A program made the translations under genes and the position numbers. A stretch of DNA of 64,000 bases, taken from positions 1 through 64,000 of the forward strand of contig CAJXTB010000028.1 of assembly GCA_913061235.1 (NCBI GenBank), in the 5' to 3' direction. Origin of the DNA: an uncultured Pseudomonadota bacterium (lineage in GTDB: Bacteria; Myxococcota_A; UBA796; GCA-2862545). The stretch's first letter is position 1; every line of letters starts with the position of its first letter. The notes under the pieces were generated by a model. It worked only from the letters and a program-made list of their open reading frames with translations, searched no databases and was not told the origin of the DNA. This document shows, in pieces, positions 1-64,000 of this stretch.

Positions 1-63
1 GGCGGCCGTGATGGCGGCGGCTACGGCGGCGGCGGCGGCGGCGGACGCGGAAACAGCTGGTAA
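1..63 (+). CDS. C-terminal end of a glycine-rich protein (partial, 5' end outside window)
   Basis: Reading frame 1 runs from the first base to a TAA at 61-63 and encodes 20 residues that are nearly all Gly, with Arg, Asp and Tyr interspersed and Asn-Ser-Trp at the end. Such Gly/Arg/Tyr tails are typical of small RRM RNA-binding proteins and of RGG-tailed helicases. A strong hairpin terminator lies about 50 bp downstream, which supports a real gene end here. The body of the protein is outside the window, so RNA binding is an inference from composition only. The DEAD-box helicase at 34307-35599 has a similar but longer tail. Confidence 0.65.
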   Translation, partial: GGRDGGGYGGGGGGGRGNSW

Positions 64-110
64 GCCAGTCTGTTGAGGCGGCGTCCGCGTCGCCTCTCGC
101 AAACGTTTGA

Positions 111-137
111 ACCCTCGGTCTTCGACCGGGGGTTTTC
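111..137 (+). terminator. Rho-independent terminator
   Basis: ACCCTCGGT pairs with ACCGGGGGT (one G-U pair) around a CTTCG loop and is followed by a short T run. It lies just after the glycine-rich gene that ends at 63. Confidence 0.75.
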
Positions 138-155
138 TCGTTATGGCGGCAGTCG

Positions 156-1037
156 ATGCAGTACTCCGCCGTGAATCTCAGCCAAGCGTTACCGCGTCGC
201 TGGCTTATAGTGTTGATTCGCCCTTTGGTTGGGCCGTTTGGGCTGTCACGGTGGTGGGTGGTGCTACTGGGACTACTGGGCGTCTTTGTTGCCCTACTTG
301 TCCTTCAGCTCGGTGCCGCTGCGGTGTGGTTGGGCTTGGGAGTTGTTCCCCGTGGGCGGACGGCACGACAGTGGCCATGGCGGTTGGGCATTGGATTGCT
401 CACTTATGGCGTGATCTGGCAGTTCGTAGCTCCTGTAGTGGGGGAGCAGTACGACCGCGTCGCCCTGCCGTGTTTTGGCGAGACGCTTCGTGCACATTCG
501 GCAGTGTACTGTTTGGCGAACCGCCATTATGTGCGGTCCGAGCTGGCTGAGTCGGCGAGTCGCATTGCCGAACGAGTGGCCCGCGACCATCCAGGCACGG
601 TGGTCCGCTATTTGGATGGCGGCTTTCCGATGGGGAGTGGCTTTCCGTTGTTGCCGCACATCAGCCACGGAGATGGCCGACGTCTTGATCTGGCTCTGAT
701 GTGGCAGGACTCCACTGGTTCTGCGGCTCGGGGCAATGGGTCGCCTCTGGGCTACTTTGGCTACGCTTCGCCGCCTGTCGATGCTCCCGCCGACTGCCCT
801 GTAGCGGTCGTGGACCTGCGGTGGGACATGAACAGTCTCCAGCCGGTTCTGTCGCGCAACGACCTCGACGTTGTACGAACACGCAGTCTGCTCGACGCTG
901 TTCTAGCGGAGCAGGCCATCGGGAAAGTGCTGCTGGAGCCGCATGTTCAGAGACAGCTTGAACGTGTATCTGAACGATTGCGGTTTCAAGGGTGCCATGC
1001 AGCTCGTCACGACGACCACATGCACATCCAGCTGTAG
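156..1037 (+). CDS. Membrane-anchored LAS-family metallopeptidase, MepA (M74)-like
   Basis: The 293-residue protein starts with two hydrophobic segments (about residues 16-65 and 74-95) and continues in a presumably periplasmic domain. That domain carries the zinc-binding signature of LAS peptidases: His171-x6-Asp178, then near the C-terminus His285-Asp-Asp-His288-Met-His290. The second motif resembles the HDxHFH motif of penicillin-insensitive murein endopeptidase MepA, which cleaves DD- or LD-crosslinks in peptidoglycan. Conserved cysteines (106, 119, 214, 280) could form disulfides. It is divergent overall, so the exact substrate bond is not assigned. The ATG at 156 has no strong ribosome binding site, so the start could lie slightly downstream. 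It is convergent with the S9 peptidase gene. Confidence 0.72.
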   Translation: MQYSAVNLSQALPRRWLIVLIRPLVGPFGLSRWWVVLLGLLGVFVALLVLQLGAAAVWLGLGVVPRGRTARQWPWRLGIGLLTYGVIWQFVAPVVGEQYDRVALPCFGETLRAHSAVYCLANRHYVRSELAESASRIAERVARDHPGTVVRYLDGGFPMGSGFPLLPHISHGDGRRLDLALMWQDSTGSAARGNGSPLGYFGYASPPVDAPADCPVAVVDLRWDMNSLQPVLSRNDLDVVRTRSLLDAVLAEQAIGKVLLEPHVQRQLERVSERLRFQGCHAARHDDHMHIQL

Positions 1038-1049
1038 ACCGTCTGGTCG

Positions 1050-3170
1050 CTACTCGGTCGGGCGCAGACCCAGTTCGCGGGCGAAGAAGGCGAACTCCAT
1101 GGCCAGTCGATGTGCGGACTGCTGTTGATTTGCAACGCCGCCATGCCCGCCCTCTATGTTCTCCATGTACTCGAACTGAAGTCCGTAGGACTCCAAGGTC
1201 GCAGCCATCTTCCGCGCATGACCTGGGTGAACGCGGTCATCGAGAGTAGAGGTGTAGAAGAGCATGGACGGGTAGGCGACGTCTGGTGAGACGTTCTGGT
1301 ACGGCGAATAGGTCTGTAGGACTGCCCAGTCTTCGGGAACATCTGGGTTTCCGTACTCTCCCATCCAGCTCGCTCCAGCCAAGAGCAAGTGGTAGCGCTG
1401 CATGTCGAGCAGTGGGACTCCGCAGTCAATGGCGGCGTACAGGTCGGGGCGCTGGGTCATGGCCACGCCCATCAGCAGGCCACCGTTGCTGCGACCGATA
1501 GCGCCAAGCTGCTCGGGGGTTGTCACCCCATCTGCGACCAGCGCATCGCCAATGGCGAAGAAGTCGTCGTACGCGATCTGACGATTGTGAGTCAGAGCGG
1601 CGCTGTGCCACTCGGGGCCGTACTCGCTGCCGCCGCGGATGTTGGACAGAACCAAGACCCCGCCGCGTTCAACCCAGATCTTACCGGCCAACGCGCCGTG
1701 TTGTGGGCGCGCGGACTCGCTGAAGTAGGTGGGCAAGATGGCTGCTAGGAATCCGCCGTAGCCGTACTGCAGCGTAGGTGCGGAGCCGGCGTCTAGGACA
1801 TCTGTGCGGCCCATGACGAAGTAGGGAACCTGCGTGCCATCGGAGCTGGTTGCAAAGCGCTGCTCCACGGTGATGCCGTCGGCGTTGTAGGCGGCTGGCA
1901 AGCTCTGGATTGGAGCTACGCGGTCTTTTTTGTTGATGTGGTAGAGCGTGGTCGGCACGGTCATGCTCTCAAACGACACGAGTAGGTCGTCGCTGGACTC
2001 GCTGTCCGCTTCGATGGAGACCACGCCATTGTCGGGCAAGTCGAGGGTGGTGCTGACCCACTCGCCCTTCTTGTACCGAAGGCGTCTGACTTGGCCCACC
2101 ACGTCGGAGAGCATCTGGATGCCGAGACTCTTCTTACCAATGGCGACCGACTCAATCGACTCTCCGACTCCGGGCGTCAACACGGCGGAAGTGGTGAGGG
2201 TCTCCAAGTTCAACGCGAACAATGCGCCGGAGGGGTAGGTCTGACCATCAGCGGTCCACTCTTGGCGGTTGAGCACGAGTACGTCGCCGTTGAAGACGCC
2301 CATTATCCAGCTCTGCGGTGGCAGAGGCAGCTTGGTGAGGGTGTCTGAATTGGGCGCGTAGTACACCTCACTCTCGTAGAAGGTGATGCCGCGGGTGATG
2401 AACGGGTAGGACTCACCGCCGTGGTGGGCCACGAATGCGCCCGCGCTGACGTCTGTGGTCTCAGCCTCAAAGACCACTGGCGCGTCGGCCAGCTCGGTAC
2501 CGCGTTCCCACCGCACGATGGTGCGTGCGTAGCCGGAGTCAGTGAGGGTTCCTTCGCCACGGTCCGTCCCTACCAGCAATGTGTTCTCATCCACCCAGGT
2601 CACGTCGGACTTGGCTTCTGGGACATGAAATCCGCCGTCGATGAATGTGCGGGTCTCGCGATTGAACTCACGAATCTCGGAGGCGTCCGTTCCTCCCCGA
2701 GACAGGTCGACCATGCATCTGTCTGAGTCGGATGCACAGGAAGCGCCGTGCCACAACCAGTTCTGGCCTTCCTCGGCGTCGAGCGCGTCCACGTCGAGAA
2801 TCACGTCCCAGTCATCCGAACCCTTGAGAAAGGACTTCAGTGGTTGGCGCCGCCACAGTCCACGGACATGGTCGGGGTCTTGCCAGAAGTTGTAGGCCAT
2901 CTTTCCGCGAATGGAGACCGACGGAATGCGGGCGTCGGACGTCAGAATGGCCATGGCCTCGGACTCAAAGGTCTCCACCCATGGGTCGTCTACGAATCGT
3001 TCGACGGTAGCGGCATTCCATGCACGCACTTGGTCCAGAGCGCGCTCACCTTGGACCTCTTCAAGCCACAAGAAGGGGTCGCCTGGCTCCTCCATCATGG
3101 GCGGGTCCCCGTCGAACTCAGGTACATCGGTCTGAGCAAGGGCGGACAGGGTGAACAGCAGGGTCAGCAT
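1050..3170 (-). CDS. Secreted prolyl oligopeptidase family (S9A) serine peptidase
   Basis: This 706-residue protein begins with a signal peptide (hydrophobic Leu-rich stretch ending Ala-Leu-Ala-Gln) and so acts in the periplasm or outside the cell. Residues about 80-430 look like the seven-bladed propeller that gates access in prolyl oligopeptidases; the C-terminal third is the alpha/beta-hydrolase domain. The catalytic triad is visible: Ser561 in GRSNGG, Asp644/645 in LDDRV, and His676 in EGGHGG. The length is normal for the family once the signal peptide is removed. These enzymes cut short peptides, usually after proline. The start is supported by GGAGG just upstream. It faces the LAS peptidase gene across 12 bp. 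Confidence 0.93.
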   Translation of the reverse strand: MLTLLFTLSALAQTDVPEFDGDPPMMEEPGDPFLWLEEVQGERALDQVRAWNAATVERFVDDPWVETFESEAMAILTSDARIPSVSIRGKMAYNFWQDPDHVRGLWRRQPLKSFLKGSDDWDVILDVDALDAEEGQNWLWHGASCASDSDRCMVDLSRGGTDASEIREFNRETRTFIDGGFHVPEAKSDVTWVDENTLLVGTDRGEGTLTDSGYARTIVRWERGTELADAPVVFEAETTDVSAGAFVAHHGGESYPFITRGITFYESEVYYAPNSDTLTKLPLPPQSWIMGVFNGDVLVLNRQEWTADGQTYPSGALFALNLETLTTSAVLTPGVGESIESVAIGKKSLGIQMLSDVVGQVRRLRYKKGEWVSTTLDLPDNGVVSIEADSESSDDLLVSFESMTVPTTLYHINKKDRVAPIQSLPAAYNADGITVEQRFATSSDGTQVPYFVMGRTDVLDAGSAPTLQYGYGGFLAAILPTYFSESARPQHGALAGKIWVERGGVLVLSNIRGGSEYGPEWHSAALTHNRQIAYDDFFAIGDALVADGVTTPEQLGAIGRSNGGLLMGVAMTQRPDLYAAIDCGVPLLDMQRYHLLLAGASWMGEYGNPDVPEDWAVLQTYSPYQNVSPDVAYPSMLFYTSTLDDRVHPGHARKMAATLESYGLQFEYMENIEGGHGGVANQQQSAHRLAMEFAFFARELGLRPTE

Positions 3171-3341
3171 GGGGCCTCCGAGGGCGGGGGCTTAGCCTGT
3201 TGCGGCGGTGGGCCAACCCGGTTGTCGGTGTTCAGGCTGAGACCCTTTGCCACGGAATTGCTGGTGTAACGATTGTTGATTTCCCACTCGGATTTGAAAC
3301 TGCTGAGGTAGAATGCCTCACATTTTGTTCGGGGGACGACC

Positions 3342-4817
3342 ATGGTTCGATACATCACTTTGGTGCTTGCACTTGCTTCAACAACGGCTGGAGCGCAGAC
3401 GCTCAATGCGACTGCGACCTACAGTCTACCGAGCACTCTGAGCGCTCCATCGAGCAACTTTCACCCACAGGGCCTTGGCGTAGATGAAAGCACTGGTCGG
3501 CTTGTTTATGCACAGCAAAACCAGAATACGCTGTACTCAAGTGCGCTGAATGGGTCCGATGTTCAAGTGTTCAGCAATGCTGCCTGGGACCACACAACGA
3601 GTGTCGCGGCTTGGCAGGGCCAAGTGTATTTCACGGATTACCGCAGTAATGCCGGCGGCCAAGACATGTACAAGGCCACGGTGCCAAGTGGCACTCGCGT
3701 AGCATATGGAAGCTACATTGCTGCGTACGGCGGTTTCCCATTGGATATCCGGGGCGGTGAGTTGTACCGGACCAACCTTCCGTCTTCTTACTCGTGGGCG
3801 GGCCTCAACCAGATGGTCATCACAAACGTCGCCACGCCGAACGGTGGCTCGCGGACGTTCACCCTCAACTTTACATCCGGTGTCGGTGACTTTGGAGTGG
3901 ACCTCGACAGCAACTCCATCTGGGTCCTGGAGTACTCCTCGAGTGCACGCATTCACCGGTACGACATCACAAGCACTCAGCTGCTCTCGACCTCGCAGGT
4001 CGTCGGAGATGGTCTCGACGCAGGTCTGACCTACTACAACGGCAACCTGTACTACTACGATTGGCAGAGCGGAAGCGGGTCGACGCTAACCGTCTTCCCG
4101 ACCGGCTTTGCGGTAGGCTGTACAGACGGAATGGACGCGTTCGACCTGGATAACGACGGTAACGACGACTCCTGCATCCATCCAACCGCCACCATTGCGG
4201 ACTCGGTCACGGTCGAGCCCGGTGCCCGCATCCACGCCAACGCCATCATCGCTCCGCGGGCCATCATCGGAAGCACTGCAAACATTGGCGCTGGCTCCAT
4301 CGTTGGCCGATTTGCTGAGGTTCGGGGAACCCTGGTCGGCACTGTGATTTTGGGCCGCTCCGCTCAGGTACTCAACGGCTCCACCATCGCGGATGGCTCG
4401 GTGGTTGGGTACGACTCAGTGGTCGACAATAGTGACCTAGGACCGAACACGATTGTGGGCTCACTCGCCACAGTTCAGGACTCCAGCGTTGGCGATGACG
4501 CGGGTGCCGGGAATGCGGTGCTCTCTCGCGATACTACGGTACAGACGGGTTCTTCGGTTGGTTCAGGTACGGTTGTCGGAGCCGGCAGCACGTTCACGAC
4601 CGCAGCCCTTGGCGCAGATATTCGCGTTCGCAAGGACTGCGTGTTCTCGACCGGTTCTTCAGTGGGAGATGACGCTCGTGTAGGTCGCAACGTCACGTTG
4701 GGAGCGAATGCAGCCATTGCCGCGGATTCACGCGTTGCCGCATGGACCGATATTGGTGCCAACGTCTGCGTCAGCGGGGCTGTCCGGCGGGATTCGGTTC
4801 TTTCGAACTGCCCATAG
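3342..4817 (+). CDS. Secreted beta-propeller protein fused to a left-handed beta-helix domain
   Basis: The 491-residue product starts with a signal peptide (ending Thr-Ala-Gly-Ala-Gln). Residues about 25-260 resemble a low-density-lipoprotein-receptor YWTD or NHL-type propeller with repeated Tyr/Trp-rich strands. A short Asp-rich calcium-binding loop of the thrombospondin type (DLDNDGNDDSC, about residues 268-278) acts as a linker. From about residue 280 to the end the sequence is a long run of hexapeptide repeats ([ILV]-G-x-x-[AST]-x), the signature of left-handed beta-helix folds seen in acyltransferases and gamma carbonic anhydrases. No catalytic His of those enzymes is obvious, so a structural or binding role seems more likely. 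GGGGGA upstream of the ATG supports the start. Function unknown. Confidence 0.8.
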   Translation: MVRYITLVLALASTTAGAQTLNATATYSLPSTLSAPSSNFHPQGLGVDESTGRLVYAQQNQNTLYSSALNGSDVQVFSNAAWDHTTSVAAWQGQVYFTDYRSNAGGQDMYKATVPSGTRVAYGSYIAAYGGFPLDIRGGELYRTNLPSSYSWAGLNQMVITNVATPNGGSRTFTLNFTSGVGDFGVDLDSNSIWVLEYSSSARIHRYDITSTQLLSTSQVVGDGLDAGLTYYNGNLYYYDWQSGSGSTLTVFPTGFAVGCTDGMDAFDLDNDGNDDSCIHPTATIADSVTVEPGARIHANAIIAPRAIIGSTANIGAGSIVGRFAEVRGTLVGTVILGRSAQVLNGSTIADGSVVGYDSVVDNSDLGPNTIVGSLATVQDSSVGDDAGAGNAVLSRDTTVQTGSSVGSGTVVGAGSTFTTAALGADIRVRKDCVFSTGSSVGDDARVGRNVTLGANAAIAADSRVAAWTDIGANVCVSGAVRRDSVLSNCP

Positions 4818-5224
4818 TGTTGGGCTGACACGTGGCGGCATCGTTTGGGTTTGATCGTCGTAGGGTCGGGGACTGACCACGCATGGCTTGGTCCTGCTCT
4901 TTTGCGGCTGCCATGTGCTGCGTTGGCCGTGGACGCGACCGACGGCGGCTATGAAGGCGCGGTCAGCCTGGACTGGCCTTCGGCGGTGAGGGCGGCGGAT
5001 ACAGCGACCAAGGCAGCTCTGGTGGGTGCGCTCGGGTGACTGGGTCCGATTAGGGCTTGCCGAAGGATGCAGCACCGCCCGCAACCCGTCCCCCCGTTCA
5101 GGGACGAACTTTCGACGGGGCCGTGGCGTCCGGAGTGGTCCTCCGCTCGGCCCGTTTCGCCAGAACGAATCTCGGTCGTTCGTCAGCGCTGCATGTGCCC
5201 TCGGTCTCGGTGTAGACTGGGCTC
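4818..5224. other. Intergenic region without a supported gene
   Basis: About 400 bp between two plus-strand genes. Short open frames exist on both strands but none has a ribosome binding site together with recognisable protein features. The right end presumably carries the promoter of the FHA/kinase operon; no clear -35/-10 pair could be picked by eye. Confidence 0.5.
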
Positions 5225-6097
5225 ATGCGAGTACGAGTAAGATTTCGGCTGCCTTCAGGGACGCTGCAGACGGTAGGCCATGGAGCTATCATTGGGCGAT
5301 TGCACAACAGTGCGATTTGTCTGGCCGACCCACGGATTAGCGAGGCCCATGCCCTGGTCAGTTTGCGCGGTCGTGATGTTCGATTGCTCGCCCTGCGTGG
5401 CCGCTTTTCGGTAGATGGAAAGACCCTGGCTGATGTTGTTCTTCAGCCCGGCCTGACCATTCTGTTTGCTCCGGAGCTGTCGCTGACGGTGGTGGGTGTA
5501 GATTTGCCCGCCGAGGTCATGGCGTTGGAAGGGGCATTCGGACGACAGGTGTTGCTCGGACCTACGTCCGTATTGACTGCCCCCCCCAGGCTGCGCTCCG
5601 GTTGGCGTCCAGACGCTGTGGAAGTCGTCTGGCCGGATGACGACCGGTGGGTTCGGCAAGATGGAACCGAGCTTGCTCCGGGCGATGTGATTTCGCTGCC
5701 CGAGGGGGAGGTGACGGCGGTCTCGGAGCCTCTGCTTGCTCAACAGGCGACGCTGCGCTCGGCTGAGTTTAGCATTCCGCTGCGGCTCGTCGCTCGCTTT
5801 GACTCCGTGCATTTACTGCGCGAGGGGGAGCCCACGGTCGTCCTGACGGGCATCATCGCGCGCGTCATCACCGAGCTGGTACAGACCCAAGCACCGGTCG
5901 CCTGGGACGTGTTGGCGGAGCAGATCTGGGGAGATGTTCCTCGCGACGTGTTGCGCAGGCGTTGGGACATGCAGCAGGTTCGATTGCGCGCGAAGCTCCG
6001 GGAGCATGGACTGCGTGGCGACTTGCTACGCGCGGATGGAGGTGGCCTTACGGAGCTTGTTCTCGGCGCAGAGGACGAGGCCATTGATGAATCGTGA
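5225..6097 (+). CDS. FHA domain protein with C-terminal winged-helix domain
   Basis: The 290-residue protein has an N-terminal forkhead-associated domain: Gly-Arg at the first strand (IIGR, about residue 21-24), Asn-Ser, then the Ser-x-x-His pair (RISEAHA, about 38-44). FHA domains bind phosphothreonine. Residues about 205-285 look like an OmpR/PhoB-type winged helix, with an Arg-rich recognition region (DVLRRRWDMQQVRLRAKLRE, about 235-255) and a C-terminal hairpin. The product could therefore be a transcription factor whose activity depends on a phosphorylated partner. Its last 11 bp overlap the start of the Ser/Thr kinase gene, so the two are translationally coupled and the kinase is the obvious candidate writer or partner. 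DNA binding is inferred from the fold pattern. Confidence 0.78.
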   Translation: MRVRVRFRLPSGTLQTVGHGAIIGRLHNSAICLADPRISEAHALVSLRGRDVRLLALRGRFSVDGKTLADVVLQPGLTILFAPELSLTVVGVDLPAEVMALEGAFGRQVLLGPTSVLTAPPRLRSGWRPDAVEVVWPDDDRWVRQDGTELAPGDVISLPEGEVTAVSEPLLAQQATLRSAEFSIPLRLVARFDSVHLLREGEPTVVLTGIIARVITELVQTQAPVAWDVLAEQIWGDVPRDVLRRRWDMQQVRLRAKLREHGLRGDLLRADGGGLTELVLGAEDEAIDES

Positions 6098-8831
6098 TGA
6101 TGAATCGGGCGCCAACTGGGGCTCGGTTGCGGCTTGGACACGGGGATGGCAGAACCCTGACCAGCAACAGCGCACGCCTCTGCCAAGTGAGCGGTACTGT
6201 GTTGATGCAGAGCTCGGTCGTGGCGGCATGGGGGTGGTCCATGCGGCAACAGACTGCTGGTTAGGCCGTCAGGTTGCCCTTAAACGTCCCAGGGTAGACC
6301 TGGACATCCAGCGCATGATGCGCGAGGCCTGCATCACCGCTAGGCTGACTCATCCGTCTATCGCTCCGGTGCTGGATGTTGGTGAAGACGACTTGGGTCC
6401 GTTCTACACAATGCCCATTTTGGTCGGAAAGGCACCGTGCCCGTCCAGCCCCTTGTTTCGCTGGGTGCAGATGGTGCGGGATGCCGCTCTGGCCGTCGCG
6501 CACGCGCATGCCAAGGGCATTGTTCATCGCGACCTTAAGCCTGACAACTTGCTGTGGGGCGACCAATACCAGCTGTGGGTACTGGACTGGGGCGTGGCCT
6601 ATGACCCGTCGTCGCCCGACACAGCAGTGGTGGGGACCCCGGGCTTTGCTGCACCGGAACAGGACCAGGGGGTGTGTAGTCCAGCGTCGGACGTGTATGG
6701 GCTTGGACGCGTCTTGCAGCAGCATGCTGAGCTCGACGCCGCATTGCTTGCGGTTGTGGAGCGAGCAACCCACCAAGACCCTTCGGCTCGCTACGCAGAT
6801 GGCTTGGCCCTTGCGGATGAGCTCGAGCTGTGGATGTCGGGCGGTCTGGTCCGGGCTCACCGCTACACAGTGGGTGAGATGGCTCGGGCGTGGTGGTCTC
6901 AGAATCGAGCCATCGCTTCGGTCACATCTGTTGGATTGCTGACCGTTGCGGCACTCATCGTGGGTGTCTTTGTGGTGCAAGCCCGCGCCCAGAACCAAAC
7001 CAATCACGCGTTGGCGGCGAGTCTTGTTCAACGTGCACAGTCGCTCAGTCGCTCCGGCGCGCGTGCAGAAGCCGAGGTGTATGCCTCCCATGCGCTCTCA
7101 CTGGCTGAGCTCCCCGCAGCCCGTGGTGTATTGATGCGTTGGGCGGGCTCACCCCGGCCCGTGCAGACAGGCACTGTTTCGGCGGCTTGTTTCGGTCACT
7201 GGACGTTGGATGGAGAGAGGATCTGTGTCTCCGACACCGACGTTGCCTTGTTTGGGCTGGATGGTGTTGAGCGCAGACGTGCGGCGGTTGAGCAAACCGT
7301 CAGCTCCGAGTATTCGCGAGGAACCGTGTCGTTTTTCGGGTCGGACGTGTTGACTGCGGCACCTGCGATTCAGTGGGTGGATGGTCAACCTCACTATCTA
7401 GAGACTGTTCCAGGAGGCGGCGCTCAAATCGCGCTGGGAGACCAGCCAGCGTACGCCGACCAGTCGAGCCTGTTCCGAATCAACCTTGAGACTCACACCA
7501 GTGAACTTTGGGTAGAGGATGCCTGTCCGTTTTCGGTTCAGGAGGTGGTCACTCAGGAAGGCACGGCCGTGATTCTGTGCCGCAAGCAGGAGATGGTGCT
7601 GCTGGATGCTGACGGTGAACAGCGCATCCAAGTACCTGGACATCCCATTCTTGCACGGTGGCTGGGCGATACTCTGGCGGTCGCCACGTTCGAAGCTGAG
7701 ATTGTCCTTTGGGACGGCACGGCGTGGACGCAGGTGCCGACGGGGGCTGGCCCTGTAGCCACGGCTTTTGTGCTGGATGACGAGCGGCTGTTGGTCACAA
7801 CAGAGCGCATGGTCACCCGAGTCTTCGACCTACGAGCCTCATCCTGGGTAGTGGACTTACCCCGTGGCTTTGACGCGTCCGTGCCAACCCCGACTGGCCT
7901 TCGCGGGCTGCACTCAGCGGGGGCCGTCGACTATGAGTGGACGTGGGATGGCCTAGGCGCTGGAGTGGATGCGTCTGAGCTAGGTGGCATTGCTGGAATG
8001 GCGCTGCATCCAGACGGAACCCTTCTGGCCATCGGCCATGCGGAAGGGCAGGTTGACCTATGGAATACTCGGACCGGCGACCTGCAACGGATGGCTTTAG
8101 ATGGTGGCAATGTCGCTAAGGCGATGTTGTGGGTGGGCAACACGTTGTGGGTGAACAACGGCAGATATCACACGTGGACGGACGGCGTTTGGGAGCACGG
8201 GTCGGTCAACTCGTTTTGCCGTCAGTTCTACGACGTGGCGGGAAGCGTTGCTCAATGGCCCATTTCTACGAGTGTGACGTTTCGCACCGCTCAGAGTGAG
8301 ATGATAGGAAAGGTGTCCGTCTGGCCAGCACCTAGCGACATGGTCTCCGACGGGCAGACGCTGTGGTCTGTAGACTCTGCCGGAAACGTTCGAACCATTG
8401 ACCCTGAGGGAGTCAATGACGCGTTCGTCGTGCCTGGTTTGGGCCGAGCCATTGGCCTCAATGAGGACCGGTTGGTGGTTGCCACGGAAGAGGAGGTCAT
8501 GCTTCTGACGCAAGCGGGCGAGCGCCTGTGGGCGGTACCGGTGACCACGCCGGTCACCGCGCTTGCACTCGACGACCGCTTCGTGGTGGTGGGCACTCAG
8601 ACGGGACGCATCGATGTCTTCGACGCCCAGACAGGGCATCTCTTGGCCGAGCATCAGCCGCACACACGACGGGTTTCCGTGTTGATTCTGACGGAGGACA
8701 TTCTGTTCACGGGGTCATGGGACGGTCTAGTGACGCGGATGGGGCTGCGGCCTTTGACGGCGAGTCCTCGGGTGCTGAAGGACGAGGTGTTTGCCGACTG
8801 GTCTCTCAGCGTAGATGACCTGAGAGACTGA
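6087..8831 (+). CDS. Transmembrane Ser/Thr protein kinase with C-terminal WD40-like propeller
   Basis: The start is taken at 6087, inside the 3' end of the FHA gene; an open frame upstream merely overlaps that gene. The 914-residue protein has a Hanks-type kinase domain at about 35-280: glycine loop GRGGMG (44-49), Lys66, Glu80, HRDLKPDN (148-154), a DWG in place of DFG (167-169) and APE (189-191), all needed residues being present. A single membrane segment follows at about 290-315. The C-terminal 550 residues are extracytoplasmic and contain WD40/PQQ-like propeller repeats, for example the HPDG...VDLWNTRTG block. The arrangement suggests a receptor kinase whose propeller senses an envelope signal and whose output goes to the FHA-winged-helix partner. 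Confidence 0.9.
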   Translation: MNRDDESGANWGSVAAWTRGWQNPDQQQRTPLPSERYCVDAELGRGGMGVVHAATDCWLGRQVALKRPRVDLDIQRMMREACITARLTHPSIAPVLDVGEDDLGPFYTMPILVGKAPCPSSPLFRWVQMVRDAALAVAHAHAKGIVHRDLKPDNLLWGDQYQLWVLDWGVAYDPSSPDTAVVGTPGFAAPEQDQGVCSPASDVYGLGRVLQQHAELDAALLAVVERATHQDPSARYADGLALADELELWMSGGLVRAHRYTVGEMARAWWSQNRAIASVTSVGLLTVAALIVGVFVVQARAQNQTNHALAASLVQRAQSLSRSGARAEAEVYASHALSLAELPAARGVLMRWAGSPRPVQTGTVSAACFGHWTLDGERICVSDTDVALFGLDGVERRRAAVEQTVSSEYSRGTVSFFGSDVLTAAPAIQWVDGQPHYLETVPGGGAQIALGDQPAYADQSSLFRINLETHTSELWVEDACPFSVQEVVTQEGTAVILCRKQEMVLLDADGEQRIQVPGHPILARWLGDTLAVATFEAEIVLWDGTAWTQVPTGAGPVATAFVLDDERLLVTTERMVTRVFDLRASSWVVDLPRGFDASVPTPTGLRGLHSAGAVDYEWTWDGLGAGVDASELGGIAGMALHPDGTLLAIGHAEGQVDLWNTRTGDLQRMALDGGNVAKAMLWVGNTLWVNNGRYHTWTDGVWEHGSVNSFCRQFYDVAGSVAQWPISTSVTFRTAQSEMIGKVSVWPAPSDMVSDGQTLWSVDSAGNVRTIDPEGVNDAFVVPGLGRAIGLNEDRLVVATEEEVMLLTQAGERLWAVPVTTPVTALALDDRFVVVGTQTGRIDVFDAQTGHLLAEHQPHTRRVSVLILTEDILFTGSWDGLVTRMGLRPLTASPRVLKDEVFADWSLSVDDLRD

Positions 8832-8917
8832 CCCGCGTAGGAGTGGTGTGGGGTGGCAATCAGGCTGTCACCGTGTACAAGACGTCATCCCGTCATGTGT
8901 ACGGGCAAGGAGACGGT

Positions 8918-10651
8918 ATGCGACTAATGTTGGGTTTGTGTGTGGTGATGGCGATGGCCTGCAATGACAAGGACACCGGCGATAGTGACATCGGTACCGA
9001 GGCGGATACCGAAGCACCTCTGGCGTCAGTGTCGGTGACAGGCGCGGTGTCAGGCTTGTTCAACGGTGCCGCCGCGTTGCAGCTCAATGGAGCCGGTGAT
9101 GTCTCCATTGGCGAAGACGGGACCTTCTCCTTTGACGATGCACTGTTTGAAGGCGACGACTTTGACGTCACCGTCCTCACACAACCACCGGGCCAGTCGT
9201 GTGACGTTGTTGGCGGAAGCGGTACTGCACAGGCCGACATCACCGACGTACAGGTCGTCTGCGGTTGTGACTTTTCGGCTGCCTTGCGGGACGAACGCAT
9301 TGTGCCAAGCGTCCTCATCAACGACGTCAACGCGCTCAACTTCAACGCTGTGACACCGTTGCGTGGCTTTGAGGCAACGTTGGACTGGGTTGTGTCGTGC
9401 GGCTCGGTGAACCACACACTGTTCCGGTCAGGCGAGACGGCTCCCGACCTTGAGGACAGTACCCTTGACGGGGGAGTCATCGCCGAGACGTTTCCAGAGG
9501 CATGGTCGGGTAGCACTGCGTGGTCCCTTGTCGGTATCCAGGATATTTCCCGGCGTGGACGCCTGACAACACCCGCGCTGTACCGCGCATCGCCACCCAG
9601 CTGGGAACCCGAGGCGGTCTTGTACCCGGGTGCAGTCGTCGGCTCGGTGACTGTGCTTTCCAACCGCTCAGCGGATGTCGGGTCAGACGGCGTAGTCGTT
9701 GGACTCGTGGTTGTGGAGGATGGCTCAAATGAACGGTTGGCTGTGGCCAAGGTGGATGGCGATGTCCTGTCCATCGCGTTCGACAGCGCAGACGGTGTGG
9801 ACATTGATGGTGTCAGCCAGGCTGTGTGCAACGTAGGCGACCCTGTGTGGTCCGCGGATGGACACATGGCAGTGCCGGTTACCTACGGAAATAGCTGTCT
9901 GGCACGTGGCTTCAGCGATTTCTTCGGTGGCCTGCTTGTGGTCTCTGATGGCGAAGCCCCAAGACTTGTGCTGGGCGACACGGATGTTGACCCCGTCGCG
10001 GGGCGTCTGTACCAGATTTCGGATGTTGCCGTTGACGATACGGGCCACGCGACTCTGCGTGAGTGGCGCTGCCCGGACGGGCAACGGTGCGTCCGACCCG
10101 AAGGTGGCACCGAGCTTGTGCAAGTCGACCTTGAAACCGGTGATTCGGAAGTCGTTGTGCGCTTTGGCGGCATCTACACCGCTGGGGTCACGGTCACCGC
10201 AATCAACACGTTCGACGTGGCTTTGACCGGTGAGGTTGCCCTACACGTTGACACAGAAGACGCTGCGTGTCGCCGCGGTGGATGCCCGACGAACGAGCGG
10301 GCTGCTTGGTGGGATGGCGAGCTGCAGAACAGTCTGACCAGCGGTGAAGAGCTCTCTGGCTACACTGTGAACCGAGCCATTCGGACAGTCTCTGCGACGA
10401 CAAGCGGTCGAATGGGCGTTCTTGCTGCGCTGTACGAAACACAGCCGACCAACAATGGCCACGATGCGTTTGTGTGCTGGGATGCCGAAGGCGGCAGCGC
10501 AGTCGCCCTCGGTCGACCCACAAACGGCGAGACCGAGCTTGTTGTGGATACAGTGCTTTCCGCCTCGCTCAATGATGATGGGAACTTCGCAGCCACTGTG
10601 ACCGAGGACGGAGGTTCGGGCGCGCGGATGCTGCTCGGTTCCTGCCCGTAG
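8918..10651 (+). CDS. Lipoprotein of unknown function
   Basis: The start at 8918 follows an AAGGAG ribosome binding site and yields a 577-residue protein with a lipoprotein signal peptide: lipobox Met-Ala-Met-Ala-Cys with Asn-Asp after the cysteine. An Asp/Thr-rich linker (about 17-35) precedes an immunoglobulin/carboxypeptidase-regulatory-like beta domain (about 38-110) and a long beta-rich region with paired cysteines, possibly a propeller. No catalytic motif is recognised. It lies 86 bp after the kinase gene in the same direction and could be its partner or simply the last gene of the unit; the terminator at 10849 closes the unit. Confidence 0.75.
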   Translation: MRLMLGLCVVMAMACNDKDTGDSDIGTEADTEAPLASVSVTGAVSGLFNGAAALQLNGAGDVSIGEDGTFSFDDALFEGDDFDVTVLTQPPGQSCDVVGGSGTAQADITDVQVVCGCDFSAALRDERIVPSVLINDVNALNFNAVTPLRGFEATLDWVVSCGSVNHTLFRSGETAPDLEDSTLDGGVIAETFPEAWSGSTAWSLVGIQDISRRGRLTTPALYRASPPSWEPEAVLYPGAVVGSVTVLSNRSADVGSDGVVVGLVVVEDGSNERLAVAKVDGDVLSIAFDSADGVDIDGVSQAVCNVGDPVWSADGHMAVPVTYGNSCLARGFSDFFGGLLVVSDGEAPRLVLGDTDVDPVAGRLYQISDVAVDDTGHATLREWRCPDGQRCVRPEGGTELVQVDLETGDSEVVVRFGGIYTAGVTVTAINTFDVALTGEVALHVDTEDAACRRGGCPTNERAAWWDGELQNSLTSGEELSGYTVNRAIRTVSATTSGRMGVLAALYETQPTNNGHDAFVCWDAEGGSAVALGRPTNGETELVVDTVLSASLNDDGNFAATVTEDGGSGARMLLGSCP

Positions 10652-10848
10652 TTGTGTTGGAGCGGCGAGGCGGTCGTTGCCGTCTCGCTGTTCACGAGCA
10701 TCCAGTGGACCCAACCTAGGACCGCTGCTCGAAGGGCACTTAGAGCGTGTTCTTGTGCAGTTCGGCGTGCCCAAGTAGCGCGCGCCAGGACTGCACAAAG
10801 AAAATCGTGGTCGCTGTTGGCATCCAGGCGGCCCCCCCCAAACGAAGA

Positions 10849-10889
10849 CACGCCAAACCGAAAATCCCTGTTTGGCGTGCTTTTTTTTT
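10849..10889 (+). terminator. Strong Rho-independent terminator
   Basis: CACGCCAAAC (10849-10858) pairs perfectly with GTTTGGCGTG (10870-10879) and is followed by C and nine T residues on the plus strand. It lies about 200 bp after the lipoprotein gene; the stretch between (10652-10848) shows no gene. Confidence 0.9.
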
Positions 10890-10928
10890 GGACCTGCTGG
10901 CAGGAGGCAGCAGCCCCTCGCTCCTCGT

Positions 10929-11888
10929 CTACAGCTTGGCTGCGAGCATGGCTTCGAGCTCTTCTAGGGCCTTGCTGAAGCCTGCAATGCCTTCATCGAG
11001 CTTGTCGTTTGCCATGCGGTCTTGTGCGTGCATGGCGTCGAACACCGGCTTGCTCATCTCAAGACGTGCCATGCCGAGCTCGGCTGCGGTGTCTGCGGAC
11101 AGCTTGCGCGGTAGCTCCGCCTCGGTCTCAGCGAGCACGGTGAGGAACTTTGGAGCGATGGTGAGCAGGTCGCAGCCGGCCAGCTCCGTGATCTCTGCCA
11201 AGTTGCGAAAGCTGGCACCCATGACCTCGGTCTTGTGGCCGTGGCGCTTGAAGTAGTTGTAGATGGTTGTGACGCTGACCACACCTGGGTCTTCCGTCGC
11301 CGCGTAGCTGTCCTTGCCGGTGTCCTTCTTGTACCAGTCCAAGATTCGGCCAACAAAGGGGCTAATCAGCGTGACCTTTGCCTCGGCACAGGCCACCGCT
11401 TGGTGCAGTCCGAACAACAAGGTGAGGTTGCAGTGAATGCCCTCGGTCTCCAAGATTTCGGCTGCCTGAATCCCTTCCCAGGTCGCGGCAATCTTGATGA
11501 GGATGCGGTCGCGAGACATGCCGGCATCTTCGTACAGACCAATCAGGAATCGTGCTTTGTCCAACGTTCCCTGCATGTCATACGAGAGGCGGGCGTCGAC
11601 CTCGGTGCTCACACGGCCCGGAATGAGAGCCAGGATGCGCAGGCCAAACTCGACGGCCAGGCGGTCGATAGCAAACCCAACAATGGCCTCGTTGCTGTCG
11701 CCTTTGCCTCTGGCCCAAGTCAGTGCAGCGTCCACCACGTCTGCGTACTCTGGCATCTGAGCGGCTTTGGTGATGAGCGACGGGTTGGTCGTGGCGTCCT
11801 GCGGCTTGTGCGCACGGATAGCCTCGATGTCGCCGGTGTCAGCGACGACAACGGTCATGGACTTGAGTTGGTCGAGCAGAGTGGCCAT
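10929..11888 (-). CDS. tal: Transaldolase
   Basis: The 319-residue protein matches the long TalB-type transaldolases of the pentose phosphate pathway, which transfer a dihydroxyacetone unit from sedoheptulose 7-phosphate to glyceraldehyde 3-phosphate. Visible signatures are DATTNPSLI (31-39) with the catalytic Asp near 17, and the Schiff-base Lys132 in the block [12 protein letters not shown]. Length is typical (about 317 in E. coli TalB). A GGAGG site precedes the ATG. It is the last gene of a co-directional run after icd, an NhaR-like regulator and can, with 24 bp separating it from can. Confidence 0.96.
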
Positions 11889-11912
11889 GGAAACCTCCAG
11901 AATGCGGGGTAT

Positions 11913-12542
11913 TTAAGCGGTGACGCCGAAGATATCGGCCATAGCCTGCTGTTCGGAGGCGATGTCGACTTCCAGGTCTTGCAGAAGTCCGGTCTCCAGG
12001 TGGAATACCCAGCCGTGAATCTGCGGGGCCTTTCCTTCCCGGGTGGCTGCCTGTACGGAGGTGGTCTTGGCCACATTGAGGCACTGTGCCATGACGTTCA
12101 GCTCGATGAGGCGTGCTACGCGCGCTTCACCCTCGAGGGCGTCCAGCTCGGCTTTGTGAGCGTAGTACACGTCCTTGATGACACGAATCCATGGGTTGAG
12201 AACACCCAGGTCTGTGTGCGTGAGGGACGCCTTGACGCCACCACAGCCCGAGTGTCCGCAGACAACAATGTGCCGTACACCCAGATGAGCCACGGCGTAC
12301 TCGATGACGGCTTGGATGTTGGTGTCGGTGTGGTCGACGAGGTTGGCGACGTTGCGGTGAACGAACACGTCTCCTGGACCCAGACCCATCACCTGTGCGG
12401 CAGGAACACGACTATCGGCACAACCGATGAACAAGAAGTCGGGGTCTTGGCCTTTGGCGAGGTTGTTGAAGAAGTCTGGGTTCGACTTCTTGATGGCGTT
12501 AGCCCAGCTCTTGTTGTTGTCGAAAACGGCAGCAGTAGACAT
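11913..12542 (-). CDS. can: Beta-class carbonic anhydrase
   Basis: The 209-residue protein has all the beta-carbonic anhydrase zinc and catalytic residues: Cys41, Asp43 and Arg45 in CADSRV, His97 and Cys100 in HSGCGG. It interconverts CO2 and bicarbonate in the cytoplasm. Length and sequence fit the Can/plant-type clade. It sits 30 bp after the NhaR-like regulator and 24 bp before transaldolase. A short perfect hairpin lies immediately upstream of its ribosome binding site. Co-transcription with isocitrate dehydrogenase, which releases CO2, gives a plausible metabolic link but is inference. Confidence 0.96.
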   Translation of the reverse strand: MSTAAVFDNNKSWANAIKKSNPDFFNNLAKGQDPDFLFIGCADSRVPAAQVMGLGPGDVFVHRNVANLVDHTDTNIQAVIEYAVAHLGVRHIVVCGHSGCGGVKASLTHTDLGVLNPWIRVIKDVYYAHKAELDALEGEARVARLIELNVMAQCLNVAKTTSVQAATREGKAPQIHGWVFHLETGLLQDLEVDIASEQQAMADIFGVTA

Positions 12543-12550
12543 AGGAAACT

Positions 12551-12568
12551 CCGGTCAGTTTGGACCGG
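12551..12568 (-). promoter_or_regulatory. Small perfect hairpin upstream of the can start
   Basis: CCGGTC and GACCGG flank a 6-base loop in the 30-bp gap between the regulator and can. On the minus strand the 3' stem runs into the GGAG ribosome binding site. It could modulate translation or processing of the polycistronic RNA; it has no T run, so it is not a terminator. Confidence 0.35.
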
Positions 12569-12572
12569 TCGC

Positions 12573-13475
12573 CTAACGTGCTGAGCCTGACTCGGGCGCA
12601 ACAACCTCATCTCCCCACAACGCCCGGATGGCTGGGTCTGTGGGGTTGCTGTCGCGGGTGATGACGAAGGCGCGCTCGCGGACCTCTTCGGTTGTGCCGA
12701 TGCACACCACTCGGTAGCTCTCCAAGATGGCATCTTTCATGGTCTCCGGTGCCGCGAAGATGCCGACCGCAGCGTCACCCAGAGCTTTCATGACGGCGGA
12801 GTCATCGACAACCACGCTGATCGGAGGATCCAGTTCATGGTCTTCCCACCACGACTCCAGTGCAGAGCGCAGCACGGTCCCTTTCGGCGGGACAATCCAT
12901 GGAACTCGGTTCAGGCCATTGGGAAGGTCGGTGCCGATGATCTCGGCGAGTGACTCAGCGCCGAACACGGCGATTCCACTCGAGACTCGCTCGTGGTCGT
13001 GGGTGGATGCGGTGACCCAGCTGGGTGTTGGACCGTCGGATAGGACGGCGTCTACGCGGCGAGCGATGAGCTCCCCGAGCAGGTCATCCGCCGTGCCGCT
13101 GTGCAGCACCAACGTCACGTCGTCACCGGATGCCTGTGTCACGATTTCTCGGACAATGAGCTTGGGGAGCACGCTACTGACCCCAATATGAACGTCTCGA
13201 CGACGCTCGCCGGATGCGACGCGGACGACGTCTTGCCCAGCGGCAAAGATGGCGTCTGCGTGGGCCAAGATCTGCCGGCCAAAGTTGGTGACAACAATGC
13301 CCCGGCCCGCCCGCTCGAGAAGGGGAGAGCCGAGGTCGGCTTCGAGTGCTTTGATCTGACCGGAGATGGTCGATGGGGCCAAGTGCAGCTGGCGTGCTGC
13401 CCGCTGCACCGAGCCCTCGTGCGCAACCGTACGAAAATAGCGAAGATGCTGGTAGTTCAGGTCTCGCTCTCGCAC
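12573..13475 (-). CDS. LysR-family transcriptional regulator, NhaR-like
   Basis: The 300-residue protein opens with LNYQHLRYF and a helix-turn-helix (about 18-65) containing GSVQRAARQLHLAPSTIS, which is the NhaR version of the LysR DNA-binding domain. The remaining 210 residues fit the LysR effector-binding domain. NhaR proteins respond to Na+ or pH in enterobacteria, but here the gene is embedded between icd (18 bp upstream) and can (30 bp downstream), so it may instead regulate this carbon-metabolism unit. An alternative view is that it controls a distant transporter. The family call is strong; the signal is unknown. Confidence 0.88.
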   Translation of the reverse strand: MRERDLNYQHLRYFRTVAHEGSVQRAARQLHLAPSTISGQIKALEADLGSPLLERAGRGIVVTNFGRQILAHADAIFAAGQDVVRVASGERRRDVHIGVSSVLPKLIVREIVTQASGDDVTLVLHSGTADDLLGELIARRVDAVLSDGPTPSWVTASTHDHERVSSGIAVFGAESLAEIIGTDLPNGLNRVPWIVPPKGTVLRSALESWWEDHELDPPISVVVDDSAVMKALGDAAVGIFAAPETMKDAILESYRVVCIGTTEEVRERAFVITRDSNPTDPAIRALWGDEVVAPESGSAR

Positions 13476-13493
13476 GGTGAGCCTCCGGTCGGT

Positions 13494-14924
13494 CTATTGG
13501 CCTTGCGCCAGGCTGTATTGCGCCTCGTTGTCGATCTGCAAGAGAGCCTCGGTCGAGCACACGCGCAGGGTCTGACTCACATCTGCGGCGAGCGTATAGA
13601 TTGCTGCATTCTCGACGACGGTGTCGGACTCGACACGGACCCGGTGGTGATTGACGCAGTCGGTGAAGACTGAGCCGGTCGGCCAGACCTGGGTGCCACG
13701 GTTGCTGATCATCACTACGCTCATGCCCGCTGGACAGGCGGCGTTGACGACCTCTGCGACGTGTGTCGGAGTGGCGTCGGAGTCGATGAACAAGTCCACG
13801 CCCTTGGTGGTCTCCGAACCGGCTCGTGGCGAGGTCATCATGCGCTGGGTGTCGCGAGCAGGAGCGCGCAGGGCCGGTGCGATGTTCTTTGTGTGCTCGA
13901 GATCGACCGGCTCCAACGCTTCGATGACGAGGTCGCGGAACACCTGGGTCTGGAAGGGGACCGGCGTACAACCCAGGTCGGGTGCGCGGAAGCAGTTGCG
14001 ATGGGCCTTCTCAAGTGCCGCTTCAATCTGGTCGGCCCATGCCATCAGACCGAGGTGACGAAGCATGATGCAGCCCGACAGCATTAGTGCGGTTGGATTG
14101 GCGAGTCCCTGGCCGGCAATGTCCGGTGCGGTTCCATGAACCGCTTCGAAGATGGCAATGTGGTCGCCAATGTTGGCGGACGGGGCGTAGGCCAAGCCTC
14201 CAACGAGACCTGCACACAGGTCCGACAAGATGTCGCCTTGCAGGTTGGGGAGGACGATGACGTCGAAGCTATTGGGCTTCATCACCAGCTCCATGGCCAT
14301 GGCGTCTACAATCCGGTCGTCGGAGTTGATGTCCGGGTATTCCTTGGCGACTTCGCGGAAGACTTCCAGGAACAGGCCGTCCGTGAGCTTCATGATGTTG
14401 GCTTTGTGGCCCGCGGTGATGCGACGAGCACCCTTGCGGCGAGCGACCTCAAAGGCGTAGCGAACCACGGCTTCGGACCCTGGACGGGTGATGAGACGAC
14501 GGCACTGTGCGACATCATGAGTCTGCATGTGCTCGATGGCACCGTAGGTGTCTTCGATGTTCTCGCGGACCATTGTGATGTCAATGTCCGGGTGCTGGTA
14601 ACGACCGCGTGGGACGCCGTTCAGGGTGCGGAAGATGCGCTTGTTCGCGTAGGTATTCCACGTCTTTCGTGCGGTGACGTTGATGCTCTTGACACCCTTG
14701 CCGCTCGGGGTGGCCATGGGGCCCTTGAAGAGTACACCGAGGTCTTCGATGGTCTGCTTAGCTTCGTCTGTGATGCCGGCAGGAACTCCGTTTTCCCACA
14801 CAGAAAGACCCATCTCGACGGGTACAAACTCAATGGGAACGCCAGCAGCTTTGAACACTGCGAGCGTGGCGTCCATGATCTCGGAACCAATACCATCACC
14901 TTGGGCAACTGCGACACGATGCAT
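13494..14924 (-). CDS. icd: Isocitrate dehydrogenase, Thermus-type with C-terminal extension
   Basis: The protein (476 residues) belongs to the beta-decarboxylating dehydrogenases. Residues 1-330 are the catalytic core: GDGIG near the N-terminus, the substrate loop with SxN (KSINVTARK, about 79-87), the Arg-x-x-Glu region RENIEDTYG, and the metal-binding region DAMAMELVMKPNSFDV. The extra 140 residues after position 335 match the extension of Thermus thermophilus-type isocitrate dehydrogenases rather than isopropylmalate dehydrogenase (about 350 residues). It oxidises isocitrate to 2-oxoglutarate and CO2 in the TCA cycle. A full AAGGAGGTG ribosome binding site precedes the ATG. It is first of a four-gene run with the NhaR-like gene, can and tal. 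Confidence 0.9.
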   Translation of the reverse strand: MHRVAVAQGDGIGSEIMDATLAVFKAAGVPIEFVPVEMGLSVWENGVPAGITDEAKQTIEDLGVLFKGPMATPSGKGVKSINVTARKTWNTYANKRIFRTLNGVPRGRYQHPDIDITMVRENIEDTYGAIEHMQTHDVAQCRRLITRPGSEAVVRYAFEVARRKGARRITAGHKANIMKLTDGLFLEVFREVAKEYPDINSDDRIVDAMAMELVMKPNSFDVIVLPNLQGDILSDLCAGLVGGLAYAPSANIGDHIAIFEAVHGTAPDIAGQGLANPTALMLSGCIMLRHLGLMAWADQIEAALEKAHRNCFRAPDLGCTPVPFQTQVFRDLVIEALEPVDLEHTKNIAPALRAPARDTQRMMTSPRAGSETTKGVDLFIDSDATPTHVAEVVNAACPAGMSVVMISNRGTQVWPTGSVFTDCVNHHRVRVESDTVVENAAIYTLAADVSQTLRVCSTEALLQIDNEAQYSLAQGQ

Positions 14925-15087
14925 TCAGCACCTCCTTGTGAACCGCCATGTAGGAACTCACATGGATGCCATCCAATGGAATTGAAAGGAAAGTGGATTC
15001 GATTTTAACGAATGAATGGTTCTGAACAGGCCCTTGACGAACCGTCGTGCTCAGCGGCGGTCTGTCTGGGTGTGCCTAGGAGGTCCA

Positions 15088-15537
15088 ATGCCGCGTCTAC
15101 AGCCTGTCAACGACAATATGTCCATGATTCCCATGATGAACCTTGTGACCATTCTCATTCCGTTTGTCCTGATGGCGTCGTCGTTCGTGCCACTGGCGGT
15201 GGTTGAGGTCAACGCGCGAACCGAAGGCGGACCCGGGCTGGTGGAGGACTCGGGCGACGTGGCGCGAGTCTTGGTGACCCCCACACAGATTGCGGTGGAG
15301 TGGCAGGGGCAGATTGTCCGTCAGCTCGACTGTGATGGCGGCTGTCGTACCTACGAGTCCGTTCCGGTGGCAGCTCTCGGCGAAGTGCTCGAAGGGCTGG
15401 GCGCCCCGGACGGGACCGGACTCGTGGTGGCGGTTCAGGCAGATGTCCCGTACGACGTGGTCATTGCTGCAATGGACGCGTCGCGGACCTCCGGTGAGGG
15501 CGCTCTGTTCGCTGGCGTGTCGTTGGGGTCGCTCTAG
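15088..15537 (+). CDS. ExbD/TolR-like protein lacking the membrane aspartate
   Basis: The ATG at 15088 follows AGGAGG and gives a 149-residue protein: short cytoplasmic N-terminus, one membrane helix (about residues 16-36) and a periplasmic domain, the layout of ExbD/TolR proton-channel subunits. In ExbD/TolR the helix begins with Pro-x-x-Asp, where Asp carries protons; here the equivalent position reads PMMN, so Asn replaces Asp. The periplasmic part contains a Cys pair and a C-terminal dimer-like domain. No ExbB gene is adjacent. It may be a non-energising paralogue. It converges with the next gene with a 4-bp overlap. Confidence 0.7.
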   Translation: MPRLQPVNDNMSMIPMMNLVTILIPFVLMASSFVPLAVVEVNARTEGGPGLVEDSGDVARVLVTPTQIAVEWQGQIVRQLDCDGGCRTYESVPVAALGEVLEGLGAPDGTGLVVAVQADVPYDVVIAAMDASRTSGEGALFAGVSLGSL

Positions 15538-16112
15538 CGACGGCTGCCACAGGTCAGGTCGACTTGGGCGCACACCTCGGTCGTGCCGTGCGGCGCCGCG
15601 ATGGCAACGACAGTTCCCCCTGGGGTGTCGCAGCTCACAAAGCACGTGCCGCTGATGTCCAACGATGTGGTCGTCAGTCGGACCGTACCGCCGCAGTCGG
15701 TCACACCGACGGACTGTAGAGAGACCGCGCAGCTTGCGTTGATGGAGTACCCGCTGACCAGCACAGTCTCCTCTTCGAAGTTTACGGCCGGCAGGTCCTC
15801 GGTGCTGCCAGTGCTCTGCCACCACGTCTGCCAGGTGGCGTTGCTGTCAATGGTCTCGTGGAACGCTGCTCGCGGCGCGCTCTCTGTGCCGTAGTACTCC
15901 GTCTCTCGGAACAGTTCGCGGAAGGTGGCGTCGACGCAGGTCCCGGTAGACGGCGTACAGGTCCCGCTAGTGTCGCGACGGTCGGGACCGGGAACGGCGG
16001 TGTCGGAGGTAGAGGAGTTTGTGTTGTCCGAGGCGCCCGTCTCAGAGGGGCTGTCGACGCAGGCGAACAGCGCCAGTGTGCATCCCAACACAGCCATGCG
16101 TGTACCTGTCAT
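15534..16112 (-). CDS. Small lipoprotein of unknown function
   Basis: The 192-residue protein has a lipoprotein signal peptide with the lipobox Ala-Leu-Phe-Ala-Cys and Val-Asp after the cysteine, a Ser/Thr/Asp-rich linker to about residue 60, and a compact beta-rich domain with six further cysteines suggestive of disulfides. No family is recognised. It follows the BASS transporter gene by 16 bp on the same strand and overlaps the ExbD-like gene by 4 bp at its 3' end. Confidence 0.65.
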   Translation of the reverse strand: MTGTRMAVLGCTLALFACVDSPSETGASDNTNSSTSDTAVPGPDRRDTSGTCTPSTGTCVDATFRELFRETEYYGTESAPRAAFHETIDSNATWQTWWQSTGSTEDLPAVNFEEETVLVSGYSINASCAVSLQSVGVTDCGGTVRLTTTSLDISGTCFVSCDTPGGTVVAIAAPHGTTEVCAQVDLTCGSRR

Positions 16113-16128
16113 TTGCCTGCCTGTCCGT

Positions 16129-17019
16129 TCATCGAGTTGATGCTAGTGTGTCCTGAGCTGGCACGGGCCGCCACCGAAAGAAAGCCGTCACCCCCGAAGC
16201 GGACAGCAATACGCACAGCGCGTACAATAGCGGCATGCGAAGTAGCAGTTCGTGCTGCGCTTCTGGGAAGGTCGCCACCACAATGCCAATCGCCAAAGCG
16301 CTGTTCTGGATGCCCGTCTCGAGCGCTACAGCGCGCCGGTCACTCTCCTGCAACTTGACTGCCGTTGCCGTGGCGTAGCCGAGAACCATTCCAACACCGC
16401 CGAGGGCTACGGCGGCGACGTACGCATTGAACGGAATCTCAGCGAATGTGGCTCGCTGATTGAGCACGGCAGTCCCCACCAGCAACACCAACACGCCGAG
16501 CCCCGACCACGCCCCAACGCGCTCCACCCACTTGGCGACCGACGCGCTCTTGGCGCGAATACCCATGCCGATCCAGACTGGAATCAACACTAGGACCAGC
16601 GTAATGACAATGTCTTTGATGGGAAGGGCGACTTGTGCGTCTGTGAATGCGCTTCCGTACAGCCACAGCACTGCGGGCATAGCGACAACCGCTACTGCCG
16701 TTGAGACAGCCGTCATGCCGATAGAGAGCGCTACGTTTGCCTTGGAAAAGTAGGCGAACAGGTTGGACGTTGTGCCGCCTGGGGTACAGCCAATGAGTAC
16801 CAGGCCGAGCGCCAGTTCGTTCGGAAGTGACAGTGCTTTCGCTAGCCCGAATGCCACGAGTGGCATCCAGCCAAACTGTGATGCCACGCCAATGACAATG
16901 CCCTTGGGGCTCTTGGCAATGCTGCGTACACTCGAGCGGTCGAGCGTGGTCCCCATGCCCATCATGAGTGTGATGAGAAGAATGGCGAGCAGTGCTTTTT
17001 CAAATCCGGACAGCATCAC
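16129..17019 (-). CDS. BASS-family (bile acid:sodium symporter-like) transporter
   Basis: The 296-residue protein is almost wholly hydrophobic with about nine to ten membrane helices. The block GCTPGGTTSNLFAYFSKAN (about residues 78-96) is the hallmark of bacterial SBF/BASS sodium-coupled transporters, containing the Na+-binding crossover. Substrates in the family are organic anions such as bile acids, pantoate or pyruvate; none can be chosen from sequence. I considered the arsenite exporter Acr3 because arsenic-type genes are nearby, but the Acr3 cysteine motif is absent. Confidence 0.88.
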   Translation of the reverse strand: MMLSGFEKALLAILLITLMMGMGTTLDRSSVRSIAKSPKGIVIGVASQFGWMPLVAFGLAKALSLPNELALGLVLIGCTPGGTTSNLFAYFSKANVALSIGMTAVSTAVAVVAMPAVLWLYGSAFTDAQVALPIKDIVITLVLVLIPVWIGMGIRAKSASVAKWVERVGAWSGLGVLVLLVGTAVLNQRATFAEIPFNAYVAAVALGGVGMVLGYATATAVKLQESDRRAVALETGIQNSALAIGIVVATFPEAQHELLLRMPLLYALCVLLSASGVTAFFRWRPVPAQDTLASTR

Positions 17020-17066
17020 ATCCCTAAAAACACGCCTATCGTGTCACGTTCGCATCCAGGGGGTTT

Positions 17067-17093
17067 GGCCGCCGCTTGTATAAACAGGCGGCC
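17067..17093. other. GGCCGCC hairpin between operons
   Basis: GGCCGCC and GGCGGCC form a perfect 7-bp stem with a 13-base loop in the 89-bp gap below the SRPBCC gene. Neither side has a convincing T run, so it is at best a weak terminator for the minus-strand ArsR-SRPBCC unit. Confidence 0.35.
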
Positions 17094-17108
17094 TTCAAAT
17101 TAGTGGGC

Positions 17109-17564
17109 CTACGACATGGTCGCCAGATGTGCCGCGAACTTGTCGACTGCACTGCGCCAACCACCTGCGGCACCACCCGTCATCTCGGGCTTGGTCGCGT
17201 CGATGACCAGGGTCATGTGCACGCCATCGGCCGCTTCCTCGAATGTGACCGAGGTGAACATGAACTCGGGTCCGAAAGGGGACTTGTAGGCAAGCGTGGT
17301 CTTGGGCTGCACATCTGTGTACGTCGCGTTCACGGTGAATTCGCTGGGACGCCCACCCGCTTTCATCTTTTCGGCCATCTCGGGGCTAGACGCGCGCATG
17401 GTGTACGAGAAGGTTCCACCTTCGTGAAGTTCCATGGTCAGGACCTCCACGGTGAACCCGTTGGGTCCCCACCACGAGCTCAACCCTTTTGGAGTAGCCC
17501 ACAGCTCCCACACCACGTCCAACGGGGCATCCCACACGCGCTCAATGACTTGGCGTCCACTCAT
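17109..17564 (-). CDS. SRPBCC (AHSA1-type) ligand-binding domain protein
   Basis: The 151-residue protein is a START/SRPBCC fold of the AHSA1 branch: the N-terminal RVWDAPLDVVWELWATP and SSWWGPNGF segments are typical. The family forms a hydrophobic ligand pocket. It is encoded 3 bp after an ArsR-family regulator, a pairing that recurs in many bacteria, where the regulator and the SRPBCC protein are co-expressed. The ligand is not known. Length is normal. Confidence 0.9.
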   Translation of the reverse strand: MSGRQVIERVWDAPLDVVWELWATPKGLSSWWGPNGFTVEVLTMELHEGGTFSYTMRASSPEMAEKMKAGGRPSEFTVNATYTDVQPKTTLAYKSPFGPEFMFTSVTFEEAADGVHMTLVIDATKPEMTGGAAGGWRSAVDKFAAHLATMS

Positions 17565-17567
17565 GGC

Positions 17568-17897
17568 TCAACTCTCCTTGTCCGCTTTCGCGGATTGTGC
17601 TTGTTTCAATACGGTCTCGAATCGGTCCAGCCGTTCTTCCCACAGCGCTCGGTACCGGTCGAGCCAGGTGGACAGTTCTTCAAAACGCTCGGGCCGAAGG
17701 CCGTAGATCCGCTGTTGCCCTTGGGCGCGAACGTGGACCAGGCCTGCGTCCTTCAAGATCCGCAGGTGCCGGGAGACGCCGGACTGCGCGATGGGAAGTG
17801 CCTGTACGAGTTCCCCAACAGGCCGGTCTTGCTCCAGGAGGAGCTCTACAATCTGTCTTCGGCGCGGGTCTGCGAGGGCTTGAAGGCAATCATCCAT
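17568..17897 (-). CDS. ArsR-family winged-helix repressor
   Basis: The 109-residue protein has the ArsR fold: LADPRRRQIVELLLE near the start, the recognition helix in IAQSGVSRHLRILKDAGLV (about 36-54), and the wing RAQGQQRIYGL. The metal-binding ELCV motif of ArsR/SmtB sensors is absent, placing it in the group paired with SRPBCC proteins rather than metal sensors. The start codon is only 4 bp from a perfect 12-bp palindrome and has no ribosome binding site, consistent with autorepression and a leaderless transcript. Confidence 0.9.
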   Translation of the reverse strand: MDDCLQALADPRRRQIVELLLEQDRPVGELVQALPIAQSGVSRHLRILKDAGLVHVRAQGQQRIYGLRPERFEELSTWLDRYRALWEERLDRFETVLKQAQSAKADKES

Positions 17898-17901
17898 AAA
17901 A

Positions 17902-17913
17902 GTGTATATACAC
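17902..17913 (-). promoter_or_regulatory. Palindromic operator/promoter of the ArsR-SRPBCC operon
   Basis: GTGTATATACAC is a perfect palindrome whose TATA core can serve as a -10 element about 8-10 bp before the ArsR start codon. A repressor dimer bound here would block the promoter. Confidence 0.6.
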
Positions 17914-17951
17914 CATCATGGATTCAATGTCGAGACCGACGAATTGTAGGG

Positions 17952-18485
17952 CTAACTGCAGTCGCAGCGTGCCCTGGGTGTGCATGAAGCGACCTGGCCC
18001 GTCTCCCACGCTATCGCACAGCAATCCAGCAACGCGTCCTTCGCCATTGCCCGACCTCGTTGTACGCGGCTGCGAACCCCGCTAGCGGACATGTCCAGAC
18101 GACGGGCCAGCTCGGCTTGCGACACGCCCTCTAGGTCCGACAGAACAACGGCTGTGCGGTAGGGCTCTGGCAGGGAACGAACGAAGTGTTCGGCCATCTG
18201 GGCGACGGCGTCCGTCAGGTCTTCGGGGACTTCTTCGACGACGGGAACGTCGACGTCGAGCGGTACCGTCGGTTGACTACGCCGATGCGTGTCCACCCAG
18301 ACCGAATAGGCGATGCGACGAAGCCAGCCCGCCATGGCCTCGGGTGCCTTGAGCTGGTCGCGCTTGGTATAGGCGCGGACCAAGACCTCTTGAAGCAGGT
18401 CGTCAGCGGTTGCATCGTCTGGACAACGCTGTCGCAGCCAGCTTCGTATGGGACCCATGTGGGCGGTCAGCGCCTCGTTTGTCAT
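17952..18485 (-). CDS. ECF RNA polymerase sigma factor with cysteine-rich tail
   Basis: The start at 18485 overlaps the stop of the upstream lyase gene as ATGA, giving 177 residues by translational coupling; longer in-frame starts exist but extend into that gene. Sigma region 2 is at about 15-75 (DDATADDLLQEVLVRAY) and region 4 at about 105-155 (AELARRLDMSASGVRSRVQR). The last 25 residues hold five cysteines (CC, C, CxC), resembling SigZ-type ECF factors. No anti-sigma gene is adjacent. Because it is coupled to an ArsI/CadI-like gene, direct sensing of a thiol-reactive metalloid by the tail is a reasonable hypothesis. Confidence 0.88.
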   Translation of the reverse strand: MTNEALTAHMGPIRSWLRQRCPDDATADDLLQEVLVRAYTKRDQLKAPEAMAGWLRRIAYSVWVDTHRRSQPTVPLDVDVPVVEEVPEDLTDAVAQMAEHFVRSLPEPYRTAVVLSDLEGVSQAELARRLDMSASGVRSRVQRGRAMAKDALLDCCAIAWETGQVASCTPRARCDCS

Positions 18486-18919
18486 GCGCAGCATCCGCCG
18501 GTTGACGGCGCAGTATCCACCTTGGGCACGCAGCAAGTGGCGGATTCAAGGTCGCCAATAGCGTCGTTGGTGACCTGGTAGATTTCCCACGATGTCCCCA
18601 TGGGGTCGGTCACCCAGGCGCGCTGCATTCCGGCGTAGCAGCACTCGGTCTCACCTTCAATGTGAACGCTCACGCCGGCCTCACGAAGGGCTTGCCAGCG
18701 TGCCTTTAGCGCGGTGTCGTCCTCAAGCCGCAGGCCGAAGTGCTCGGATGACGACTGCTCACGCGGCTTGCCAGGCTGCAAACTCAGCACGATTGGAACG
18801 TCCGACGGCGCAAAGCGAAGGTAGTCGTTCCGCTTCTTGTCGGGGGCGCCGAGAAGGGCTGTGTAGAAGGCCTCGGCTGAGGCGAGGTCTGGTGTGGGCA
18901 ATGAGATGTGAACGCGCAT
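18482..18919 (-). CDS. VOC-family protein of the ArsI/CadI type (candidate C-As lyase)
   Basis: The 145-residue protein is a single-module vicinal oxygen chelate protein. Candidate metal ligands are His5, His60 and Glu112, and the vicinal cysteines Cys93-Cys94 in ECCYAG occupy the place of the trivalent-arsenical-binding pair of ArsI. WVTDPMGTSWEIY is the conserved end of the domain. ArsI cleaves methyl or phenyl groups from trivalent organoarsenicals; CadI homologues are cadmium-inducible. The extra tail adds two more Cys-Cys pairs. A TAGGAG site precedes the ATG, lying within a small GTGAC/GTCAC inverted repeat. It is coupled to the ECF sigma gene. Confidence 0.82.
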   Translation of the reverse strand: MRVHISLPTPDLASAEAFYTALLGAPDKKRNDYLRFAPSDVPIVLSLQPGKPREQSSSEHFGLRLEDDTALKARWQALREAGVSVHIEGETECCYAGMQRAWVTDPMGTSWEIYQVTNDAIGDLESATCCVPKVDTAPSTGGCCA

Positions 18920-19059
18920 GTGTGACTCCTAGTCACCTAGCAAGACGCAGTTGGGGGCAAAGCGACGCAGGATTTCTTTTCCGAGAGCGTTTTGGCCCCT
19001 CACACCTGCCAATGACGCATCGTGTCCTCAGCCCTCCGATACCGGCGTTACCCGGCCCC

Positions 19060-20418
19060 ATGAGTACACCGACCCTGCATTTTCTCCCTCTCGGCGGCGC
19101 CGGCGAGATTGGCATGAATCTCAACCTGTATGGGTTCCAAAACCGTTGGTTGATGGTGGACTGTGGCGTGATGTTCGAGCGCACGGGGCCCGAAACGCAG
19201 GCGGTCTTGTTTCCGGATGCGTCCTTCATTGTCGCCCAGCGGCATCGTCTTGAAGGGCTGGTTCTGACGCATGCACACCAAGACCATATTGGGGCTGTTG
19301 TAGACCTGTGGCCCAAGCTGAAGTGCCCCGTCTACTGCACGCGATTCACCGCTGAGATGCTGCGCGAGCCACTCGCAGAGGCGGGACTGCTCGACAAGGT
19401 GCCGATTCGCCTGTTGGACGAGCGAGAATCGTGGAAGGTCGGGCCGTTCGAGCTGTCGCGCATTCCCATCACCCACAGCATTGTGGAGATGGGCGGTCTG
19501 CTCATCAAGACCTCCGCGGGTTCGGTGTTTCATACCGGCGACTTCAAGCTCGACCCGGACCCACTTGTTGGCCTACACACGGACGAAGCGGCCCTCAAGC
19601 GATTGTCGGAGCTCGACCTGCTAGCGGTGGTCAGTGACTCTACGAACGCGGACAAAGAGGGATGGACGGGGAGTGAAGGCGCTCTGGTTCCTCACCTCGA
19701 AGAGGTGATTCGGGACCGGCCTGGACGCGTGGCGGTCGCGATGTTCTCAACGAATATTGCCCGGGTTCGTAGTTGGATATTGGCTGCGCACGCTGTGGGA
19801 CGAAGCCCTGTGCTGCTCGGGCGTTCCCTGGAGAAGACCGTTCGTGCGGCGCAGGCGGCTGGCTACCTCCGAGACGTACCCGAGATTGTGTCGGCGCGTG
19901 ACTTCGGCTTGCTACCTCCGGAGAATGTGCTGCTGCTGTGTACTGGCTCGCAAGGCGAGCCGAAGGCCGCTCTGGGTCGGTTGAGCAGCGGTACGCATCG
20001 CTCGGCCTACCTAGAACCCGGCGATACAGCGGTGTTTAGCTCTCGCTGCATCCCTGGGTGCGAGGTGAGCGTGGAGCAGGTCCAGCTGCAGCTTCGGGAG
20101 ATGGGTGTGAGCGTGGTGACGGACGCCGATGCCTTCGTCCATGTGTCTGGGCACCCGTGTCGGGACGAGCTGCGTGCCCTGTATTCGTGGATTCAGGCGC
20201 GAACGGTCATTCCGGTTCATGGCACACCGAGCAAGATGAAGGCGCATGCCGAGCTCGCTCGTTCCGAGGGATTCAAGAGCCTGACGGTCAGCAATGGCGA
20301 TATTGTCCAGCTCTCCCCAGGGGAGCCGACCATTGTCCGTCGCATCCGCACCGGTCGGCATGTACGGAGAGAAGACCGGCCCCGTCGTCCCAGGCGTTCT
20401 CGTCGCTTTAGTCGATGA
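19060..20418 (+). CDS. RNase J-family metallo-beta-lactamase ribonuclease (short form)
   Basis: With the ATG at 19060 the protein has 452 residues. It shows the RNase J/beta-CASP plan: LGGAGEIGMN (11-20), zinc motif His71-x-His73-x-Asp75-His76, SVFHTGDFKLDP, and the beta-CASP end VSGHP plus VIPVHG. RNase J combines 5' exonuclease and endonuclease activities in mRNA turnover and rRNA maturation. It is about 100 residues shorter than typical RNase J and lacks the usual C-terminal domain; instead it ends in an Arg-rich tail (about 425-452) that may contact RNA. An open frame continues upstream to 18592 but overlaps the lyase gene and lacks family similarity. Its last 11 bp overlap the convergent M56 gene. 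Confidence 0.88.
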   Translation: MSTPTLHFLPLGGAGEIGMNLNLYGFQNRWLMVDCGVMFERTGPETQAVLFPDASFIVAQRHRLEGLVLTHAHQDHIGAVVDLWPKLKCPVYCTRFTAEMLREPLAEAGLLDKVPIRLLDERESWKVGPFELSRIPITHSIVEMGGLLIKTSAGSVFHTGDFKLDPDPLVGLHTDEAALKRLSELDLLAVVSDSTNADKEGWTGSEGALVPHLEEVIRDRPGRVAVAMFSTNIARVRSWILAAHAVGRSPVLLGRSLEKTVRAAQAAGYLRDVPEIVSARDFGLLPPENVLLLCTGSQGEPKAALGRLSSGTHRSAYLEPGDTAVFSSRCIPGCEVSVEQVQLQLREMGVSVVTDADAFVHVSGHPCRDELRALYSWIQARTVIPVHGTPSKMKAHAELARSEGFKSLTVSNGDIVQLSPGEPTIVRRIRTGRHVRREDRPRRPRRSRRFSR

Positions 20419-21841
20419 GCCCTTCTGCGCGAAGGATTCCGGCTGCTGCCATGACGTCGACTGCGTACGATGGGAGCGCCTCGGCTTGGACCAGGGCAAT
20501 GACGTCGCTAGTACCATGCTCAGCGATGGCCCCGCGGACTGCTCGTGAGCCCATATTGTAGGCGGCCAGGGCGAGACCCCAGTCGTTGAACTCACCGTGT
20601 AGGTCGGCAAGCAAGCGCAGGGCGGCGTCTGTGGACTTGTCGATATCGCGTCGCTCATCCACGTTTCCGTCGATGGTCAGGCCGTACGTTGTGGCGGTCT
20701 GGGGAATGAACTGCCACAGACCTGCCGTGTTCATGACCGGATTCGCCTCTGGCGTGAGGTTGCGGTAGCCCGACTCCACAAGTGGCACAGCGGCGAGGTC
20801 TTGTGGCATGCCGCGGGCAATCAGCTCGCCTCTGACGGCTTCCACGCGGCTAGTCTCGGTAAGGCCTTGGATAATCCAATTTGAGCCTGGCATGGCGGCT
20901 GCCGTCTCTCTGACAAGGTCGGCGTCAACAATGACGGATGACGCCTCAACATCCACCGATGGTGTGGGCGTTCCAGCCCAGGCGGTCGCGGCGAGCAGGC
21001 CAACGAGTAGACCCATGGCGGGGAGGGCGGTGATGCGCCGACGAGGGGTGGGGTTGAGCAGCATGTGGACTCTCCGTTGCACGAGGGTGCGGTGTGCGGC
21101 AAGGGCCGCTGAGGGAAGGGGACCGGTGCGGCGACGGGCGGCGCGAACCAGCGTGTCGGCGTACCGGACGGGGGAGCAGGTGCGGGCAATAGCGGCGTCA
21201 CAGGCCAGCTCATCCACGCGCTGAACCTGCCGAGCCAGCCACCAGCCCGCTGGATTGAGGGCGCTAGCGACGGACAGCGCGGTCCATCCCCACGCCCACA
21301 ATGGGTCCGATGTACGGTGGTGTTGCAGCTCGTGGCGCAGGGCATGAACACGGTCATCTTCGTTCGATAAGGTCTGGGAATCCAAGACAATGACGCGACG
21401 CCAGGGAAGCCACAGTGCATAGGGGGTTCCGGATGTCGACCGCCTCACTTGCACCGTGGAGTGGGTTCGCAGTGGCGCTGTCTGGCGCAGAGCGAGTCCC
21501 AGGCGAACCATGTCGACGAGTGCCCAGAGAAGCGATGCTGCGGCGGGTATCAACCACCAAGGAAGGGCCTGCCGTGCGGCTTCTGCTACGAACGGTGCCA
21601 GCGGTGCGGTGATGATGGGCGTAGCCACGCCGGATGCCCACACGCTGACCCGCTCGGTGGGCGGTGTCCATCCACCGGTCGGCTGCCATAGACTGGCCGC
21701 GAGCAACACGAGCGGCACTGCGAGTAGGCCTGCGCGAAGAATGCGCTGCTGGTGAGCGAACGGTGCCCTCAGGCGGTCGAGCGCCCAGGCTGCCACGGCG
21801 AGCACAACAACGAGCCCTTGAAGTACGAGGAAGGGGGTCAC
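20408..21841 (-). CDS. BlaR1-like M56 metallopeptidase fused to a lytic transglycosylase domain
   Basis: The 477-residue protein starts at a GTG overlapping the repressor stop (GTGA). Residues 1-290 match the M56/BlaR1 membrane metalloprotease: membrane helices at about 5-20, 37-52, 95-118 and 272-290, zinc motif His170-Glu171-x-x-His174 and a downstream Asp-Glu (210-211) in the VDELACD block. After the last helix, where BlaR1 carries a penicillin-binding sensor, this protein carries an SLT/MltD-type domain (about 310-460) with catalytic Glu356 in VESGYRN, then AGLWQFIP and the AAYNMGS motif. The outside domain would thus bind or cleave peptidoglycan glycan strands. Together with the BlaI-type repressor it forms a plausible cell-wall damage sensor. 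Confidence 0.9.
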   Translation of the reverse strand: MTPFLVLQGLVVVLAVAAWALDRLRAPFAHQQRILRAGLLAVPLVLLAASLWQPTGGWTPPTERVSVWASGVATPIITAPLAPFVAEAARQALPWWLIPAAASLLWALVDMVRLGLALRQTAPLRTHSTVQVRRSTSGTPYALWLPWRRVIVLDSQTLSNEDDRVHALRHELQHHRTSDPLWAWGWTALSVASALNPAGWWLARQVQRVDELACDAAIARTCSPVRYADTLVRAARRRTGPLPSAALAAHRTLVQRRVHMLLNPTPRRRITALPAMGLLVGLLAATAWAGTPTPSVDVEASSVIVDADLVRETAAAMPGSNWIIQGLTETSRVEAVRGELIARGMPQDLAAVPLVESGYRNLTPEANPVMNTAGLWQFIPQTATTYGLTIDGNVDERRDIDKSTDAALRLLADLHGEFNDWGLALAAYNMGSRAVRGAIAEHGTSDVIALVQAEALPSYAVDVMAAAGILRAEGLID

Positions 21842-22212
21842 TCGCTGTCTCGCGCGGTGTTGATGAGCGCCTGCAGCTCGTCGATTTCATCTGCGCTCAG
21901 AGTCTCGGACGCCACGAGGCTGCGGACCAACGACACCGGATTGCCGGAGAACAAGCGCTCCACCAAGTGCTTCACGCCGCGTTGCGCGTAGCGGTCTTCT
22001 GCGACGGCGGCGGTGTAGATGAGAGCGCGGCCGTCTTTGCTCGTGCTGGCAAATCCCTTGTCCGCCAGGACCTTGAGCACCGTTGCAATCGTAGTGTAGG
22101 CGACCTCTCGGCTAGCCGAGATGTGACGGTGAACATACCGTACCGTGCTCGGGCCGTGGCTCCACAACACGTGCATGAGTTCGAGTTCGGCTTCGGTGAG
22201 TAGCTTGGGCAT
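21838..22212 (-). CDS. BlaI/MecI/CopY-family transcriptional repressor
   Basis: The 124-residue protein shows the BlaI fold: LTEAELELMHVLWSHGPST, a winged-helix domain with SREVAYTTIATVLKVLADKGF, then a C-terminal dimerisation helix with LVASETLSADEIDELQALI. BlaI proteins repress beta-lactam-resistance genes and are inactivated by cleavage when BlaR1 is triggered. Its gene overlaps that of the M56 fusion by 4 bp, the usual blaI-blaR1 order. A perfect 10-bp inverted repeat lies 15 bp before its start, predicting autoregulation. Confidence 0.94.
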   Translation of the reverse strand: MPKLLTEAELELMHVLWSHGPSTVRYVHRHISASREVAYTTIATVLKVLADKGFASTSKDGRALIYTAAVAEDRYAQRGVKHLVERLFSGNPVSLVRSLVASETLSADEIDELQALINTARDSE

Positions 22213-22227
22213 CGGACCTTCGGGGTT

Positions 22228-22253
22228 CTTAGTACTAGCTTTATAGTACTAAG
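22228..22253. promoter_or_regulatory. Inverted-repeat operator between the BlaI-type repressor and a divergent outer-membrane gene
   Basis: CTTAGTACTA and TAGTACTAAG are perfect inverted arms around a 6-bp spacer, and each arm contains the self-palindrome TAGTACTA. The centre provides TATAAA on the minus strand and TATAGT on the plus strand, both -10-like, so a bound repressor could silence both directions. Confidence 0.75.
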
Positions 22254-22335
22254 GAGTTCGTTGGTGCAACCCACGCCTCCGTTCTTTTTGATAGGATCCC
22301 GCCCAGTCGGTGTTTTCCCGGCCACGAGGACACGC

Positions 22336-22989
22336 ATGATTGTGCTGCTGATGAGCCTGGCATCTGCTGGGGACCTGGACTTTACGACGGACCGCGGCGC
22401 GATTGGCGACTCCACAACGACCCCAGGTGAGGGGCATGTGATCTTGGAGGCCGGTTTCTCCGCCGTCTTTGACGACACCGTAGACGTGGGTACTGCCGGA
22501 CTGGTCGGACGCTTTGGCGTAGATGATGGCCTTGAGCTGCGCCTTCGCCTGCCCGACATTCGCTTCGCCGATGGTGTGTCGAGCGGCGACTTCGGCTTTG
22601 GTGCCAAGTTCGCCGCGACCGCCGCAGAGCGTTGGGGCGTGTCGATGGCTCCCGAGCTCCGCGTGAACCCGTCCACCGGAGATGTCGGCGTGGACCTCTC
22701 TGCGAACCTGTCCTTCACCCTCGGACAGTTCTCGAGCTGGGCCCAGTCCGACGTGTTCTTTGCCGGTGAGGTTGAGCGCTTGTTTGTGGGCTTGGCCGTC
22801 GCCGTGTCATTCGGCCAAGCGTCTGCGTATTTGAACGTTGGAAAAGACGTGCCCGGTGCCGAGATGGTCGGTGGCGGAGGTGTCTTTGTGCTGTCCGATA
22901 CTGTTCAGATCGACGTGGGTGTCGATCTGTACAATCAGCCAGAAGGCTGGCTACCCGTGGTCGTTGGTGGACTCGCTGTCGGGTTCTGA
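22336..22989 (+). CDS. Predicted outer-membrane beta-barrel protein
   Basis: The start at 22336 follows GAGGA and gives 217 residues with a short signal peptide (cleavage likely after Ala-Ser-Ala-Gly). The mature part is a succession of amphipathic strands ending in Phe (GGLAVGF), as expected for an outer-membrane barrel of the transporter/MetA-like type. It is divergent from the repressor gene across the inverted-repeat operator and is therefore the likely target gene. No substrate can be named. The 3' end overlaps the convergent CvfB-like gene by 39 bp. Confidence 0.7.
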   Translation: MIVLLMSLASAGDLDFTTDRGAIGDSTTTPGEGHVILEAGFSAVFDDTVDVGTAGLVGRFGVDDGLELRLRLPDIRFADGVSSGDFGFGAKFAATAAERWGVSMAPELRVNPSTGDVGVDLSANLSFTLGQFSSWAQSDVFFAGEVERLFVGLAVAVSFGQASAYLNVGKDVPGAEMVGGGGVFVLSDTVQIDVGVDLYNQPEGWLPVVVGGLAVGF

Positions 22990-23823
22990 GTCGGCTTCGG
23001 ACGACGTCATGCGCACACCATCTGGCTCCAACAAAACGCGGCGCTGCCGGTACAGTGAGCCAAGCGCCTTCTTGAAGACCTTCTTGCTCATCTGCAGCTC
23101 GAAGCGAATGCGATCGGGGTCGGACTTGTCGGTGAGGGGGAGAAATCCGCCCTTGGCGTTGAGTGCGTCGAGCAGTACGTCTACGGCGTCTTCAGTGCCT
23201 TCTCGCCGGGTGCGCTGAAGGGTGACGTCGATCTTGCCGTCATGACGCAGGCACTTGATGTAGCCGGTCAGCTCGTCGCCCAAGCGAATCTGCTGGTACG
23301 TCTCGTTGCTGTACACAATGCCGGTGTAGCGGTTGTCCACAACGACCAAGGCTCCGAAGTTGTTGAAGCCGAAGACCAACAGCGAGACTTCCTGGTCGTT
23401 TTCGAGTCCATCAAGGTTGATGTCGAAGAACTCCACGAGTCGGTTGGACGCAAACAGTCGCCCCTGAAGGTCGACGTCTACGCGGAACACAGCCCGGTCA
23501 CCAACGGCCAGCCGCTCATGCTGTAGGTCAAAGGGCACAAACAGGTCGCGCTCAAGTCCCCAGTCCAGGTGCAGGCCGTGGCGTGAGATGTCAATGACCT
23601 CAAGCAGCGCGAACTGGCCGCGCTCGGCAAACGGCATGGACATTGTGGCGAGTGGAACGCCTTCTTTGTCGTTGTAGATGAACACCTTGATGCTGTCGCC
23701 AACATTCAAGTCACCTTTGACGTTTCGGGTCGGAAGCAGCGCGCTGTCCTCGCCGTCTCCGACTCGGAAACCGCCGTTTACAACCTCTTCTACCGTCAAT
23801 GTCTGGATCATACCGATGACCAT
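22951..23823 (-). CDS. CvfB-like S1-domain RNA-binding protein
   Basis: Using the ATG at 23823 (GAGG upstream) gives about 290 residues. The protein shows the CvfB plan of consecutive S1-type OB folds followed by a winged helix: GVPLATMSMP, ISRHGLHLDWGLERDLFVP and IRLGDELTGYIKCLRHDGKIDVTLQ are typical blocks. The C-terminal FELQMSKKVFKKALGSLYRQ region is the winged helix. CvfB affects virulence factor expression in staphylococci and binds RNA. The acidic Ser/Glu/Asp tail is extra and overlaps the end of the convergent gene. Confidence 0.87.
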   Translation of the reverse strand: MVIGMIQTLTVEEVVNGGFRVGDGEDSALLPTRNVKGDLNVGDSIKVFIYNDKEGVPLATMSMPFAERGQFALLEVIDISRHGLHLDWGLERDLFVPFDLQHERLAVGDRAVFRVDVDLQGRLFASNRLVEFFDINLDGLENDQEVSLLVFGFNNFGALVVVDNRYTGIVYSNETYQQIRLGDELTGYIKCLRHDGKIDVTLQRTRREGTEDAVDVLLDALNAKGGFLPLTDKSDPDRIRFELQMSKKVFKKALGSLYRQRRVLLEPDGVRMTSSEADSEPDSESTNDHG

Positions 23824-23915
23824 GAGCGCCTCTCTTGAGCCGCGCATAACCGTGTGCAGCGCGGATGCTGTGACAAGCCGAGGCGCCGCCCATCATGGTC
23901 GGATAGCGTGCGAGC

Positions 23916-24665
23916 ATGTCTGACACCCTCTTGGCCACTCGCGACCTGCGCCGCTCCTTCGGGCGACGTGTGGTTATTGACTCGCTCGATCTGAACGTAC
24001 CCGAGGGCAAAGTGTACGGCTTTCTCGGTCGTAATGGCTCGGGAAAAACCACTACTATTCGCTGCCTCTTGGGCATCTTGCGGCCGAACAGCGGCACGAT
24101 TCGGTACGGCGACGTCACCGTCAAGCAGACCACCACTGCTATGAAGCGCGGCATTGGATATGTCAGTCAGCACCAGCACTTCTACGACTGGATGACTTGC
24201 GAACGCATTGGTCGCTTTGTCGGAGCGTTCTACCCGACCTGGGACCATAAGGAATACCGTTCACTACTCGAGCGCTTGAAAGTGGAGCGCAAGCAGCGCG
24301 TGGGAGAGTTGTCCGGCGGCACCAAGATGAAGCTGGCCATGGCCCTCGCTCTCGCCCACAAGCCTCGGCTGCTCATTCTGGACGAGCCCACAGCCGGTGT
24401 GGACCCCGTAGCGCGTGCTGAGATCTTGGATGCCTTGCAAGATGAAGTGCGAAACCATGGTCGCACGGTGTTCTTCTCGACCCATCACCTGTTCGAGGTC
24501 GAGCAGATTGGCGACGTTGTCGGCGTGCTCACCAACGGGTCCCTGTTCTACGAAGGTGCCCTAGATGGCCTGGCTTCTGCCGTGCGTGAAGTTCGCCCAG
24601 AGCTGCCGGAACAAGCCAGTCTGGAAGCTGCATTTGTGGCGATTGCCCGGGACGTCACGCCGTGA
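23916..24665 (+). CDS. ABC transporter ATP-binding protein (ABC-2 exporter type)
   Basis: The 249-residue protein carries Walker A GRNGSGKTT (about 39-47), signature LSGGTKMKLAM (about 131-141), Walker B LLILDEPTAGVD and the switch His in STHH. It resembles the CcmA/NatA group that drives ABC-2 type exporters. The last bases overlap the next gene (GTGA), which encodes a permease, and a second permease follows with ATGA overlap, so the three proteins should be made together as one transporter: one ATPase with two different permease halves. Confidence 0.95.
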   Translation: MSDTLLATRDLRRSFGRRVVIDSLDLNVPEGKVYGFLGRNGSGKTTTIRCLLGILRPNSGTIRYGDVTVKQTTTAMKRGIGYVSQHQHFYDWMTCERIGRFVGAFYPTWDHKEYRSLLERLKVERKQRVGELSGGTKMKLAMALALAHKPRLLILDEPTAGVDPVARAEILDALQDEVRNHGRTVFFSTHHLFEVEQIGDVVGVLTNGSLFYEGALDGLASAVREVRPELPEQASLEAAFVAIARDVTP

Positions 24666-26500
24666 GAGTGCTCGCACTGCTCATCAAGGAAGCCGTTCAG
24701 CACACCGGAGGCATGCTCGGCGCCACGGTGATGATGGTTGGCATGTGGTTGATGTCGCTGTCCTTTGCCTTGAACACCGAGGCAAGCACGCTGCTGACTG
24801 CGGCAACCGGTCTTGTGTACTACGCAATGCCGCTGGCCATTGCCTACGTGCTACGCCGACTTGTCGTGCTGGAATACGACCAGCACACCCATGATTTCTT
24901 GGCGGGCCTGCCGGTCTCAGCCTTCTTGCACACAGCCCTCAAGTACGTTGTCGGCTTGACCCTTGTGTCGGTGTACGGCGTGGTTGCGGTGCTCATCACA
25001 GCCGCCATCAGTAGCCGGCAAGAGCTCATCTCAGCCCGCTTCCTGCTTCAGGTCAACCTGCAGGTTCTCGTCTACACCTTTGCCTGGTACGGGCTGACCT
25101 TTGCTGCTGCCCACCTGGGGCGCTACCGCTTTACCTTCTGGTTGCTCGCGATTGCGCTGATGCTGTCGCTTGAGCAGGTAAACCCGGACATCTACCGGGA
25201 TGTTCTCTGGCATTCAGCGCTCGCTGAGTCGCTGGACGTCACCCGTCTGGCTGTGCCGTGGAGTTCCTTGGCGCTGTCCATGACCTGGGGTGTGTTGGGC
25301 ACCGCTGTCGGAATGTGGCTCGGCAGCTGGCAACAGGGAGCGGTGTGTGCCGGCTGGTTTACGCCCATGAGCTCGCGCGAAAAGACCTTCCTCGTGTTGC
25401 TGGTTTCGGTCAGTTGGCTGTCTGTCGACTTGATTGAGTACGTGTATGTGTCGGGTGGACCTAGCTATACGCGCATGCCAGACGTGGGCCATCACAGTGT
25501 TGTGGTGCGTACAACGGCCAATCCACGCCTTGCGGCCATCGGGGCAGAGGTCGCTGAACACCTGCACCAGTTTGGGGTGGCTGTTGGGGATGAGACGTGG
25601 CCAACCATCGTGCTGGTTCCCGTTCTTCAGGATGCGGAAGAAGACGTTCACTGGCGCTCATTCGAGCATGACGAACTGGTGTTGGAGGTCGACCTCAACA
25701 ACCGCGACCATGCGTTGGTGACGGGCGTTGTGTACTGGACCCTTCAGCACCGCTCCCAGTCCATGCCGGCCATTCGCGGTGACATGGCCTGGATGGCCTA
25801 CGGGGCTGCAAGCTGGTGGGTCGGTCCAGACCCGTCGGCACCTGATCTGTACGCACAACGCGCTGGTTTCGCCCGTCTTAGTGGTGTGGACGAGCGGGCT
25901 TTGGTCGACTCGCTGCTGCTGGAACAACGCTTAGGACCGGAAGTCGCTGAGGCTGTCGGCTGGGCTGGGCTGACGCTGCTGGAGGAGAAATCTGGACGCT
26001 TGTCGGTGGAAACGCTGCTTGGCAAGGTTCTGCGTCGGCGCCGCAGTGCACGGCTGATGGAGGCGGTTCGAACGGACCTGTCGCGGCCTACGGCATGGAT
26101 TGAGCGCGAGGCCAGAACCGACATTGAGAGTTTCCGTGCGGACTGGGCACAGGCCCTGACTAGCTACCAACACCAGCAAGCGGCAACGCTCAATAAGGCA
26201 CGTCCCGAGTGGGGAACGCTGACGAGGACGGCGTCTGAAGTGGCAGATGTGGTCTTGGTCAGCGACTGGCCGGGGCGCTTTCCGAAGAACGAAGTTGAGC
26301 TGTTTTGGTTCGAGGTCCCAGCAATGCACAAGCGCCCTCTGCACTACAGCCCAGGGTCAGGCGACGACGAACCCATGGTCTTGGCGGCTCAATCCACGCC
26401 CATCTCATGGGACGCGCGAGCGCCGGTGGCTGTGACCTATGCCGTGCACAGCGACCTGCTCGACTGTGAACTGTGGTCCGGACTGCGGGTGCTGCGATGA
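24662..26500 (+). CDS. ABC-2 permease fused to a degenerate (pseudo) peptidase domain
   Basis: The GTG start at 24662 gives 612 residues. Residues about 1-265 contain six to seven membrane helices of an ABC-2 permease, with the family block EYxxxxxxFLxGLPV (about 71-85) shared with the next gene. Residues 270-612 are a soluble domain that aligns with the peptidase domain of the neighbour, but the zinc site is lost: the HELAH position reads W359-T-L-Q-H363, and the third-ligand Glu is Tyr380 in MAYGAASWW. The domain is therefore likely a binding or structural partner rather than an enzyme. It overlaps both flanking genes by 4 bp. Confidence 0.85.
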   Translation: MRVLALLIKEAVQHTGGMLGATVMMVGMWLMSLSFALNTEASTLLTAATGLVYYAMPLAIAYVLRRLVVLEYDQHTHDFLAGLPVSAFLHTALKYVVGLTLVSVYGVVAVLITAAISSRQELISARFLLQVNLQVLVYTFAWYGLTFAAAHLGRYRFTFWLLAIALMLSLEQVNPDIYRDVLWHSALAESLDVTRLAVPWSSLALSMTWGVLGTAVGMWLGSWQQGAVCAGWFTPMSSREKTFLVLLVSVSWLSVDLIEYVYVSGGPSYTRMPDVGHHSVVVRTTANPRLAAIGAEVAEHLHQFGVAVGDETWPTIVLVPVLQDAEEDVHWRSFEHDELVLEVDLNNRDHALVTGVVYWTLQHRSQSMPAIRGDMAWMAYGAASWWVGPDPSAPDLYAQRAGFARLSGVDERALVDSLLLEQRLGPEVAEAVGWAGLTLLEEKSGRLSVETLLGKVLRRRRSARLMEAVRTDLSRPTAWIEREARTDIESFRADWAQALTSYQHQQAATLNKARPEWGTLTRTASEVADVVLVSDWPGRFPKNEVELFWFEVPAMHKRPLHYSPGSGDDEPMVLAAQSTPISWDARAPVAVTYAVHSDLLDCELWSGLRVLR

Positions 26501-28281
26501 TTGCGCTGCTGCTCAAAGAGCTCGATGGTGTGCGTGCCTACATGTACGCGGTGCTGGCGTCCCTGGTCTTCGTCGCCTTCGACCATCTTCTGCCAGAGGC
26601 CGCCGCCTGGGTTCGTCCGGAAATCCTCTCTCACGGCGTTGTTGACTGGGTGTTCCTCTCTGGGCTCTTGGCCTTCTCCCTGGGCCATACGCTCGTCGCC
26701 GTCGAATACACCGAAGGACATATTGAGTTCTTGGACGGTCTACCGGTTCGCCGTTGGCAGGTGTTCTTGAGCAAGGTCCTCGCCGTCTGCGTTCCCATGA
26801 CGCTCCTGGTCGTGGGTACCGTGGCCATCAAGGCGCTCACCCTGTGGGGCCTGGGCACCCCGTTCAGCGAAGCCGCCGTAGAGGCGCTGTTCGTCTACGG
26901 CCTTCGGCTGTCGCTCGTCCTCGTCGCATTCTCAAGCCTAGGACTCGCCGCATCATGGATGGGCGGGCTTGGCTGGGGCGTGCTGTTCGTCATGCTCTTT
27001 GGCCTGCTCATCCTGTCCGTCGCCGCTCCCTCAACGCGTCCCTACGTGATTGTTGAGAGCATGCATGACATTGACTGGAACGGCTCTCGGCCAGTCCATC
27101 AGTGGGGCCCGGTGATTGTCTGGGGACTCATCAGCGCGTTCAGCGTGACGCTGTCTGGCTTGCTGTTCTTGGGGCCTGGGCGTTGGCTTGTGAAGCAAGG
27201 CAGCTGGAGCGGCGCCTTCGTCAAGTTCGGCGGACTCGGCTGTGGGGGACTGCTCTTCGTGCTCGTGCTCGCCTTGGCGTCCTTGGACCTGGTGTTCGTC
27301 AAAGCCAGCGAGCTCATGTCCCCAACAGACCGTGTCAGTACCGAGCACTTCCGCTTTCTGTACAACACCCGCGACAGTGCCGAAGCACAGGCGCTCATTG
27401 CCGAAGCCGACGCCATCAGCGACACGCTTGCCGAGCAGATGGGCAACGACAAGCCGATGTACTTGGAGATTGAGCTGCTGGGTGCTGGCCGTGCCCACGC
27501 CGGTCGCTTCCTGGGCGGAAAGATTCGCATGGCCTTGGGCGAAGACGCCCGAGACACGCTCATTCACGAGCTTGCCCACGCACATGCCTTTGCCATCTCG
27601 AGCTGGGCGGTGGAGCATCAGTTCGACCATGTTCGGTTCTTTGAAGAGGGCTTGGCGTCGTACTACGAAGGCAAGAACAGTACGTCGGACAAAGACTATC
27701 GCTGGGCCGCTGGCGTGTGGGCCACCGATCAGGCACGCTTCGACCTGCTCGTGGAAGACGGCCTGCGCGGCGAGACCCACGACAGCGACCAGGCCTATGC
27801 GCTTGGCGAACAGTTCGTGCTGGCGTTGGACCAAGAGTACGGTAGCGGCGCGGTTGCCTGTGTACTCAGGGCGCTGGGAGACGTCGGAGACGCCGATATC
27901 TCCGGTCTCAGCCTATGGGTAGAGACGTTCGGTCGCTGTGACTACGACCTCGACCGCGTAGTGGCTCGCTACGACAGCAACCTCGAAGAAGAGGCCCGCT
28001 CGCTGCCGAGTCCACTGCCGGAAATTGCTGGACGCATGGACCGCTTGGGCGACCGCTTCCTGCTCACGGACCGCAATGACACCGGGCTTGAGCTGCTGTG
28101 CCGCTACCGCGATGCCGTGGATACCGAACGCTTCCAGTGGGAAGTTCGCAATGCGGGAATCGGCGGCGTCTGCGGCATTCCAGGAACCATGTCCGGCAGC
28201 TCGTTCCAGGTGCAGTTCGGGTTCAAGCTGGACAGCGAAGCATGGCCCATCTTCTATCCTTGGACGACGACTGAGCTGTGA
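26497..28281 (+). CDS. ABC-2 permease fused to a gluzincin-type zinc metallopeptidase domain
   Basis: The ATG at 26497 overlaps the previous stop (ATGA) and gives 594 residues. Six or so membrane helices fill residues 1-270, including the EYxxxxxxFLxGLPV block (70-84). The C-terminal domain has an intact zinc site: His357-Glu358-Leu-Ala-His361 and, 23 residues on, Glu384 in FFEEGLASYYEG, the HExxH...E arrangement of gluzincins such as M1 aminopeptidases. The domain should face the periplasm, judged from the helix count. ABC permease/M1 peptidase fusions are known, but this peptidase domain is shorter than M1. The peptide substrate may be the exported cargo; this is inference. Confidence 0.87.
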   Translation: MIALLLKELDGVRAYMYAVLASLVFVAFDHLLPEAAAWVRPEILSHGVVDWVFLSGLLAFSLGHTLVAVEYTEGHIEFLDGLPVRRWQVFLSKVLAVCVPMTLLVVGTVAIKALTLWGLGTPFSEAAVEALFVYGLRLSLVLVAFSSLGLAASWMGGLGWGVLFVMLFGLLILSVAAPSTRPYVIVESMHDIDWNGSRPVHQWGPVIVWGLISAFSVTLSGLLFLGPGRWLVKQGSWSGAFVKFGGLGCGGLLFVLVLALASLDLVFVKASELMSPTDRVSTEHFRFLYNTRDSAEAQALIAEADAISDTLAEQMGNDKPMYLEIELLGAGRAHAGRFLGGKIRMALGEDARDTLIHELAHAHAFAISSWAVEHQFDHVRFFEEGLASYYEGKNSTSDKDYRWAAGVWATDQARFDLLVEDGLRGETHDSDQAYALGEQFVLALDQEYGSGAVACVLRALGDVGDADISGLSLWVETFGRCDYDLDRVVARYDSNLEEEARSLPSPLPEIAGRMDRLGDRFLLTDRNDTGLELLCRYRDAVDTERFQWEVRNAGIGGVCGIPGTMSGSSFQVQFGFKLDSEAWPIFYPWTTTEL

Positions 28282-28369
28282 GCCAGGACAAAGAACGGTT
28301 TCGGGCTGTCGGGTCGTGTAGAACGTGGTGCTTCGAACCGTCGTGTCTTGGAGAACGTGGTGGTTCGGG

Positions 28370-28594
28370 AGTTCAGAAGTCAGAAGTCAGAAGTCAGGGC
28401 AGGCTTCTTGCGAAGCCGGCGTTGATGGGATTCTTGGCGATGGACGACGACGGTGGAAGGGCTTTGCGAGCATGTCGTGCTGGCGGAAAGACTGGCGACT
28501 TGGCCTGCGGCCTGCGCGCTTGCGACACTCTCAACCGGTCCGAAACGCAGGCGCGAAGCGTCTGTTCTGACCTCTGACCTCTGACCTCTGACAT
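28370..28594. repeat. Dispersed element with heptamer-repeat inverted arms, copy 1
   Basis: The left arm is a tandem heptamer (TCAGAAG, about four units from 28372) and the right arm its near complement (TCTGACC units, 28561-28592), so the ends can pair. Inside each arm sit conserved GCAGGCTTC...GCCGGCG and GAAACGCAGGCGC blocks. A second copy lies at 59528-59710. Both copies lie between the 3' ends of convergent genes. The rest of this 369-bp intergenic stretch shows no gene. Confidence 0.8.
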
Positions 28595-28650
28595 CCATCC
28601 CGCCGAGAATCCTGCCGAATCTCACAGCTCAACAGCCCACAGCGAAGTCT

Positions 28651-29100
28651 CTACAGATTCTGCGTCAGCCAGCGGTCCAAGGCATTCGCAAACGCCTTCT
28701 TCTCCCTAGGACCAAACGGTGGCGGGCCGCCCGTCATCACGCCAGATCCGCGCATGTCGTCCATGAAGTCGCGCATGGCGAGCTGTTGGCGGACGTTCTT
28801 CGCGTCCAACATCTCGCCGCGCGGACGCAGGGCCATTGCACCCTTTTCAACGATTTGAGCGGCGAGGGGGATGTCATTGGTGATGACGAGGTCGCCGGCC
28901 TTGCAGTGCTCGACGATGTAGTCGTCAGCGACGTCAAACCCTTTTCCTACCTGGATAAAGGTGATGTTGCCGCGGTTGGGCATGCGCTGGGAATGGTTGG
29001 CCACGAGAATGAGCGGTACGCCCCGACGCTCTGAGGCGCGGAACAGTACATCTTTGCAGTCTCGTGGCGCGGCGTCCGCATCAATCCAAATGGTCGTCAT
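28651..29100 (-). CDS. YaiI/YqxD family protein (UPF0178)
   Basis: The 149-residue protein matches the YaiI/YqxD family (PIN-like fold): IWIDADAAP at the start, LVANHSQRMP, DVADDYIVEHCKAGDLVITNDIPLA and the C-terminal GGPPPFGPREKKAFANALDRWL. The acidic residues Asp7, Asp9 and the DxxDD cluster fit a PIN-type metal site, but no biochemical role is established. It is the last gene of a five-gene minus-strand run starting with the SDR gene at 33232. Confidence 0.92.
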   Translation of the reverse strand: MTTIWIDADAAPRDCKDVLFRASERRGVPLILVANHSQRMPNRGNITFIQVGKGFDVADDYIVEHCKAGDLVITNDIPLAAQIVEKGAMALRPRGEMLDAKNVRQQLAMRDFMDDMRGSGVMTGGPPPFGPREKKAFANALDRWLTQNL

Positions 29101-29128
29101 TCGGCCTAGTAACGCACTGGCCCGGCAC

Positions 29129-29623
29129 CTAGTTCAGGCTCCAGATAGCCGCGTTCAGTGCGGTCGCGAAGCTCACCCAGGCCAAGTAGGGGACCATCAA
29201 GGCGCTTGCCGGGCGAGAAATCCGCCAGAACACGCCAATCGTGGCCACAATCGCACACCACAGCAGGACAATGTCCACGAGTGCCCACCCGGTCTGGCCC
29301 AAGCCAAAGAAGATGGGCGTCCACACCGCGTTCAGCACGAGCTGTCCGACCCACAGCGCCAGAGCGACACCGAGGCCCACGCGCTTCCACACCAGCCATG
29401 CTGCTGTCGCAATCATCACGTACAGCAGCGTCCAGACCGGTCCAAACAGCCAGCCCGGCGGCGCCCATGACGGCTGGTTGAGCCCCATGTACTCGCCCTG
29501 GGTGTTGTCTACGGACAGCGCCCCACCGGAGGCTGCTACGGTCACGACGACCAACAGCAGCACGAAGACGCCTACCTGTGCGGCGATTCCCGGTGTCTGA
29601 CGCGGTTCGTGACCCTCTACCAT
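29129..29623 (-). CDS. tspO: TspO/MBR family membrane protein
   Basis: The 164-residue protein has five membrane helices and the TspO signatures LNQPSWAPPGWLFGPVWTLLY (first half) and LNAVWTPIFFGLGQ, ending in FATALNAAIWSLN. TspO proteins bind porphyrins and have been linked to tetrapyrrole and oxygen or light responses. The first 7 bp overlap the 3' end of the M2 peptidase gene, indicating coupled translation; YaiI follows 28 bp later. Confidence 0.94.
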   Translation of the reverse strand: MVEGHEPRQTPGIAAQVGVFVLLLVVVTVAASGGALSVDNTQGEYMGLNQPSWAPPGWLFGPVWTLLYVMIATAAWLVWKRVGLGVALALWVGQLVLNAVWTPIFFGLGQTGWALVDIVLLWCAIVATIGVFWRISRPASALMVPYLAWVSFATALNAAIWSLN

Positions 29624-31422
29624 CCGCAGGTTCGCCCTTCATTCTGCTCTTCCAAGTATGCCTGGAGCGGCGCGAAGTACTCAACGAGTGCCCGCGCGTC
29701 CATCTGCCGGGTGCCCGTGGCTTGCTCCAGAGCATCCGGCCAAGGCTGGCTGCTTCCCATGGCCAGCATGGACTGAAGGCGGTCGCCAGCTTCGGTGCTT
29801 CCATAGACAGAGCAGGTGTGCAGCGGGCCTTCGTGGCCAGCGGTCTCACACAGCGATTCGTGCAGCTGGAACTGTAGGATGTGGGCTAGGAAGTAGCGTA
29901 GGTACGGGGTGTTTGCAGGGATGTGGTACTTCGCACCTGGATCGAAGTCCGCTTCGCTGCGCTCCATTGGGGCGCCAACGCCTTGGAACTGTTCGCGTAG
30001 CTCCCACCAGCCGGCGTTGTAGGTCTCTGCAGTGATATCGCCGTCGAACACGTCCCAGCGCCACTGGTCAATCATGCGGCCGAAGGGCAAGAAGGCGACC
30101 TTGGCCAGAGCAATGCGCATCTGCTCGTTGATGACGGCGTCTTCGGTCGACGACACGTCTTGCAGCAAGCCTTGTTGTTGCAGGTAGCTCGGGGTGATGG
30201 ACAGGGCGATTGCGTCGCCGATGGCTTCGTGGAAGCCGTCGTGGGCACCGTTCTGGAAGAGAACGGGAAGCTCGTGGTACGCGTGGAAGTAGTAGTGGTG
30301 ACCCAGCTCGTGGTGGATGGTCACGAAGTCCTCAGACGTTGGACGGATGCACATCTTCAGGCGCAGGTCGTCATCAAAGGTGAGGTCCCAGGCGCTGGCG
30401 TGGCACACCGCATCGCGGTCTTCGGGCTGGGTGAACATGGAGCGTTCCCAGAAGGTGTCGGGCAGGGCGTCTAGGCCCATGGACGTGAAGAATTGCTCGC
30501 CCGTGCGAACCATCTGTAGTGCGTCCCAGTCGGCAAGCGCGGGGGTGTAGTCGACCTCAGGTTCGGTCGGGAAGGGAGCGACGATTGGGTAGAGGTTCTC
30601 CCATGACTGGGCCCACATGTTGCCGGTGAGATGGGCGGGAATGGGACCGGTGGGGGACACGACGTCTTCGCCGTACTCCTCTACAAGCTTGGCGCGAACG
30701 TGGCAGTGCAGCTGTTCGTACAGCGGCGCCACTTGTTCCCACAGGCGGTCGACTTCCGCTTCGAGCTCGGGTGCAGGCATGTCGTAGCTGCTTCGCCACA
30801 TGTCCCCAACGTCCGCGAAGCCAAGGTCGCGTGCGCCTTCGTTGCCGAGCTCAGCGAAGCGTGTGTAGTCGCCGCGCATTTGCGGAGAGACAGTGCGCCA
30901 GCCGCTCCATGCGTCCAACAACACGGCGGGGTCGCGGCTGGTGGCCATGATGGCCGACAGGTCGCCGAGGTCCCGGCAGCCGTCGTCATTGCAGTACTCG
31001 CCTGCGCCGTAGGTTCCGTTGAGTCCGGTCTTGATGCCCGCGAGCTCGCCTCTACGGGTTGGGTCTTTGGGAGCGGGAAGGCTGGTGGCAATGCCGAGCA
31101 GATGGAGCTTGCGGGCGGTCTCGTCGGACAGGCCTTCCACGTCGCTGTACTGGCGTGATTCGTCGATGAGGGCTGTCAGAGTGGTCATGACGACCTCGCT
31201 CTGGGCGCTGGCTGCGGCCTCGTGAGCGTTGGTGATGTCGGTCTCGTAGGCCCAGTCGGCCATGGCGCCATCTACCCAAACTGTGCGAAGGGCGGCATCT
31301 GCACGCTCAACGAAGGCGTCAGCGTCTGCAGCGGTAGGGCCGGCGACGGGGGTGACGTCTGGTGTGGCGGGGATGGGCTTGGCGCACCCAGCGAGGGCGA
31401 GCAGAATGAGGACAGAGCGCAT
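29617..31422 (-). CDS. Lipoprotein of the angiotensin-converting-enzyme family (peptidase M2)
   Basis: The 601-residue protein has a lipobox (Leu-Ala-Gly-Cys13) and should be anchored in the outer or inner membrane. The catalytic site is complete: His371-Glu372-Leu-Gly-His375 and the third zinc ligand Glu399 in HDGFHEAIGD, the same 24-residue spacing as in ACE. Helical sequence throughout fits the M2 peptidyl-dipeptidase fold, and the length equals one ACE domain. Bacterial M2 enzymes remove C-terminal dipeptides. It overlaps tspO by 7 bp and follows the CE15-like gene by 33 bp. Confidence 0.94.
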   Translation of the reverse strand: MRSVLILLALAGCAKPIPATPDVTPVAGPTAADADAFVERADAALRTVWVDGAMADWAYETDITNAHEAAASAQSEVVMTTLTALIDESRQYSDVEGLSDETARKLHLLGIATSLPAPKDPTRRGELAGIKTGLNGTYGAGEYCNDDGCRDLGDLSAIMATSRDPAVLLDAWSGWRTVSPQMRGDYTRFAELGNEGARDLGFADVGDMWRSSYDMPAPELEAEVDRLWEQVAPLYEQLHCHVRAKLVEEYGEDVVSPTGPIPAHLTGNMWAQSWENLYPIVAPFPTEPEVDYTPALADWDALQMVRTGEQFFTSMGLDALPDTFWERSMFTQPEDRDAVCHASAWDLTFDDDLRLKMCIRPTSEDFVTIHHELGHHYYFHAYHELPVLFQNGAHDGFHEAIGDAIALSITPSYLQQQGLLQDVSSTEDAVINEQMRIALAKVAFLPFGRMIDQWRWDVFDGDITAETYNAGWWELREQFQGVGAPMERSEADFDPGAKYHIPANTPYLRYFLAHILQFQLHESLCETAGHEGPLHTCSVYGSTEAGDRLQSMLAMGSSQPWPDALEQATGTRQMDARALVEYFAPLQAYLEEQNEGRTCGW

Positions 31423-31455
31423 GGAACCTCCAAGTGGCGGCCCTCTAGCGCGCTG

Positions 31456-32571
31456 CTACCGGACCTGCTCTTCCAAGAAGGACAGGGCGGTCTGCCAGTC
31501 TTCTTCGCGGACGTCGTGGCCCCCGTCTCGGCTCTGCCAAGTGGGTGCGGGGCCTTCGAGCAGAGTGAACACCGGGGCTGCGAGGTCGACCGCTTCTTGT
31601 GCACCTAGGGGGCTGGCAGCCGCGTCGTCATCGCCGTCGGTCACCAGCAGGGGACGAGGAGCGAGCTGGGCTAGCAGGAGATGCTGATCGATGGGAAGGC
31701 GCAGTTCATTGCCAACGAAGCCGCCCAAGCGGGGGGCGAACCCGTGTGGAAAGTCGGTCGTGAGCGCAGCAATGGACTCGCCTTCAAACGACCGGGTCAG
31801 TGCCGCTCCCAGGGTTCCCGATTGGTGCGCCCAGACCGCAGCAATGCGCGAGTCGTGGGCTCCGGCGAGCAAGGCGGCCGTTCCACGTGTGTCGTGGCCG
31901 AAGGCGACAATGCGGTCGGCGTCTACCTCTTCAAGGGTCACTAGAACATCCACGGCGAGCGACACTCCCCACGCCCACGACACAACGGAGGGTGCTGGGT
32001 GAATGGCATCCGGGTCATCGACAGCGGTGTCGGACTGGTGCACGGTGGCTACGGCCCAGCCAGCGTCCATGGCTTGCTCTAGGGACCACGCGCTTGAACG
32101 ACTGCCGCGGACGTCGGTGCAGGTCGGGTCGATGTATCCGCCGTTGTCAAAGAGCGAAGCGTCGTCAAAGACACTGGTGTTGCCGCACTGATTGAGGCCC
32201 AGCATCACCGGATGCGGACCGCGCGTGGGGGGGACGAACAGCGCGACCAACAGCTCGCCGCGTGCGTGGGAGGCGCTGTATTGCTGTTGGGTGCCGATTC
32301 GGATGTTTCCACGCCCTACTTCGGTGATGTTGCTCGCCGCTGTGGTGGGCCAATCACCGTAGATGTAGTGGCCAAAGAGGGTCTGAAGCTCTGGCTTGCG
32401 GAGCGTCTCCCACTCGTCTGCGGAAGCAATGGTGTCGCCGGTTTGCCAGGAGATGAGCGGGTCCTGGGGAAGCGTGACCTCGGGTAAGTCGCCAGGCTCT
32501 GGCAACAGCAGCCCTTCCACCGGCGAACTACAGGCCACCACACACATCCACACCGGCCACAACGCACGCAT
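31456..32571 (-). CDS. CE15/acetyl-xylan-esterase-like lipoprotein with substituted nucleophile
   Basis: With the ATG at 32571 the protein has 371 residues and a lipobox (Val-Val-Ala-Cys14). It follows the glucuronoyl-esterase plan: RKPELQTLFGHYIYGDWP at about 59-75, the nucleophile elbow region, then WAHQSGTLGAALTR and FPHGFAP, and the C-terminal His in GGHD. In CE15 enzymes the elbow reads G-[CH]-S-R-x-G-K; here it is GHDTRGT (225-231), so Asp227 takes the place of the catalytic Ser. It is probably not a serine esterase and may bind its ligand without cleaving it. It lies 31 bp after the SDR gene. Confidence 0.75.
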   Translation of the reverse strand: MRALWPVWMCVVACSSPVEGLLLPEPGDLPEVTLPQDPLISWQTGDTIASADEWETLRKPELQTLFGHYIYGDWPTTAASNITEVGRGNIRIGTQQQYSASHARGELLVALFVPPTRGPHPVMLGLNQCGNTSVFDDASLFDNGGYIDPTCTDVRGSRSSAWSLEQAMDAGWAVATVHQSDTAVDDPDAIHPAPSVVSWAWGVSLAVDVLVTLEEVDADRIVAFGHDTRGTAALLAGAHDSRIAAVWAHQSGTLGAALTRSFEGESIAALTTDFPHGFAPRLGGFVGNELRLPIDQHLLLAQLAPRPLLVTDGDDDAAASPLGAQEAVDLAAPVFTLLEGPAPTWQSRDGGHDVREEDWQTALSFLEEQVR

Positions 32572-32602
32572 CTGCGCCTCCTTGGCGGCCACGGTATCCG
32601 CC

Positions 32603-33232
32603 CTAGTTGCTGATGGGGGCGTGTTTGTGGAGCCAGGTGTCAGACGCAAGCTGCTCCAGCATGAACTGGGCGACGTCCGCCCGTGCCACCTTCATGGCCA
32701 GGCGTGCGATGGACTCTGGTGTGAGCCGTTGAACGCTTCCCACGCCGTCGTCGTCAGTCAGAAACGGTGGACGAACGACCACCCACTCGCGGTCGGACGC
32801 GGCGAGGTGTGCCTCCATGGCTGCACAGTCGCGAAAGGCGCGTGCCAAGTGTAGCGGGACGACTACGTAGCGGATGAAGAAGGGGAGTTCTTCGCGTGTG
32901 TCGCCGACCCCGAAGGAGGACAGGGCCACCAATCGGGAGACGCCGTGGGTCTTCATGGCGGCCAGTATGGCTTCAGTTCCCCGCTCGCGGACCCGTTCTT
33001 GACTCCATGCACCGGCGCCGAGGGCCGAGACGACGGCGTCCTTGCCGCCAATCGCGGCATGGACACTGGCGGAGTCAAGGACGTCCCCCTGGTGAACGTG
33101 AAGGCGCTCATGGGTGAGAGTGACCTTGCTCGGAGTGCGTGCGAAGGCGGTGACGTGGTGCCCGCTGGCGAGGGCCTGGCGAATCAGGTGCTGGCCGGTC
33201 GGACCGGTAGAACCGAAGATAACGACGTTCAT
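32603..33232 (-). CDS. NAD(P)H-binding atypical SDR (NmrA/BLVRB-like)
   Basis: The 209-residue protein begins with the Rossmann motif VVIFGSTGPTGQHL (Gly-x-x-Gly-x-x-Gly) and contains DAVVSALGAG and the LVALSSFGVGDT block, typical of atypical short-chain dehydrogenases related to flavin reductase/biliverdin reductase B and NmrA. These bind NAD(P)H and act as reductases or redox sensors. It is transcribed divergently from a LysR regulator, 73 bp away, a classic regulator-target pair. A second paralogue of this family lies at 59760-60416. Confidence 0.87.
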   Translation of the reverse strand: MNVVIFGSTGPTGQHLIRQALASGHHVTAFARTPSKVTLTHERLHVHQGDVLDSASVHAAIGGKDAVVSALGAGAWSQERVRERGTEAILAAMKTHGVSRLVALSSFGVGDTREELPFFIRYVVVPLHLARAFRDCAAMEAHLAASDREWVVVRPPFLTDDDGVGSVQRLTPESIARLAMKVARADVAQFMLEQLASDTWLHKHAPISN

Positions 33233-33293
33233 GAGAATCTCCTAGTTGCTCCCCTGTCATACGAATTGGCGGTACATGAAACCAACACATGGT

Positions 33294-33311
33294 ATTCATG
33301 TAGGTATGAAT
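33294..33311. promoter_or_regulatory. Inverted repeat overlapping the LysR start codon
   Basis: ATTCAT and ATGAAT are perfect 6-bp arms with a 6-bp spacer, containing the T-N11-A pattern of LysR boxes. The right arm includes the proposed start codon at 33306, suggesting autorepression of the regulator in the divergent promoter region. Confidence 0.5.
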
Positions 33312-34268
33312 CATGCTCATGTTTGGCCGCTCCATGGAATCGATCTGAATCTGCTGGTTGCACTGGACGCCTTGCTCACTGCGTCGAGTGTCACCCAGGC
33401 GGCAGCGGTTGTCGGTGTGACCCAGTCAGCGATGAGCCACACGCTGGGCCGATTGCGTCGCCTCTTTGACGACCCGTTGCTGGTTCGCAGTGGGGCGTCG
33501 ATGGTGCTGACCCCTCGCGCTGTTGGGCTGGCCGCTCCGCTTCGCGCGCAGCTGGTGGGGCTCGGCCAACTACTCGTTGAGCCAGACACCTTTGAGCCGA
33601 AGACGGCGGTTCGTACCTACCGACTCCTGGCACCAGACTTGTTCGACGCTCTGCTCTTGCCCGCTCTGGCCAACACGGTGTGCGGGGTGGGACCGGGTCT
33701 GGACATTGCGATGGTGCCGTCGCTGTCGGTGCGACGAGACGATGCCTTGGCGACGGGGGAGGTGGATGTTGCGCTGGTTCCCGTTGGTCAAGGTCAGACC
33801 CTTCAGGCGCCGGCGGAGATGATGCAACGAACGCTGTTCCGAGACCGTTTTGTCTGCTTTGTGCGTCGCCAGCATCCCATTTTGGAGGGGGAGTGGACGC
33901 CGGAGCGCTTTGCGATGGCGGACCATGCAATGGTCACCATGAGCGGGAGGGGTCAGGGAGTTGTGGACGAGGCTCTCGCCCGTCAGGGACTGGCCCGGCG
34001 CGTGGCCCTTCGCCTTCCGTCCTTCACGGCTACCCCGTATGTGATTCGACGGTCGGACCTCGTGCTGACCGGGCCCGCGAGTCTGGCGGGGTTGATGCCC
34101 GATGATGTCGTGATGCGTGAGCCGCCGGTTGACCTGCCGACTCACTCAATAATCATGGTCTGGCATCGACGCTTCGATGTAGACCCCGGGCACCAGTGGT
34201 TGCGTCAGCGATTGGTGGACGTAGCTGGAGGAGTGAACTCCGAGAATCGGCGGGCCATCATGCCCTAG
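33306..34268 (+). CDS. LysR-family transcriptional regulator
   Basis: The start at 33306 gives 320 residues. The DNA-binding domain is clear at about 10-65: [20 protein letters not shown], then [27 protein letters not shown], the group containing NodD/PcpR/SyrM-type regulators. The rest is the type 2 periplasmic-binding fold effector domain. It is divergent from the NAD(P)H-binding SDR gene, its probable target, as is common where LysR proteins control small reductases. Effector unknown. Confidence 0.92.
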
Positions 34269-34306
34269 GCACCATACGGGCGCGCAACTCTGGACCCGGC
34301 TCTGCT

Positions 34307-35599
34307 TTGACCACTACCTTTGAAGATCTTGACCTGATTGACCCGCTGCTCGATGCCCTTGAAGCCGAGGGCTACAACACCCCAACGCCGATTCAGGCTC
34401 AAGCCATTCCCGCTCTGTTTGAAGGCCGGGACATGCTCGGAATTGCGCAGACCGGTACCGGCAAGACGGCTGCGTTCTCGTTGCCCGTTCTCCAGCTGCT
34501 TTGGCAAGGTCGCCAGAAGGGGCCGCGTCGTATTCGCGCCCTCGTTGTGAGCCCAACGCGTGAGCTCGCCGCACAGATCGGAACGCGCTTCACTGCCTAC
34601 AGTCGCGACCTAGACCTGACCAACACCGTGATTTTCGGTGGCGTCGGCCAGAACCCACAGGTCAAGCTCCTCAAGAAGGGCATCGACATCTTGGTCGCCA
34701 CACCAGGCCGTCTCTTGGACCTGCAAGACCAAGGGCACATTGACCTGTCGCACGTGGAATTCCTGGTCTTGGACGAGGCTGACCGCATGTTGGACATGGG
34801 CTTCATCCGTGACATTCGTAAGATTGTCCAGCTGGTACCCAAGAAGCGGCAGACGCTCTTGTTCTCAGCCACCATGCCGAACTCAATTGCTACACTTGCT
34901 GGCAGCATGCTGAACAACCCGGTCCGCGTAGAAGTGGTGCCGGAGTCCACGCCAGTCGAGCGCATTGACCAGTCCATCATGCTGGTTCCGCGTGCAGACA
35001 AGCGGCGCCTGCTGACCCACCTGCTCGCGACCCGCGATGTAGAGCGTGGCATTGTGTTCACTCGTACCAAGCATGGCGCCAACCGCGTGGTCAAGCACCT
35101 TGACGAGTCCGGCGTGAAGTCCGCGGCTATCCACGGCAACAAGTCCCAAGGGGCTCGCACCCGGGCCATGGACGGATTCCGTAGCGGCAGTCTCCAGGTT
35201 CTCGTCGCGACAGACGTTGCCGCACGAGGCATCGACGTTGACGGAATCACCCACGTGTTCAACTTCGACCTTCCGCACCCGGCAGAAGTCTACGTTCACC
35301 GCATTGGCCGTACGGCTCGTGCCGGCGCGGCGGGCGTGGCCATCTCGTTCTGTGACGAGACTGAAGCCGAGTACCTGCGCGCGATTGAGCGGCTGATCAA
35401 GATGCGTCTTGAGGTCGACGACGACCATGACTGGCACGAGCCCAGCGTTCTCACTGCACCGCCTCCTCCCAAGGAAGTTCGCCGTGGTCGTGGCGGCGGC
35501 GGTGGTCGTGGCGGCGGCGGTGGTCGCGGCGGCGGCGGCGGTGGTCGTGGTGGCGGCGGCGGTCGTGGTGGCGGCGGCGGCGGACGTGGCCGTCGGTAG
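34307..35599 (+). CDS. DEAD-box RNA helicase with RGG tail (RhlE-like)
   Basis: All helicase motifs are present: Q motif (YNTPTPIQ), motif I AQTGTGKT, Ia [22 protein letters not shown] to VI ending [10 protein letters not shown]. After residue 385 the protein ends in a stretch of Gly and Arg (RGGGGG repeats) that binds RNA non-specifically. It fits RhlE-type helicases active in ribosome assembly and cold adaptation. The open frame extends upstream into the LysR gene; I place the start at the TTG at 34307 (430 residues) just before TTTFEDLDL, the usual N-terminus, though its ribosome binding site is weak. A strong terminator follows. Confidence 0.93.
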
Positions 35600-35658
35600 T
35601 CTGTAGGGCGTTCTCCTGACGTTCATCCGCCAGGATGCGCGTCGCTGAACGAGCCCAC

Positions 35659-35697
35659 AAAAAAGCCCGTGAGCCAGGAATGGCTCACGGGCTTTTT
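35659..35697. terminator. Bidirectional Rho-independent terminator
   Basis: GCCCGTGAGCCA (35665-35676) pairs perfectly with TGGCTCACGGGC (35681-35692) around a GGAA tetraloop, flanked by A6 on the left and T5 on the right, so it can stop both the helicase and the convergent lipoprotein transcript. Confidence 0.95.
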
Positions 35698-35711
35698 GTT
35701 GGGCGGAAGCC

Positions 35712-36836
35712 CTACTCGAAGGTGGCGTCGACAGCGATGTCGATGGTCGAGGTAATCTCGACAGTGGTGTCGCCTGTCTCTTGGCCCTGCTGGCCTTGAG
35801 CGAGGGTGTCCGAGCTGGCGTTGATGCGGTAGGCACCCGGAGCAGTGTCGTCTTGGCACGAGCCGATGTTGGCGACGAGCAGGCGGTATTCGCCGGTCTC
35901 GGGAGCCTCGAACTCAGCGCCACTGCACTGGTAGTCGGCTGGCTCGAACTCACAGTCAAAGCTGTCGTCAGCGCGGTAGAGCTCACAGCCGCTTGGGGAC
36001 AGGATGACGAGCAACGAGTCGAACGCTGTAGAGTCGGCCACGGTGTCCACGCTGACGGTCACCGTGTCTCCGGCGGTAGCATCGAGGGTGTACTCGTCCC
36101 ACAGAATGGGGTCTTCTTCGCCGGGGCAGAGCTGCGAACCGGTGAAGGAATTGGGGGAGGTGTCTACCGCGGTGAGGTCACTTGCGACCACGGTCTCACC
36201 TTCGCTCGCACATGTTGTTGCACCGAATGGTGCGCGGGCGACGGTGTTCTGGGCGCCGTCAATCGTCCACGAGAATGCGCTCTCGACGATGTCGAATGTG
36301 CCGGCTCCGTAGGCTTCACCGTAGTAGTAAATACCAATCGCGTCACCGAAGCCGAGGCCGTCTGCGGTGGGGGTCGCAATCGCGAGGACGTCGCTGTAGG
36401 TAGCCTGACCGCCGTCCAAGAACTCCCAGAAGGCCAGGATGTTGGTGCCGTCACCGTCTGGAGTCTGTGGAAGCTGTAGCGCCCGTGCTCCGTCGAGGTC
36501 GTCGCCACAATCGTTGGCGGTCTCAGTTGCGGTCAGGGTGAAGGCCCAGTCGCAGTCATTGCAGGCGCCAGCGAATTCGTCACCGGAGATAGCGAACTCT
36601 GCGCTACATGAACGGTTGATGTCTGCTTCGACTTCGTCGAAGCCGGTCGTGACGGAGTCGTAAGCCATGGTGCCGCTGAAACCGGTAGTTCCAGCAGGAA
36701 GTTCTGTGTTCTTGCTCTCTTCGGTGTCAGGGTCTGTGTCGACCCCAGTGTCCGTGTCGGTGTCGTCGCCACCGTCGGTACAAGCTGTGAAAAGTGCGGA
36801 AAGCGCCAAGAGCGCCAGTGAGCTGCGTAGTGTCAT
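35712..36836 (-). CDS. Asp-Thr-linker lipoprotein, paralogue of the one at 39196-40455
   Basis: The 374-residue protein has a lipobox (Leu-Phe-Thr-Ala-Cys19) and a short Asp/Thr linker (about 20-40). The first domain contains CSAEFAISGDEFAG followed by CNDCDWAFTLTATETAN; the second (about 230-350) has DSLLVILSPSGCELY and DYQCSGAEFEAPETGEYRLL, like bacterial pre-peptidase C-terminal (PPC) domains. The same two-domain plan and cysteine pattern occur in the protein at 39196-40455, showing a gene duplication around the sulfatase-like gene. Function unknown; a surface or periplasmic binding protein is likely. Confidence 0.8.
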   Translation of the reverse strand: MTLRSSLALLALSALFTACTDGGDDTDTDTGVDTDPDTEESKNTELPAGTTGFSGTMAYDSVTTGFDEVEADINRSCSAEFAISGDEFAGACNDCDWAFTLTATETANDCGDDLDGARALQLPQTPDGDGTNILAFWEFLDGGQATYSDVLAIATPTADGLGFGDAIGIYYYGEAYGAGTFDIVESAFSWTIDGAQNTVARAPFGATTCASEGETVVASDLTAVDTSPNSFTGSQLCPGEEDPILWDEYTLDATAGDTVTVSVDTVADSTAFDSLLVILSPSGCELYRADDSFDCEFEPADYQCSGAEFEAPETGEYRLLVANIGSCQDDTAPGAYRINASSDTLAQGQQGQETGDTTVEITSTIDIAVDATFE

Positions 36837-36978
36837 GTGTTGTCTCCTCGGCGCTGTATATACCTTATGGATTCGGCATTGCCAGCCGCGCCACCGGAGA
36901 TAATCGCCCGTTCAGTGGGCCACGGTGTCGCGTGTGGACACACAGTGGCGTTGCGGCGACAGAGCGCTAGTGGGGAAC

Positions 36979-39183
36979 ATGCGCACATCCTTGCTTCCGC
37001 TGCTCGTTCTGGCCTGCACACCGCCCACACCACAGGCGCCTGCACCTGACATCCTTCTGGTGACGCTGGACACGTTTCGGGCAGATGCGATGGGGGCTTA
37101 CGGGAACCGTCTGAATCCCACGCCAAACCTCGATGCCCTCGCCGCGAGTGGGGCGAGGTTTGAACGTGCTTACACGGTTACGCCGCTGACAATTCCGGCC
37201 CATTCGTCGATTCACACGGGGCTGTACCCAACCCGCCATGGTGTTCGGGACAACGGGGACTTCTACCTGTCCGAGGATGCCACGACTCTCGCCGAGCAAC
37301 TCAAAGACGCTGGCTACCGAACCATGGCTGCAGTTGGCGCCGAGGTGACCTCGCACCACTGGGGGTTTGCTCAAGGCTTTGACGCGTACTTTGATGACCT
37401 AGGCCCCCTCGAAGCGGGTGGCAATCGCTGGCGAGTCGAACGTCCGGGTGCAGACGTGATTGCCGACGCCAAGTCTTGGTGGGCAGAGCCGTCTACCGAA
37501 CCTCGCTTTGCTTGGGTTCACTTGTTCGACGCGCACCATCCGTACGAGGCCCCGGAGCCGTTCGCGTCACAGTTCAGTGGGCGACCCTACCTGGCAGAAG
37601 CCGCCGGCGTGGATGCGCTGGTGGGAGAGCTGCTGGCGGCGGTAGGTGAAGACACGGTGGTTGTCGTTGTGGCCGACCACGGTGAGGGACTTGGTGACCA
37701 TGGCGAAAACCTTCACGGTATGCTGCTGTACAACGCCACAACACGCATTCCCATGCTGATTCGTGGTCCGGGCATTGCGCCACAGGTGGTGCAGACTCCC
37801 GCCAGCCTAGTCGACCTCGCCCCCACGGTGTTGGGGCTCGCTGGGCGCCGAGGGGAGGGGCTGGATGGCCTAGATCTAGGACCCCACCTATCGGGTGCCG
37901 AGCCCTGGCCGGACGAGCGCAGCGTGTACATGGAGAGCCTGTATGCCTGGCGACACTACGGCTGGGCGCAGCAGTTCGCTCTAGTAGACGCGGACTACAA
38001 GTTCATCGACAGTGCAACGGACAAACTGTTTGAGCGCACGGACACCCGTGAGCTGACCAATGTTCTGGACGGGTCTGCGGTTGCTGGAGGCATGCGGCAG
38101 ACCCTGCAAGAGATGTCGGTGGCCGAAGCGGACACAACAGCCGCCGCACCCGTCTCCCATGACGCCGACCTGGCCGACCAGCTCGCCGCACTCGGCTACG
38201 TCACCACGGTGGCCGAGATCAGCTCTGCCACACTTGCGGACCCAGAAGACGGTATTGCTTTGTTGCCGCGCATGGAATCGGTCCGTCAGGCTGCACGTGC
38301 GGGAGACCTCGACGCGACGGTGGCAGCGGCAGAGGGGCTGATTTCCGAAGACCCTGGCCTGATGGAGCCGCGGATGATTCTTGCGGGGGCCTACATGCAA
38401 TCGGGCAACCCGGCTGCGGCGCGCGATGTGGCGATTGCTGCACTGGCGCTGCAAGACACGGCGATTGTTCGTCTGATGCTTGGGCAATCCGAGCTGATGC
38501 TTGGAAATCGAGTGGAAGCCCTCACCAACCTAGAGGCCTCTGTACGCATGGACCCGAACGTCGTCAGGGCTTGGATGACCTGGTTGAATGCGCTGTTGAC
38601 TGTGGGAGACGCGGGCCGATTGCAGATTGAGAGTGCTCTGGCTCTTCAGACGTTGCCCGAGCAACCCGAGATTCGAGCCCTTGCCGGTCTAGGGTTGGCG
38701 TTGACCGGAAAGGTGGACGACGCCGAGCCGCTGCTGGCGGCGATTCTGACAGAACAACCCGACACGGCGCTTGTTCGGCATGGCCTCGGAACGGTTGCCC
38801 AAGAACGAGGGCAACTGGACGACGCCGAGCGCCTGTACCGCGAAGAAATTGGGGCGTTTCCTCCTGGGGTTCCGTCTCGCAGGCATCTTGTCGCACTGTT
38901 CGCGGGCCAGCAGCGGTATGCCGAGCAGTTGGCTGAATTGGAAGCAATTGCCGAATTAGAACCACCACTTCCGGTTACCCGATTCGCTATGGCACAGGCG
39001 CACTTCAACCTGCAAGACTGGGACGCCGCGTTGGTCGACGTTCTTGCGTGTCGGGTGCTGGCGCCGGACCTCGCTGAGTGTGCGCTCCTTCAGGCAAACA
39101 CGCTGAAGAAGCTGGACCGCGAAGATGAGGCGTTGGCGGCTCTGGCCGAGGCACGCGCGCTACAAGCAGCACGCGTGCCGTAG
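36979..39183 (+). CDS. Sulfatase-superfamily lipoprotein with C-terminal TPR repeats
   Basis: The ATG at 36979 gives 734 residues with a lipobox (Val-Leu-Ala-Cys13). Residues about 23-400 are an alkaline phosphatase/sulfatase domain: DILLVTLDTFRADAMG with metal ligand Asp31, then TPLTIPAHSSIHTG, and DHGEGLGDHGE supplying more metal ligands. In true sulfatases the nucleophile motif is Cys/Ser-x-Pro-x-Arg; here it reads Thr71-Ile-Pro-Ala-His75, as in phosphodiesterase-like members with a threonine nucleophile. Residues about 440-734 form TPR-like helical repeats. It may hydrolyse phospho- or sulfo-esters in the envelope. It stands between two paralogous lipoprotein genes. Confidence 0.85.
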   Translation: MRTSLLPLLVLACTPPTPQAPAPDILLVTLDTFRADAMGAYGNRLNPTPNLDALAASGARFERAYTVTPLTIPAHSSIHTGLYPTRHGVRDNGDFYLSEDATTLAEQLKDAGYRTMAAVGAEVTSHHWGFAQGFDAYFDDLGPLEAGGNRWRVERPGADVIADAKSWWAEPSTEPRFAWVHLFDAHHPYEAPEPFASQFSGRPYLAEAAGVDALVGELLAAVGEDTVVVVVADHGEGLGDHGENLHGMLLYNATTRIPMLIRGPGIAPQVVQTPASLVDLAPTVLGLAGRRGEGLDGLDLGPHLSGAEPWPDERSVYMESLYAWRHYGWAQQFALVDADYKFIDSATDKLFERTDTRELTNVLDGSAVAGGMRQTLQEMSVAEADTTAAAPVSHDADLADQLAALGYVTTVAEISSATLADPEDGIALLPRMESVRQAARAGDLDATVAAAEGLISEDPGLMEPRMILAGAYMQSGNPAAARDVAIAALALQDTAIVRLMLGQSELMLGNRVEALTNLEASVRMDPNVVRAWMTWLNALLTVGDAGRLQIESALALQTLPEQPEIRALAGLGLALTGKVDDAEPLLAAILTEQPDTALVRHGLGTVAQERGQLDDAERLYREEIGAFPPGVPSRRHLVALFAGQQRYAEQLAELEAIAELEPPLPVTRFAMAQAHFNLQDWDAALVDVLACRVLAPDLAECALLQANTLKKLDREDEALAALAEARALQAARVP

Positions 39184-39195
39184 CCGTCTAGGAGC

Positions 39196-40455
39196 TTAAG
39201 GAGCTTCGGTGAACGTCACGCTGGTCGTCGTCGAGATTGCGTTGGTCGCCTCTAGGACGACTTCGTTGAGGACATCGTCGCCGGCTGCTACGAGGGAGGC
39301 ACCGTCCGCTACGATTACGTAGTCGCCAACGGCATTCGCGCCGGAGTCGATGCACGAGCCGAAGTTCTGCACGATGGCCCGGTGAGTTCCAGTCTCGTTG
39401 GGTGTGAAGTTGGTACCAGAGCACTGGTAGGCTTCTGGTGCGAAGGCGCAGTCGAACGCATCGTCTGAGATGGTGATTTCGCATCCGCTGGGGGCGGTGA
39501 TTCGCACAGCGGAGTCAAACGCGCTCCCAGCAGCCACGGTGTCCACAGAGATGGAGACAGGCGTACCTGCAGTCGCCTCGAACTCAAAGACATCGAACTC
39601 GTCGCCGTCGCACGGCAGCGTGCCGTTGAGACCCGTTCCCGCCAGTGTTGCCCCGAGGTCGCTGTCCAATGCGTCAGCAACGCAGTCGTCGTTGAGGTAG
39701 TTGAACTCGGTTTCGTCGTTCTCTGCTGCGGTGTTCCAGTCGAGTGCGGTGTCGACGAGTGAGAAGCTTCCGGAACCGTAGTTGACGCCTCCAATGGTGT
39801 AGTCGACGAAGGTGCCCGCTGTGATGAAGGTGCCGTAGGCGTCTTCGGCAAAGACGCCGGTTGCGAAGATGTCGGAGTACGAGCCGTAGTAGGAGATGTA
39901 GGTCGACCAGAACACGACGACTGGAGCGGCATTATCGGCTCCGACAGGCTGCAAGCTGTACACCAACGGGAGTTCGCCGTCGCAGTCATTGCTGGTCTCG
40001 GTGGCAGTGAGCTCGAAGGCCCAGTCACAGCCGTTGCAGTCGCCAACAAACTCGGTGCCGCTGACGGTAAACTCGGCAGCACAGCTCGAGTTGATGACTT
40101 CGTTGTTCGGACCGGTGCCGGTCAGCGTGGCAGCGTAGCTGTGTGTTCCGGTCAGGTCGCTCGTAGCAACAGAGGTGTCAGGGTCGGTGTCCGGGTCCGT
40201 GTCGCCGTCGGTGTCCGGGTCCGTGTCGCCGTCTGTGTCCGGATCGGTGTCGCCGTCCGTGTCTGGGTCTGTGTCCGGGTCGGTGTCACCCTCTGTGTCC
40301 GGGTCGGTGTCATCTTCTGGGTCGGTGTCCCGGTCGCTGGTCTCGGTACTCGGGTCTGTATCGGTGCCAAGGTCCGTGTCCGTGTCGGTCTTGTCGGGGC
40401 AGCCTGTGAGTAGGGCGCCGATGGCGAGGAGGACGAGGGGGCTGAGTGTGCGCAT
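39196..40455 (-). CDS. Asp-Thr-Asp-Pro repeat lipoprotein
   Basis: The 419-residue protein has a lipobox (Leu-Leu-Thr-Gly-Cys19), then an extraordinary linker of about 73 residues built of Asp-Thr-Asp-Pro-Asp-Thr-Asp-Gly units, strongly acidic and probably extended and Ca2+-binding. Two conserved domains follow as in the paralogue at 35712-36836: CAAEFTVSGTEFVGDCNGCD with WAFELTATETSNDC, and a PPC-like domain with SAVRITAPSGCEI and YQCSGTNFTPNETGTH. The linker is much longer than in the paralogue. It is convergent with the sulfatase-like gene, 12 bp away. Function unknown. Confidence 0.8.
   Translation of the reverse strand: MRTLSPLVLLAIGALLTGCPDKTDTDTDLGTDTDPSTETSDRDTDPEDDTDPDTEGDTDPDTDPDTDGDTDPDTDGDTDPDTDGDTDPDTDPDTSVATSDLTGTHSYAATLTGTGPNNEVINSSCAAEFTVSGTEFVGDCNGCDWAFELTATETSNDCDGELPLVYSLQPVGADNAAPVVVFWSTYISYYGSYSDIFATGVFAEDAYGTFITAGTFVDYTIGGVNYGSGSFSLVDTALDWNTAAENDETEFNYLNDDCVADALDSDLGATLAGTGLNGTLPCDGDEFDVFEFEATAGTPVSISVDTVAAGSAFDSAVRITAPSGCEITISDDAFDCAFAPEAYQCSGTNFTPNETGTHRAIVQNFGSCIDSGANAVGDYVIVADGASLVAAGDDVLNEVVLEATNAISTTTSVTFTEAP
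40171..40389 (-). repeat. Coding tandem repeat for the Asp-Thr-Asp-Pro linker
   Basis: A run of near-identical GTGTCNGGGTCC-type units (minus strand GAC ACN GAC CCN) within the lipoprotein gene. Units of 6, 12 and 24 bp repeat with few changes, so length variation by slippage or recombination is likely. Confidence 0.85.
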
Positions 40456-40897
40456 GAAAATCCTTGGGAGTCAGCCGCCATCGTAGCCCCGCAGAATCGG
40501 ACAGGGTACCGTTTGTGGCAAAAAGGCTGTTGCCGGGGTGTGCAGGACCGCGATTGCAGTCGACGAAGCGCTGAGATGTGGTGGTGGCTACCCGCCGTTG
40601 ATCAGGTCTGTTGACCGCGAAACTGCCGGTGCCACAGTACGAGCGCGCCGCCAAAAGACATCGGGCACGGCAAGTTGACCACCAGGAGTTGGACGGAGCC
40701 TGTGGTGAGCTGTCGATGACGACCTGGGCGGTGACGTCGTCCGTGCCAGAGGCTTCCGTGGTGTCCACCTCGGGGAATTGGTGACCAAGGCGGCCTGTTT
40801 CGCTGGTTCAGACCTTCAGATACACCAAAACGCAGTCGGCGGGACCGACTGCGCTTGATGAGCAGTGAGTGCGCTGCCGAAGCGAGCGCAGCATTCA
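40456..40897. other. Intergenic region with leuS terminator, no gene seen
   Basis: About 440 bp between the start of the lipoprotein gene and the 3' end of leuS. Only overlapping open frames without recognisable products are present. The right part contains the leuS terminator; the left part should hold the lipoprotein promoter. Confidence 0.55.
40827..40853 (-). terminator. Rho-independent terminator of leuS
   Basis: On the minus strand CGCAGTCGG and CCGACTGCG form a perfect 9-bp stem with a 5-base loop followed by four T residues, 45 bp after the leuS stop codon. Confidence 0.85.
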
Positions 40898-43456
40898 CTA
40901 GTTTGCGACGAAGTTTACCAAGCGACCCGGTACAACAATCTCCTTGCGGATAGTCTTGCCTTCCAGGTGTCGGGCAACGTTCTCGTCTGCCTTCGCAATG
41001 GCCAGAATATCGTCCTTCGACGCATCCTTTGGCACCAAGATACTCGCGCGCTTCTTGCCCATGACTTGGACCACAATCTCGACTTCGTCATCCACCAGCG
41101 CGGACGGGTCGAAGGTCGGCCAGGCCACGTAGGTGAGGGTCTCAGTGTGACCAAAGCGTTCCCACAGCTCTTCAGCAATGTGTGGGGCGTAGGTCGACAG
41201 AATGAGCACAAACGCCTCGGCGTCTTCGCGGCTTGGCGTGTTCGGTCCGCAGGTGTTCACGAACTCCATCATCTTGGCAACAGGCGTGTTGAGCTTGAGC
41301 TGCTCGATACCTTCGGTCGTCTCTTGGATGGCGATGTGCAGGGCCTTCCGGACTTCCTTGGTCGACTCGCCGAAGGGGCGTGTCTCGCCGGTGAACTTGT
41401 CCACGAACAGGCGCCAGACCTTGCCCAGGAACCGCTGAATGCCGTCACATCCACTGGTCTGCCATGGCTTGACTTGCTCGAGCGGCCCCATGAACATCTC
41501 GTAGATGCGCAGGGTGTCGGCACCGTAGGACTCCACGATGTCCAGCGGGTCCACCGAGTTGTTTAGCGACTTGCCCATCTTGCCGAGCTTCTGCTCAACG
41601 GCCATTCCGCTCTCGGTGACGTACCAGTCGGTCTCAATCGTGTCGCCCGACCAGGCACTGACGAGCGAGGTCATCTTGCCCTTGCGGTGCTCAACATTGT
41701 CTGGGTGATGGTACTTGCCGCCGGCTTCGCGGTAGGCGAAGGCCAGAATCATACCCTGGTTGAACAGGCGGGTGAACGGCTCTTTCGACGACACAACGCC
41801 GCAGTCGAACAGCACCTTGTGCCAGAAACGTGCGTACAAGAGGTGCAGAACCGCGTGCTCCACGCCACCGATGTACAGGTCAACCGGACCCCAGTACGCT
41901 TCCTTTTCGGGTGCGAAGGGGAGCTCGGTGTTGTGTGGGTCCATGTAGCGCAGGTAGTACCAGCAACTTCCGGCCCACTGCGGCATGGTGTTGGTCTCGC
42001 GCAGTGCGGGCTTGCCGTTGTGAGTCGTGGTCAGCCAGTCTTCGGCACGCGCTAGGGGCGGTGCGCCGTCCGCGGTGGGCTTGTACGCGTCAATCTCGGG
42101 CAGCTCGACCGGGAGTTGTGACGGGTCCAGGCGGTGAACGCCACCATCTTCGGTGTGTACAATGGGGAAGGGCTCGCCCCAGTAGCGCTGGCGGCTGAAG
42201 AGCCAGTCGCGCAGCTTGTAGTTGACGGTGGCCTTGGCTGAGCCGCGCTCTGCGAGCCAGTCAGTGACGGTCTTCTTGCCATCCGTTCTGCCGTCGAGTC
42301 CGTTGAACTCACCCGAGTTCACCATGGGGCCGTCGCCGGTGTAGGCGGCCTCTTGCACGTCCGTGTCCGAGCCAATGACCTCAACAATGTCGATGCCGAA
42401 CTTCGTGGCAAAGGCATGGTCGCGCTCGTCATGGGCCGGAACTGCCATGATGGCGCCGGTTCCGTAGGTCATCAGTACGTAGTCAGCGACCCAGATGGCG
42501 ACAGGCTTGCCGTTGGCTGGGTTGATGGCGTAGGCACCGGTAAATACGCCGGTCTTTTCCTTCTCAGCGGCCTTCTGGCGGTCCATGTCCGAGCGGTTGC
42601 GCGCCTCTAGAACGTAGGCAGCGACAGCCTCTTTCTGGTCCGCAGTGACGATGGTCTCGATGAGCGGATGTTCGGGAGCGAGCACACAGTAGGTCGCACC
42701 AAACAGCGTGTCTGGACGCGTGGTGAACACGGTGAACTTGGCATCATGGTCCTGGATGGTGAAGTCGACTTCAGCGCCTTCGCTCTTGCCAATCCAGTTG
42801 CGCTGCATCTCCAAGATGCCCTCGGGCCAGTCCAGATCATCCAAGTCTTCGAGCAAGCGCTCGGCGTAGGCGGTGATCTTGAGCATCCACTGCTTCATCA
42901 CGCGGCGTTCGACGGGGTCGCCGGTCTCAATGTAGCGCCCGTCTTGGACTTCTTCGTTGGCCAGAACGGTTCCCTGAGCCGGACACCAGTTCACGGGAAT
43001 CTCGGCCAAGTAGGCAAGGCCCTGCTCGTGCAGCTTGAGGAAAATCCACTGCGTCCACTTGTAGAAGTCCACGTTGCTCGTCTTGATTTCCCGTTCCCAG
43101 TTGAACGAGAAGCCGAGTCGCTTCATCTGCGTGCGGAAGTACGCAATGTTCTCTTCAGTGATGTCCTTTGGATGCCGGTCATCACGAATCGCAGCGCGTT
43201 CGGTGGGCAGTCCAAAGGAGTCGAATCCAATCGGATTGAGCACGGCGTGACCTGTCATGCGCTTGTAGCGCGAGACGATATCAATGGCCGTGTACGACTC
43301 TGGATGGCCCACATGTAGGCCCGAGCCGGACGGGTAAGGGAACATGCACAGTGCGTAATACTTGGGCTTGTTCGGGTCTTCCGTCACATGGAAGGTGGCG
43401 TTGTCGTCCCAGTAGGACTGCCACTTCGGCTCGATATTGGCGGGCGTGTAGCGCAT
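40898..43456 (-). CDS. leuS: Leucyl-tRNA synthetase
   Basis: The ATG at 43456 follows GGAGAG and gives 852 residues, the usual length for bacterial LeuRS. Class I signatures are present: HIGH variant His48-Val-Gly-His51 in SGLHVGHPESY and the KMSKS loop as KMGKS (626-630). The editing (CP1) domain occupies about 220-420, with TTRPDTLFGATY and YGTGAIMAVPAHDERD, and the anticodon-binding and C-terminal domains follow. It charges tRNA-Leu and hydrolyses misacylated products. The Gly in KMGKS is an uncommon but tolerated variant. It is monocistronic with its own terminator. Confidence 0.98.
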   Translation of the reverse strand: MRYTPANIEPKWQSYWDDNATFHVTEDPNKPKYYALCMFPYPSGSGLHVGHPESYTAIDIVSRYKRMTGHAVLNPIGFDSFGLPTERAAIRDDRHPKDITEENIAYFRTQMKRLGFSFNWEREIKTSNVDFYKWTQWIFLKLHEQGLAYLAEIPVNWCPAQGTVLANEEVQDGRYIETGDPVERRVMKQWMLKITAYAERLLEDLDDLDWPEGILEMQRNWIGKSEGAEVDFTIQDHDAKFTVFTTRPDTLFGATYCVLAPEHPLIETIVTADQKEAVAAYVLEARNRSDMDRQKAAEKEKTGVFTGAYAINPANGKPVAIWVADYVLMTYGTGAIMAVPAHDERDHAFATKFGIDIVEVIGSDTDVQEAAYTGDGPMVNSGEFNGLDGRTDGKKTVTDWLAERGSAKATVNYKLRDWLFSRQRYWGEPFPIVHTEDGGVHRLDPSQLPVELPEIDAYKPTADGAPPLARAEDWLTTTHNGKPALRETNTMPQWAGSCWYYLRYMDPHNTELPFAPEKEAYWGPVDLYIGGVEHAVLHLLYARFWHKVLFDCGVVSSKEPFTRLFNQGMILAFAYREAGGKYHHPDNVEHRKGKMTSLVSAWSGDTIETDWYVTESGMAVEQKLGKMGKSLNNSVDPLDIVESYGADTLRIYEMFMGPLEQVKPWQTSGCDGIQRFLGKVWRLFVDKFTGETRPFGESTKEVRKALHIAIQETTEGIEQLKLNTPVAKMMEFVNTCGPNTPSREDAEAFVLILSTYAPHIAEELWERFGHTETLTYVAWPTFDPSALVDDEVEIVVQVMGKKRASILVPKDASKDDILAIAKADENVARHLEGKTIRKEIVVPGRLVNFVAN

Positions 43457-43662
43457 GAATCTCTCCGCAAGGGCCGGGCCTGTATCACCCTGCACCGGTG
43501 TGTCACCGAGCCCGTGTGTCAGCGAGCCCGCAAACGGCGAGGCGCGGTGAATTGTCGCGGTGGCTGGTACGAGCTGTGCACCGTCCGCTCAATCCAACCC
43601 GGCGGGGTGAAGGCCAGGTCGTCGCCCTTGTCGCAGGCACCTGCCCGTAGCGCCTCAGGCCC

Positions 43663-44739
43663 CTACAGCCCCAGCCGGGCCACAAGACCGTTTGCCCCTG
43701 TGACAACGAGGGTGTCTCCAACGAACTGGCACCGTGTGAGGGTGCCGGCTCCGCTGGGCATCGCCACGCTCTGGAAGGTCACGCCGTCTGTGGACATCAG
43801 GAGCAGGGCGTCCGTTGTTCGGGAGTAATCTCCCACGGCAGCAATGCGATTGCCGTCGCGACAGGCACCGTAGAACCGCGTAGCGTCGGCGCTGGCGCCA
43901 ATGACATCGCGAACATCGAGCTCGTCCCAGTCGTCTTGGTCAATCGAGTCTGCTGTGTACAGTATGGCCGCGGATTCCACTTGGTCTACGCCGGCGGCAA
44001 TCAGGGCTCCGTCGTCGTCTACAGCAACGTCCCACATCTCGCCGGTCCGCGCGGAGAGAGTAACGACCTCCATGGACAAGGCGTCTCCCATGCCGCTTGC
44101 TGGCTCACGGAAGAAGTAGTGTGGCTGGGAGATGCGAGCGCCTACACCAATGAAGCGGTCTTGGTGTACTTCGAGGTCCAAAATTTGCTCGTCGCCGTCG
44201 TCTCCACCGCCAAACCAGCCGTCGCCGTTGACGAGTGGGGCGTCCATGCCGTCTGGCCAGTACACCGCGCTGGTGCCGGTCAGCGACTCTGCGATAGCCC
44301 GACCGGTGCTGTCCATTCGAAACGTGCCTACGTGGAAGGTCTGCCAGAAAGCAGGCCGGTCGGGGGGGCTGTACAGGGGCGTTGCAGCCCCGTCGTAGCG
44401 CCACACGCGGGTTCCTGGACCGACTCCTGCTACGAGCAGGGTACCGTTGGCTTCTCTGGACAGCGAGCTGACTCGGACCTCTTCAAAGCCTTGCACCTCT
44501 GTCCAGGTGAGTCCGCCGTTCCCCGTGTGGAACAAGCCCTGTCCTTCCTGCACACTGCCGCAGCCAACGAAGCCGCTGAGCCCGCCCTCGGACTCCTCAA
44601 ACAGCATGGCGTCTGTTCGGCTGCCAACGCAGGGATACGACGAGACCTCCCACTGTCCTGCGGGAAGAATGTCGGTTCCGTCCGGCAGGGAGAGTCCTTC
44701 ACAACCGGCAAGACCAACGAGTAGAAGTGTGCGCCACAT
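43663..44739 (-). CDS. Lipoprotein with BNR/sialidase-like repeats
   Basis: The 358-residue protein has a lipobox (Val-Gly-Leu-Ala-Gly-Cys13). The mature region is beta-rich with Asp-box-like elements (HTGNGGLTWTEV at about 90-101) and repeated ...DGxxF/W... blades, as in sialidase or photosystem-stability-factor-like propellers. The sialidase Arg triad is not evident, so it is likely a non-enzymatic propeller. Function unknown. It lies downstream of nothing obvious; leuS is upstream on the same strand but separated by 200 bp and its own terminator. Confidence 0.72.
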   Translation of the reverse strand: MWRTLLLVGLAGCEGLSLPDGTDILPAGQWEVSSYPCVGSRTDAMLFEESEGGLSGFVGCGSVQEGQGLFHTGNGGLTWTEVQGFEEVRVSSLSREANGTLLVAGVGPGTRVWRYDGAATPLYSPPDRPAFWQTFHVGTFRMDSTGRAIAESLTGTSAVYWPDGMDAPLVNGDGWFGGGDDGDEQILDLEVHQDRFIGVGARISQPHYFFREPASGMGDALSMEVVTLSARTGEMWDVAVDDDGALIAAGVDQVESAAILYTADSIDQDDWDELDVRDVIGASADATRFYGACRDGNRIAAVGDYSRTTDALLLMSTDGVTFQSVAMPSGAGTLTRCQFVGDTLVVTGANGLVARLGL

Positions 44740-44821
44740 GAGGCCTCCTAGTGAGGGCCTACTGTGCCATAAGACTACTCAACGTGCTTGCTGTACGCGC
44801 ACGCAGCAGCTGTCGGATGGC

Positions 44822-45373
44822 TCAGTCGTCGAGGGGGGCGTCTAGTGATGCTGAACTGCGGCGTTGGCCCCACAGCGCCAAGAACGCCAGTGCAACACCT
44901 ATGAGAAAAGCCTGTCCCGAATAGGCTGCTCCCAGGCTGCCAAAGAACGTGGCGGTCTCTGTTCTGTCTGGCGTCGCATGTGTCTGAAGGGTCCACACGA
45001 CCGGAATCGCGAGCGATGCGATTCCGACGACCGCAGGGAGAGCCACGCATGCACCTGCTGCAATCCATTGCGCGCGTCTGTGGTCTGGGTTGCGGAGCAA
45101 TGCTGCGGTGACGACTGCGGCAGCACCGCCGAGAATGGGGGCGAGCTGTGCACCGGCGATGCTCAAGGCGCCGGTCAGGACCAAGTCTGAGAAGTCGAAG
45201 TACCCGCTGTGGCTGGTGTGGGTGATGTACTTGTCGCTGTATGTGGTGCCTGCAACCCAGAGTGTTGGAAGGAGAAGGCACAGGCCGAGCACGACCTCCA
45301 ACACGCCCACAATCGTCAGGGTAGCGACCGCAATCACTGGGCTTGAGTGGGGCGGCGGGCTCTTCTGGGGCAC
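44822..45373 (-). CDS. Predicted membrane protein, four helices
   Basis: The 183-residue protein has four hydrophobic segments (about 14-40, 62-92, 104-128 and 146-168) with short charged loops and no recognised motif. The gene is divergent from the Cys-rich repeat lipoprotein. Family not recognised; the frame is supported by its length and hydrophobic pattern only. Confidence 0.6.
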   Translation of the reverse strand: MPQKSPPPHSSPVIAVATLTIVGVLEVVLGLCLLLPTLWVAGTTYSDKYITHTSHSGYFDFSDLVLTGALSIAGAQLAPILGGAAAVVTAALLRNPDHRRAQWIAAGACVALPAVVGIASLAIPVVWTLQTHATPDRTETATFFGSLGAAYSGQAFLIGVALAFLALWGQRRSSASLDAPLDD

Positions 45374-45516
45374 GGATAGACTCTGGGGTCAGTGAGGGGG
45401 TTCCCGGTCACCTGCGTACCGCGTCGGCGGCTTTCCTGAACCGTCAGGCGCACAGTTCCTGTCGACCCCGGGTGTGCGTTGGTGGTACGAACACGCTGGG
45501 ACTTTGGGGGTCGAGC

Positions 45517-47601
45517 ATGCGGTGGATGACAGTGGCGCTATTGATAGCAGCAGGTGCGTGTAGGACAGCCGCAGTGGGCTCGGACACGGATGGACTGTCC
45601 GACGGCACAGATGTGGTGGTTGGAACCGACGCTGACAGCGATTTCGACACGGACACGGACACCGACATCGACATCGACACGGACACGGACACGGACACCG
45701 AGGCCTTGGCTGATGCCGACGCTGACGGTGTTGCAGATGACGACGACAACTGCGTCTCAGTCGCCAATGCGGACCAAGCGGACCGCAACAACGACGGTCA
45801 GGGGGACGCGTGCGCCGAGTCCTGTGAACCGGGTGCGGCAGTGGATGCTCCCGGATGTGACGGCGTCTGCGACGACGGTGAAGCTGAGACCACAGACTGT
45901 GACGGCATCTGCGGCGACGGCGAGCTCGGTGTGGACTGCGACGGTCTGTGCGGGCCGGACGACACGGGGGCCGACTGCAACGAGGTGTGCGACGTTGATG
46001 AGATCGGGTCTGACTGCGATGGCGTGTGCACCGGTGATGACTCTGCTGCCGACTGCGACGGCGTGTGTGACGCCAACGAAGATGGCTCGGACTGCAACGG
46101 CCAGTGCGACATTGGCGAGACTGGAAACGACTGCAATGGTCTGTGCGAAGGCCTAGAGTCCGGCTCGGACTGCGACGGCGTGTGTGCCGATGGTGAGTCT
46201 GGAAGCCTCGACTGTGACGGCGTGTGCGACACAGGCGATGGTGGAACCGACTGCGACGGTCTGTGCGGTCCCGGTGATGAAGCCCCGGACTGTGACGGCG
46301 TTTGCAGCCCGTCAGAGGCAGGAACCCCCGACTGCGACGGCGTGTGCACGGGTCGCGACACCGCCCCCGATTGCGATGGCCTGTGCGCAGTAGGCGACAC
46401 ATTCCCCGATTGCGATGGCCTGTGTGACACGGGTGAAAACGGCACGGACTGCGACGGAGTGTGCAATCAAGGCGACGCCGCCCCCGATTGTGATGGTGTC
46501 TGCGGCGACGGTGACGCGGCCCCGGACTGCGATGGTGTCTGTGACATTGGCGACGGTTCACTCGACTGCGACGGCACCTGCGACCCGGGTGACACCGGCT
46601 CTGACTGTGACGGTGTGTGCCGTGGCGATGAAGCGGACTCCATAGACTGTGACGGTGTGTGTACCGGCCGCGACACCGCTCCGGACTGTGACGGCAGCTG
46701 TGATGTCGGCGACACGTTCCCCGACTGTGACGGCCTGTGTGACCCCGAAGAGTCAGGTACCGACTGTGATGGCCTGTGTGATGTTGGCGACAGCCCGCAA
46801 GACTGCGACGGCGTGTGCGACGACGGCGAAGACCCAGACGGCGACGACTGCCGCTGCGATTGCCCAGACGGATTCGACCCGCGCCCAGCCAATGACGGCT
46901 GCGTGCAGTACAGCGAGAGCGACCCAATTGATGGAGGCGGCGAACGTTTTGGTGTCTGTCCCATGGAGACGCTGAGCGTCTACGGCAGCCTTGGGGCTCG
47001 ATTCCCTGGCAACACCACGGACACATCGCCCTTCTGGATGGGGGCTTCCTGGCCAGAACAGCGTATGAATCAAGTCGGCGTGTGGACGTGTCGCGCCGCC
47101 GGAGACGCCGGCTACAGCCATCCACCAATCAACGAATGGATTGGATTTAGCGTCTGTATCGACCTGCCCGAGCCGGGGTTGTACCTCGTCGGCTCCGGTG
47201 GCGACAACCTGATTCGGATGAGCATTGATGGGGACAGCGTCTACGAGAGCAGCGCCGCCGACTTGGCCCAGTTCAACTATTGGTGGATGCGCACGCGGAC
47301 CTTGTCGTCGGGAACGCACACCGTAGAGCTGGAAGGCCAGAACGTGGGTGGACCGGGTGGCTTTGGCGCCGAGATCTACGGCCCGTTCCCGGAGGACACG
47401 GCACTGGATGACGCCTCGCTGCAAGCCCTGGACTTTGCGGGCAACATTGCGTGGTCGAGTGCGGATGCCATCGGCGGCGAGTTCGTGCTCGGAGAAGGCA
47501 GCGCCGGTCTTAGCTGTGCAGATGGCAGCGCTGTCGACGTGTGCGAAGTCGACCCGGTGTGCATTGACGAAGTAAGCGCCGAGTGTTTGGGCGCGCCATA
47601 A
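45517..47601 (+). CDS. Cysteine-rich tandem-repeat lipoprotein
   Basis: The ATG at 45517 gives 694 residues with a lipobox (Ala-Ala-Gly-Ala-Cys15). An Asp-Thr linker (about 38-63) leads to a thrombospondin type-3 calcium repeat (about 66-100). Residues 114-445 are 25 tandem units of about 13 residues, each with Cys-Asp-Gly-x-Cys followed by a short acidic segment: 50 regularly spaced cysteines. A globular beta-rich C-terminal domain (about 470-690) resembles PA14/carbohydrate-binding domains (WxxRTRTLSSGTHTVELEG). The repeats likely form a disulfide- and calcium-stabilised stalk that displays the C-terminal domain. No enzyme motif is seen. Confidence 0.85.
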   Translation: MRWMTVALLIAAGACRTAAVGSDTDGLSDGTDVVVGTDADSDFDTDTDTDIDIDTDTDTDTEALADADADGVADDDDNCVSVANADQADRNNDGQGDACAESCEPGAAVDAPGCDGVCDDGEAETTDCDGICGDGELGVDCDGLCGPDDTGADCNEVCDVDEIGSDCDGVCTGDDSAADCDGVCDANEDGSDCNGQCDIGETGNDCNGLCEGLESGSDCDGVCADGESGSLDCDGVCDTGDGGTDCDGLCGPGDEAPDCDGVCSPSEAGTPDCDGVCTGRDTAPDCDGLCAVGDTFPDCDGLCDTGENGTDCDGVCNQGDAAPDCDGVCGDGDAAPDCDGVCDIGDGSLDCDGTCDPGDTGSDCDGVCRGDEADSIDCDGVCTGRDTAPDCDGSCDVGDTFPDCDGLCDPEESGTDCDGLCDVGDSPQDCDGVCDDGEDPDGDDCRCDCPDGFDPRPANDGCVQYSESDPIDGGGERFGVCPMETLSVYGSLGARFPGNTTDTSPFWMGASWPEQRMNQVGVWTCRAAGDAGYSHPPINEWIGFSVCIDLPEPGLYLVGSGGDNLIRMSIDGDSVYESSAADLAQFNYWWMRTRTLSSGTHTVELEGQNVGGPGGFGAEIYGPFPEDTALDDASLQALDFAGNIAWSSADAIGGEFVLGEGSAGLSCADGSAVDVCEVDPVCIDEVSAECLGAP
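45853..46845 (+). repeat. Coding repeat array of 25 Cys-Asp-Gly-x-Cys units
   Basis: About 39-bp units, usually GACTGYGAYGGY followed by a Val/Leu codon and TGY, repeat through a kilobase of the lipoprotein gene. Units 13-15 and 21-23 share the same spacer words (TGRDTAP then GDTFP), showing a duplication of a multi-unit block. Confidence 0.9.
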
Positions 47602-47647
47602 AAACAGAACGGACGAGCCACCAGGGGGAAAAGGTGACCCGTCCGTT
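47600..47647 (-). terminator. Hairpin terminator between convergent lipoprotein genes
   Basis: AACGGACG and CGTCCGTT form a perfect 8-bp outer stem with a long inner part. On the minus strand it is followed by CTG and five T residues, so it terminates the minus-strand lipoprotein gene; on the plus strand it follows the Cys-rich gene stop directly. Confidence 0.65.
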
Positions 47648-47665
47648 GGTTTGTCCGCTGGGCCA

Positions 47666-48202
47666 TTAGCCCTGGCGGGGAACGACTGTGACTGCTGTAA
47701 CGCCGCCTTCGTCGCCAAAGTCGGCGTCGATGGTGACTTCAACGTCATCAGAGTCCGGTGCGTCGATGTCGATGCCCCCGTCGTCTTCGACCGGTGCTGG
47801 CTCGGAGAGGGTGATGGTGACGCTCTCGGGTGCGTCATCGAAGTCGAAGTCGTACGATTGTGGACCGGCGCAGCCCACGAAGTAGGACAGCTCGTCTCGG
47901 CTTAGTTCAATGCTGTCGCCTGCTTCGAGGCCGCTAATGTCGACATCTCCGGCGAGCATGACCCAGCCGTAGCGGCCTTCAACGTGAAGGTCGACCGTTA
48001 GCCAGTCGTCGTCGATGGAGGCGACGTCGACGGACAGGTCGTCGTCGAACGCCTGCACGGTGGAGACGCGGCCGGTCATGAAGGAGTCGCCGGAGTGAAC
48101 ACCGCCGAAGACTTGGCCGTTGCTTCCTGGACCGAATCCGGGAATGGCCTCACAAGCGGTGGCGAGGAAGAGGGCGACGGCGAGGGTTGCGATGCGAGTC
48201 AT
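47666..48202 (-). CDS. Lipoprotein of unknown function
   Basis: The ATG at 48202 gives 178 residues with a lipobox (Leu-Ala-Thr-Ala-Cys17). The mature protein is acidic and beta-rich: residues about 30-130 look like a single beta-sandwich, followed by an Asp/Glu/Val-rich tail (about 135-178). No family recognised. It follows the DUF434 gene by 110 bp on the same strand. Confidence 0.68.
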   Translation of the reverse strand: MTRIATLAVALFLATACEAIPGFGPGSNGQVFGGVHSGDSFMTGRVSTVQAFDDDLSVDVASIDDDWLTVDLHVEGRYGWVMLAGDVDISGLEAGDSIELSRDELSYFVGCAGPQSYDFDFDDAPESVTITLSEPAPVEDDGGIDIDAPDSDDVEVTIDADFGDEGGVTAVTVVPRQG

Positions 48203-48312
48203 AGTGGGTCTCCAGTGGGCGGCGTCTGGCCGCCGTTGGTGGCCCCCACTTGTCACCTGTCAGCTCCGCGCTGTCATGGCCCCGGTAAGCGCGTGTCATC
48301 GTTGGGGTGGAA

Positions 48313-48978
48313 TTACAGGACGACCACGTCTCCACCCGGAACGGCGAGCGCTGGCAAGTCCACCCAAGACGCGCAGCGGTCTATCACCGGACCGTCGCCG
48401 GTAGCCGCACATGGGGCATCCGGCAGTACACCATCGGGAGACTGGACGGTCTCCGCTTCCCAAGGAAGTTCATACTCTTTCGCCGTGGTCCGAATCAGTT
48501 CTGCGACTCGGCCGCTGTTGGAGATGGGCGCATCGAACAGCCAGCGTAGTCGAACTCCTGGGGTGGCCTGTTGGATGTGCGCGATAGCCGAACGGGTAGC
48601 GTCAGTAGGCCGGAAAGTCCCGTGCACACCACCAATATCTCGCAGCACCCCGTCCCGACACCGCATCACGATGGCGCCTCCAAGCAGGCGCTCGACCGTA
48701 ATCAAGACATTGAAGCCGTCGACCCACACTTCCGGCGGAAGGGGACCCACAACACGGGTTTGTGAGCGCGATACGCAGAGGGCTTCGGGGACGGAGGCAC
48801 GACCAACGGCATGCCGCTGACGGCCGTCGAGCTGCAAGCGGTCGCCAACCAGCTTCGCTGACGCTTTTGCGCTGTAGCCTCGGCCCAGCAGCCAGGACAG
48901 GTCAGTGACTGCCTCTTGCAGCGTACCCAGGCGCTCTGCGGCGAAGGAGTGCGCATCTCGGGGGTCGGGTCCTCTCAT
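48313..48978 (-). CDS. DUF434/DUF5616 family protein
   Basis: The 221-residue protein matches the DUF434 N-terminal helical domain (DLSWLLGRGYSAKASAKLVGD then RLQLDGRQRHAVGRAS) followed by a DUF5616-like domain with VDGFNVLITVERLLGG and GVHGTFR. The combination is known from archaea and scattered bacteria and resembles a PIN-like nuclease with an Asp-Gly-Phe-Asn core, but no function is established. TAGGAG precedes the ATG. It starts 14 bp after the broken CPBP gene. Confidence 0.8.
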   Translation of the reverse strand: MRGPDPRDAHSFAAERLGTLQEAVTDLSWLLGRGYSAKASAKLVGDRLQLDGRQRHAVGRASVPEALCVSRSQTRVVGPLPPEVWVDGFNVLITVERLLGGAIVMRCRDGVLRDIGGVHGTFRPTDATRSAIAHIQQATPGVRLRWLFDAPISNSGRVAELIRTTAKEYELPWEAETVQSPDGVLPDAPCAATGDGPVIDRCASWVDLPALAVPGGDVVVL

Positions 48979-48992
48979 ACTTGGCTCCTAAA

Positions 48993-49604
48993 TTACAGAC
49001 CGCCTACCATTTCCAGCCAGGGGTCCCGTCCGAGCACCCAGGGGTAGACCAGGGTTCCGAGCCAGCCGTGTGCGAAGGCCAGCGGCCACAGGTTGCCGTA
49101 CTTTAGGTACAGCGGAGTCAGCACCAGGCCGAGCAGAAAGGTGGCGCCCATCAAGGCTGGGAACGGCACGTGGATGAGGCCGAAGAGAGCGGCAGCCAGG
49201 ACAGTCGTGGCCACAGGGCCCAGTTGTTTACGGATGTTGCGCGCCAGGACGCCGTTGACCAGAAGCTGCTGAATGAGCCCCCACAGCGGGTAGATGAGCA
49301 ATGGAAACACGAAGTGCCACTGCCAGGTCAACGCCCCGCGCGACCACCCAATGCCGGCCAAGACCAGGGCGGAGACCGCCATGAAGGCAGCGGTTCGTGC
49401 GACGGACGGGCCGAGGTTGTAGGTTGTAAATCCCTATAGACGCACACGGTCTGGATCTGTGCGTAGGGTTCTAGCAATCCACACGAGCCAGCCCAAGATG
49501 GCCGCTGCAATGAAGACGCCATGAACCACCGGCCAAGCGACAGTGGCCAGATGGCCGGCTGCAGTCGTGAGCACTGCGGCAAATTCAACGCGGTCAGTAG
49601 ACAT
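48993..49604 (-). pseudogene. CPBP-family membrane protein gene interrupted by an in-frame amber codon
   Basis: Two open pieces lie in the same frame. The first (49604 to 49437) encodes 56 residues with one clear membrane helix; it stops at TAG (49434-49436). Reading continues without another stop through YNLGPSVARTAAF into a 129-residue piece (from 49382) with CPBP hallmarks: FGLIHVPFP, LAFAHGWLGTLVYP and a run of helices. Joined, they give 203 residues, a normal CPBP size. The usual Glu-Glu pair is Gln-Gln here (LIQQLLVNGVLAR). The simplest reading is a recent nonsense mutation or a sequencing error; two separate genes or readthrough is less likely. Confidence 0.65.
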
Positions 49605-49679
49605 TACGCGGAAGTTCGCACTCGACGCGCAGTGTCAACCGAGAGCACCGGTCAAGTAGCGAGCCGTATGATGGGTACT

Positions 49680-50450
49680 CTAGCCGCGCTCAAGCCAGCG
49701 CAAGGAGAAGACCTCCTCTTCAAGCTCCACACCCAACACCAACTCGGTGGTCACAATCTCGGTGTACGAGCCTTCTTTGAGCTTGTCTTCAATGCGCATG
49801 CGGAAGGGGTAGTGTCGGCCGTCTTCGAGTGGGCGAACGTCGCTCATATCCCAGGTCTTAACCATAAGACCCGACAGTGCGTACAGCTCTTGATGGCTCG
49901 GGATGAGGGTCTCAACATCGACCAAGATGACCCGCTTTGCGTAGGTGATGTCCGAGGTCTTTGCGGTGAGTTCAACGCGCCAATGCGGCCGTTCATCCCA
50001 CACTTCTTGTCCGACGAGCACGCCGTCGTAGGCGTCTTGCCATTCGGTTGTACTGGTCATGTCTTCGTACGACACGTCCGAGCCTGCCATGCCCTGGCGC
50101 AGCATGTGTCCGCTGATTTTCTGGACCCGCTCCACAGAGGGTAGGTACATCCACATCTCTTCGCCCTTGCGCAGGTAGCGGGTGCCACGCTCGCGAGCTG
50201 GGGAGAGGTACTCGATGGTCGATTCGTCCGCACCACGGCCGAAGGTCGTCATGCTGTATTCGCGGGTACGTCTTGGACTGGCCACGGTCATTGTCATGGT
50301 TGCGCTTCGAGTCTCAAAGTTGAGATTGGTCTCGAATGCGTTGAGCAGGCTGTCGACTGTGGGCAACTCCGGCTCGTCCGCCCATGCTGGCGACGAGACG
50401 AGGGTTGCTAGGGCGACTGTAGCGGCGAGAAACAAGCGACGGGTCAACAT
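49680..50450 (-). CDS. LolA-like outer-membrane lipoprotein-sorting protein
   Basis: The 256-residue protein has a signal peptide (cleavage after Ala-Trp-Ala) and the LolA/LolB-type half-barrel pattern: repeated antiparallel strands, TTFGRGADESTIEYLSP, GEEMWMYLPSVERVQKISG and TSDITYAKRVILVDVETLIP. This subfamily is often encoded with MMPL or ABC exporters and is thought to ferry a lipid or lipoprotein across the periplasm. It is the last gene of a six-gene unit; its ATG overlaps the previous stop (TGATG). Confidence 0.88.
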   Translation of the reverse strand: MLTRRLFLAATVALATLVSSPAWADEPELPTVDSLLNAFETNLNFETRSATMTMTVASPRRTREYSMTTFGRGADESTIEYLSPARERGTRYLRKGEEMWMYLPSVERVQKISGHMLRQGMAGSDVSYEDMTSTTEWQDAYDGVLVGQEVWDERPHWRVELTAKTSDITYAKRVILVDVETLIPSHQELYALSGLMVKTWDMSDVRPLEDGRHYPFRMRIEDKLKEGSYTEIVTTELVLGVELEEEVFSLRWLERG

Positions 50451-51688
50451 CAGTGACCTCCTTTCATGGCATCGACAGGGCGGATGGAGGCGGCGCGAAG
50501 GGACGGGATGAAGCTTCCGGCGATTGCCATGGTGAGGCCAACGAAGAAGCCCTTGAAGAGCATGTCTGGCGTGAGTTTGGCGTACAACTGGGCGCTCATG
50601 GCCATCTCTCCTACATCCATGTCGTCCAACACGTCGGAGCCAATGTTGTATCCCCAGTGGACCAGGGGCCAGGACAGCAGCGACCCGAGAGCCATGCCAA
50701 TGACACCACCGATGACGGCGATGACCACCGCTTCGGCAACGAACATCAGCACGGCTTGTGCGCGTCCCAAGCCCATGGCTCGCATTACGCCAATTTCCGA
50801 TGTCCGCTCCAGCACACTCATGGTCATGGTGTTCCAGATGGCAAGGGCGGTGATGAACACGAGAATGAGGCCAATGACAGCCTGCATGGCGGCTGTGATG
50901 CCCACCATGCTGTCGAAGGGACTGCGCTGCGTCCAGGGCTCAACGACCAGATCGGTGACACTGGCCAAGCCAGAGATCTGGTCGGCGAGCGCCTCGGCGT
51001 TGTCGACGTCGTCTCCGTAGATCAGGACTTCGAGGGCGCCGTCGTCAATGTCTGCCGCGTACTGCATGGTCGCCAGCGACATGAAGACCTGCTTGTCGAC
51101 CATGGGATTTCCCGCGTAGACAATGCCTGCGATGGTGCCGCCGACCGGCGAGATGGCACCGTCTTGGGTCTGTCCGAACAGCACGATTTGTGAGCCGACC
51201 TCAAGACCAGCCATCTGCGCGATTCGCTGGCCAACGAGCATCTCGCCTGCGTCCCAGTCGGGCCACCCGCCGGCGACGAGCTTGTCTTCCAGGGTGCCGC
51301 GGTCGCGCATCCAGGCATCGGTGCTTCCAGTGGTGATTGCGAAGACATCACCGATGGTATCGTCGACGGAAACAGCCATACCGGACTTGATGATGGGGTA
51401 GGCGTGGCTGCCGGGTACGTTCTGCTCAATGTCGTCCGCAATGGCCTGTGCGTCTGGGACATATTCGTAGAGTGGATTGAGCTGTTCGCGTTCAAGGAAG
51501 TCGGGGTCGACTACGCGGACATGACCGATGAGTGCGGTGGAGTCCGCATAGATGTTCTCGAAGACGCCTACCAAGAAGGCGCTGGCGACGGTGAACAGGG
51601 CCACGCCAATGATGACGGTTGCGGCGGTGAGTGCGGTGCGGCGACCGTTGCGACGGACGTTGCGGAGAGCGAGCTTGAAAATCCACAT
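50450..51688 (-). CDS. ABC transporter permease, FtsX/MacB/LolE type
   Basis: The 412-residue protein has one N-terminal helix (about 18-45), a large periplasmic domain (about 46-270) and three C-terminal helices (about 275-300, 320-350, 375-400), the MacB/LolCE layout. TSEIGVMRAMGLGRAQ is the coupling motif contacting the ATPase. It pairs with the second permease gene 2 bp upstream to form a heterodimer, as LolC and LolE do. Cargo is not known; in context a lipid or lipoprotein extracted from the inner membrane and handed to the LolA-like protein. Confidence 0.92.
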   Translation of the reverse strand: MWIFKLALRNVRRNGRRTALTAATVIIGVALFTVASAFLVGVFENIYADSTALIGHVRVVDPDFLEREQLNPLYEYVPDAQAIADDIEQNVPGSHAYPIIKSGMAVSVDDTIGDVFAITTGSTDAWMRDRGTLEDKLVAGGWPDWDAGEMLVGQRIAQMAGLEVGSQIVLFGQTQDGAISPVGGTIAGIVYAGNPMVDKQVFMSLATMQYAADIDDGALEVLIYGDDVDNAEALADQISGLASVTDLVVEPWTQRSPFDSMVGITAAMQAVIGLILVFITALAIWNTMTMSVLERTSEIGVMRAMGLGRAQAVLMFVAEAVVIAVIGGVIGMALGSLLSWPLVHWGYNIGSDVLDDMDVGEMAMSAQLYAKLTPDMLFKGFFVGLTMAIAGSFIPSLRAASIRPVDAMKGGH

Positions 51689-51690
51689 AT

Positions 51691-52917
51691 CTAGGCCCTC
51701 ACAGCGTCAGCAGGAGACAGCGACGAGGCGGCACGTGCTGGGTAGACGGACGCAATCGTGGCGACGAAAGCGCCGATAGCAACGCCAACGGCGATGGTTG
51801 GTGGAGAGAAGTACATGTAGAGCATTGTTGAGAACGCAATCCCATTGTTGACGTCTCCGGATTCCGCCATCAGCGGCGCCAAGTCGATTCCATTGATGGA
51901 CCAATAATAGGTGGCAAACCCGCCGATTGCGGCGCCGAGCAGCCCGCCCACAATGCCGAGAAAAGCCCCTTCAATCAGGAAGAGCCCGGTGACTTGCCGG
52001 CGTGTCATGCCCATGGCACGCAATGTGCCGACCTCACGCACACGCTCGTAGGCGGCCATGAGGATGGTGTTGGCAATCCCGGTGGCGGCCATGGCGAGTA
52101 GAGCGAAGGACATGATGCGGAACAGCGTGCGTCGCATCTCCATGAGCTGAACGAGCTCTTCTGTGGCTTGCTCCCACGTCTCGGGCTTGGCGTCTGGCTG
52201 GGTAACGGCGAGCTGCTCGGCGAAGGAGTCGGCGTTCCAGCGATTGCCAAGGCGCGCGTGTAGGTGGGTGGTGCGGTCGTGGTGTTGGACCAGGTCTTCG
52301 GCCAGCGGCCATGGAATCATCACCGTGTTGATGTCCATGATGGGATTGCCGGCCGACAGAACGCCGGACACTGGCACCTGCAGCGCGTTGAGGGCGCCAT
52401 CCACTGTGCGTGTGCGCAGTGTCAGCCAATCGCCGGCTTCAACACCAAGTAGCGTGGCCGCTTTGATGGCCAACAGCACTCCGCCGTTTTCTGGTGTTGG
52501 CAGCTCACCTTGTACGACCCAGGTGTCACGTGGGAACACCGCTTCGTCAGTGGCTGGGTCATAGGCAACGCCGCGTAGGCGAATGCCGTCGGACCTAACA
52601 ATGCCTTCCGGTGAAAACAGAATGCGCCGGGTCCAGGACTCTGTCTGGTCGTCTAAGGCGACGGTGGTGGCCTCGGTCAGCGTGAAGGCGTCTTCGATAG
52701 GGCGCGTGAACGCGTCGGAGTCGTACTCGAGGGGAGTCAGGGTCACATGGGCGCCGACCGTGTCAATCTCGGCGCGAATTACGTTCTCGGTGAGTCCGTT
52801 CGCAAACCCGTCTCCCAAAATGAAGACCGAGACCCCGGCAACGACCGAGATGAGAGATAGCGCCACGCGTTTCGGGGAGCGCAGCAGGTTCAAGGCCCCT
52901 AGGCGAACCAACCACAT
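51691..52917 (-). CDS. ABC transporter permease, FtsX/MacB/LolC type
   Basis: The 408-residue protein has the same four-helix layout as its neighbour: N-terminal helix (about 18-40), periplasmic domain and C-terminal helices, with VREVGTLRAMGMTRRQVTG as the coupling motif. The ATG overlaps the ATPase stop by one base (TGATG) and its stop is 2 bp before the next permease. It should form the other half of the transporter membrane unit. Confidence 0.92.
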   Translation of the reverse strand: MWLVRLGALNLLRSPKRVALSLISVVAGVSVFILGDGFANGLTENVIRAEIDTVGAHVTLTPLEYDSDAFTRPIEDAFTLTEATTVALDDQTESWTRRILFSPEGIVRSDGIRLRGVAYDPATDEAVFPRDTWVVQGELPTPENGGVLLAIKAATLLGVEAGDWLTLRTRTVDGALNALQVPVSGVLSAGNPIMDINTVMIPWPLAEDLVQHHDRTTHLHARLGNRWNADSFAEQLAVTQPDAKPETWEQATEELVQLMEMRRTLFRIMSFALLAMAATGIANTILMAAYERVREVGTLRAMGMTRRQVTGLFLIEGAFLGIVGGLLGAAIGGFATYYWSINGIDLAPLMAESGDVNNGIAFSTMLYMYFSPPTIAVGVAIGAFVATIASVYPARAASSLSPADAVRA

Positions 52918-53612
52918 CAGACGCCTCCATTCGGGCGTTCGTCCGCCTCAATCCTACCATCGCGAAGCTTCACAATGCGCTTGGCTCGTGCCATTACCCG
53001 CGGGTCATGCGTGGAGAAGAGGAAGGTCGCTCCCAGACTTTCGTTGAGGTCGTGCATGAGGTCGAGAACGTTGTCCCCGCTCTTGGTGTCGAGGTTCGCT
53101 GTGGGTTCATCTGCAATCACCAGCGCCGGCTTCTTCACCAGGGCTCGCGCGACCGCTACCCGTTGCTGCTGGCCGCCGGACAGCTGGTTCGGACGACGGT
53201 GCAGGAACTCGCCAAGACCCACGTCCTGAAGGACTTTGGTGGCCTGCTCTTTGTGGTTGCCGCCTAGGCCTGCGAGCTGCAGGGCGAGGGTCACGTTCTC
53301 GAGTGCCGTCAGCACTGGCACCAAGTTGAACGACTGGAAAATGAAGCCGATCTGCTGGGCCCGTAGAGAGGCAAGCTTGCGCTGGGACAGATGAGAGACA
53401 TCGTGGCCTTGTAGGAAGACCTGTCCGGATGAGGCTTCGTCGAGCAACCCAATCAAGTTGAGTAGTGTGCTCTTGCCCGAGCCTGAAGGGCCGGAGAACA
53501 CGGTGAACTCACCCGGTTCAATACTCACCGAGACGCTGTCCAGCGCTCGTACTTCCGTGGGTCCACTTCCGTAGATCTTGCTGGCATTCTCGAGCTGGCA
53601 GATGGCACTCAT
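52917..53612 (-). CDS. ABC transporter ATP-binding protein, LolD/MacB type
   Basis: The ATG at 53612 follows TAGGAG and gives 231 residues; a longer start would overlap the outer-membrane gene. Walker A GPSGSGKST, Q-loop FQSFNLVPVLTALEN, signature LSGGQQQRVAVARAL and Walker B LVIADEPTANLD are all present, with the LolD/MacB-specific GLLDEASSGQVFLQG. It powers the two permeases encoded downstream. Confidence 0.96.
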   Translation of the reverse strand: MSAICQLENASKIYGSGPTEVRALDSVSVSIEPGEFTVFSGPSGSGKSTLLNLIGLLDEASSGQVFLQGHDVSHLSQRKLASLRAQQIGFIFQSFNLVPVLTALENVTLALQLAGLGGNHKEQATKVLQDVGLGEFLHRRPNQLSGGQQQRVAVARALVKKPALVIADEPTANLDTKSGDNVLDLMHDLNESLGATFLFSTHDPRVMARAKRIVKLRDGRIEADERPNGGV

Positions 53613-53634
53613 GTGTGCTCCTAGAGACGTTGAA

Positions 53635-54891
53635 TCAGAAGTTGTAGCGGGACCAGACAAAGACAGATGCGTCAGGCACCAGGCCGGTCAGGTCAATGGG
53701 AATGCTCGCGTCACCGACGGGCACGTTTAGGGTGAGGTCGTCGTCTGACGGGTGGAACTCACCGCCGTCTCCCCAGGAGGAGACCGGGATTTGTGCGGTC
53801 AACGAGACATCAAAGCCCTTGGGCAGTTGGATGGATGCTGAGGGCACAAAGATGGCGCTGCCGTCACCGAAGTTCTGCAGCCAAACGACGTTCGCGCCGA
53901 GGTCTCGGGTGACACCCGTGGCCACGGCGAGCAGGCCGTAGTCTTGACCGGAGAGGAACGGCGCAAACGGGTCGGGCTCCGTATCCGTGGCGTCGAACGG
54001 AGTGGGGATGTCGCACTCTGGCGGCTGAATGGCGGTCAGTGCGGAGGCTCCAGAGGGCTCGGCACCGTTGCGGATGTACTGGCCGGACACAATGAGCGAC
54101 TGTAGGACGGGAAAGGAGTAGTCCGCGCCGATAGCAACGGTCTCGTAGACGTCCAGCGTCTCTTCGGTCAAGCCACGGAAGGCCACGCCGCCTTCGAGCC
54201 AGAAGCCGATTCCGAGCGTGCCCTTGATGTCCATTCCGACAAGGACTTCGTCAGACTCTTGGCGGTAGGCACTGACCACTGAGAAGTCGGTATTGGCGGC
54301 ATTCACGGTTCCGCGAACGGCCGCTCGCACCTTGGTGAAGGTGTCGTTTGTACCAATCACCGCTTGGACCTGATTGAGCTGTCCGAAGGGGATGGTCACC
54401 CGGGCTGAGTTGACGCCAGCGCGAGGCTTGAAGGGCTCGGTGAACAACACCTGCGGGAAGGGGTCGGTGGGGTTGATGAACAGCGCCGAGCCCCACTGGA
54501 GGGCTTGGCGACCCACGCGCAGGTCGAACTTGGGGGTGTACCAGTCAACGTACAGGCGGTCGACGGCCAGGTAGTCGGATGCGCGGTCAATGCGGAACAC
54601 GTTGTTGGCGTTGTCTGGCCATTCGCAGTTCGCCGCTTCGAGCAGGGGGCCAAAGTCGCTCTCACGCAAGGCACTCTCGAAGACATCCGTGTTGTCACGG
54701 CCCTGAATGAAGCCCATCTCAACGGTCGTGGACAGGAAGACGCGCTCGCTCAATGGGGCTTCGAAGGTGGGACGAAAGCGTTCGACGAGCTGGAAGGGTG
54801 GGCCGTCTGCGCCAATCGCAGCCGTTGCTCTGAGCTCTGCGAAGCCCTGCACTTCCTGGGCGCCTGCCATGGCCAAGAGCAAGGCAATCAT
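53635..54891 (-). CDS. Outer-membrane beta-barrel protein (DUF1302/alginate-export-like)
   Basis: The 418-residue protein has a short signal peptide (cleavage after Ala-Gly-Ala) and an amphipathic strand pattern to its C-terminal Tyr-Asn-Phe, the terminal aromatic of BAM-assembled barrels. The block LRVGRQALQWGSALFINPTDPF is characteristic of the DUF1302/alginate-export-like group often found next to LolA-like proteins. It presumably is the outer-membrane end of the export route built by the downstream ABC transporter and LolA-like carrier. It overlaps the TetR gene by 4 bp (ATGA). Confidence 0.85.
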   Translation of the reverse strand: MIALLLAMAGAQEVQGFAELRATAAIGADGPPFQLVERFRPTFEAPLSERVFLSTTVEMGFIQGRDNTDVFESALRESDFGPLLEAANCEWPDNANNVFRIDRASDYLAVDRLYVDWYTPKFDLRVGRQALQWGSALFINPTDPFPQVLFTEPFKPRAGVNSARVTIPFGQLNQVQAVIGTNDTFTKVRAAVRGTVNAANTDFSVVSAYRQESDEVLVGMDIKGTLGIGFWLEGGVAFRGLTEETLDVYETVAIGADYSFPVLQSLIVSGQYIRNGAEPSGASALTAIQPPECDIPTPFDATDTEPDPFAPFLSGQDYGLLAVATGVTRDLGANVVWLQNFGDGSAIFVPSASIQLPKGFDVSLTAQIPVSSWGDGGEFHPSDDDLTLNVPVGDASIPIDLTGLVPDASVFVWSRYNF

Positions 54892-55547
54892 TGGGTCTCC
54901 CGTTGGGCCAGGCCAGACACGATGATGTCGGCCAGGGTCTCGGAGAAATCCCCGACGGTCTGGTCTTGCAGCAGGTCCGGTTCTTCCAGCTGTGCGGTCA
55001 TCATGATGATGGCGTTGAGCACCACAACGCGTCGGTGCAGCTCAGAGTCCGAGAGCGATGGGTTCGCGCTGCGGATGAGGTAGCTCAAGAAGGCGTCGCG
55101 ACGCTCGTTGTGGTCCTCCCCCAACGTCTCGTCGCCCTCTTCGAGCACCGCCTTCATTTCACGGTCACCGCGGGTGAGTCGGGCGACCAGTGGCGAGTCT
55201 TTCACTGCGTTGCCGACCAACGTCAGGTAGGCGCGAAGCTGTTCGTGCGGCGGCTTGGCCATCAGGTCCTGGAACGCGCCCATCTGGGACACCTTCTCGT
55301 AGCTAATCGCCGCAACCATCAGGGCGTTCTTGCTCTTGAAGTACAGGTAGACCGTTCCCTTGGCCACGCCAGCATCTGTCGCAATCTCCGAGACCGATGC
55401 CTTGCGGTAGCCGAAGCGAATGAAGTGCTCGGTGGCGGCCTTCAAGATGCGCAGCCGGGTGCGCTTGCGGGCAGCGTCTTCCCCGGGCTGAGAGCCCATG
55501 GCTTCGTCGAACAAGCGCTGGATGTTCTCTGGTGACCAATCGTTCAT
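54888..55547 (-). CDS. TetR-family transcriptional regulator
   Basis: The 219-residue protein has the TetR helix-turn-helix at about 30-76: ILKAATEHFIRFGYRKASVSEIA then AGVAKGTVYLYFKSK. The C-terminal helical domain is unique, as usual. It heads the export operon and is coupled to the outer-membrane gene, so it probably represses the whole unit and is released by the exported compound. A strong inverted repeat lies 2 bp upstream of its start codon. Confidence 0.94.
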   Translation of the reverse strand: MNDWSPENIQRLFDEAMGSQPGEDAARKRTRLRILKAATEHFIRFGYRKASVSEIATDAGVAKGTVYLYFKSKNALMVAAISYEKVSQMGAFQDLMAKPPHEQLRAYLTLVGNAVKDSPLVARLTRGDREMKAVLEEGDETLGEDHNERRDAFLSYLIRSANPSLSDSELHRRVVVLNAIIMMTAQLEEPDLLQDQTVGDFSETLADIIVSGLAQRETQ

Positions 55548-55549
55548 GC

Positions 55550-55573
55550 TGACTCAAATAGTCATTTGGGTCA
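55550..55573 (-). promoter_or_regulatory. Inverted-repeat operator of the TetR-export operon
   Basis: TGACTCAAAT and ATTTGGGTCA are 10-bp arms (one mismatch) around AGTC; within it TGACT-N5-AGTCA is also a perfect short palindrome. Its position directly before the tetR start fits a TetR-type autorepression site and leaves little leader. Confidence 0.65.
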
Positions 55574-55780
55574 TCGATGGCTAGGGGGTGCCACACATTT
55601 TTGCACCGTAGTCGCCTCGCAAGGCTCGGAATACTGGAGCTGGGTAGCCTGTATGATCTGCACCAGCGCGGGTCTTTGCGCCCTGAAGTCCTGCTCACTG
55701 GGGCCCTCAACGTTCTTTGCCGAGACCATGGGGTAGCGGTGACGGGAGGCGGTGCTACGTGCGCAACGCTGGAGGTGCTC

Positions 55781-56434
55781 TTGGCCATTGTTTCCCCGTC
55801 GATCCTGTCCGCCGACTTTGCTCGCCTTGGTGAAGAGGTCCAAAACCTTGTAGACCTTGGTGCCGACTGGATTCACTGCGACGTCATGGACGGCCGCTTT
55901 GTTCCGAACATCACCTTCGGTGCCCCCGTCATTGCGCACATTCGACGCGCCGTGCCCGCGGCCTTTCTCGACGTTCACCTGATGATTGAAGAGCCTGACC
56001 GCTACCTTCAGCAGTTTCGCGACGCAGGCGCAGACCAGCTGACCGTCCACGCCGAAGCTACCCGGCACCTTCACCGCTCCATTCAAGCGACGGCTGCAAC
56101 GGGTGCCAAGACCGGCGTCTCTCTCAATCCCCACACGCCAGAGACAGAGCTGGAGTACGTGCTGGATGACCTGGACTTGGTCCTGCTGATGTCGGTCAAT
56201 CCGGGTTTCGGCGGACAGAGCCTGATTGAGTCGGTCTTTGCGAAGATTGAGCGCCTGCGCAAGATGATTGACGACCGCGGCCTGCCTACGCTCATTGAAG
56301 TGGACGGCGGCGTAAAGATGCACAACGCCCAGCGCTTCATGGACGCCGGCGCGCATGCCCTTGTCAGTGGTTCGGGTATCTTTGGCGCAGACGACCGAGG
56401 GGCGGCGATTGCTGCCTTTAAGGCTATCGTTTAG
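55781..56434 (+). CDS. rpe: Ribulose-phosphate 3-epimerase
   Basis: The start is a TTG at 55781, placed 5 bp after a perfect GGAGG; the open frame reaches further upstream but without family similarity. The 217-residue protein begins AIVSPSILSADFARLGEEV and shows HCDVMDGRFVPNITFG, DVHLMI, MSVNPGFGGQ and EVDGGV, the full epimerase signature with catalytic Asp and His metal ligands. It interconverts ribulose 5-phosphate and xylulose 5-phosphate in the pentose phosphate pathway. The 3' end overlaps the convergent ychJ-like gene by 4 bp. Confidence 0.96.
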   Translation: MAIVSPSILSADFARLGEEVQNLVDLGADWIHCDVMDGRFVPNITFGAPVIAHIRRAVPAAFLDVHLMIEEPDRYLQQFRDAGADQLTVHAEATRHLHRSIQATAATGAKTGVSLNPHTPETELEYVLDDLDLVLLMSVNPGFGGQSLIESVFAKIERLRKMIDDRGLPTLIEVDGGVKMHNAQRFMDAGAHALVSGSGIFGADDRGAAIAAFKAIV

Positions 56435-56844
56435 GTGCCTTGAACGTCCGTATTCGGCACGGCGCTGTGGTACAGCCAGCGTCCGTCCTTGCGGTGGAAG
56501 ACGCTGTCTTCCGTGAAGGATGCGTCTGTCTCGCCTTGCTCAAGGTGGGCGTGAAAGCGGACAGTCGCTGTGTCACCGACAGGTTCTGGGGCGGCTAGAA
56601 TGTCCAGGCCGGTGAAGCGCGTGCCTTGGCAGAATCGGGTCAAGCTGTCGGTCCACTCGCCGTCGTCTTCGTAGTAGTGGGGTCCGCTAGGGTCTGTGGT
56701 CTGCTGAATGTAGCCAGTCAGCCCCTTGGCGTAGGCCGCGTAGCGAGAGCGCATGAGCAGCTCTGGCGTGGGGGCGGGTGAGCCGGTGTGAAAGCGTCCG
56801 CAACACCGTTTCTCGAGCTTTCGACTGTGACAGCGGCAGCGCAT
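56431..56844 (-). CDS. YchJ-family (UPF0225) protein
   Basis: The 137-residue protein matches the YchJ NTF2-like core: PTPELLMRSRYAAYAKGLTGYIQQTTDP near residue 27, FTGLDIL and a C-terminal GRWLYHSA. The N-terminus has a Cys/His cluster (CRCHS, CC) like the SEC-C zinc motif found in YchJ. Function is not established. GGAG precedes the ATG; it follows the NAGPA-type gene by 2 bp, so they are co-transcribed. Confidence 0.9.
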   Translation of the reverse strand: MRCRCHSRKLEKRCCGRFHTGSPAPTPELLMRSRYAAYAKGLTGYIQQTTDPSGPHYYEDDGEWTDSLTRFCQGTRFTGLDILAAPEPVGDTATVRFHAHLEQGETDASFTEDSVFHRKDGRWLYHSAVPNTDVQGT

Positions 56845-56846
56845 GA

Positions 56847-57656
56847 CTACTCCGGAAGGGTGGGGGTAAGGACGACGGCGTTGATGATGTCCCGCTCGCC
56901 TTGCACAGTGTAGTCGCCAGCCTGGGTGTGTACTGAGAACTGGCTAGACACGGCGCCATCGAGGTTGAGTGCTGCTTTGGCTGCAAGCTGTGTGCGCACG
57001 TACTCGGCTGCTTCGTGAAGTGTGGGGCCAATGGAGCCGGTGACCACGAGGCGCGCGCCATCGGGTGTTCGGATGACGCTGCGCTCGTCTGCGAACACCG
57101 CCATCCACACCGTCTCGCCATCTACCGCCAACAGGGTTCGTGCAGCTCTACGAGCACCGGGAGAGGTATTCACAAGGTTGTTTGCGCCGTCTACAACACG
57201 GTCGATGCTCTGAAGGGCTTCCGTTGGCCCGCTAACGTAGGCGTCCTTGTGCACAATCTGGACCGGAGACGGGCCGGTGATGATGCCTGAGCCACTGCCG
57301 AGTGCGTGGTGTTCTTGGCCGTCATGAACGACAAGGCTCATGGCCGCACCCGCTTGGTCGTAGAATCCACCGTTTACAACCACCCACGCTGGGCCCGTCG
57401 CCTGCTGCTGGAAGCCTGTGAGTGACTGCACCTGTTCCGACGGAAGTACCGTCAACGACGCCGCATCTACGCGGACCTTCCACACCGGACCCGAGCTTCC
57501 GTCGACTCCGTGCCACGTGTCTTCGTTCAACGACAGGCCTGGAGCCTCAAGGGCCGCGATGGCTGCTTGCGGAGCATCCGGCACGGCCGGTTGTTGTGCC
57601 GGAGAGGGGGACGAACAGGCCGTCAGAAGGAGGATGAGTAGGGGCTGAGTGCGCAT
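56847..57656 (-). CDS. Phosphodiester glycosidase (NAGPA) family lipoprotein
   Basis: The ATG at 57656 sits 8 bp from AAGG and gives 269 residues with a lipobox (Leu-Thr-Ala-Cys14). The protein follows the NAGPA fold: WVVVNGGFYDQAGAAMSLVV, GSGSGIITG, ARRAARTLLAVDG and the ALNLDGAVSS block (LDGG-type active loop with Ala for the second Gly). Relatives remove N-acetylglucosamine phosphodiester caps or act in exopolysaccharide modification. It is between a propeller lipoprotein gene (10 bp upstream) and the YchJ gene. Exact substrate unknown. Confidence 0.82.
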   Translation of the reverse strand: MRTQPLLILLLTACSSPSPAQQPAVPDAPQAAIAALEAPGLSLNEDTWHGVDGSSGPVWKVRVDAASLTVLPSEQVQSLTGFQQQATGPAWVVVNGGFYDQAGAAMSLVVHDGQEHHALGSGSGIITGPSPVQIVHKDAYVSGPTEALQSIDRVVDGANNLVNTSPGARRAARTLLAVDGETVWMAVFADERSVIRTPDGARLVVTGSIGPTLHEAAEYVRTQLAAKAALNLDGAVSSQFSVHTQAGDYTVQGERDIINAVVLTPTLPE

Positions 57657-57666
57657 AGTCATTGCC

Positions 57667-58827
57667 TTATGGCTGGATTCCAAGGGTGCCAACGATGTTT
57701 GGAATGCCGTCTCCCAGGGCCGTCACACCGAGGTCGGTGATGCTTCCGTCCTCGGCGAATGCGACATGGCGGATACCGGTGTTCTCAACCGCGTAGACGT
57801 GGCCGCGCAAGGTGCCTCGGCGCACAACATCCATGGCACCGGGCAGCGGTAGGCCGACGATGGGGCCCGCGTTGGTCCAGGTGTCACCGGTGAGAGTCAG
57901 CCTGAGCAACTCGTCGCCAAAGCCCGAGCTGACAATCGCGGCATTGCCAAAGGGCGATGCAACGATGTCGAAGGGGTCTTCGATCGGGCTGAGCACGGTG
58001 GTGGCGGTGATGGTGTTGTCGTTGAGCTGCGCGATAGCGACGCTGTTCGGCACACCGCAGAAGCCGCATCCGTCGCCCACAAGCACCCATTCATCAGCGA
58101 CGATGGCCGCAGACGACACAATGGCATCCGCGCTGAGTAGGCTGGCCCCAGAGACGACTTCGCCGGAGATGTTGTCCAGCAAGTGAATGTCGTTGCCTTC
58201 GGTGGAGTTGGCGACGTCGACCGCAACGACGACGTCGGAAAAGCTGTCCCGTGGCAGGAACGCGAGGGCGCGCTTGCTGGCAGTGGCCAGGACGGGCGAC
58301 GACAGGGTGCCGCTCTCACAATCGACAGCCACCGTGTACAGGCCACCCCCGTTGTTGCGGAAGTTCTCGTCTACTACGGTGAGTTGTTCGTTTCCAAGGT
58401 CAAAGACAACGTCGCTCGCATAGAACTCGTCTGTCCCGTATCCTTCGTGAATGACCGTAACAGCGCCGGTTTCGTCGATGCGGAACACACCCAAGGTGCC
58501 GTCGTTCTGCACTGCAATGCCGAGTCCTCCGCTTGGGCTGAACTGGATTCGGCGTGACGATGCGGACCCCATGCGGAACTCGGTGCCGGTCGCGGTCGGC
58601 GTGCCAGAGGTGTCTACGCGGAAGACCTCGAACCGATTGTCGTTCTCACCTGGACCTGCGAAGGGGTGTGAGACCACCAAGAAGCGCTCACGGTCGGCGT
58701 CTGGCGCTGCTTGAAAACAGCGAGTGCCCACGACCTCGCTGTCTGTGCCCACGTCGGCGGTGTCTTGAGTGTCGGAGCTTGGACAGGCCATCAGGGCCAA
58801 GGTCAGCAGGGGGAGTGCGCGGGACAT
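57667..58827 (-). CDS. Propeller-type lipoprotein of unknown function
   Basis: The 386-residue protein has a lipobox (Leu-Met-Ala-Cys15) and an Asp-Thr linker. The rest resembles a seven-bladed lactonase/YVTN-type propeller with blades such as FEVFRVDTSG, LGVFRIDETG and LYTVAVDCESG. A CGFCG motif sits near residue 250. No active-site residues are apparent. It is the first gene of a three-gene minus-strand unit with the NAGPA-type and YchJ genes. Confidence 0.72.
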   Translation of the reverse strand: MSRALPLLTLALMACPSSDTQDTADVGTDSEVVGTRCFQAAPDADRERFLVVSHPFAGPGENDNRFEVFRVDTSGTPTATGTEFRMGSASSRRIQFSPSGGLGIAVQNDGTLGVFRIDETGAVTVIHEGYGTDEFYASDVVFDLGNEQLTVVDENFRNNGGGLYTVAVDCESGTLSSPVLATASKRALAFLPRDSFSDVVVAVDVANSTEGNDIHLLDNISGEVVSGASLLSADAIVSSAAIVADEWVLVGDGCGFCGVPNSVAIAQLNDNTITATTVLSPIEDPFDIVASPFGNAAIVSSGFGDELLRLTLTGDTWTNAGPIVGLPLPGAMDVVRRGTLRGHVYAVENTGIRHVAFAEDGSITDLGVTALGDGIPNIVGTLGIQP

Positions 58828-58936
58828 GGGGGTCTCTCATGAGTGCGAGGCGAAAGGCGGACCTCGTAGCATGAAACGGATGACCTGGTTCCAGCGGTGG
58901 TCAACCCGTTAAACGGCGCGCCAGATTGGAGTGAAT

Positions 58937-59491
58937 ATGTCGCGCGTAGATGCCCTTATTGCCCGAAGCGGCGGTGCTTGTGAGCTGTGTCAATCAACGG
59001 ATGACCTCGCTGAGCTGCCCGTTGCACCGGATGATGACACCGAGGCCACGGCTGTTTGGGCGTGTGAGACGTGCCGTAGCCAAGTCGAAGAACGCGCGGA
59101 TGTCGACGCCAAGCATTGGTTCTGCCTGCAAGACTCGATCTGGTCGGAACATGCGGCTGTTCAGGTGACAGGCTTCCGCATGCTCAAGCGCCTAGCGGGC
59201 GAGTCGTGGGCCAGCGACCTTCTCGACCAGGTCTACCTGCCGGATGAGGTTCGCGAGTGGGCGGAACAGGGTGATGACCAGCTCGTTGTCTTGGACAGCA
59301 ATGGAACGCGTCTTGTAGATGGCGACAGCGTCACGCTGATCAAGGACCTGGTTGTGAAAGGGGCGAACTTCACCGCCAAGCGCGGCACGATGGTGAAGAA
59401 CATTCGGCTCGGAGACGACCCTGGCCTGGTGGAGGGCCGGGTGAATGGCACCGGGATCTACCTGAAGGTGGAGTTCCTGAAGAAGCAGTGA
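58937..59491 (+). CDS. PhnA/YjdM domain protein
   Basis: The ATG at 58937 is 5 bp after GGAG and gives 184 residues. The N-terminal CELCQ...CETC zinc ribbon and the C-terminal LDSNGTRLVDGDSVTLIKDLVVKG with KRGTMVKNIRLGDDP and VEGRVNG match PhnA/YjdM. Despite the old name, the role in phosphonate metabolism is unclear. The middle section (about 40-110) is longer than in short PhnA proteins, as in the E. coli YjdM-related longer members. A dispersed element follows the stop codon. Confidence 0.9.
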   Translation: MSRVDALIARSGGACELCQSTDDLAELPVAPDDDTEATAVWACETCRSQVEERADVDAKHWFCLQDSIWSEHAAVQVTGFRMLKRLAGESWASDLLDQVYLPDEVREWAEQGDDQLVVLDSNGTRLVDGDSVTLIKDLVVKGANFTAKRGTMVKNIRLGDDPGLVEGRVNGTGIYLKVEFLKKQ

Positions 59492-59527
59492 GTTCGTTGG
59501 GAGTGCTGGGTGCGTGGTAGTTCTAGA

Positions 59528-59710
59528 GTTCAGAAGTCAGAAATCAGAGGTCAGAGCAGGCTCCCTTCGGCGCCGGCGCAGGCAGCAGTGCACAATGGCT
59601 GGCAGCCAACTATTTTAAGGTCGTGTCCGGCCTCCACGTCGCTCGTGGCAGGACGAGAACGCAGGCGCAACGCGTCTGTTCTGACTTCTGACCTCTGACC
59701 TTTGACCTCC
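59528..59710. repeat. Dispersed element with heptamer-repeat inverted arms, copy 2
   Basis: The left arm has GTTCAGAAGTCAGAA followed by ATCAGAGGTCAGAG units, and the right arm TCTGTTCTGACTTCTGACC plus further TCTGACC/TTTGACC units. The internal blocks GCAGGCT, GCCGGCG and GAACGCAGGCGC-AA-GCG are shared with copy 1 at 28370-28594, while the centre differs and is shorter. It also lies between convergent genes. Confidence 0.8.
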
Positions 59711-59759
59711 GAAGCCCGACGGTTTCGGCCCCGCGCAGGCCGTCCCAAAACGGTCTTCG

Positions 59760-60416
59760 CTAGGCCACAGATGTCAGACTGACGCACTGCTTGCTGTGCC
59801 GCCCATCTTCGGCACACAACACCAAGAACAACGCCACATCTTCGCGACTAATGCTCGCGCGGTTTCCGCAGACCAAGTCGGCGCCCGCCGTCCATGCCTC
59901 GGTTCGCTTCCCGTTCGTCAGCCGCGTCGGTCGCACCGCCGTCCAGTCCAGGTCCGTGGTGGCGAGTTTGGCCTCAGCGCGCGCCAGGTCTGCGTAGGCA
60001 ACGCCGATGTTTGAGTTGTTGACCAAGGCCATGAACATGCTTCCAGCGCGGTCCTTGGATGCTCCGACGCCGTGAGCGGAGATGCACACGTATCGGCTGA
60101 CACCCAGGTCTTTGGCTACGGCGGACACCGTCTCCACCGCTCCGACATGCAGGTCCTTCGGAGTCAGAATCTTGGCCCACGGGAAGTCACTGGTGCGCAC
60201 CATGGAGATGGCCACAACGATGGCGTCAACGCCGGTGAGTGCCTGTCGAACGAGGTCGGCGTCCAGCACACTGCCGGGCATGACGTCGACGCCAGCGGGC
60301 CAGGTGTGCTTGGCGGCACTACGGGCGACGGCAACAACGGTGTGACCCCGCTCAATGGCTGCGTGTACGACCCGCTTTCCGGTGCGGCCTGTGGCTCCAA
60401 AGACAGCAATGCGCAT
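59760..60416 (-). CDS. NAD(P)H-binding atypical SDR
   Basis: The ATG at 60416 follows GGAGGGA and gives 218 residues. It opens with IAVFGATGRTGKRVV (Rossmann Gly-x-x-Gly-x-x-Gly), contains DAIVVAIS, RYVCISAHGVGAS and WTAVRPTRLTNG, and ends with an REDVALFLV motif typical of NmrA/BLVRB-like reductases. It is a paralogue of the protein at 32603-33232. It lies 45 bp after the Lrp/AsnC gene on the same strand. Substrate unknown. Confidence 0.87.
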   Translation of the reverse strand: MRIAVFGATGRTGKRVVHAAIERGHTVVAVARSAAKHTWPAGVDVMPGSVLDADLVRQALTGVDAIVVAISMVRTSDFPWAKILTPKDLHVGAVETVSAVAKDLGVSRYVCISAHGVGASKDRAGSMFMALVNNSNIGVAYADLARAEAKLATTDLDWTAVRPTRLTNGKRTEAWTAGADLVCGNRASISREDVALFLVLCAEDGRHSKQCVSLTSVA

Positions 60417-60461
60417 GTTCCCTCCGAGCACGAGGTACCGCTGGCCTGGGCCGAGAGCCCG

Positions 60462-60938
60462 TCACGTTTCGCCAGTCCCGGTATCCGCATACACGGGAAG
60501 CTCGGCGCGGTGATGGTCGAAGACGATTTCGGTTCGAACCCGTGCGATGGTCTTGATGCCGCCGAGCACATGGGTGAGAAAGTCCTGTAGGTGGCGGGTG
60601 TTCCGGACTGCAACCTGGAGGACCACGTCGTCCTCGCCGCCGACGTACCAGGCATTCGCGACTTCTTCCCGCCCAATGAGCGTGGCCCAGGTCTTGCCCA
60701 GCACCTCGACCCCGTGGCTCGACATGCGCAGAAAGACCATGGCCTGTAGGCCAATACCGACGGACTCGGGGTCTACTCGGGCGTGAAATCCTTGAATGAC
60801 GTTGTCGTTGACCAGGCGCGCGACGCGGCCGTGCGTGGTTGACGGGGCTAGATCTACCGAATGCGCGAGTTCCTTGTTGGATTGGCGTGCATCCTTCTGC
60901 AAAGCGCTGACGAGAGCGATGTCGATTCGGTCGAGCAT
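60462..60938 (-). CDS. Lrp/AsnC-family transcriptional regulator
   Basis: The 158-residue protein has the AsnC helix-turn-helix (LDRIDIALVSALQKDARQSNKEL then VDLAPSTTHGRVARLVNDNVI) and the RAM ligand-binding domain (GLQAMVFLRM, GEDDVVLQVAVRNTRHLQDFL, TEIVF). Such regulators bind amino acids. The gene is divergent from a ThrE-type amino acid exporter across 83 bp, the standard layout for Lrp-controlled export genes. Confidence 0.94.
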   Translation of the reverse strand: MLDRIDIALVSALQKDARQSNKELAHSVDLAPSTTHGRVARLVNDNVIQGFHARVDPESVGIGLQAMVFLRMSSHGVEVLGKTWATLIGREEVANAWYVGGEDDVVLQVAVRNTRHLQDFLTHVLGGIKTIARVRTEIVFDHHRAELPVYADTGTGET

Positions 60939-60957
60939 GGAATTCTCCGTTTGATTA

Positions 60958-60970
60958 CGAAGATAATTCG
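60958..60970. promoter_or_regulatory. Possible Lrp/AsnC binding site
   Basis: CGAA-GATAA-TTCG is a short inverted repeat with an AT-rich centre, compatible with Lrp-type sites, located between the Lrp/AsnC gene and the exporter gene, 20 bp before the regulator start. Confidence 0.35.
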
Positions 60971-61021
60971 GTCGACGATGTTTTTCATGCCGTTAGATTC
61001 GCTTCATGATGGTCGGGGTCG

Positions 61022-62239
61022 ATGATGCATCGTATTGAAGAGCAGTTGGTCGTCGAAATTGCACGTGCGCTTCACCAAAGTGGCGCGCCGTCGCCGCTTG
61101 TTGAGTCCGCGGTCGAGAGTCTCATCGTCGAGCACGGCAGTGAAGGGCAGGCATTGGTCACGCCAACCAGCCTGTCCATCGCCATTGATGACCGCACTCA
61201 GGTCGCACGTATGGCGCCGCCGACTCTGGATCTGGGCCGACTGACGGATGCGTGGGAGACGGTCAATGCGTGGATGCGCTCCGAGCTGACCGCCGAAGAG
61301 GCGCTCCTACGTTTACGCTCGGGCCACCATCGCCTAGCGAACCACTGGCTCGCTCTGTGTGCGGCAGGCATTGCTGCGTCCGCAGCCCCCTTGTTGGGTG
61401 GTTCTTGGGTGGATGTGATTGCCGCCGCGTTCGCAGGTGCTGGCGTTTGGTCGGCCCACGCATGGGCGCAAAGCCGTGGCCGGACCTCCATGATGGCGGA
61501 CGTTGTCGCCGCCGCGGTGGCCGCCTGGATGGGTGGCGTGGCCGGCGCGTGGGGAGCGAGCCCCGTAGTTGTCGTCTTTGCGTCGGTGTTTGTATTGCTG
61601 CCGGGCCTGTCCATGGTTGCAGCCCTGTCTGAGATTGCCGCCGGAAGCTGGAATGCGGGCACAATGCGAACCGTGGGCGTGTTGGCCGTTCTGGCTCGGC
61701 TGGGCGGCGGCCTAAGCCTGGGGCATGCGCTGGCTCCCGTGGCGGCTGCACCTGTCTACGAACCGCTAGGCACTTTGGCTGTGCTGCCAGCCTCGGCGCT
61801 GGTGACGTGGCTAAGCATGGTGTTGATGGGCGCGTGGCGTCGCGACTGGGTTGCTGCGGTCCTGACCGCCGTTGTCAGCGCCGCGATTGTCCTGAACTGG
61901 GACGGTACGTTCGGCTTGTTTCTCGCCGCATTTTGGGCGGGCGTTGCCGCATGGGCGTGGAGCCTGCGCACTCGTGTTCCCGCACAGAGCATTGTGATTG
62001 CGGGCATCTTGCCCTTGGTTCCCGGTGCCATGGGGCTGGGTGGGGCCATCTCCCTGTTCGCCGGACAGAGCCAAGATGTTGTGGAGGTCGCAGTGAAGAC
62101 GATTGCGTCCGCCACCGCCGTTGTTGGCGGCTTGCTCGCTGCCAATGTGATGGGGGAAACACCGCTGCCACGTAGGGACGCACGACCACAAGACAGCACT
62201 AAGACAGCCGCTTTTTCCAAGGGTCGCACGGTCGCTTAG
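61022..62239 (+). CDS. ThrE-family threonine/serine exporter
   Basis: The 405-residue protein combines a soluble N-terminal part (about 1-115) with VESAVESLIVEHG and ten membrane helices in two sets of five, the fused ThrE (DUF1212 plus DUF3815) layout. FASVFVLLPGLSMVAALSEIAAG and IVIAGILPLVPGAMG are the repeated Leu-Pro-Gly/Val-Pro-Gly membrane motifs of both halves. ThrE exports threonine and serine by proton motive force. Divergent to an Lrp/AsnC regulator, it is probably induced by intracellular amino acid excess. The ATG at 61022 or 61025 could be used. Confidence 0.9.
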   Translation: MMHRIEEQLVVEIARALHQSGAPSPLVESAVESLIVEHGSEGQALVTPTSLSIAIDDRTQVARMAPPTLDLGRLTDAWETVNAWMRSELTAEEALLRLRSGHHRLANHWLALCAAGIAASAAPLLGGSWVDVIAAAFAGAGVWSAHAWAQSRGRTSMMADVVAAAVAAWMGGVAGAWGASPVVVVFASVFVLLPGLSMVAALSEIAAGSWNAGTMRTVGVLAVLARLGGGLSLGHALAPVAAAPVYEPLGTLAVLPASALVTWLSMVLMGAWRRDWVAAVLTAVVSAAIVLNWDGTFGLFLAAFWAGVAAWAWSLRTRVPAQSIVIAGILPLVPGAMGLGGAISLFAGQSQDVVEVAVKTIASATAVVGGLLAANVMGETPLPRRDARPQDSTKTAAFSKGRTVA

Positions 62240-62316
62240 CGTCGTGTCACAGGGCTCGTGACTCGCGCCGGGCGAAAGTTGGCTAGGGGGGCGCACCCCC
62301 TGCGAGGAGACTTCTC

Positions 62317-63459
62317 TTGGCCGCTCCCCAGACTGCTTTCGCCCGTGAACTGGCGGACCTTCAGAAACGTCACCTCACGACGCCTGGCCCCGAAGATGTT
62401 GCCCACTTCCGTAAGATGCAGCGGTGGACCCGTGGACTGTCCCTGCTCGGCTACGCAACCGCTTGGATTGCTCCCAATCCGGTCTCCATCTTGGCAATCA
62501 GCACAGGGCGTTTCGCACGCTGGACCATGTTGTCCCATCATGTGGGCCACGGCGGGTACGACCGCGTACCGGACAAGCCCAAGCACTGGTCTGGAAAGGT
62601 GTGGGCTCACGGCGCACGCCGGTTTGTGGACTGGCTCGACTGGATGCCCATGGCAGCGTGGCAGCACGAGCACAACAAGATGCACCACTACCGTCTGGGC
62701 GAGGTCGATGACCCGGACTTAGTCGAGGTCAGCGCCGCCTTTATCCGCGACGCAAAGCTCCCACTGTTTGCCAAGTACATCTTGTCGTTCTTGGCTGCGA
62801 TTACGTGGAAGCCGTTGTACTACGCGCCCACAACGCTGCGCTCTGTTGCCCACGCCGAGACCAAGGGTGCCGACAATGAGGTGCCAGTTCGCGGCAATTA
62901 CTGGTCGGACTGGCTGCCGATCTCGCGGGTCGGTCGCGACGTCTGGCTGAAGAGTTGGATTCCGTACATGGCGGTGCACTACGTGCTGTTTCCTGCGATA
63001 TTCCTGCTCATTGGTCCGTGGGCGGCCATGAGTGTTCTGGTCAATACGCTGCTTGCAGAGCTGCTCACCAACCTGCACGCCTTCTTCGTAGTCGCGCCCA
63101 ACCACACTGGAAATGACCTGTACCGATTCTCCGGTCCGGCTCGCGGCAAAGACGAGTTCCACCTTCGCCAGATTGTGGGCTCGGCCAACTACGCCTGTGG
63201 CAACGACGTCACGGACTTCCTGCACGGCTGGCTTAACTACCAGATTGAGCACCACTTGTTCCCGCGGGCGACCATGCTTCAGTACCGACGCATGCAGCCC
63301 GAGCTGAAGGCTCTGTGCCTCAAGTATGGCGTTCCATACGTGCAAGAGTCCGTGTGGACCCGCGCGGGGAAGACGCTCGATATTATGACGGGCCGCACGT
63401 CCATGCTGCGGGACTACCAGTACGAAGAGTCCGCCGAGCTGTCGCAAGCGGTCGGCTAG
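62317..63459 (+). CDS. Membrane fatty acid desaturase
   Basis: The start is a TTG at 62317, 7 bp after GAGGAG, which also lies next to a GGGGG/CCCCC hairpin. The 380-residue protein has the three histidine boxes of membrane di-iron desaturases: HHVGHGG (about 74-80), HEHNKMHH (about 117-124) and QIEHHLFP (about 309-316). The Gln-x-x-His-His third box is typical of front-end desaturases and sphingolipid-type enzymes. Membrane helices surround about 40-65, 145-165 and 210-255. It introduces a double bond into a lipid acyl chain; position unknown. No cytochrome b5 domain is fused. Confidence 0.9.
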   Translation: MAAPQTAFARELADLQKRHLTTPGPEDVAHFRKMQRWTRGLSLLGYATAWIAPNPVSILAISTGRFARWTMLSHHVGHGGYDRVPDKPKHWSGKVWAHGARRFVDWLDWMPMAAWQHEHNKMHHYRLGEVDDPDLVEVSAAFIRDAKLPLFAKYILSFLAAITWKPLYYAPTTLRSVAHAETKGADNEVPVRGNYWSDWLPISRVGRDVWLKSWIPYMAVHYVLFPAIFLLIGPWAAMSVLVNTLLAELLTNLHAFFVVAPNHTGNDLYRFSGPARGKDEFHLRQIVGSANYACGNDVTDFLHGWLNYQIEHHLFPRATMLQYRRMQPELKALCLKYGVPYVQESVWTRAGKTLDIMTGRTSMLRDYQYEESAELSQAVG

Positions 63460-63491
63460 TCGAAGGACGCCGAGGGGCGTTCCCCGAAGGA

Positions 63492-64000
63492 CTACCGGGA
63501 GCGACGCCGGCGGAACAACAGCGCCAGTGGCAGGGCCCAGAGCAGCTGAGCGGGGGAGCCTGAAGCGTCGCAGCGGCACCCGAGAAGGCCGTTCTTCTTG
63601 CGAACCTGGACGTCATCTACGTACATCCACTGGCCCCACGCACCCACGTTCTGAATCTCAAGCGTGACGGTCTCGCCCTTGAATTGTGAGACGTCTACCT
63701 TGACCGACTCCCATTGGTCTTCGGTTGGAATGAACTCGTCTTCGGTCATTGGGGCGGTGGCTAGGTCGGCGCCGGCGAGCTCCCACAGAACGGTCTCCAC
63801 GCCGTCACAGGCATTGACTGCGACCACCCGCAGGCCGTCGGCAAACTCTTCACGGTACTGGGCGTAGGCGTAGTCGAACTCTACGAGTGGCTGGCCGCCC
63901 TTGATGTCGAAGGTGCCGAGGACCAGAGCATCGATGTGGTCAATGTTTTCGGTGTCCAGGTTGTTCATACCGGCGACCAGACCGCGCTCGGGAACCTCGA
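63492..64000 (-). CDS. Surface protein with MYXO-CTERM-like sorting tail (5' end outside window)
   Basis: The frame is open to the window edge, so the protein is truncated at its N-terminus; at least 169 residues are visible. The visible domain is beta-rich with VDVSQFKGETVTLEIQNVG and WMYVDDVQV, as in C-terminal MAM/CUB-like or jelly-roll domains. The end reads GCRCDASG, a hydrophobic stretch and FRRRRSR, matching the MYXO-CTERM signal recognised by myxosortase in Myxococcota. The protein is therefore predicted to be processed and displayed at the surface. Convergent with the desaturase gene. Confidence 0.78.
   Translation of the reverse strand, partial: EVPERGLVAGMNNLDTENIDHIDALVLGTFDIKGGQPLVEFDYAYAQYREEFADGLRVVAVNACDGVETVLWELAGADLATAPMTEDEFIPTEDQWESVKVDVSQFKGETVTLEIQNVGAWGQWMYVDDVQVRKKNGLLGCRCDASGSPAQLLWALPLALLFRRRRSR

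Follow-up and report, generated by a model that had tools for sequence, protein, structure and literature searches.

The whole 64,000-nucleotide stretch of DNA that we analysed (the window) contains, on its forward strand, a three-gene module comprising an ABC ATPase, permease A, and permease B, joined via 4-bp overlaps. The first gene (23916..24665; ATG start at 23916, stop at 24665) encodes a 249-residue ATPase, the single NBD gene of the module and presumably a homodimer; the second (24662..26500; GTG start at 24662) encodes the 612-residue permease A; and the third (26497..28281; ATG start at 26497) encodes the 594-residue permease B, which is present in one copy in the genome. The ATPase stop and the permease A start share the sequence GTGA (24662..24665), as expected for translational coupling, and the permease A stop and the permease B start share ATGA (26497..26500). 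Each permease consists of a type V/ABC-2 membrane domain (residues 1-267 of A, 24662..25462; residues 1-275 of B, 26497..27321) followed by a soluble domain (residues 268-612 of A, 25463..26497; residues 276-594 of B, 27322..28278), so that the locus has the layout given in the original prediction, namely three overlapping genes for one ATPase and two permease-peptidase fusions. A promoter and terminator scan of the locus found nothing exceeding chance. Downstream of permease B (28281-28650), the translations contain repeated peptides, among them QKSEVRSQ and VRSQKSGQ, so that the intergenic DNA may hold short direct repeats.

The ATPase (PF00005, E = 6e-30), whose closest solved relatives are ABCA-type NBDs, has the Walker A (GRNGSGKT38), signature (LSGG132), Walker B (LLILDEP152), and H-loop (STHH188) motifs intact, as befits the cognate ATPase of a type V system. 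In the predicted models, residues 1-229 of both permeases match NosY, with a Z score of 18.6 and an rmsd of 3.2 over 223 residues for B, and a Z score of 16.9 and an rmsd of 3.3 over 219 residues for A; ABCG2 and PmtCD are also among the fold matches. Both membrane domains have the type V fold, that is, an N-terminal elbow helix and six membrane helices in a NosY/ABCG/ABCA-like arrangement, and a seventh helix connects the membrane domain to the soluble domain. In both models, two short helices, candidates for the re-entrant helices of type V systems, lie between TM5 and TM6. While Pfam ABC2_membrane_2 (PF12679) matches B above its cut-off (28.4 bits), the membrane half of A reaches no cut-off. 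The two membrane domains align with each other (hhalign, E = 9e-16), and the membrane block predicted to be common to both permeases (EYxxxxxxFLxGLPV) is real: both families conserve its E..FL.GLP core.

The placement of the soluble domains was assessed from loop charges averaged over 17 sequences. The N-terminus is richer in Lys and Arg than loops 1-2 and 3-4, as are loops 2-3, 4-5, and 6-7; loop 5-6 falls between the two sets and has no net positive charge. This pattern puts the three Lys/Arg-rich loops, together with the N-terminus, inside the cell and, consequently, the C-terminal soluble domain in the periplasm, which fits the earlier proposal that the peptidase domains face the exit side of the transporter. 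Further, two cysteines of B, Cys535 and Cys559, are present in 7/7 members of the window's clade and would be compatible with an oxidising compartment.

The soluble domain of permease B, which includes a C-terminal beta region, carries the zinc/catalytic motif H357-E-L-A-H361 (27565..27579) and the third zinc ligand, Glu384 (27646..27648), followed by Gly385. In the predicted model, which has good confidence across the active site and a full-length pTM of 0.55, His357 and His361 lie on one helix and Glu384 on the next, as in the gluzincin fold. Foldseek matched this domain to the M60 peptidases ZmpB and ZmpC, the M1 peptidases IRAP and ERAP, and the M30 peptidase lugdulysin, and fold comparison gave Z scores of ∼13 to M1, M30, and M9 enzymes. 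Thus, B has both an HExxH motif and a downstream Glu in a thermolysin-like fold, as in clan MA(E), and the full gluzincin site ascribed to the second permease is present. Another residue, Tyr434 (27796..27798), is a candidate transition-state tyrosine: it lies 76 residues after Glu358, close to the spacing of 73 between Glu242 and Tyr315 of lugdulysin (residues from the title of PDB entry 7bb9), and it is invariant in B (17/17) and never a Tyr in A. Taken together, the motif and the model predict that the soluble domain of B would be a working zinc peptidase.

Assignment of B to family M1 was considered and rejected. The GxMEN exopeptidase motif, searched as G-x-M-x-N, is absent from 17/17 B proteins; 22 residues separate His361 from Glu384, as against the HExxH-x18-E of M1; and Pfam Peptidase_M1 gave no match for the window's B at E 1 nor, with a threshold of E 0.1, for any of 12 members. 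Pfam M9 reached E = 0.014 at best, in 2 of the 12 members, and the M30, M60, and M9 folds are similar to that of B. The likeness to ABC-2/M1 fusions that had been drawn for this locus therefore holds for the fold class, while the M1-defining motifs are missing. Within the phylum, proteins related in sequence to the soluble domain of B are free, with an HExxH and what looks like a signal sequence; two long ones were typed, and both have a PD40 propeller. Their similarity to B (E as low as 3e-15) begins where its soluble domain begins and extends across the active site, and these proteins suggest the origin of the fused domain. Weak A3 matches were found in ∼50 genomes, and those that were read are mostly free HExxH proteins, not transporters. 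One further membrane fusion of the B-type peptidase domain, without an ABC signature, was seen on contig L074 (340-2550, reverse strand): a 736-residue protein with ∼7 N-terminal membrane helices, the same HExxH domain as B, and weak TPR matches.

The soluble domain of permease A, which matches no Pfam family, is related to that of B. The full-length proteins align by profile comparison with E = 4e-12, and the soluble domains alone score 59.5 (E = 2e-7 over 227 columns), against control maxima of 15.6 in 30 column shuffles, 13.2 for the reversed profile, and 12 for cross-domain comparisons. Further, predicted helices and strands occur in identical order in the two models. The model of A is of middling quality (mean pLDDT 68), pairwise identity between A and B is 22%, and against solved peptidases the A soluble domain gives a weak match to LTA4H, an M1-class enzyme (Foldseek E = 0.08). 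The homology spans the full length of the permeases, as the duplication envisaged in the original prediction implies, and unrelated folds of the two soluble domains, the first of its named refutations, were not found.

In hhalign profile-profile alignment and in three MAFFT modes, Thr354, Gly355, Tyr358, and Tyr380 of A align with His357, Glu358, His361, and Glu384 of B, respectively. The dead segment facing the HExxH of B is thus T354-G355-V-V-Y358 (25721..25735), and the position of the third ligand is taken by Tyr380 (25799..25801). The site had been read earlier as W359-T-L-Q-H363 with Tyr380 as the third ligand; those letters are present, together with Y380-G381, and the position of Tyr380 is right, but the WTLQH register is five residues off. 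This leaves the conclusion of a degenerate site unchanged. An HExxH occurs anywhere in 0/17 A proteins and the aligned positions are not conserved, so A lacks the HExxH and Glu of a gluzincin. Judged from its sequence, permease A is a full-length paralogue of B, soluble domain included, in which all catalytic residues have been lost. Across three close genome pairs, the dN/dS of the dead domain was 0.19-0.27, and in two of them it was lower than that of A's own membrane domain, the third having too few changes to weigh. The dead domain is therefore under purifying selection, which indicates that it is kept for a function other than catalysis.

Loci with the ATPase, A, and B were found in the window and in 16 further Myxococcota genomes, assembled from a 58-genome search, wider Myxococcota searches, and one match in a genome-contig scan. 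These 17 loci fall into three family-level groups plus one further MAG and, as they include two close genome pairs (G181/G489 and G205/G356), represent nearer 15 independent loci than 17. A and B were found in an identical 6 of the 58 genomes, the window's own included; presence is patchy in the window's family (6/21 genomes), and a second family has strong matches in nine genomes. In all 17 loci, A and B stand with the ATPase, mostly with 4-bp overlaps, although one locus is split over two contigs (G457) and in another (G489) the contig ends within B. Only in G012 are A and B apart, separated by three other genes (3.8 kb), and both are retained there; this insert (L010 9042-12877) comprises an aldo/keto-reductase-like gene, identified by eye, and two others. 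A genome-contig motif scan returned only known loci and L020, with patterns blind to HETAH- and HESAH-type motifs and hence not informative on absence outside Myxococcota. No relative of permease B was found in viral contigs or in plasmids.

Across these loci, His357, Glu358, His361, Arg380, Glu384, Gly385, and Tyr434 of B are invariant (17/17), so that the active site is present in every B and in no A (0/17). The asymmetry between an active and a dead site, which had been proposed from the window's DNA, is hence conserved in related genomes, and homologues with both sites intact or both absent, the second refutation named at the outset, do not occur among the 17 loci. In a maximum-likelihood tree, A and B form separate clades (100/100) with largely parallel groupings within them, which implies that the loss of the site in A predates the spread of the module. 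The distances within A and within B are correlated (r = 0.86), as is also expected from common descent alone. As far as sequence conservation can tell, both halves of the live/dead pair seem to be needed.

The neighbourhood of the module was compared for a gene that might encode a cargo. Among ORFs of at least 90 residues, no neighbour recurs across the 17 loci and, generic genes aside, flanks are shared mainly among near-identical genomes. The original prediction of a peptide cargo thus finds no support in the gene neighbourhood. Likewise, a NosD partner does not recur, and no nos genes were seen nearby. The typed flanking genes of the window encode M56-SLT, BlaI, CvfB, DUF188, and M2 proteins. 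In the M56-SLT gene (20408-22212, reverse strand), which is of BlaR1 type and overlaps a BlaI-type repressor gene, a C-terminal SLT lytic transglycosylase domain replaces the penicillin sensor. An M56-BlaI pair also adjoins the module in G011 (L011 10628-12816), which makes 2 of the 17 modules with such a pair nearby, in neither case inside the operon. Downstream, the M2 gene (29617-31422, reverse strand) encodes a full-length, angiotensin-converting-enzyme-like peptidase (727 bits to Peptidase_M2).

The architecture of the module is well supported, and we infer its substrate and activity from the evidence above. We give about an even chance to the reading in which A and B form the heterodimer of a type V ABC machine and a substrate containing a peptide is passed to the periplasmic protease B, with the pseudoenzyme A completing or positioning the chamber. 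This reading draws on the co-occurrence of A, B, and the ATPase, the 17/17 versus 0/17 pattern of active sites, the matches to NosY and to gluzincins, the selection on A, and the topology; contact between A and B is assumed from ABC stoichiometry. The lack of a linked substrate or cargo gene, the modest A model with its weak peptidase match, and the pTM of 0.55 for B weigh against it. In such a machine, A and B would together form a membrane pore or lateral cleft powered by two copies of the one ATPase, and above its exit the gluzincin-fold domain of each permease would sit in the periplasm. The substrate, which would contain a peptide and probably be hydrophobic or linked to a lipid, would be lifted or exported by ATP-driven movement out of the membrane or the cytoplasm; the soluble domains of A and B would jointly make up the periplasmic chamber that receives it, where B may cut it. 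Permease A would be the structural half, which may dock B, shape the chamber, or grip the substrate. The coupled export and trimming proposed originally is allowed by the data as one of several mechanisms, but its peptide cargo lacks genetic support.

Close behind the hand-over reading, although rather unlikely in itself, ranks mechanotransmission without transport, in which the ATPase cycle would move the membrane helices, open and close the periplasmic A/B pair, and in this way switch the peptidase of B, whose targets would be peptides or proteins of the envelope; FtsEX controls amidases in this manner, and nothing would cross the membrane. Both membrane domains find their best structural match in NosY of NosDFY, a type V system that acts together with a partner in the periplasm. 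Type VII systems are an established case of mechanotransmission, and the lack of a cargo gene linked to the module agrees with this reading. However, type V includes many true exporters, among them the matching ABCG2 and PmtCD, and the data do not separate gating from transport. A dedicated exporter of a ribosomal peptide encoded elsewhere in the genome, whose leader or end B would trim on exit, appears improbable. The best NCBIfam model for the ATPase is that of the peptide exporter PmtA, although its 188.7 bits are far below the cut-off of 350, and the fold match to PmtCD and the domain at the exit side agree with such a role; the genes for peptide exporters usually adjoin those for the precursors, however, and the 17 loci have no conserved neighbour. 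Still less probable is a self-protection or resistance pump, in which incoming peptide antibiotics would be destroyed or expelled, with B cutting at the membrane surface: the operon stands alone and is patchy in the window's family, whereas the second family, in which nine genomes match strongly, looks more like one where the module has a standing role, and no resistance context was seen. That the soluble domain of A is unrelated or independently acquired, and its pairing with B coincidental, is hardly credible, since the low identity and the lack of a Pfam match are outweighed by a profile score far over all controls, the common order of secondary structure, and the 17/17 pattern.

As in NosDFY, the membrane domains of A and B have the NosY fold and are served by one ATPase gene; unlike the NosY homodimer with its separate NosD, they are two different permeases, each with a fused peptidase-fold domain. 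Lugdulysin (M30), ZmpB/ZmpC (M60), M9 collagenase, and M1 peptidases share the fold class of the B soluble domain, and lugdulysin also its catalytic Tyr at a similar distance, but they have no transporter attached and their sequence families match B weakly or not at all. The Myxococcota HExxH-PD40 proteins are significantly similar to this domain in sequence, but each seems to be a secreted enzyme on its own, with a propeller after the peptidase domain and no ABC membrane domain. Fusions of ABC-2 permeases with M1 aminopeptidases exist and likewise join a gluzincin-class peptidase to an ABC-2 permease; B differs from them in the M1 features treated above. To our knowledge, no dead paralogous partner has been described for such fusions, and none of the nine long M1 frames inspected in relatives has a permease. 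The handing-over mechanism itself has a precedent in YbbAP-TesA, of a different ABC type and with a different enzyme, where the ABC machine is proposed to pull substrates out of the membrane and offer them to a periplasmic hydrolase at the place where two periplasmic domains meet (PMC12646458). The proposed feeding of a periplasmic hydrolase is common to both systems, while YbbAP-TesA has a type VII ABC fold, a separate esterase/thioesterase, and no pseudoenzyme pair (PMC12646458).

In summary, the module keeps its live/dead asymmetry as a conserved rule, and we found no description of the module in the literature searched; our literature search on permease-peptidase fusions likewise found nothing relevant. 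The module combines known kinds, namely a type V ABC system, a fused peptidase, and a pseudoenzyme pair, and is not a new category. More tentatively, and with some doubt, it may represent an ancient, obligate protease/pseudoprotease pair within a type V ABC system. Pump and asymmetric peptidase chamber would then be one machine, a hitherto undescribed device for extraction and cutting, with the dead sister gripping the substrate or gating it for its live counterpart. The pairing of an enzyme with a pseudoenzyme has precedents among soluble complexes; here, such pairing is fused with the recently described teamwork of ABC systems and periplasmic hydrolases in one three-gene module, whose asymmetry has been retained across deep divergence in Myxococcota. 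The module offers a small, self-contained setting in which to study the contribution of a pseudoenzyme to a membrane machine.

Follow-up and report, generated by a model that had tools for sequence, protein, structure and literature searches.

Heptamer-armed elements in the window and the host genome

The window analysed here is a stretch of 64,000 nucleotides (positions 1-64,000, forward strand, of contig CAJXTB010000028.1, assembly GCA_913061235.1) from an uncultured Pseudomonadota bacterium, whose genome (7.18 Mb, 99% complete) is called the host genome below. It contains two copies of a short element, one between an ABC-2 membrane gene and a DUF188 gene, the other between a YjdM/PhnA gene and an NAD(P)-binding gene (Pfam assignments). 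The initial annotation had placed these copies at 28370-28594 and 59528-59710, with heptamer arrays at both ends, differing centres, and convergent genes on either side. Positions, arrays and centres were found as described, and gene calls confirmed the convergent siting of both copies.

Copy 1 is covered by our end model from 28348 to 28615 (matches at 28348-28426, plus strand, and 28541-28615, minus strand) and copy 2 from 59505 to 59729 (59505-59583, plus; 59655-59729, minus); these extents represent the coverage of the model rather than true outer boundaries. The conserved unit thus reaches about 20 nt beyond the arrays. In both copies the left array is of the GTCAGAN type (units (G/T)TCAGAN) and the right array is its reverse complement, TCTGACN. 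From left to right, copy 1 comprises the left array (28372-28398, plus), a small hairpin of end type A (28399-28421, plus), a variable centre (28422-28546), a small hairpin of end type B2 (28547-28565, minus) and the right array (28566-28592, minus). The corresponding parts of copy 2 are located at 59529-59555 and 59556-59578 (both plus), 59579-59660 (centre), and 59661-59679 and 59680-59706 (both minus). Arrays were assigned by sequence and B2 hairpins by sequence class, and each centre was found by comparison to be unrelated to other centres. Both copies also share their internal blocks, which are GCAGGCT..GCCGGCG at the left end and GAA(A)CGCAGGCGC at the right end.

The pattern TCTGACNTCTGACNTCTGAC displays 106 forward and 110 reverse matches in the whole genome at up to two mismatches, versus 0 and 0 for the reversed pattern; hence, the arrays of the window are not a product of chance. 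The initial annotation counted two copies of the element, which proved too few, and its proposal of a profile model and genome scan was carried out. The covariance model of the ends (R1), which was built from 79 of the 88 ends in the fetched loci and with only 3 base pairs is chiefly a sequence model, identifies 115 ends in 62 loci across the whole genome (E <= 0.001). One further heptamer-armed locus, the third on the contig, lies outside the window at 81.7 kb. Exactly one plus end followed by one minus end, i.e. an inward-facing pair, is found at 44 of the 62 loci, outward-facing pairs are missing, and the median length of paired elements is 223.5 bp. At each end, some four GTCAGAN heptamers are accompanied by a small hairpin; information per alignment column is high over the four heptamers, weaker over some 20 nt outside, and continues for about 25 nt inward. 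A search for a shared centre returned 2 of 595 centre pairs at score 18, one of them a clear pair. The exact host array was not found in the 92 other genomes of our set of relatives, all from other genera, and an Rfam search gave no match in the window or in four element loci. At one locus (L058 2844-3159, host C4:217 kb) two elements apparently follow each other in tandem, and the right end of the first is decayed; this arrangement might reveal how elements become joined or nested. Another locus (L070 2978-3039, host C15:89 kb) has an array on one side only, which with nine units, most of them GTCAGAC, exceeds the usual four.

End types, hairpins and gene context

The elements have two distinct ends. 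Among the 36 elements with both arrays recognised, which form the basis of this polarity count, 31 combine one B end with one non-B end, 5 have two non-B ends, and none has two B ends. Random pairing of ends would give 18.1 same-class pairs versus the 5 observed, and never gave as few in 10000 trials; the rule defining the classes was written after inspection of the ends.

Compensatory change backs the small hairpins and not the long arms. The small hairpin was examined in 43 of the 44 distinct ends of the 23-nt class, a class holding 52 of the 88 ends; one atypical row (L052) was left out. For its nine pairs, 84.2% of cells are paired versus 62.5% after shuffling, with 73 double changes versus 21.4, and covariation amounts to 0.465 versus 0.098 (at most 0.134 for slid versions). 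Taken singly, the hairpins of the window differ. The left hairpin of copy 1 folds well (-12.5 kcal/mol, 7 of 200 shuffles as good) and belongs to the covarying class, the left hairpin of copy 2 is less marked (-10.1 kcal/mol, 27 of 200), and both right hairpins are unremarkable, each folding alone no better than shuffles.

Pairing of the arms into a long imperfect hairpin had also been suggested. Such a hairpin does fold on each strand and beats shuffles in both copies (z of -3.20 and -3.47), since inverted heptamers must pair, but compensation between the long arms was not found. At the spacer letters of the heptamers, 21 of 93 match the opposite arm versus 31.7 +/- 3.8 after shuffling with end type respected; an earlier shuffle had ignored the two end types, and with them respected there were still fewer matches than chance. 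Over the outer 24 nt, matching is 7.89/24 within elements versus 8.67/24 between elements. If anything, the spacer letters, being complementary less often than expected, indicate that perfect long palindromes are avoided. Pairing conservation, whose absence the initial annotation would have counted against a role of the element, is therefore missing between the long arms but present in the small hairpin of each end.

The genes neighbouring 48 array clusters, a subset of the 62 loci that includes both window copies, were read from the gene calls of our own codon-usage script instead of a published caller. One cluster overlaps a called gene; of the 47 classifiable ones, 23 lie between convergent, 22 between same-strand and 2 between divergent genes. 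For the 150 other adjacent gene pairs of the same stretches, these numbers are 17, 98 and 35 (Fisher p of 2e-7 for convergent and 0.002 for divergent pairs). Siting at gene 3′ ends is thus a strong bias and not a rule. The convergent siting of the window copies extends to the genome as a preference (23/47 versus 17/150), but not as a fixed arrangement, with 22/47 between same-strand genes; equally, the copies are not spread without regard to gene orientation, as their rarity between divergent genes displays (2/47 versus 35/150). Tolerance of insertion only there fits best among the explanations offered initially.

A role as bidirectional terminator is not borne out. A search for intrinsic terminators (G+C-rich stem plus T run) gave no site in copy 1 and one in copy 2, on one strand. 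The latter is a weak terminator-like hairpin at 59596-59608, on the plus strand only, in the variable centre of copy 2.

S23 genes in the host, its relatives and other phyla

In one element of the host genome (C7:277134-277644), the centre is longer and codes for a four-helix bundle protein, the sole match of the genome to PF05635 (E 4.4e-37; 0 of 14 control genomes positive). It is assigned to 23S_rRNA_IVP (Pfam, 8.3e-38) and TIGR02436 (NCBIfam, 1.2e-36), and is called S23 (23S rRNA intervening-sequence protein) below, a small protein familiar until now chiefly from insertions into rRNA genes; the family profile matches PDB entries 2gsc and 2rld. This coding element shares the same two end types with the other host elements.

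Matches to PF05635 are present in 32 of 93 genomes (relatives and host). Among 30 S23 loci from the host and its relatives, several are flanked on either side by short tandem arrays, whose units differ, and a number show no array, as judged by eye. The units are heptamers in the genomes G049, G014, G022 and G031, octamers in G089, and hexamers elsewhere. In G014, a member of the host's family, the heptamer is CAGTCTN, and CAGTCTNCAGTCTNCAGTCT has 39 and 31 matches on the two strands versus 0 and 0 when reversed. Inverted CAGTCTN arrays are paired in 25 of the 31 loci read (two of which are the same place), and their outer arms are conserved; the best S23 gene in G014 is bordered by a CAGTCTN array on one side and a related array on the other. 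G004 gave 24 hits, and there the S23 unit forms a repeat of 535-577 bp with sharp boundaries, 9-bp terminal inverted repeats and inverted hexamer arrays. Its copies are about 80-98% alike in unrelated flanks, several are internally deleted, and no target site duplication was obvious by eye in 10 of them. In the more distant G080, of the host's phylum, units measure about 1 kb and contain two diverged S23 genes in convergent orientation (L214-L222). The hexamer arrays on the two sides of these units share one direction, in contrast to the inverted arrays elsewhere.

G080 shares its genus with G084, which is without S23. The unit of G080 is absent at two of three orthologous sites in G084 and represented by a relic at the third; gain in G080 and loss in G084 give the same picture. 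At the site of L216, the G084 flanks are contiguous, genes and arrays are missing, and a short repeat-like CGCTGCCGCT is present. At the site of L218, about four hexamers stand between otherwise contiguous flanks, and the S23 unit is missing. At the site of L215, the flank matches are 186 bp apart, and this interval includes the right-end relic. A second dispersed repeat, some 60 bp long, occurs in the flank of L218 in G080 (query 1190-1250), where it adjoins one S23 unit, and at about ten places in G084. For the units of G004, a search for empty sites in G016, of the same genus, recovered no orthologous flank pair.

Between dispersed copies, S23 is under strong purifying selection. Across seven dispersed copies in G080, the two S23 genes are free of stops and have a median dN/dS of 0.07 and 0.16 (mean dS 0.51 and 0.46). 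For G004, comparison of L120 with the individual copies L116-L119 gives a dN/dS of 0.08-0.13, and comparison of L123 with L116-L119 a value of about 1. Judged from these sequences, such selection would be expected of a gene needed for spread; alternatively, every copy may have a role for its host.

Beyond the relatives, a scan of one genome per species returned at least 589 confirmed S23 stretches, and the best 80, with titles spanning more than a dozen phyla, were kept. Among these best 80 of at least 589, both flanks could be paired at 75 loci. Inverted repeats (local alignment of 200 bp upstream with the reverse complement of 200 bp downstream, score >= 16) flank S23 at 53 of these 75, versus 11 of 372 mismatched pairs, and are missing at 22. 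A period of 7 (>= 16/18) marks 14 of the 78 flanks upstream of S23 and 21 of the 77 on the downstream side, versus 8 of 535 control stretches from the same loci; other periods from 4 to 12 account for 0-3 loci per side. Complementary arrays on both sides, all of period 7, are present at 14 of 75 loci; the controls gave 8 of 736 for mismatched pairs and 2 of 268 for stretches elsewhere within these loci. None of the best 80 of at least 589 lies in LSU rRNA. A search for S23 in phages gave no match. Plasmids contributed 24 records with S23, mostly of cyanobacteria, several of them annotated within rows of same-strand genes. Annotated S23 genes of three plasmids (L238 1504-1863, L239 1495-1863, L234 1486-1851) have as their settings cas6-cas4, a place between two ribonucleotide reductase subunit genes, and a place two genes from a TrbI/VirB10 gene. 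A Pseudanabaena plasmid carries its S23 (IVP) gene among cas genes, a setting of IVP genes also mentioned in passages of a cas study (PMC3936711).

Relation to known systems and origin of the elements

Among known systems, the intervening sequences (IVSs) of 23S rRNA come closest to the host elements. According to passages of a study on Coxiella burnetii (PMC4990558), its IVS has a 28-bp terminal stem cut by RNase III at the first repeat, and tandem GACAGAT heptamers, variable in number between strains, adjoin its S23p ORF. The host family shares the S23 ORF between terminal inverted repeats, the long stem, and heptamers, which are GACAGAT there and GTCAGAN here (PMC4990558); unlike these IVSs, the host elements are dispersed between protein genes, mostly non-coding, and have two distinct hairpin-bearing ends. 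The same source calls function and origin of the S23 protein and the IVS unclear, and refers to suggestions of IVSs as leftovers of transposition or mobile elements and to an old proposal that the ORF served mobility (PMC4990558). An excerpt from a CPR study also reports 23S_rRNA_IVP in rRNA insertions (PMC11270868). The window copies have the complementary termini with heptamers, as inverted arrays, but are located between protein genes instead of in rRNA and carry no S23 ORF, which is found in the sister copy at C7:277 kb. They are classed here as related to, but not themselves, 23S rRNA IVSs, because the rRNA site and the ORF, two defining features, are missing.

Similar heptamers have been described elsewhere. 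In Geobacter metallireducens, dispersed multicopy arrays of 4-5 heptamers have the consensus MTYCTGA, near TCTGACN, and the 'global regulator' site classes are mostly paired and drawn as loops (PMC2700814). As far as compared by description, these differ from our reading in being taken as regulator binding sites or regulatory RNAs, in a text that does not mention 'S23' (PMC2700814). The TAACTGA repeats of Beggiatoaceae, Cyanobacteria and Bacteroidetes are likewise dispersed, intergenic tandem heptamers with patchy, lineage-specific distribution (PMC4679880), and their author considers mobility or a mobile repeat-binding protein. They differ in forming direct arrays, mostly just 5′ of start codons, with one inverted case, and their text, too, has no mention of 'S23' (PMC4679880). 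Going by these descriptions, both the Geobacter metallireducens and the Beggiatoaceae heptamers may be sequences of one kind with the host elements. A search of the open-licence PMC literature found no paper linking S23 genes to dispersed heptamer elements.

Classical short elements offer a further comparison. MITEs are short non-coding units with inverted ends, and eukaryotic foldback elements have inverted ends composed of tandem short repeats. Like MITEs, the host elements combine terminal inverted repeats with short non-coding units in many copies (44/62 loci with inward pairs); unlike MITEs, they have unrelated centres (2/595 pairs at score 18) and no parent transposase, and the sole coding copy carries S23.

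Based on this dataset, we consider it reasonably probable that the copies of the window are short non-coding members of a mobile family encoding S23, whose complete form has the S23 gene between two different ends. 23S rRNA IVSs are probably included in this family. Each end would consist of a short outer sequence, a short tandem repeat array (mostly of heptamers, inverted between ends) and a small imperfect hairpin. We hypothesize that an S23 oligomer recognises these repeat and hairpin ends as RNA or single-stranded DNA, and that S23 acts as the element-encoded factor for spread by bringing a host enzyme for cutting and joining or for copying. Non-coding copies would be moved in trans, now or once. 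Insertions would survive mainly at gene 3′ ends, those near gene starts being lost, and 23S rRNA IVSs would be members of the class that landed in rRNA helices. Several points count against this model. To our knowledge, no catalytic activity is known for S23. The presence/absence case comes from G080, whose hexamer arrays are not inverted, and one sister site already contains about four hexamers, so that arrays may in part be targets. The centres of the window-type copies are unrelated, unlike simple deletion derivatives. At 22 of 75 loci among the best 80 of at least 589, S23 is without inverted repeat, and some plasmid S23 genes stand in same-strand gene rows.

The dispersed copies might instead be selected regulatory or RNA-stabilising elements, such as terminators, 3′-end protectors or sites of a global regulator, one of which S23 entered by chance. 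The strong bias to gene 3′ ends, the covarying small hairpins and a long hairpin that folds better than shuffles would fit this, as does the interpretation of similar heptamer pairs in Geobacter metallireducens as regulator sites in passages of PMC2700814. We regard it as unlikely, however: chance does not explain the layout of S23 within arrays in many phyla (best 80 of at least 589), related genomes have other array sequences, the T runs of intrinsic terminators are missing, and the long arms are without compensation. Quite doubtful, too, is that tandem arrays are pre-existing targets or by-products into which an S23 unit inserts, and not part of the element. The arrays of G080 do run in one direction on both sides, and its sister sites have about four hexamers without an S23 unit (L218) or CGCTGCCGCT (L216); yet arrays are inverted and part of bounded units in the host, G004 and G014, inverted repeats flank 53 of 75 S23 genes among the best 80 of at least 589, and at the sister site of L216 the arrays are missing along with the genes.

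Two further readings assign the movement to another enzyme. In REPINs, which occur with RAYT, a variable centre is flanked by two inverted ends that contain small imperfect hairpins, and repeats of this kind moved by RAYT, a Y1 transposase, would account for an inverted pair of small imperfect hairpins and for unrelated centres. The host elements share the inverted, imperfectly palindromic ends, but differ in their two kinds of ends and tandem heptamers, and an S23 gene stands where RAYT would. PF01797 has no match in the 99% complete host genome, with 5 of 14 control genomes positive, and this candidate was disfavoured because Y1_Tnp is missing there. By these profile searches a Y1 transposase is an unlikely mover, and the REPIN-like reading as a whole appears highly improbable. 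Another enzyme is suggested by the likeness of S23 to Avd of diversity-generating retroelements (DGRs), which makes a reverse-transcriptase partner possible: S23 would act like Avd, and a resident reverse transcriptase would copy the structured RNA. S23 is weakly similar to DGR Avd/bAvd by profile, with the protein of G014 matching bAvd (7.1e-05) and DGR Avd (7.4e-07), both below cut-off. RVT_1 is present in 5 of 8 genomes, among them the host, G004, G014, G080 and G089. This retro-mobilised element seems improbable to us, as G049 (92% complete) and G022 (97%), both with S23 genes and arrays, gave no RVT_1 match, and the sole RVT_1 match in the host genome spans 91 of 205 profile positions; a template/variable repeat or a linked reverse transcriptase was not seen.

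Returning to the S23-encoding mobile family, a wider version is put forward tentatively, with somewhat more doubt than confidence: a bacteria-wide mobile class whose sole gene is the non-catalytic-looking S23, with lineage-specific repeat arrays and hairpins and perhaps a route through RNA or single strands, which would seed non-coding heptamer elements and count rRNA IVSs as landed members. Of 80 S23 loci (best 80 of at least 589), 0 are in rRNA, and their common setting is an inverted heptamer-armed unit. This setting, the differences in presence between sister species and the purifying selection make the old mobility proposal testable, and the model predicts non-coding derivatives wherever S23 occurs. 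The S23 family could also account for heptamer arrays that have so far had no explanation in several genomes. If the proposal is true, the 23S rRNA intervening sequences, whose origin has been unsettled for decades, would be the rRNA-landed members of an S23 mobile class.
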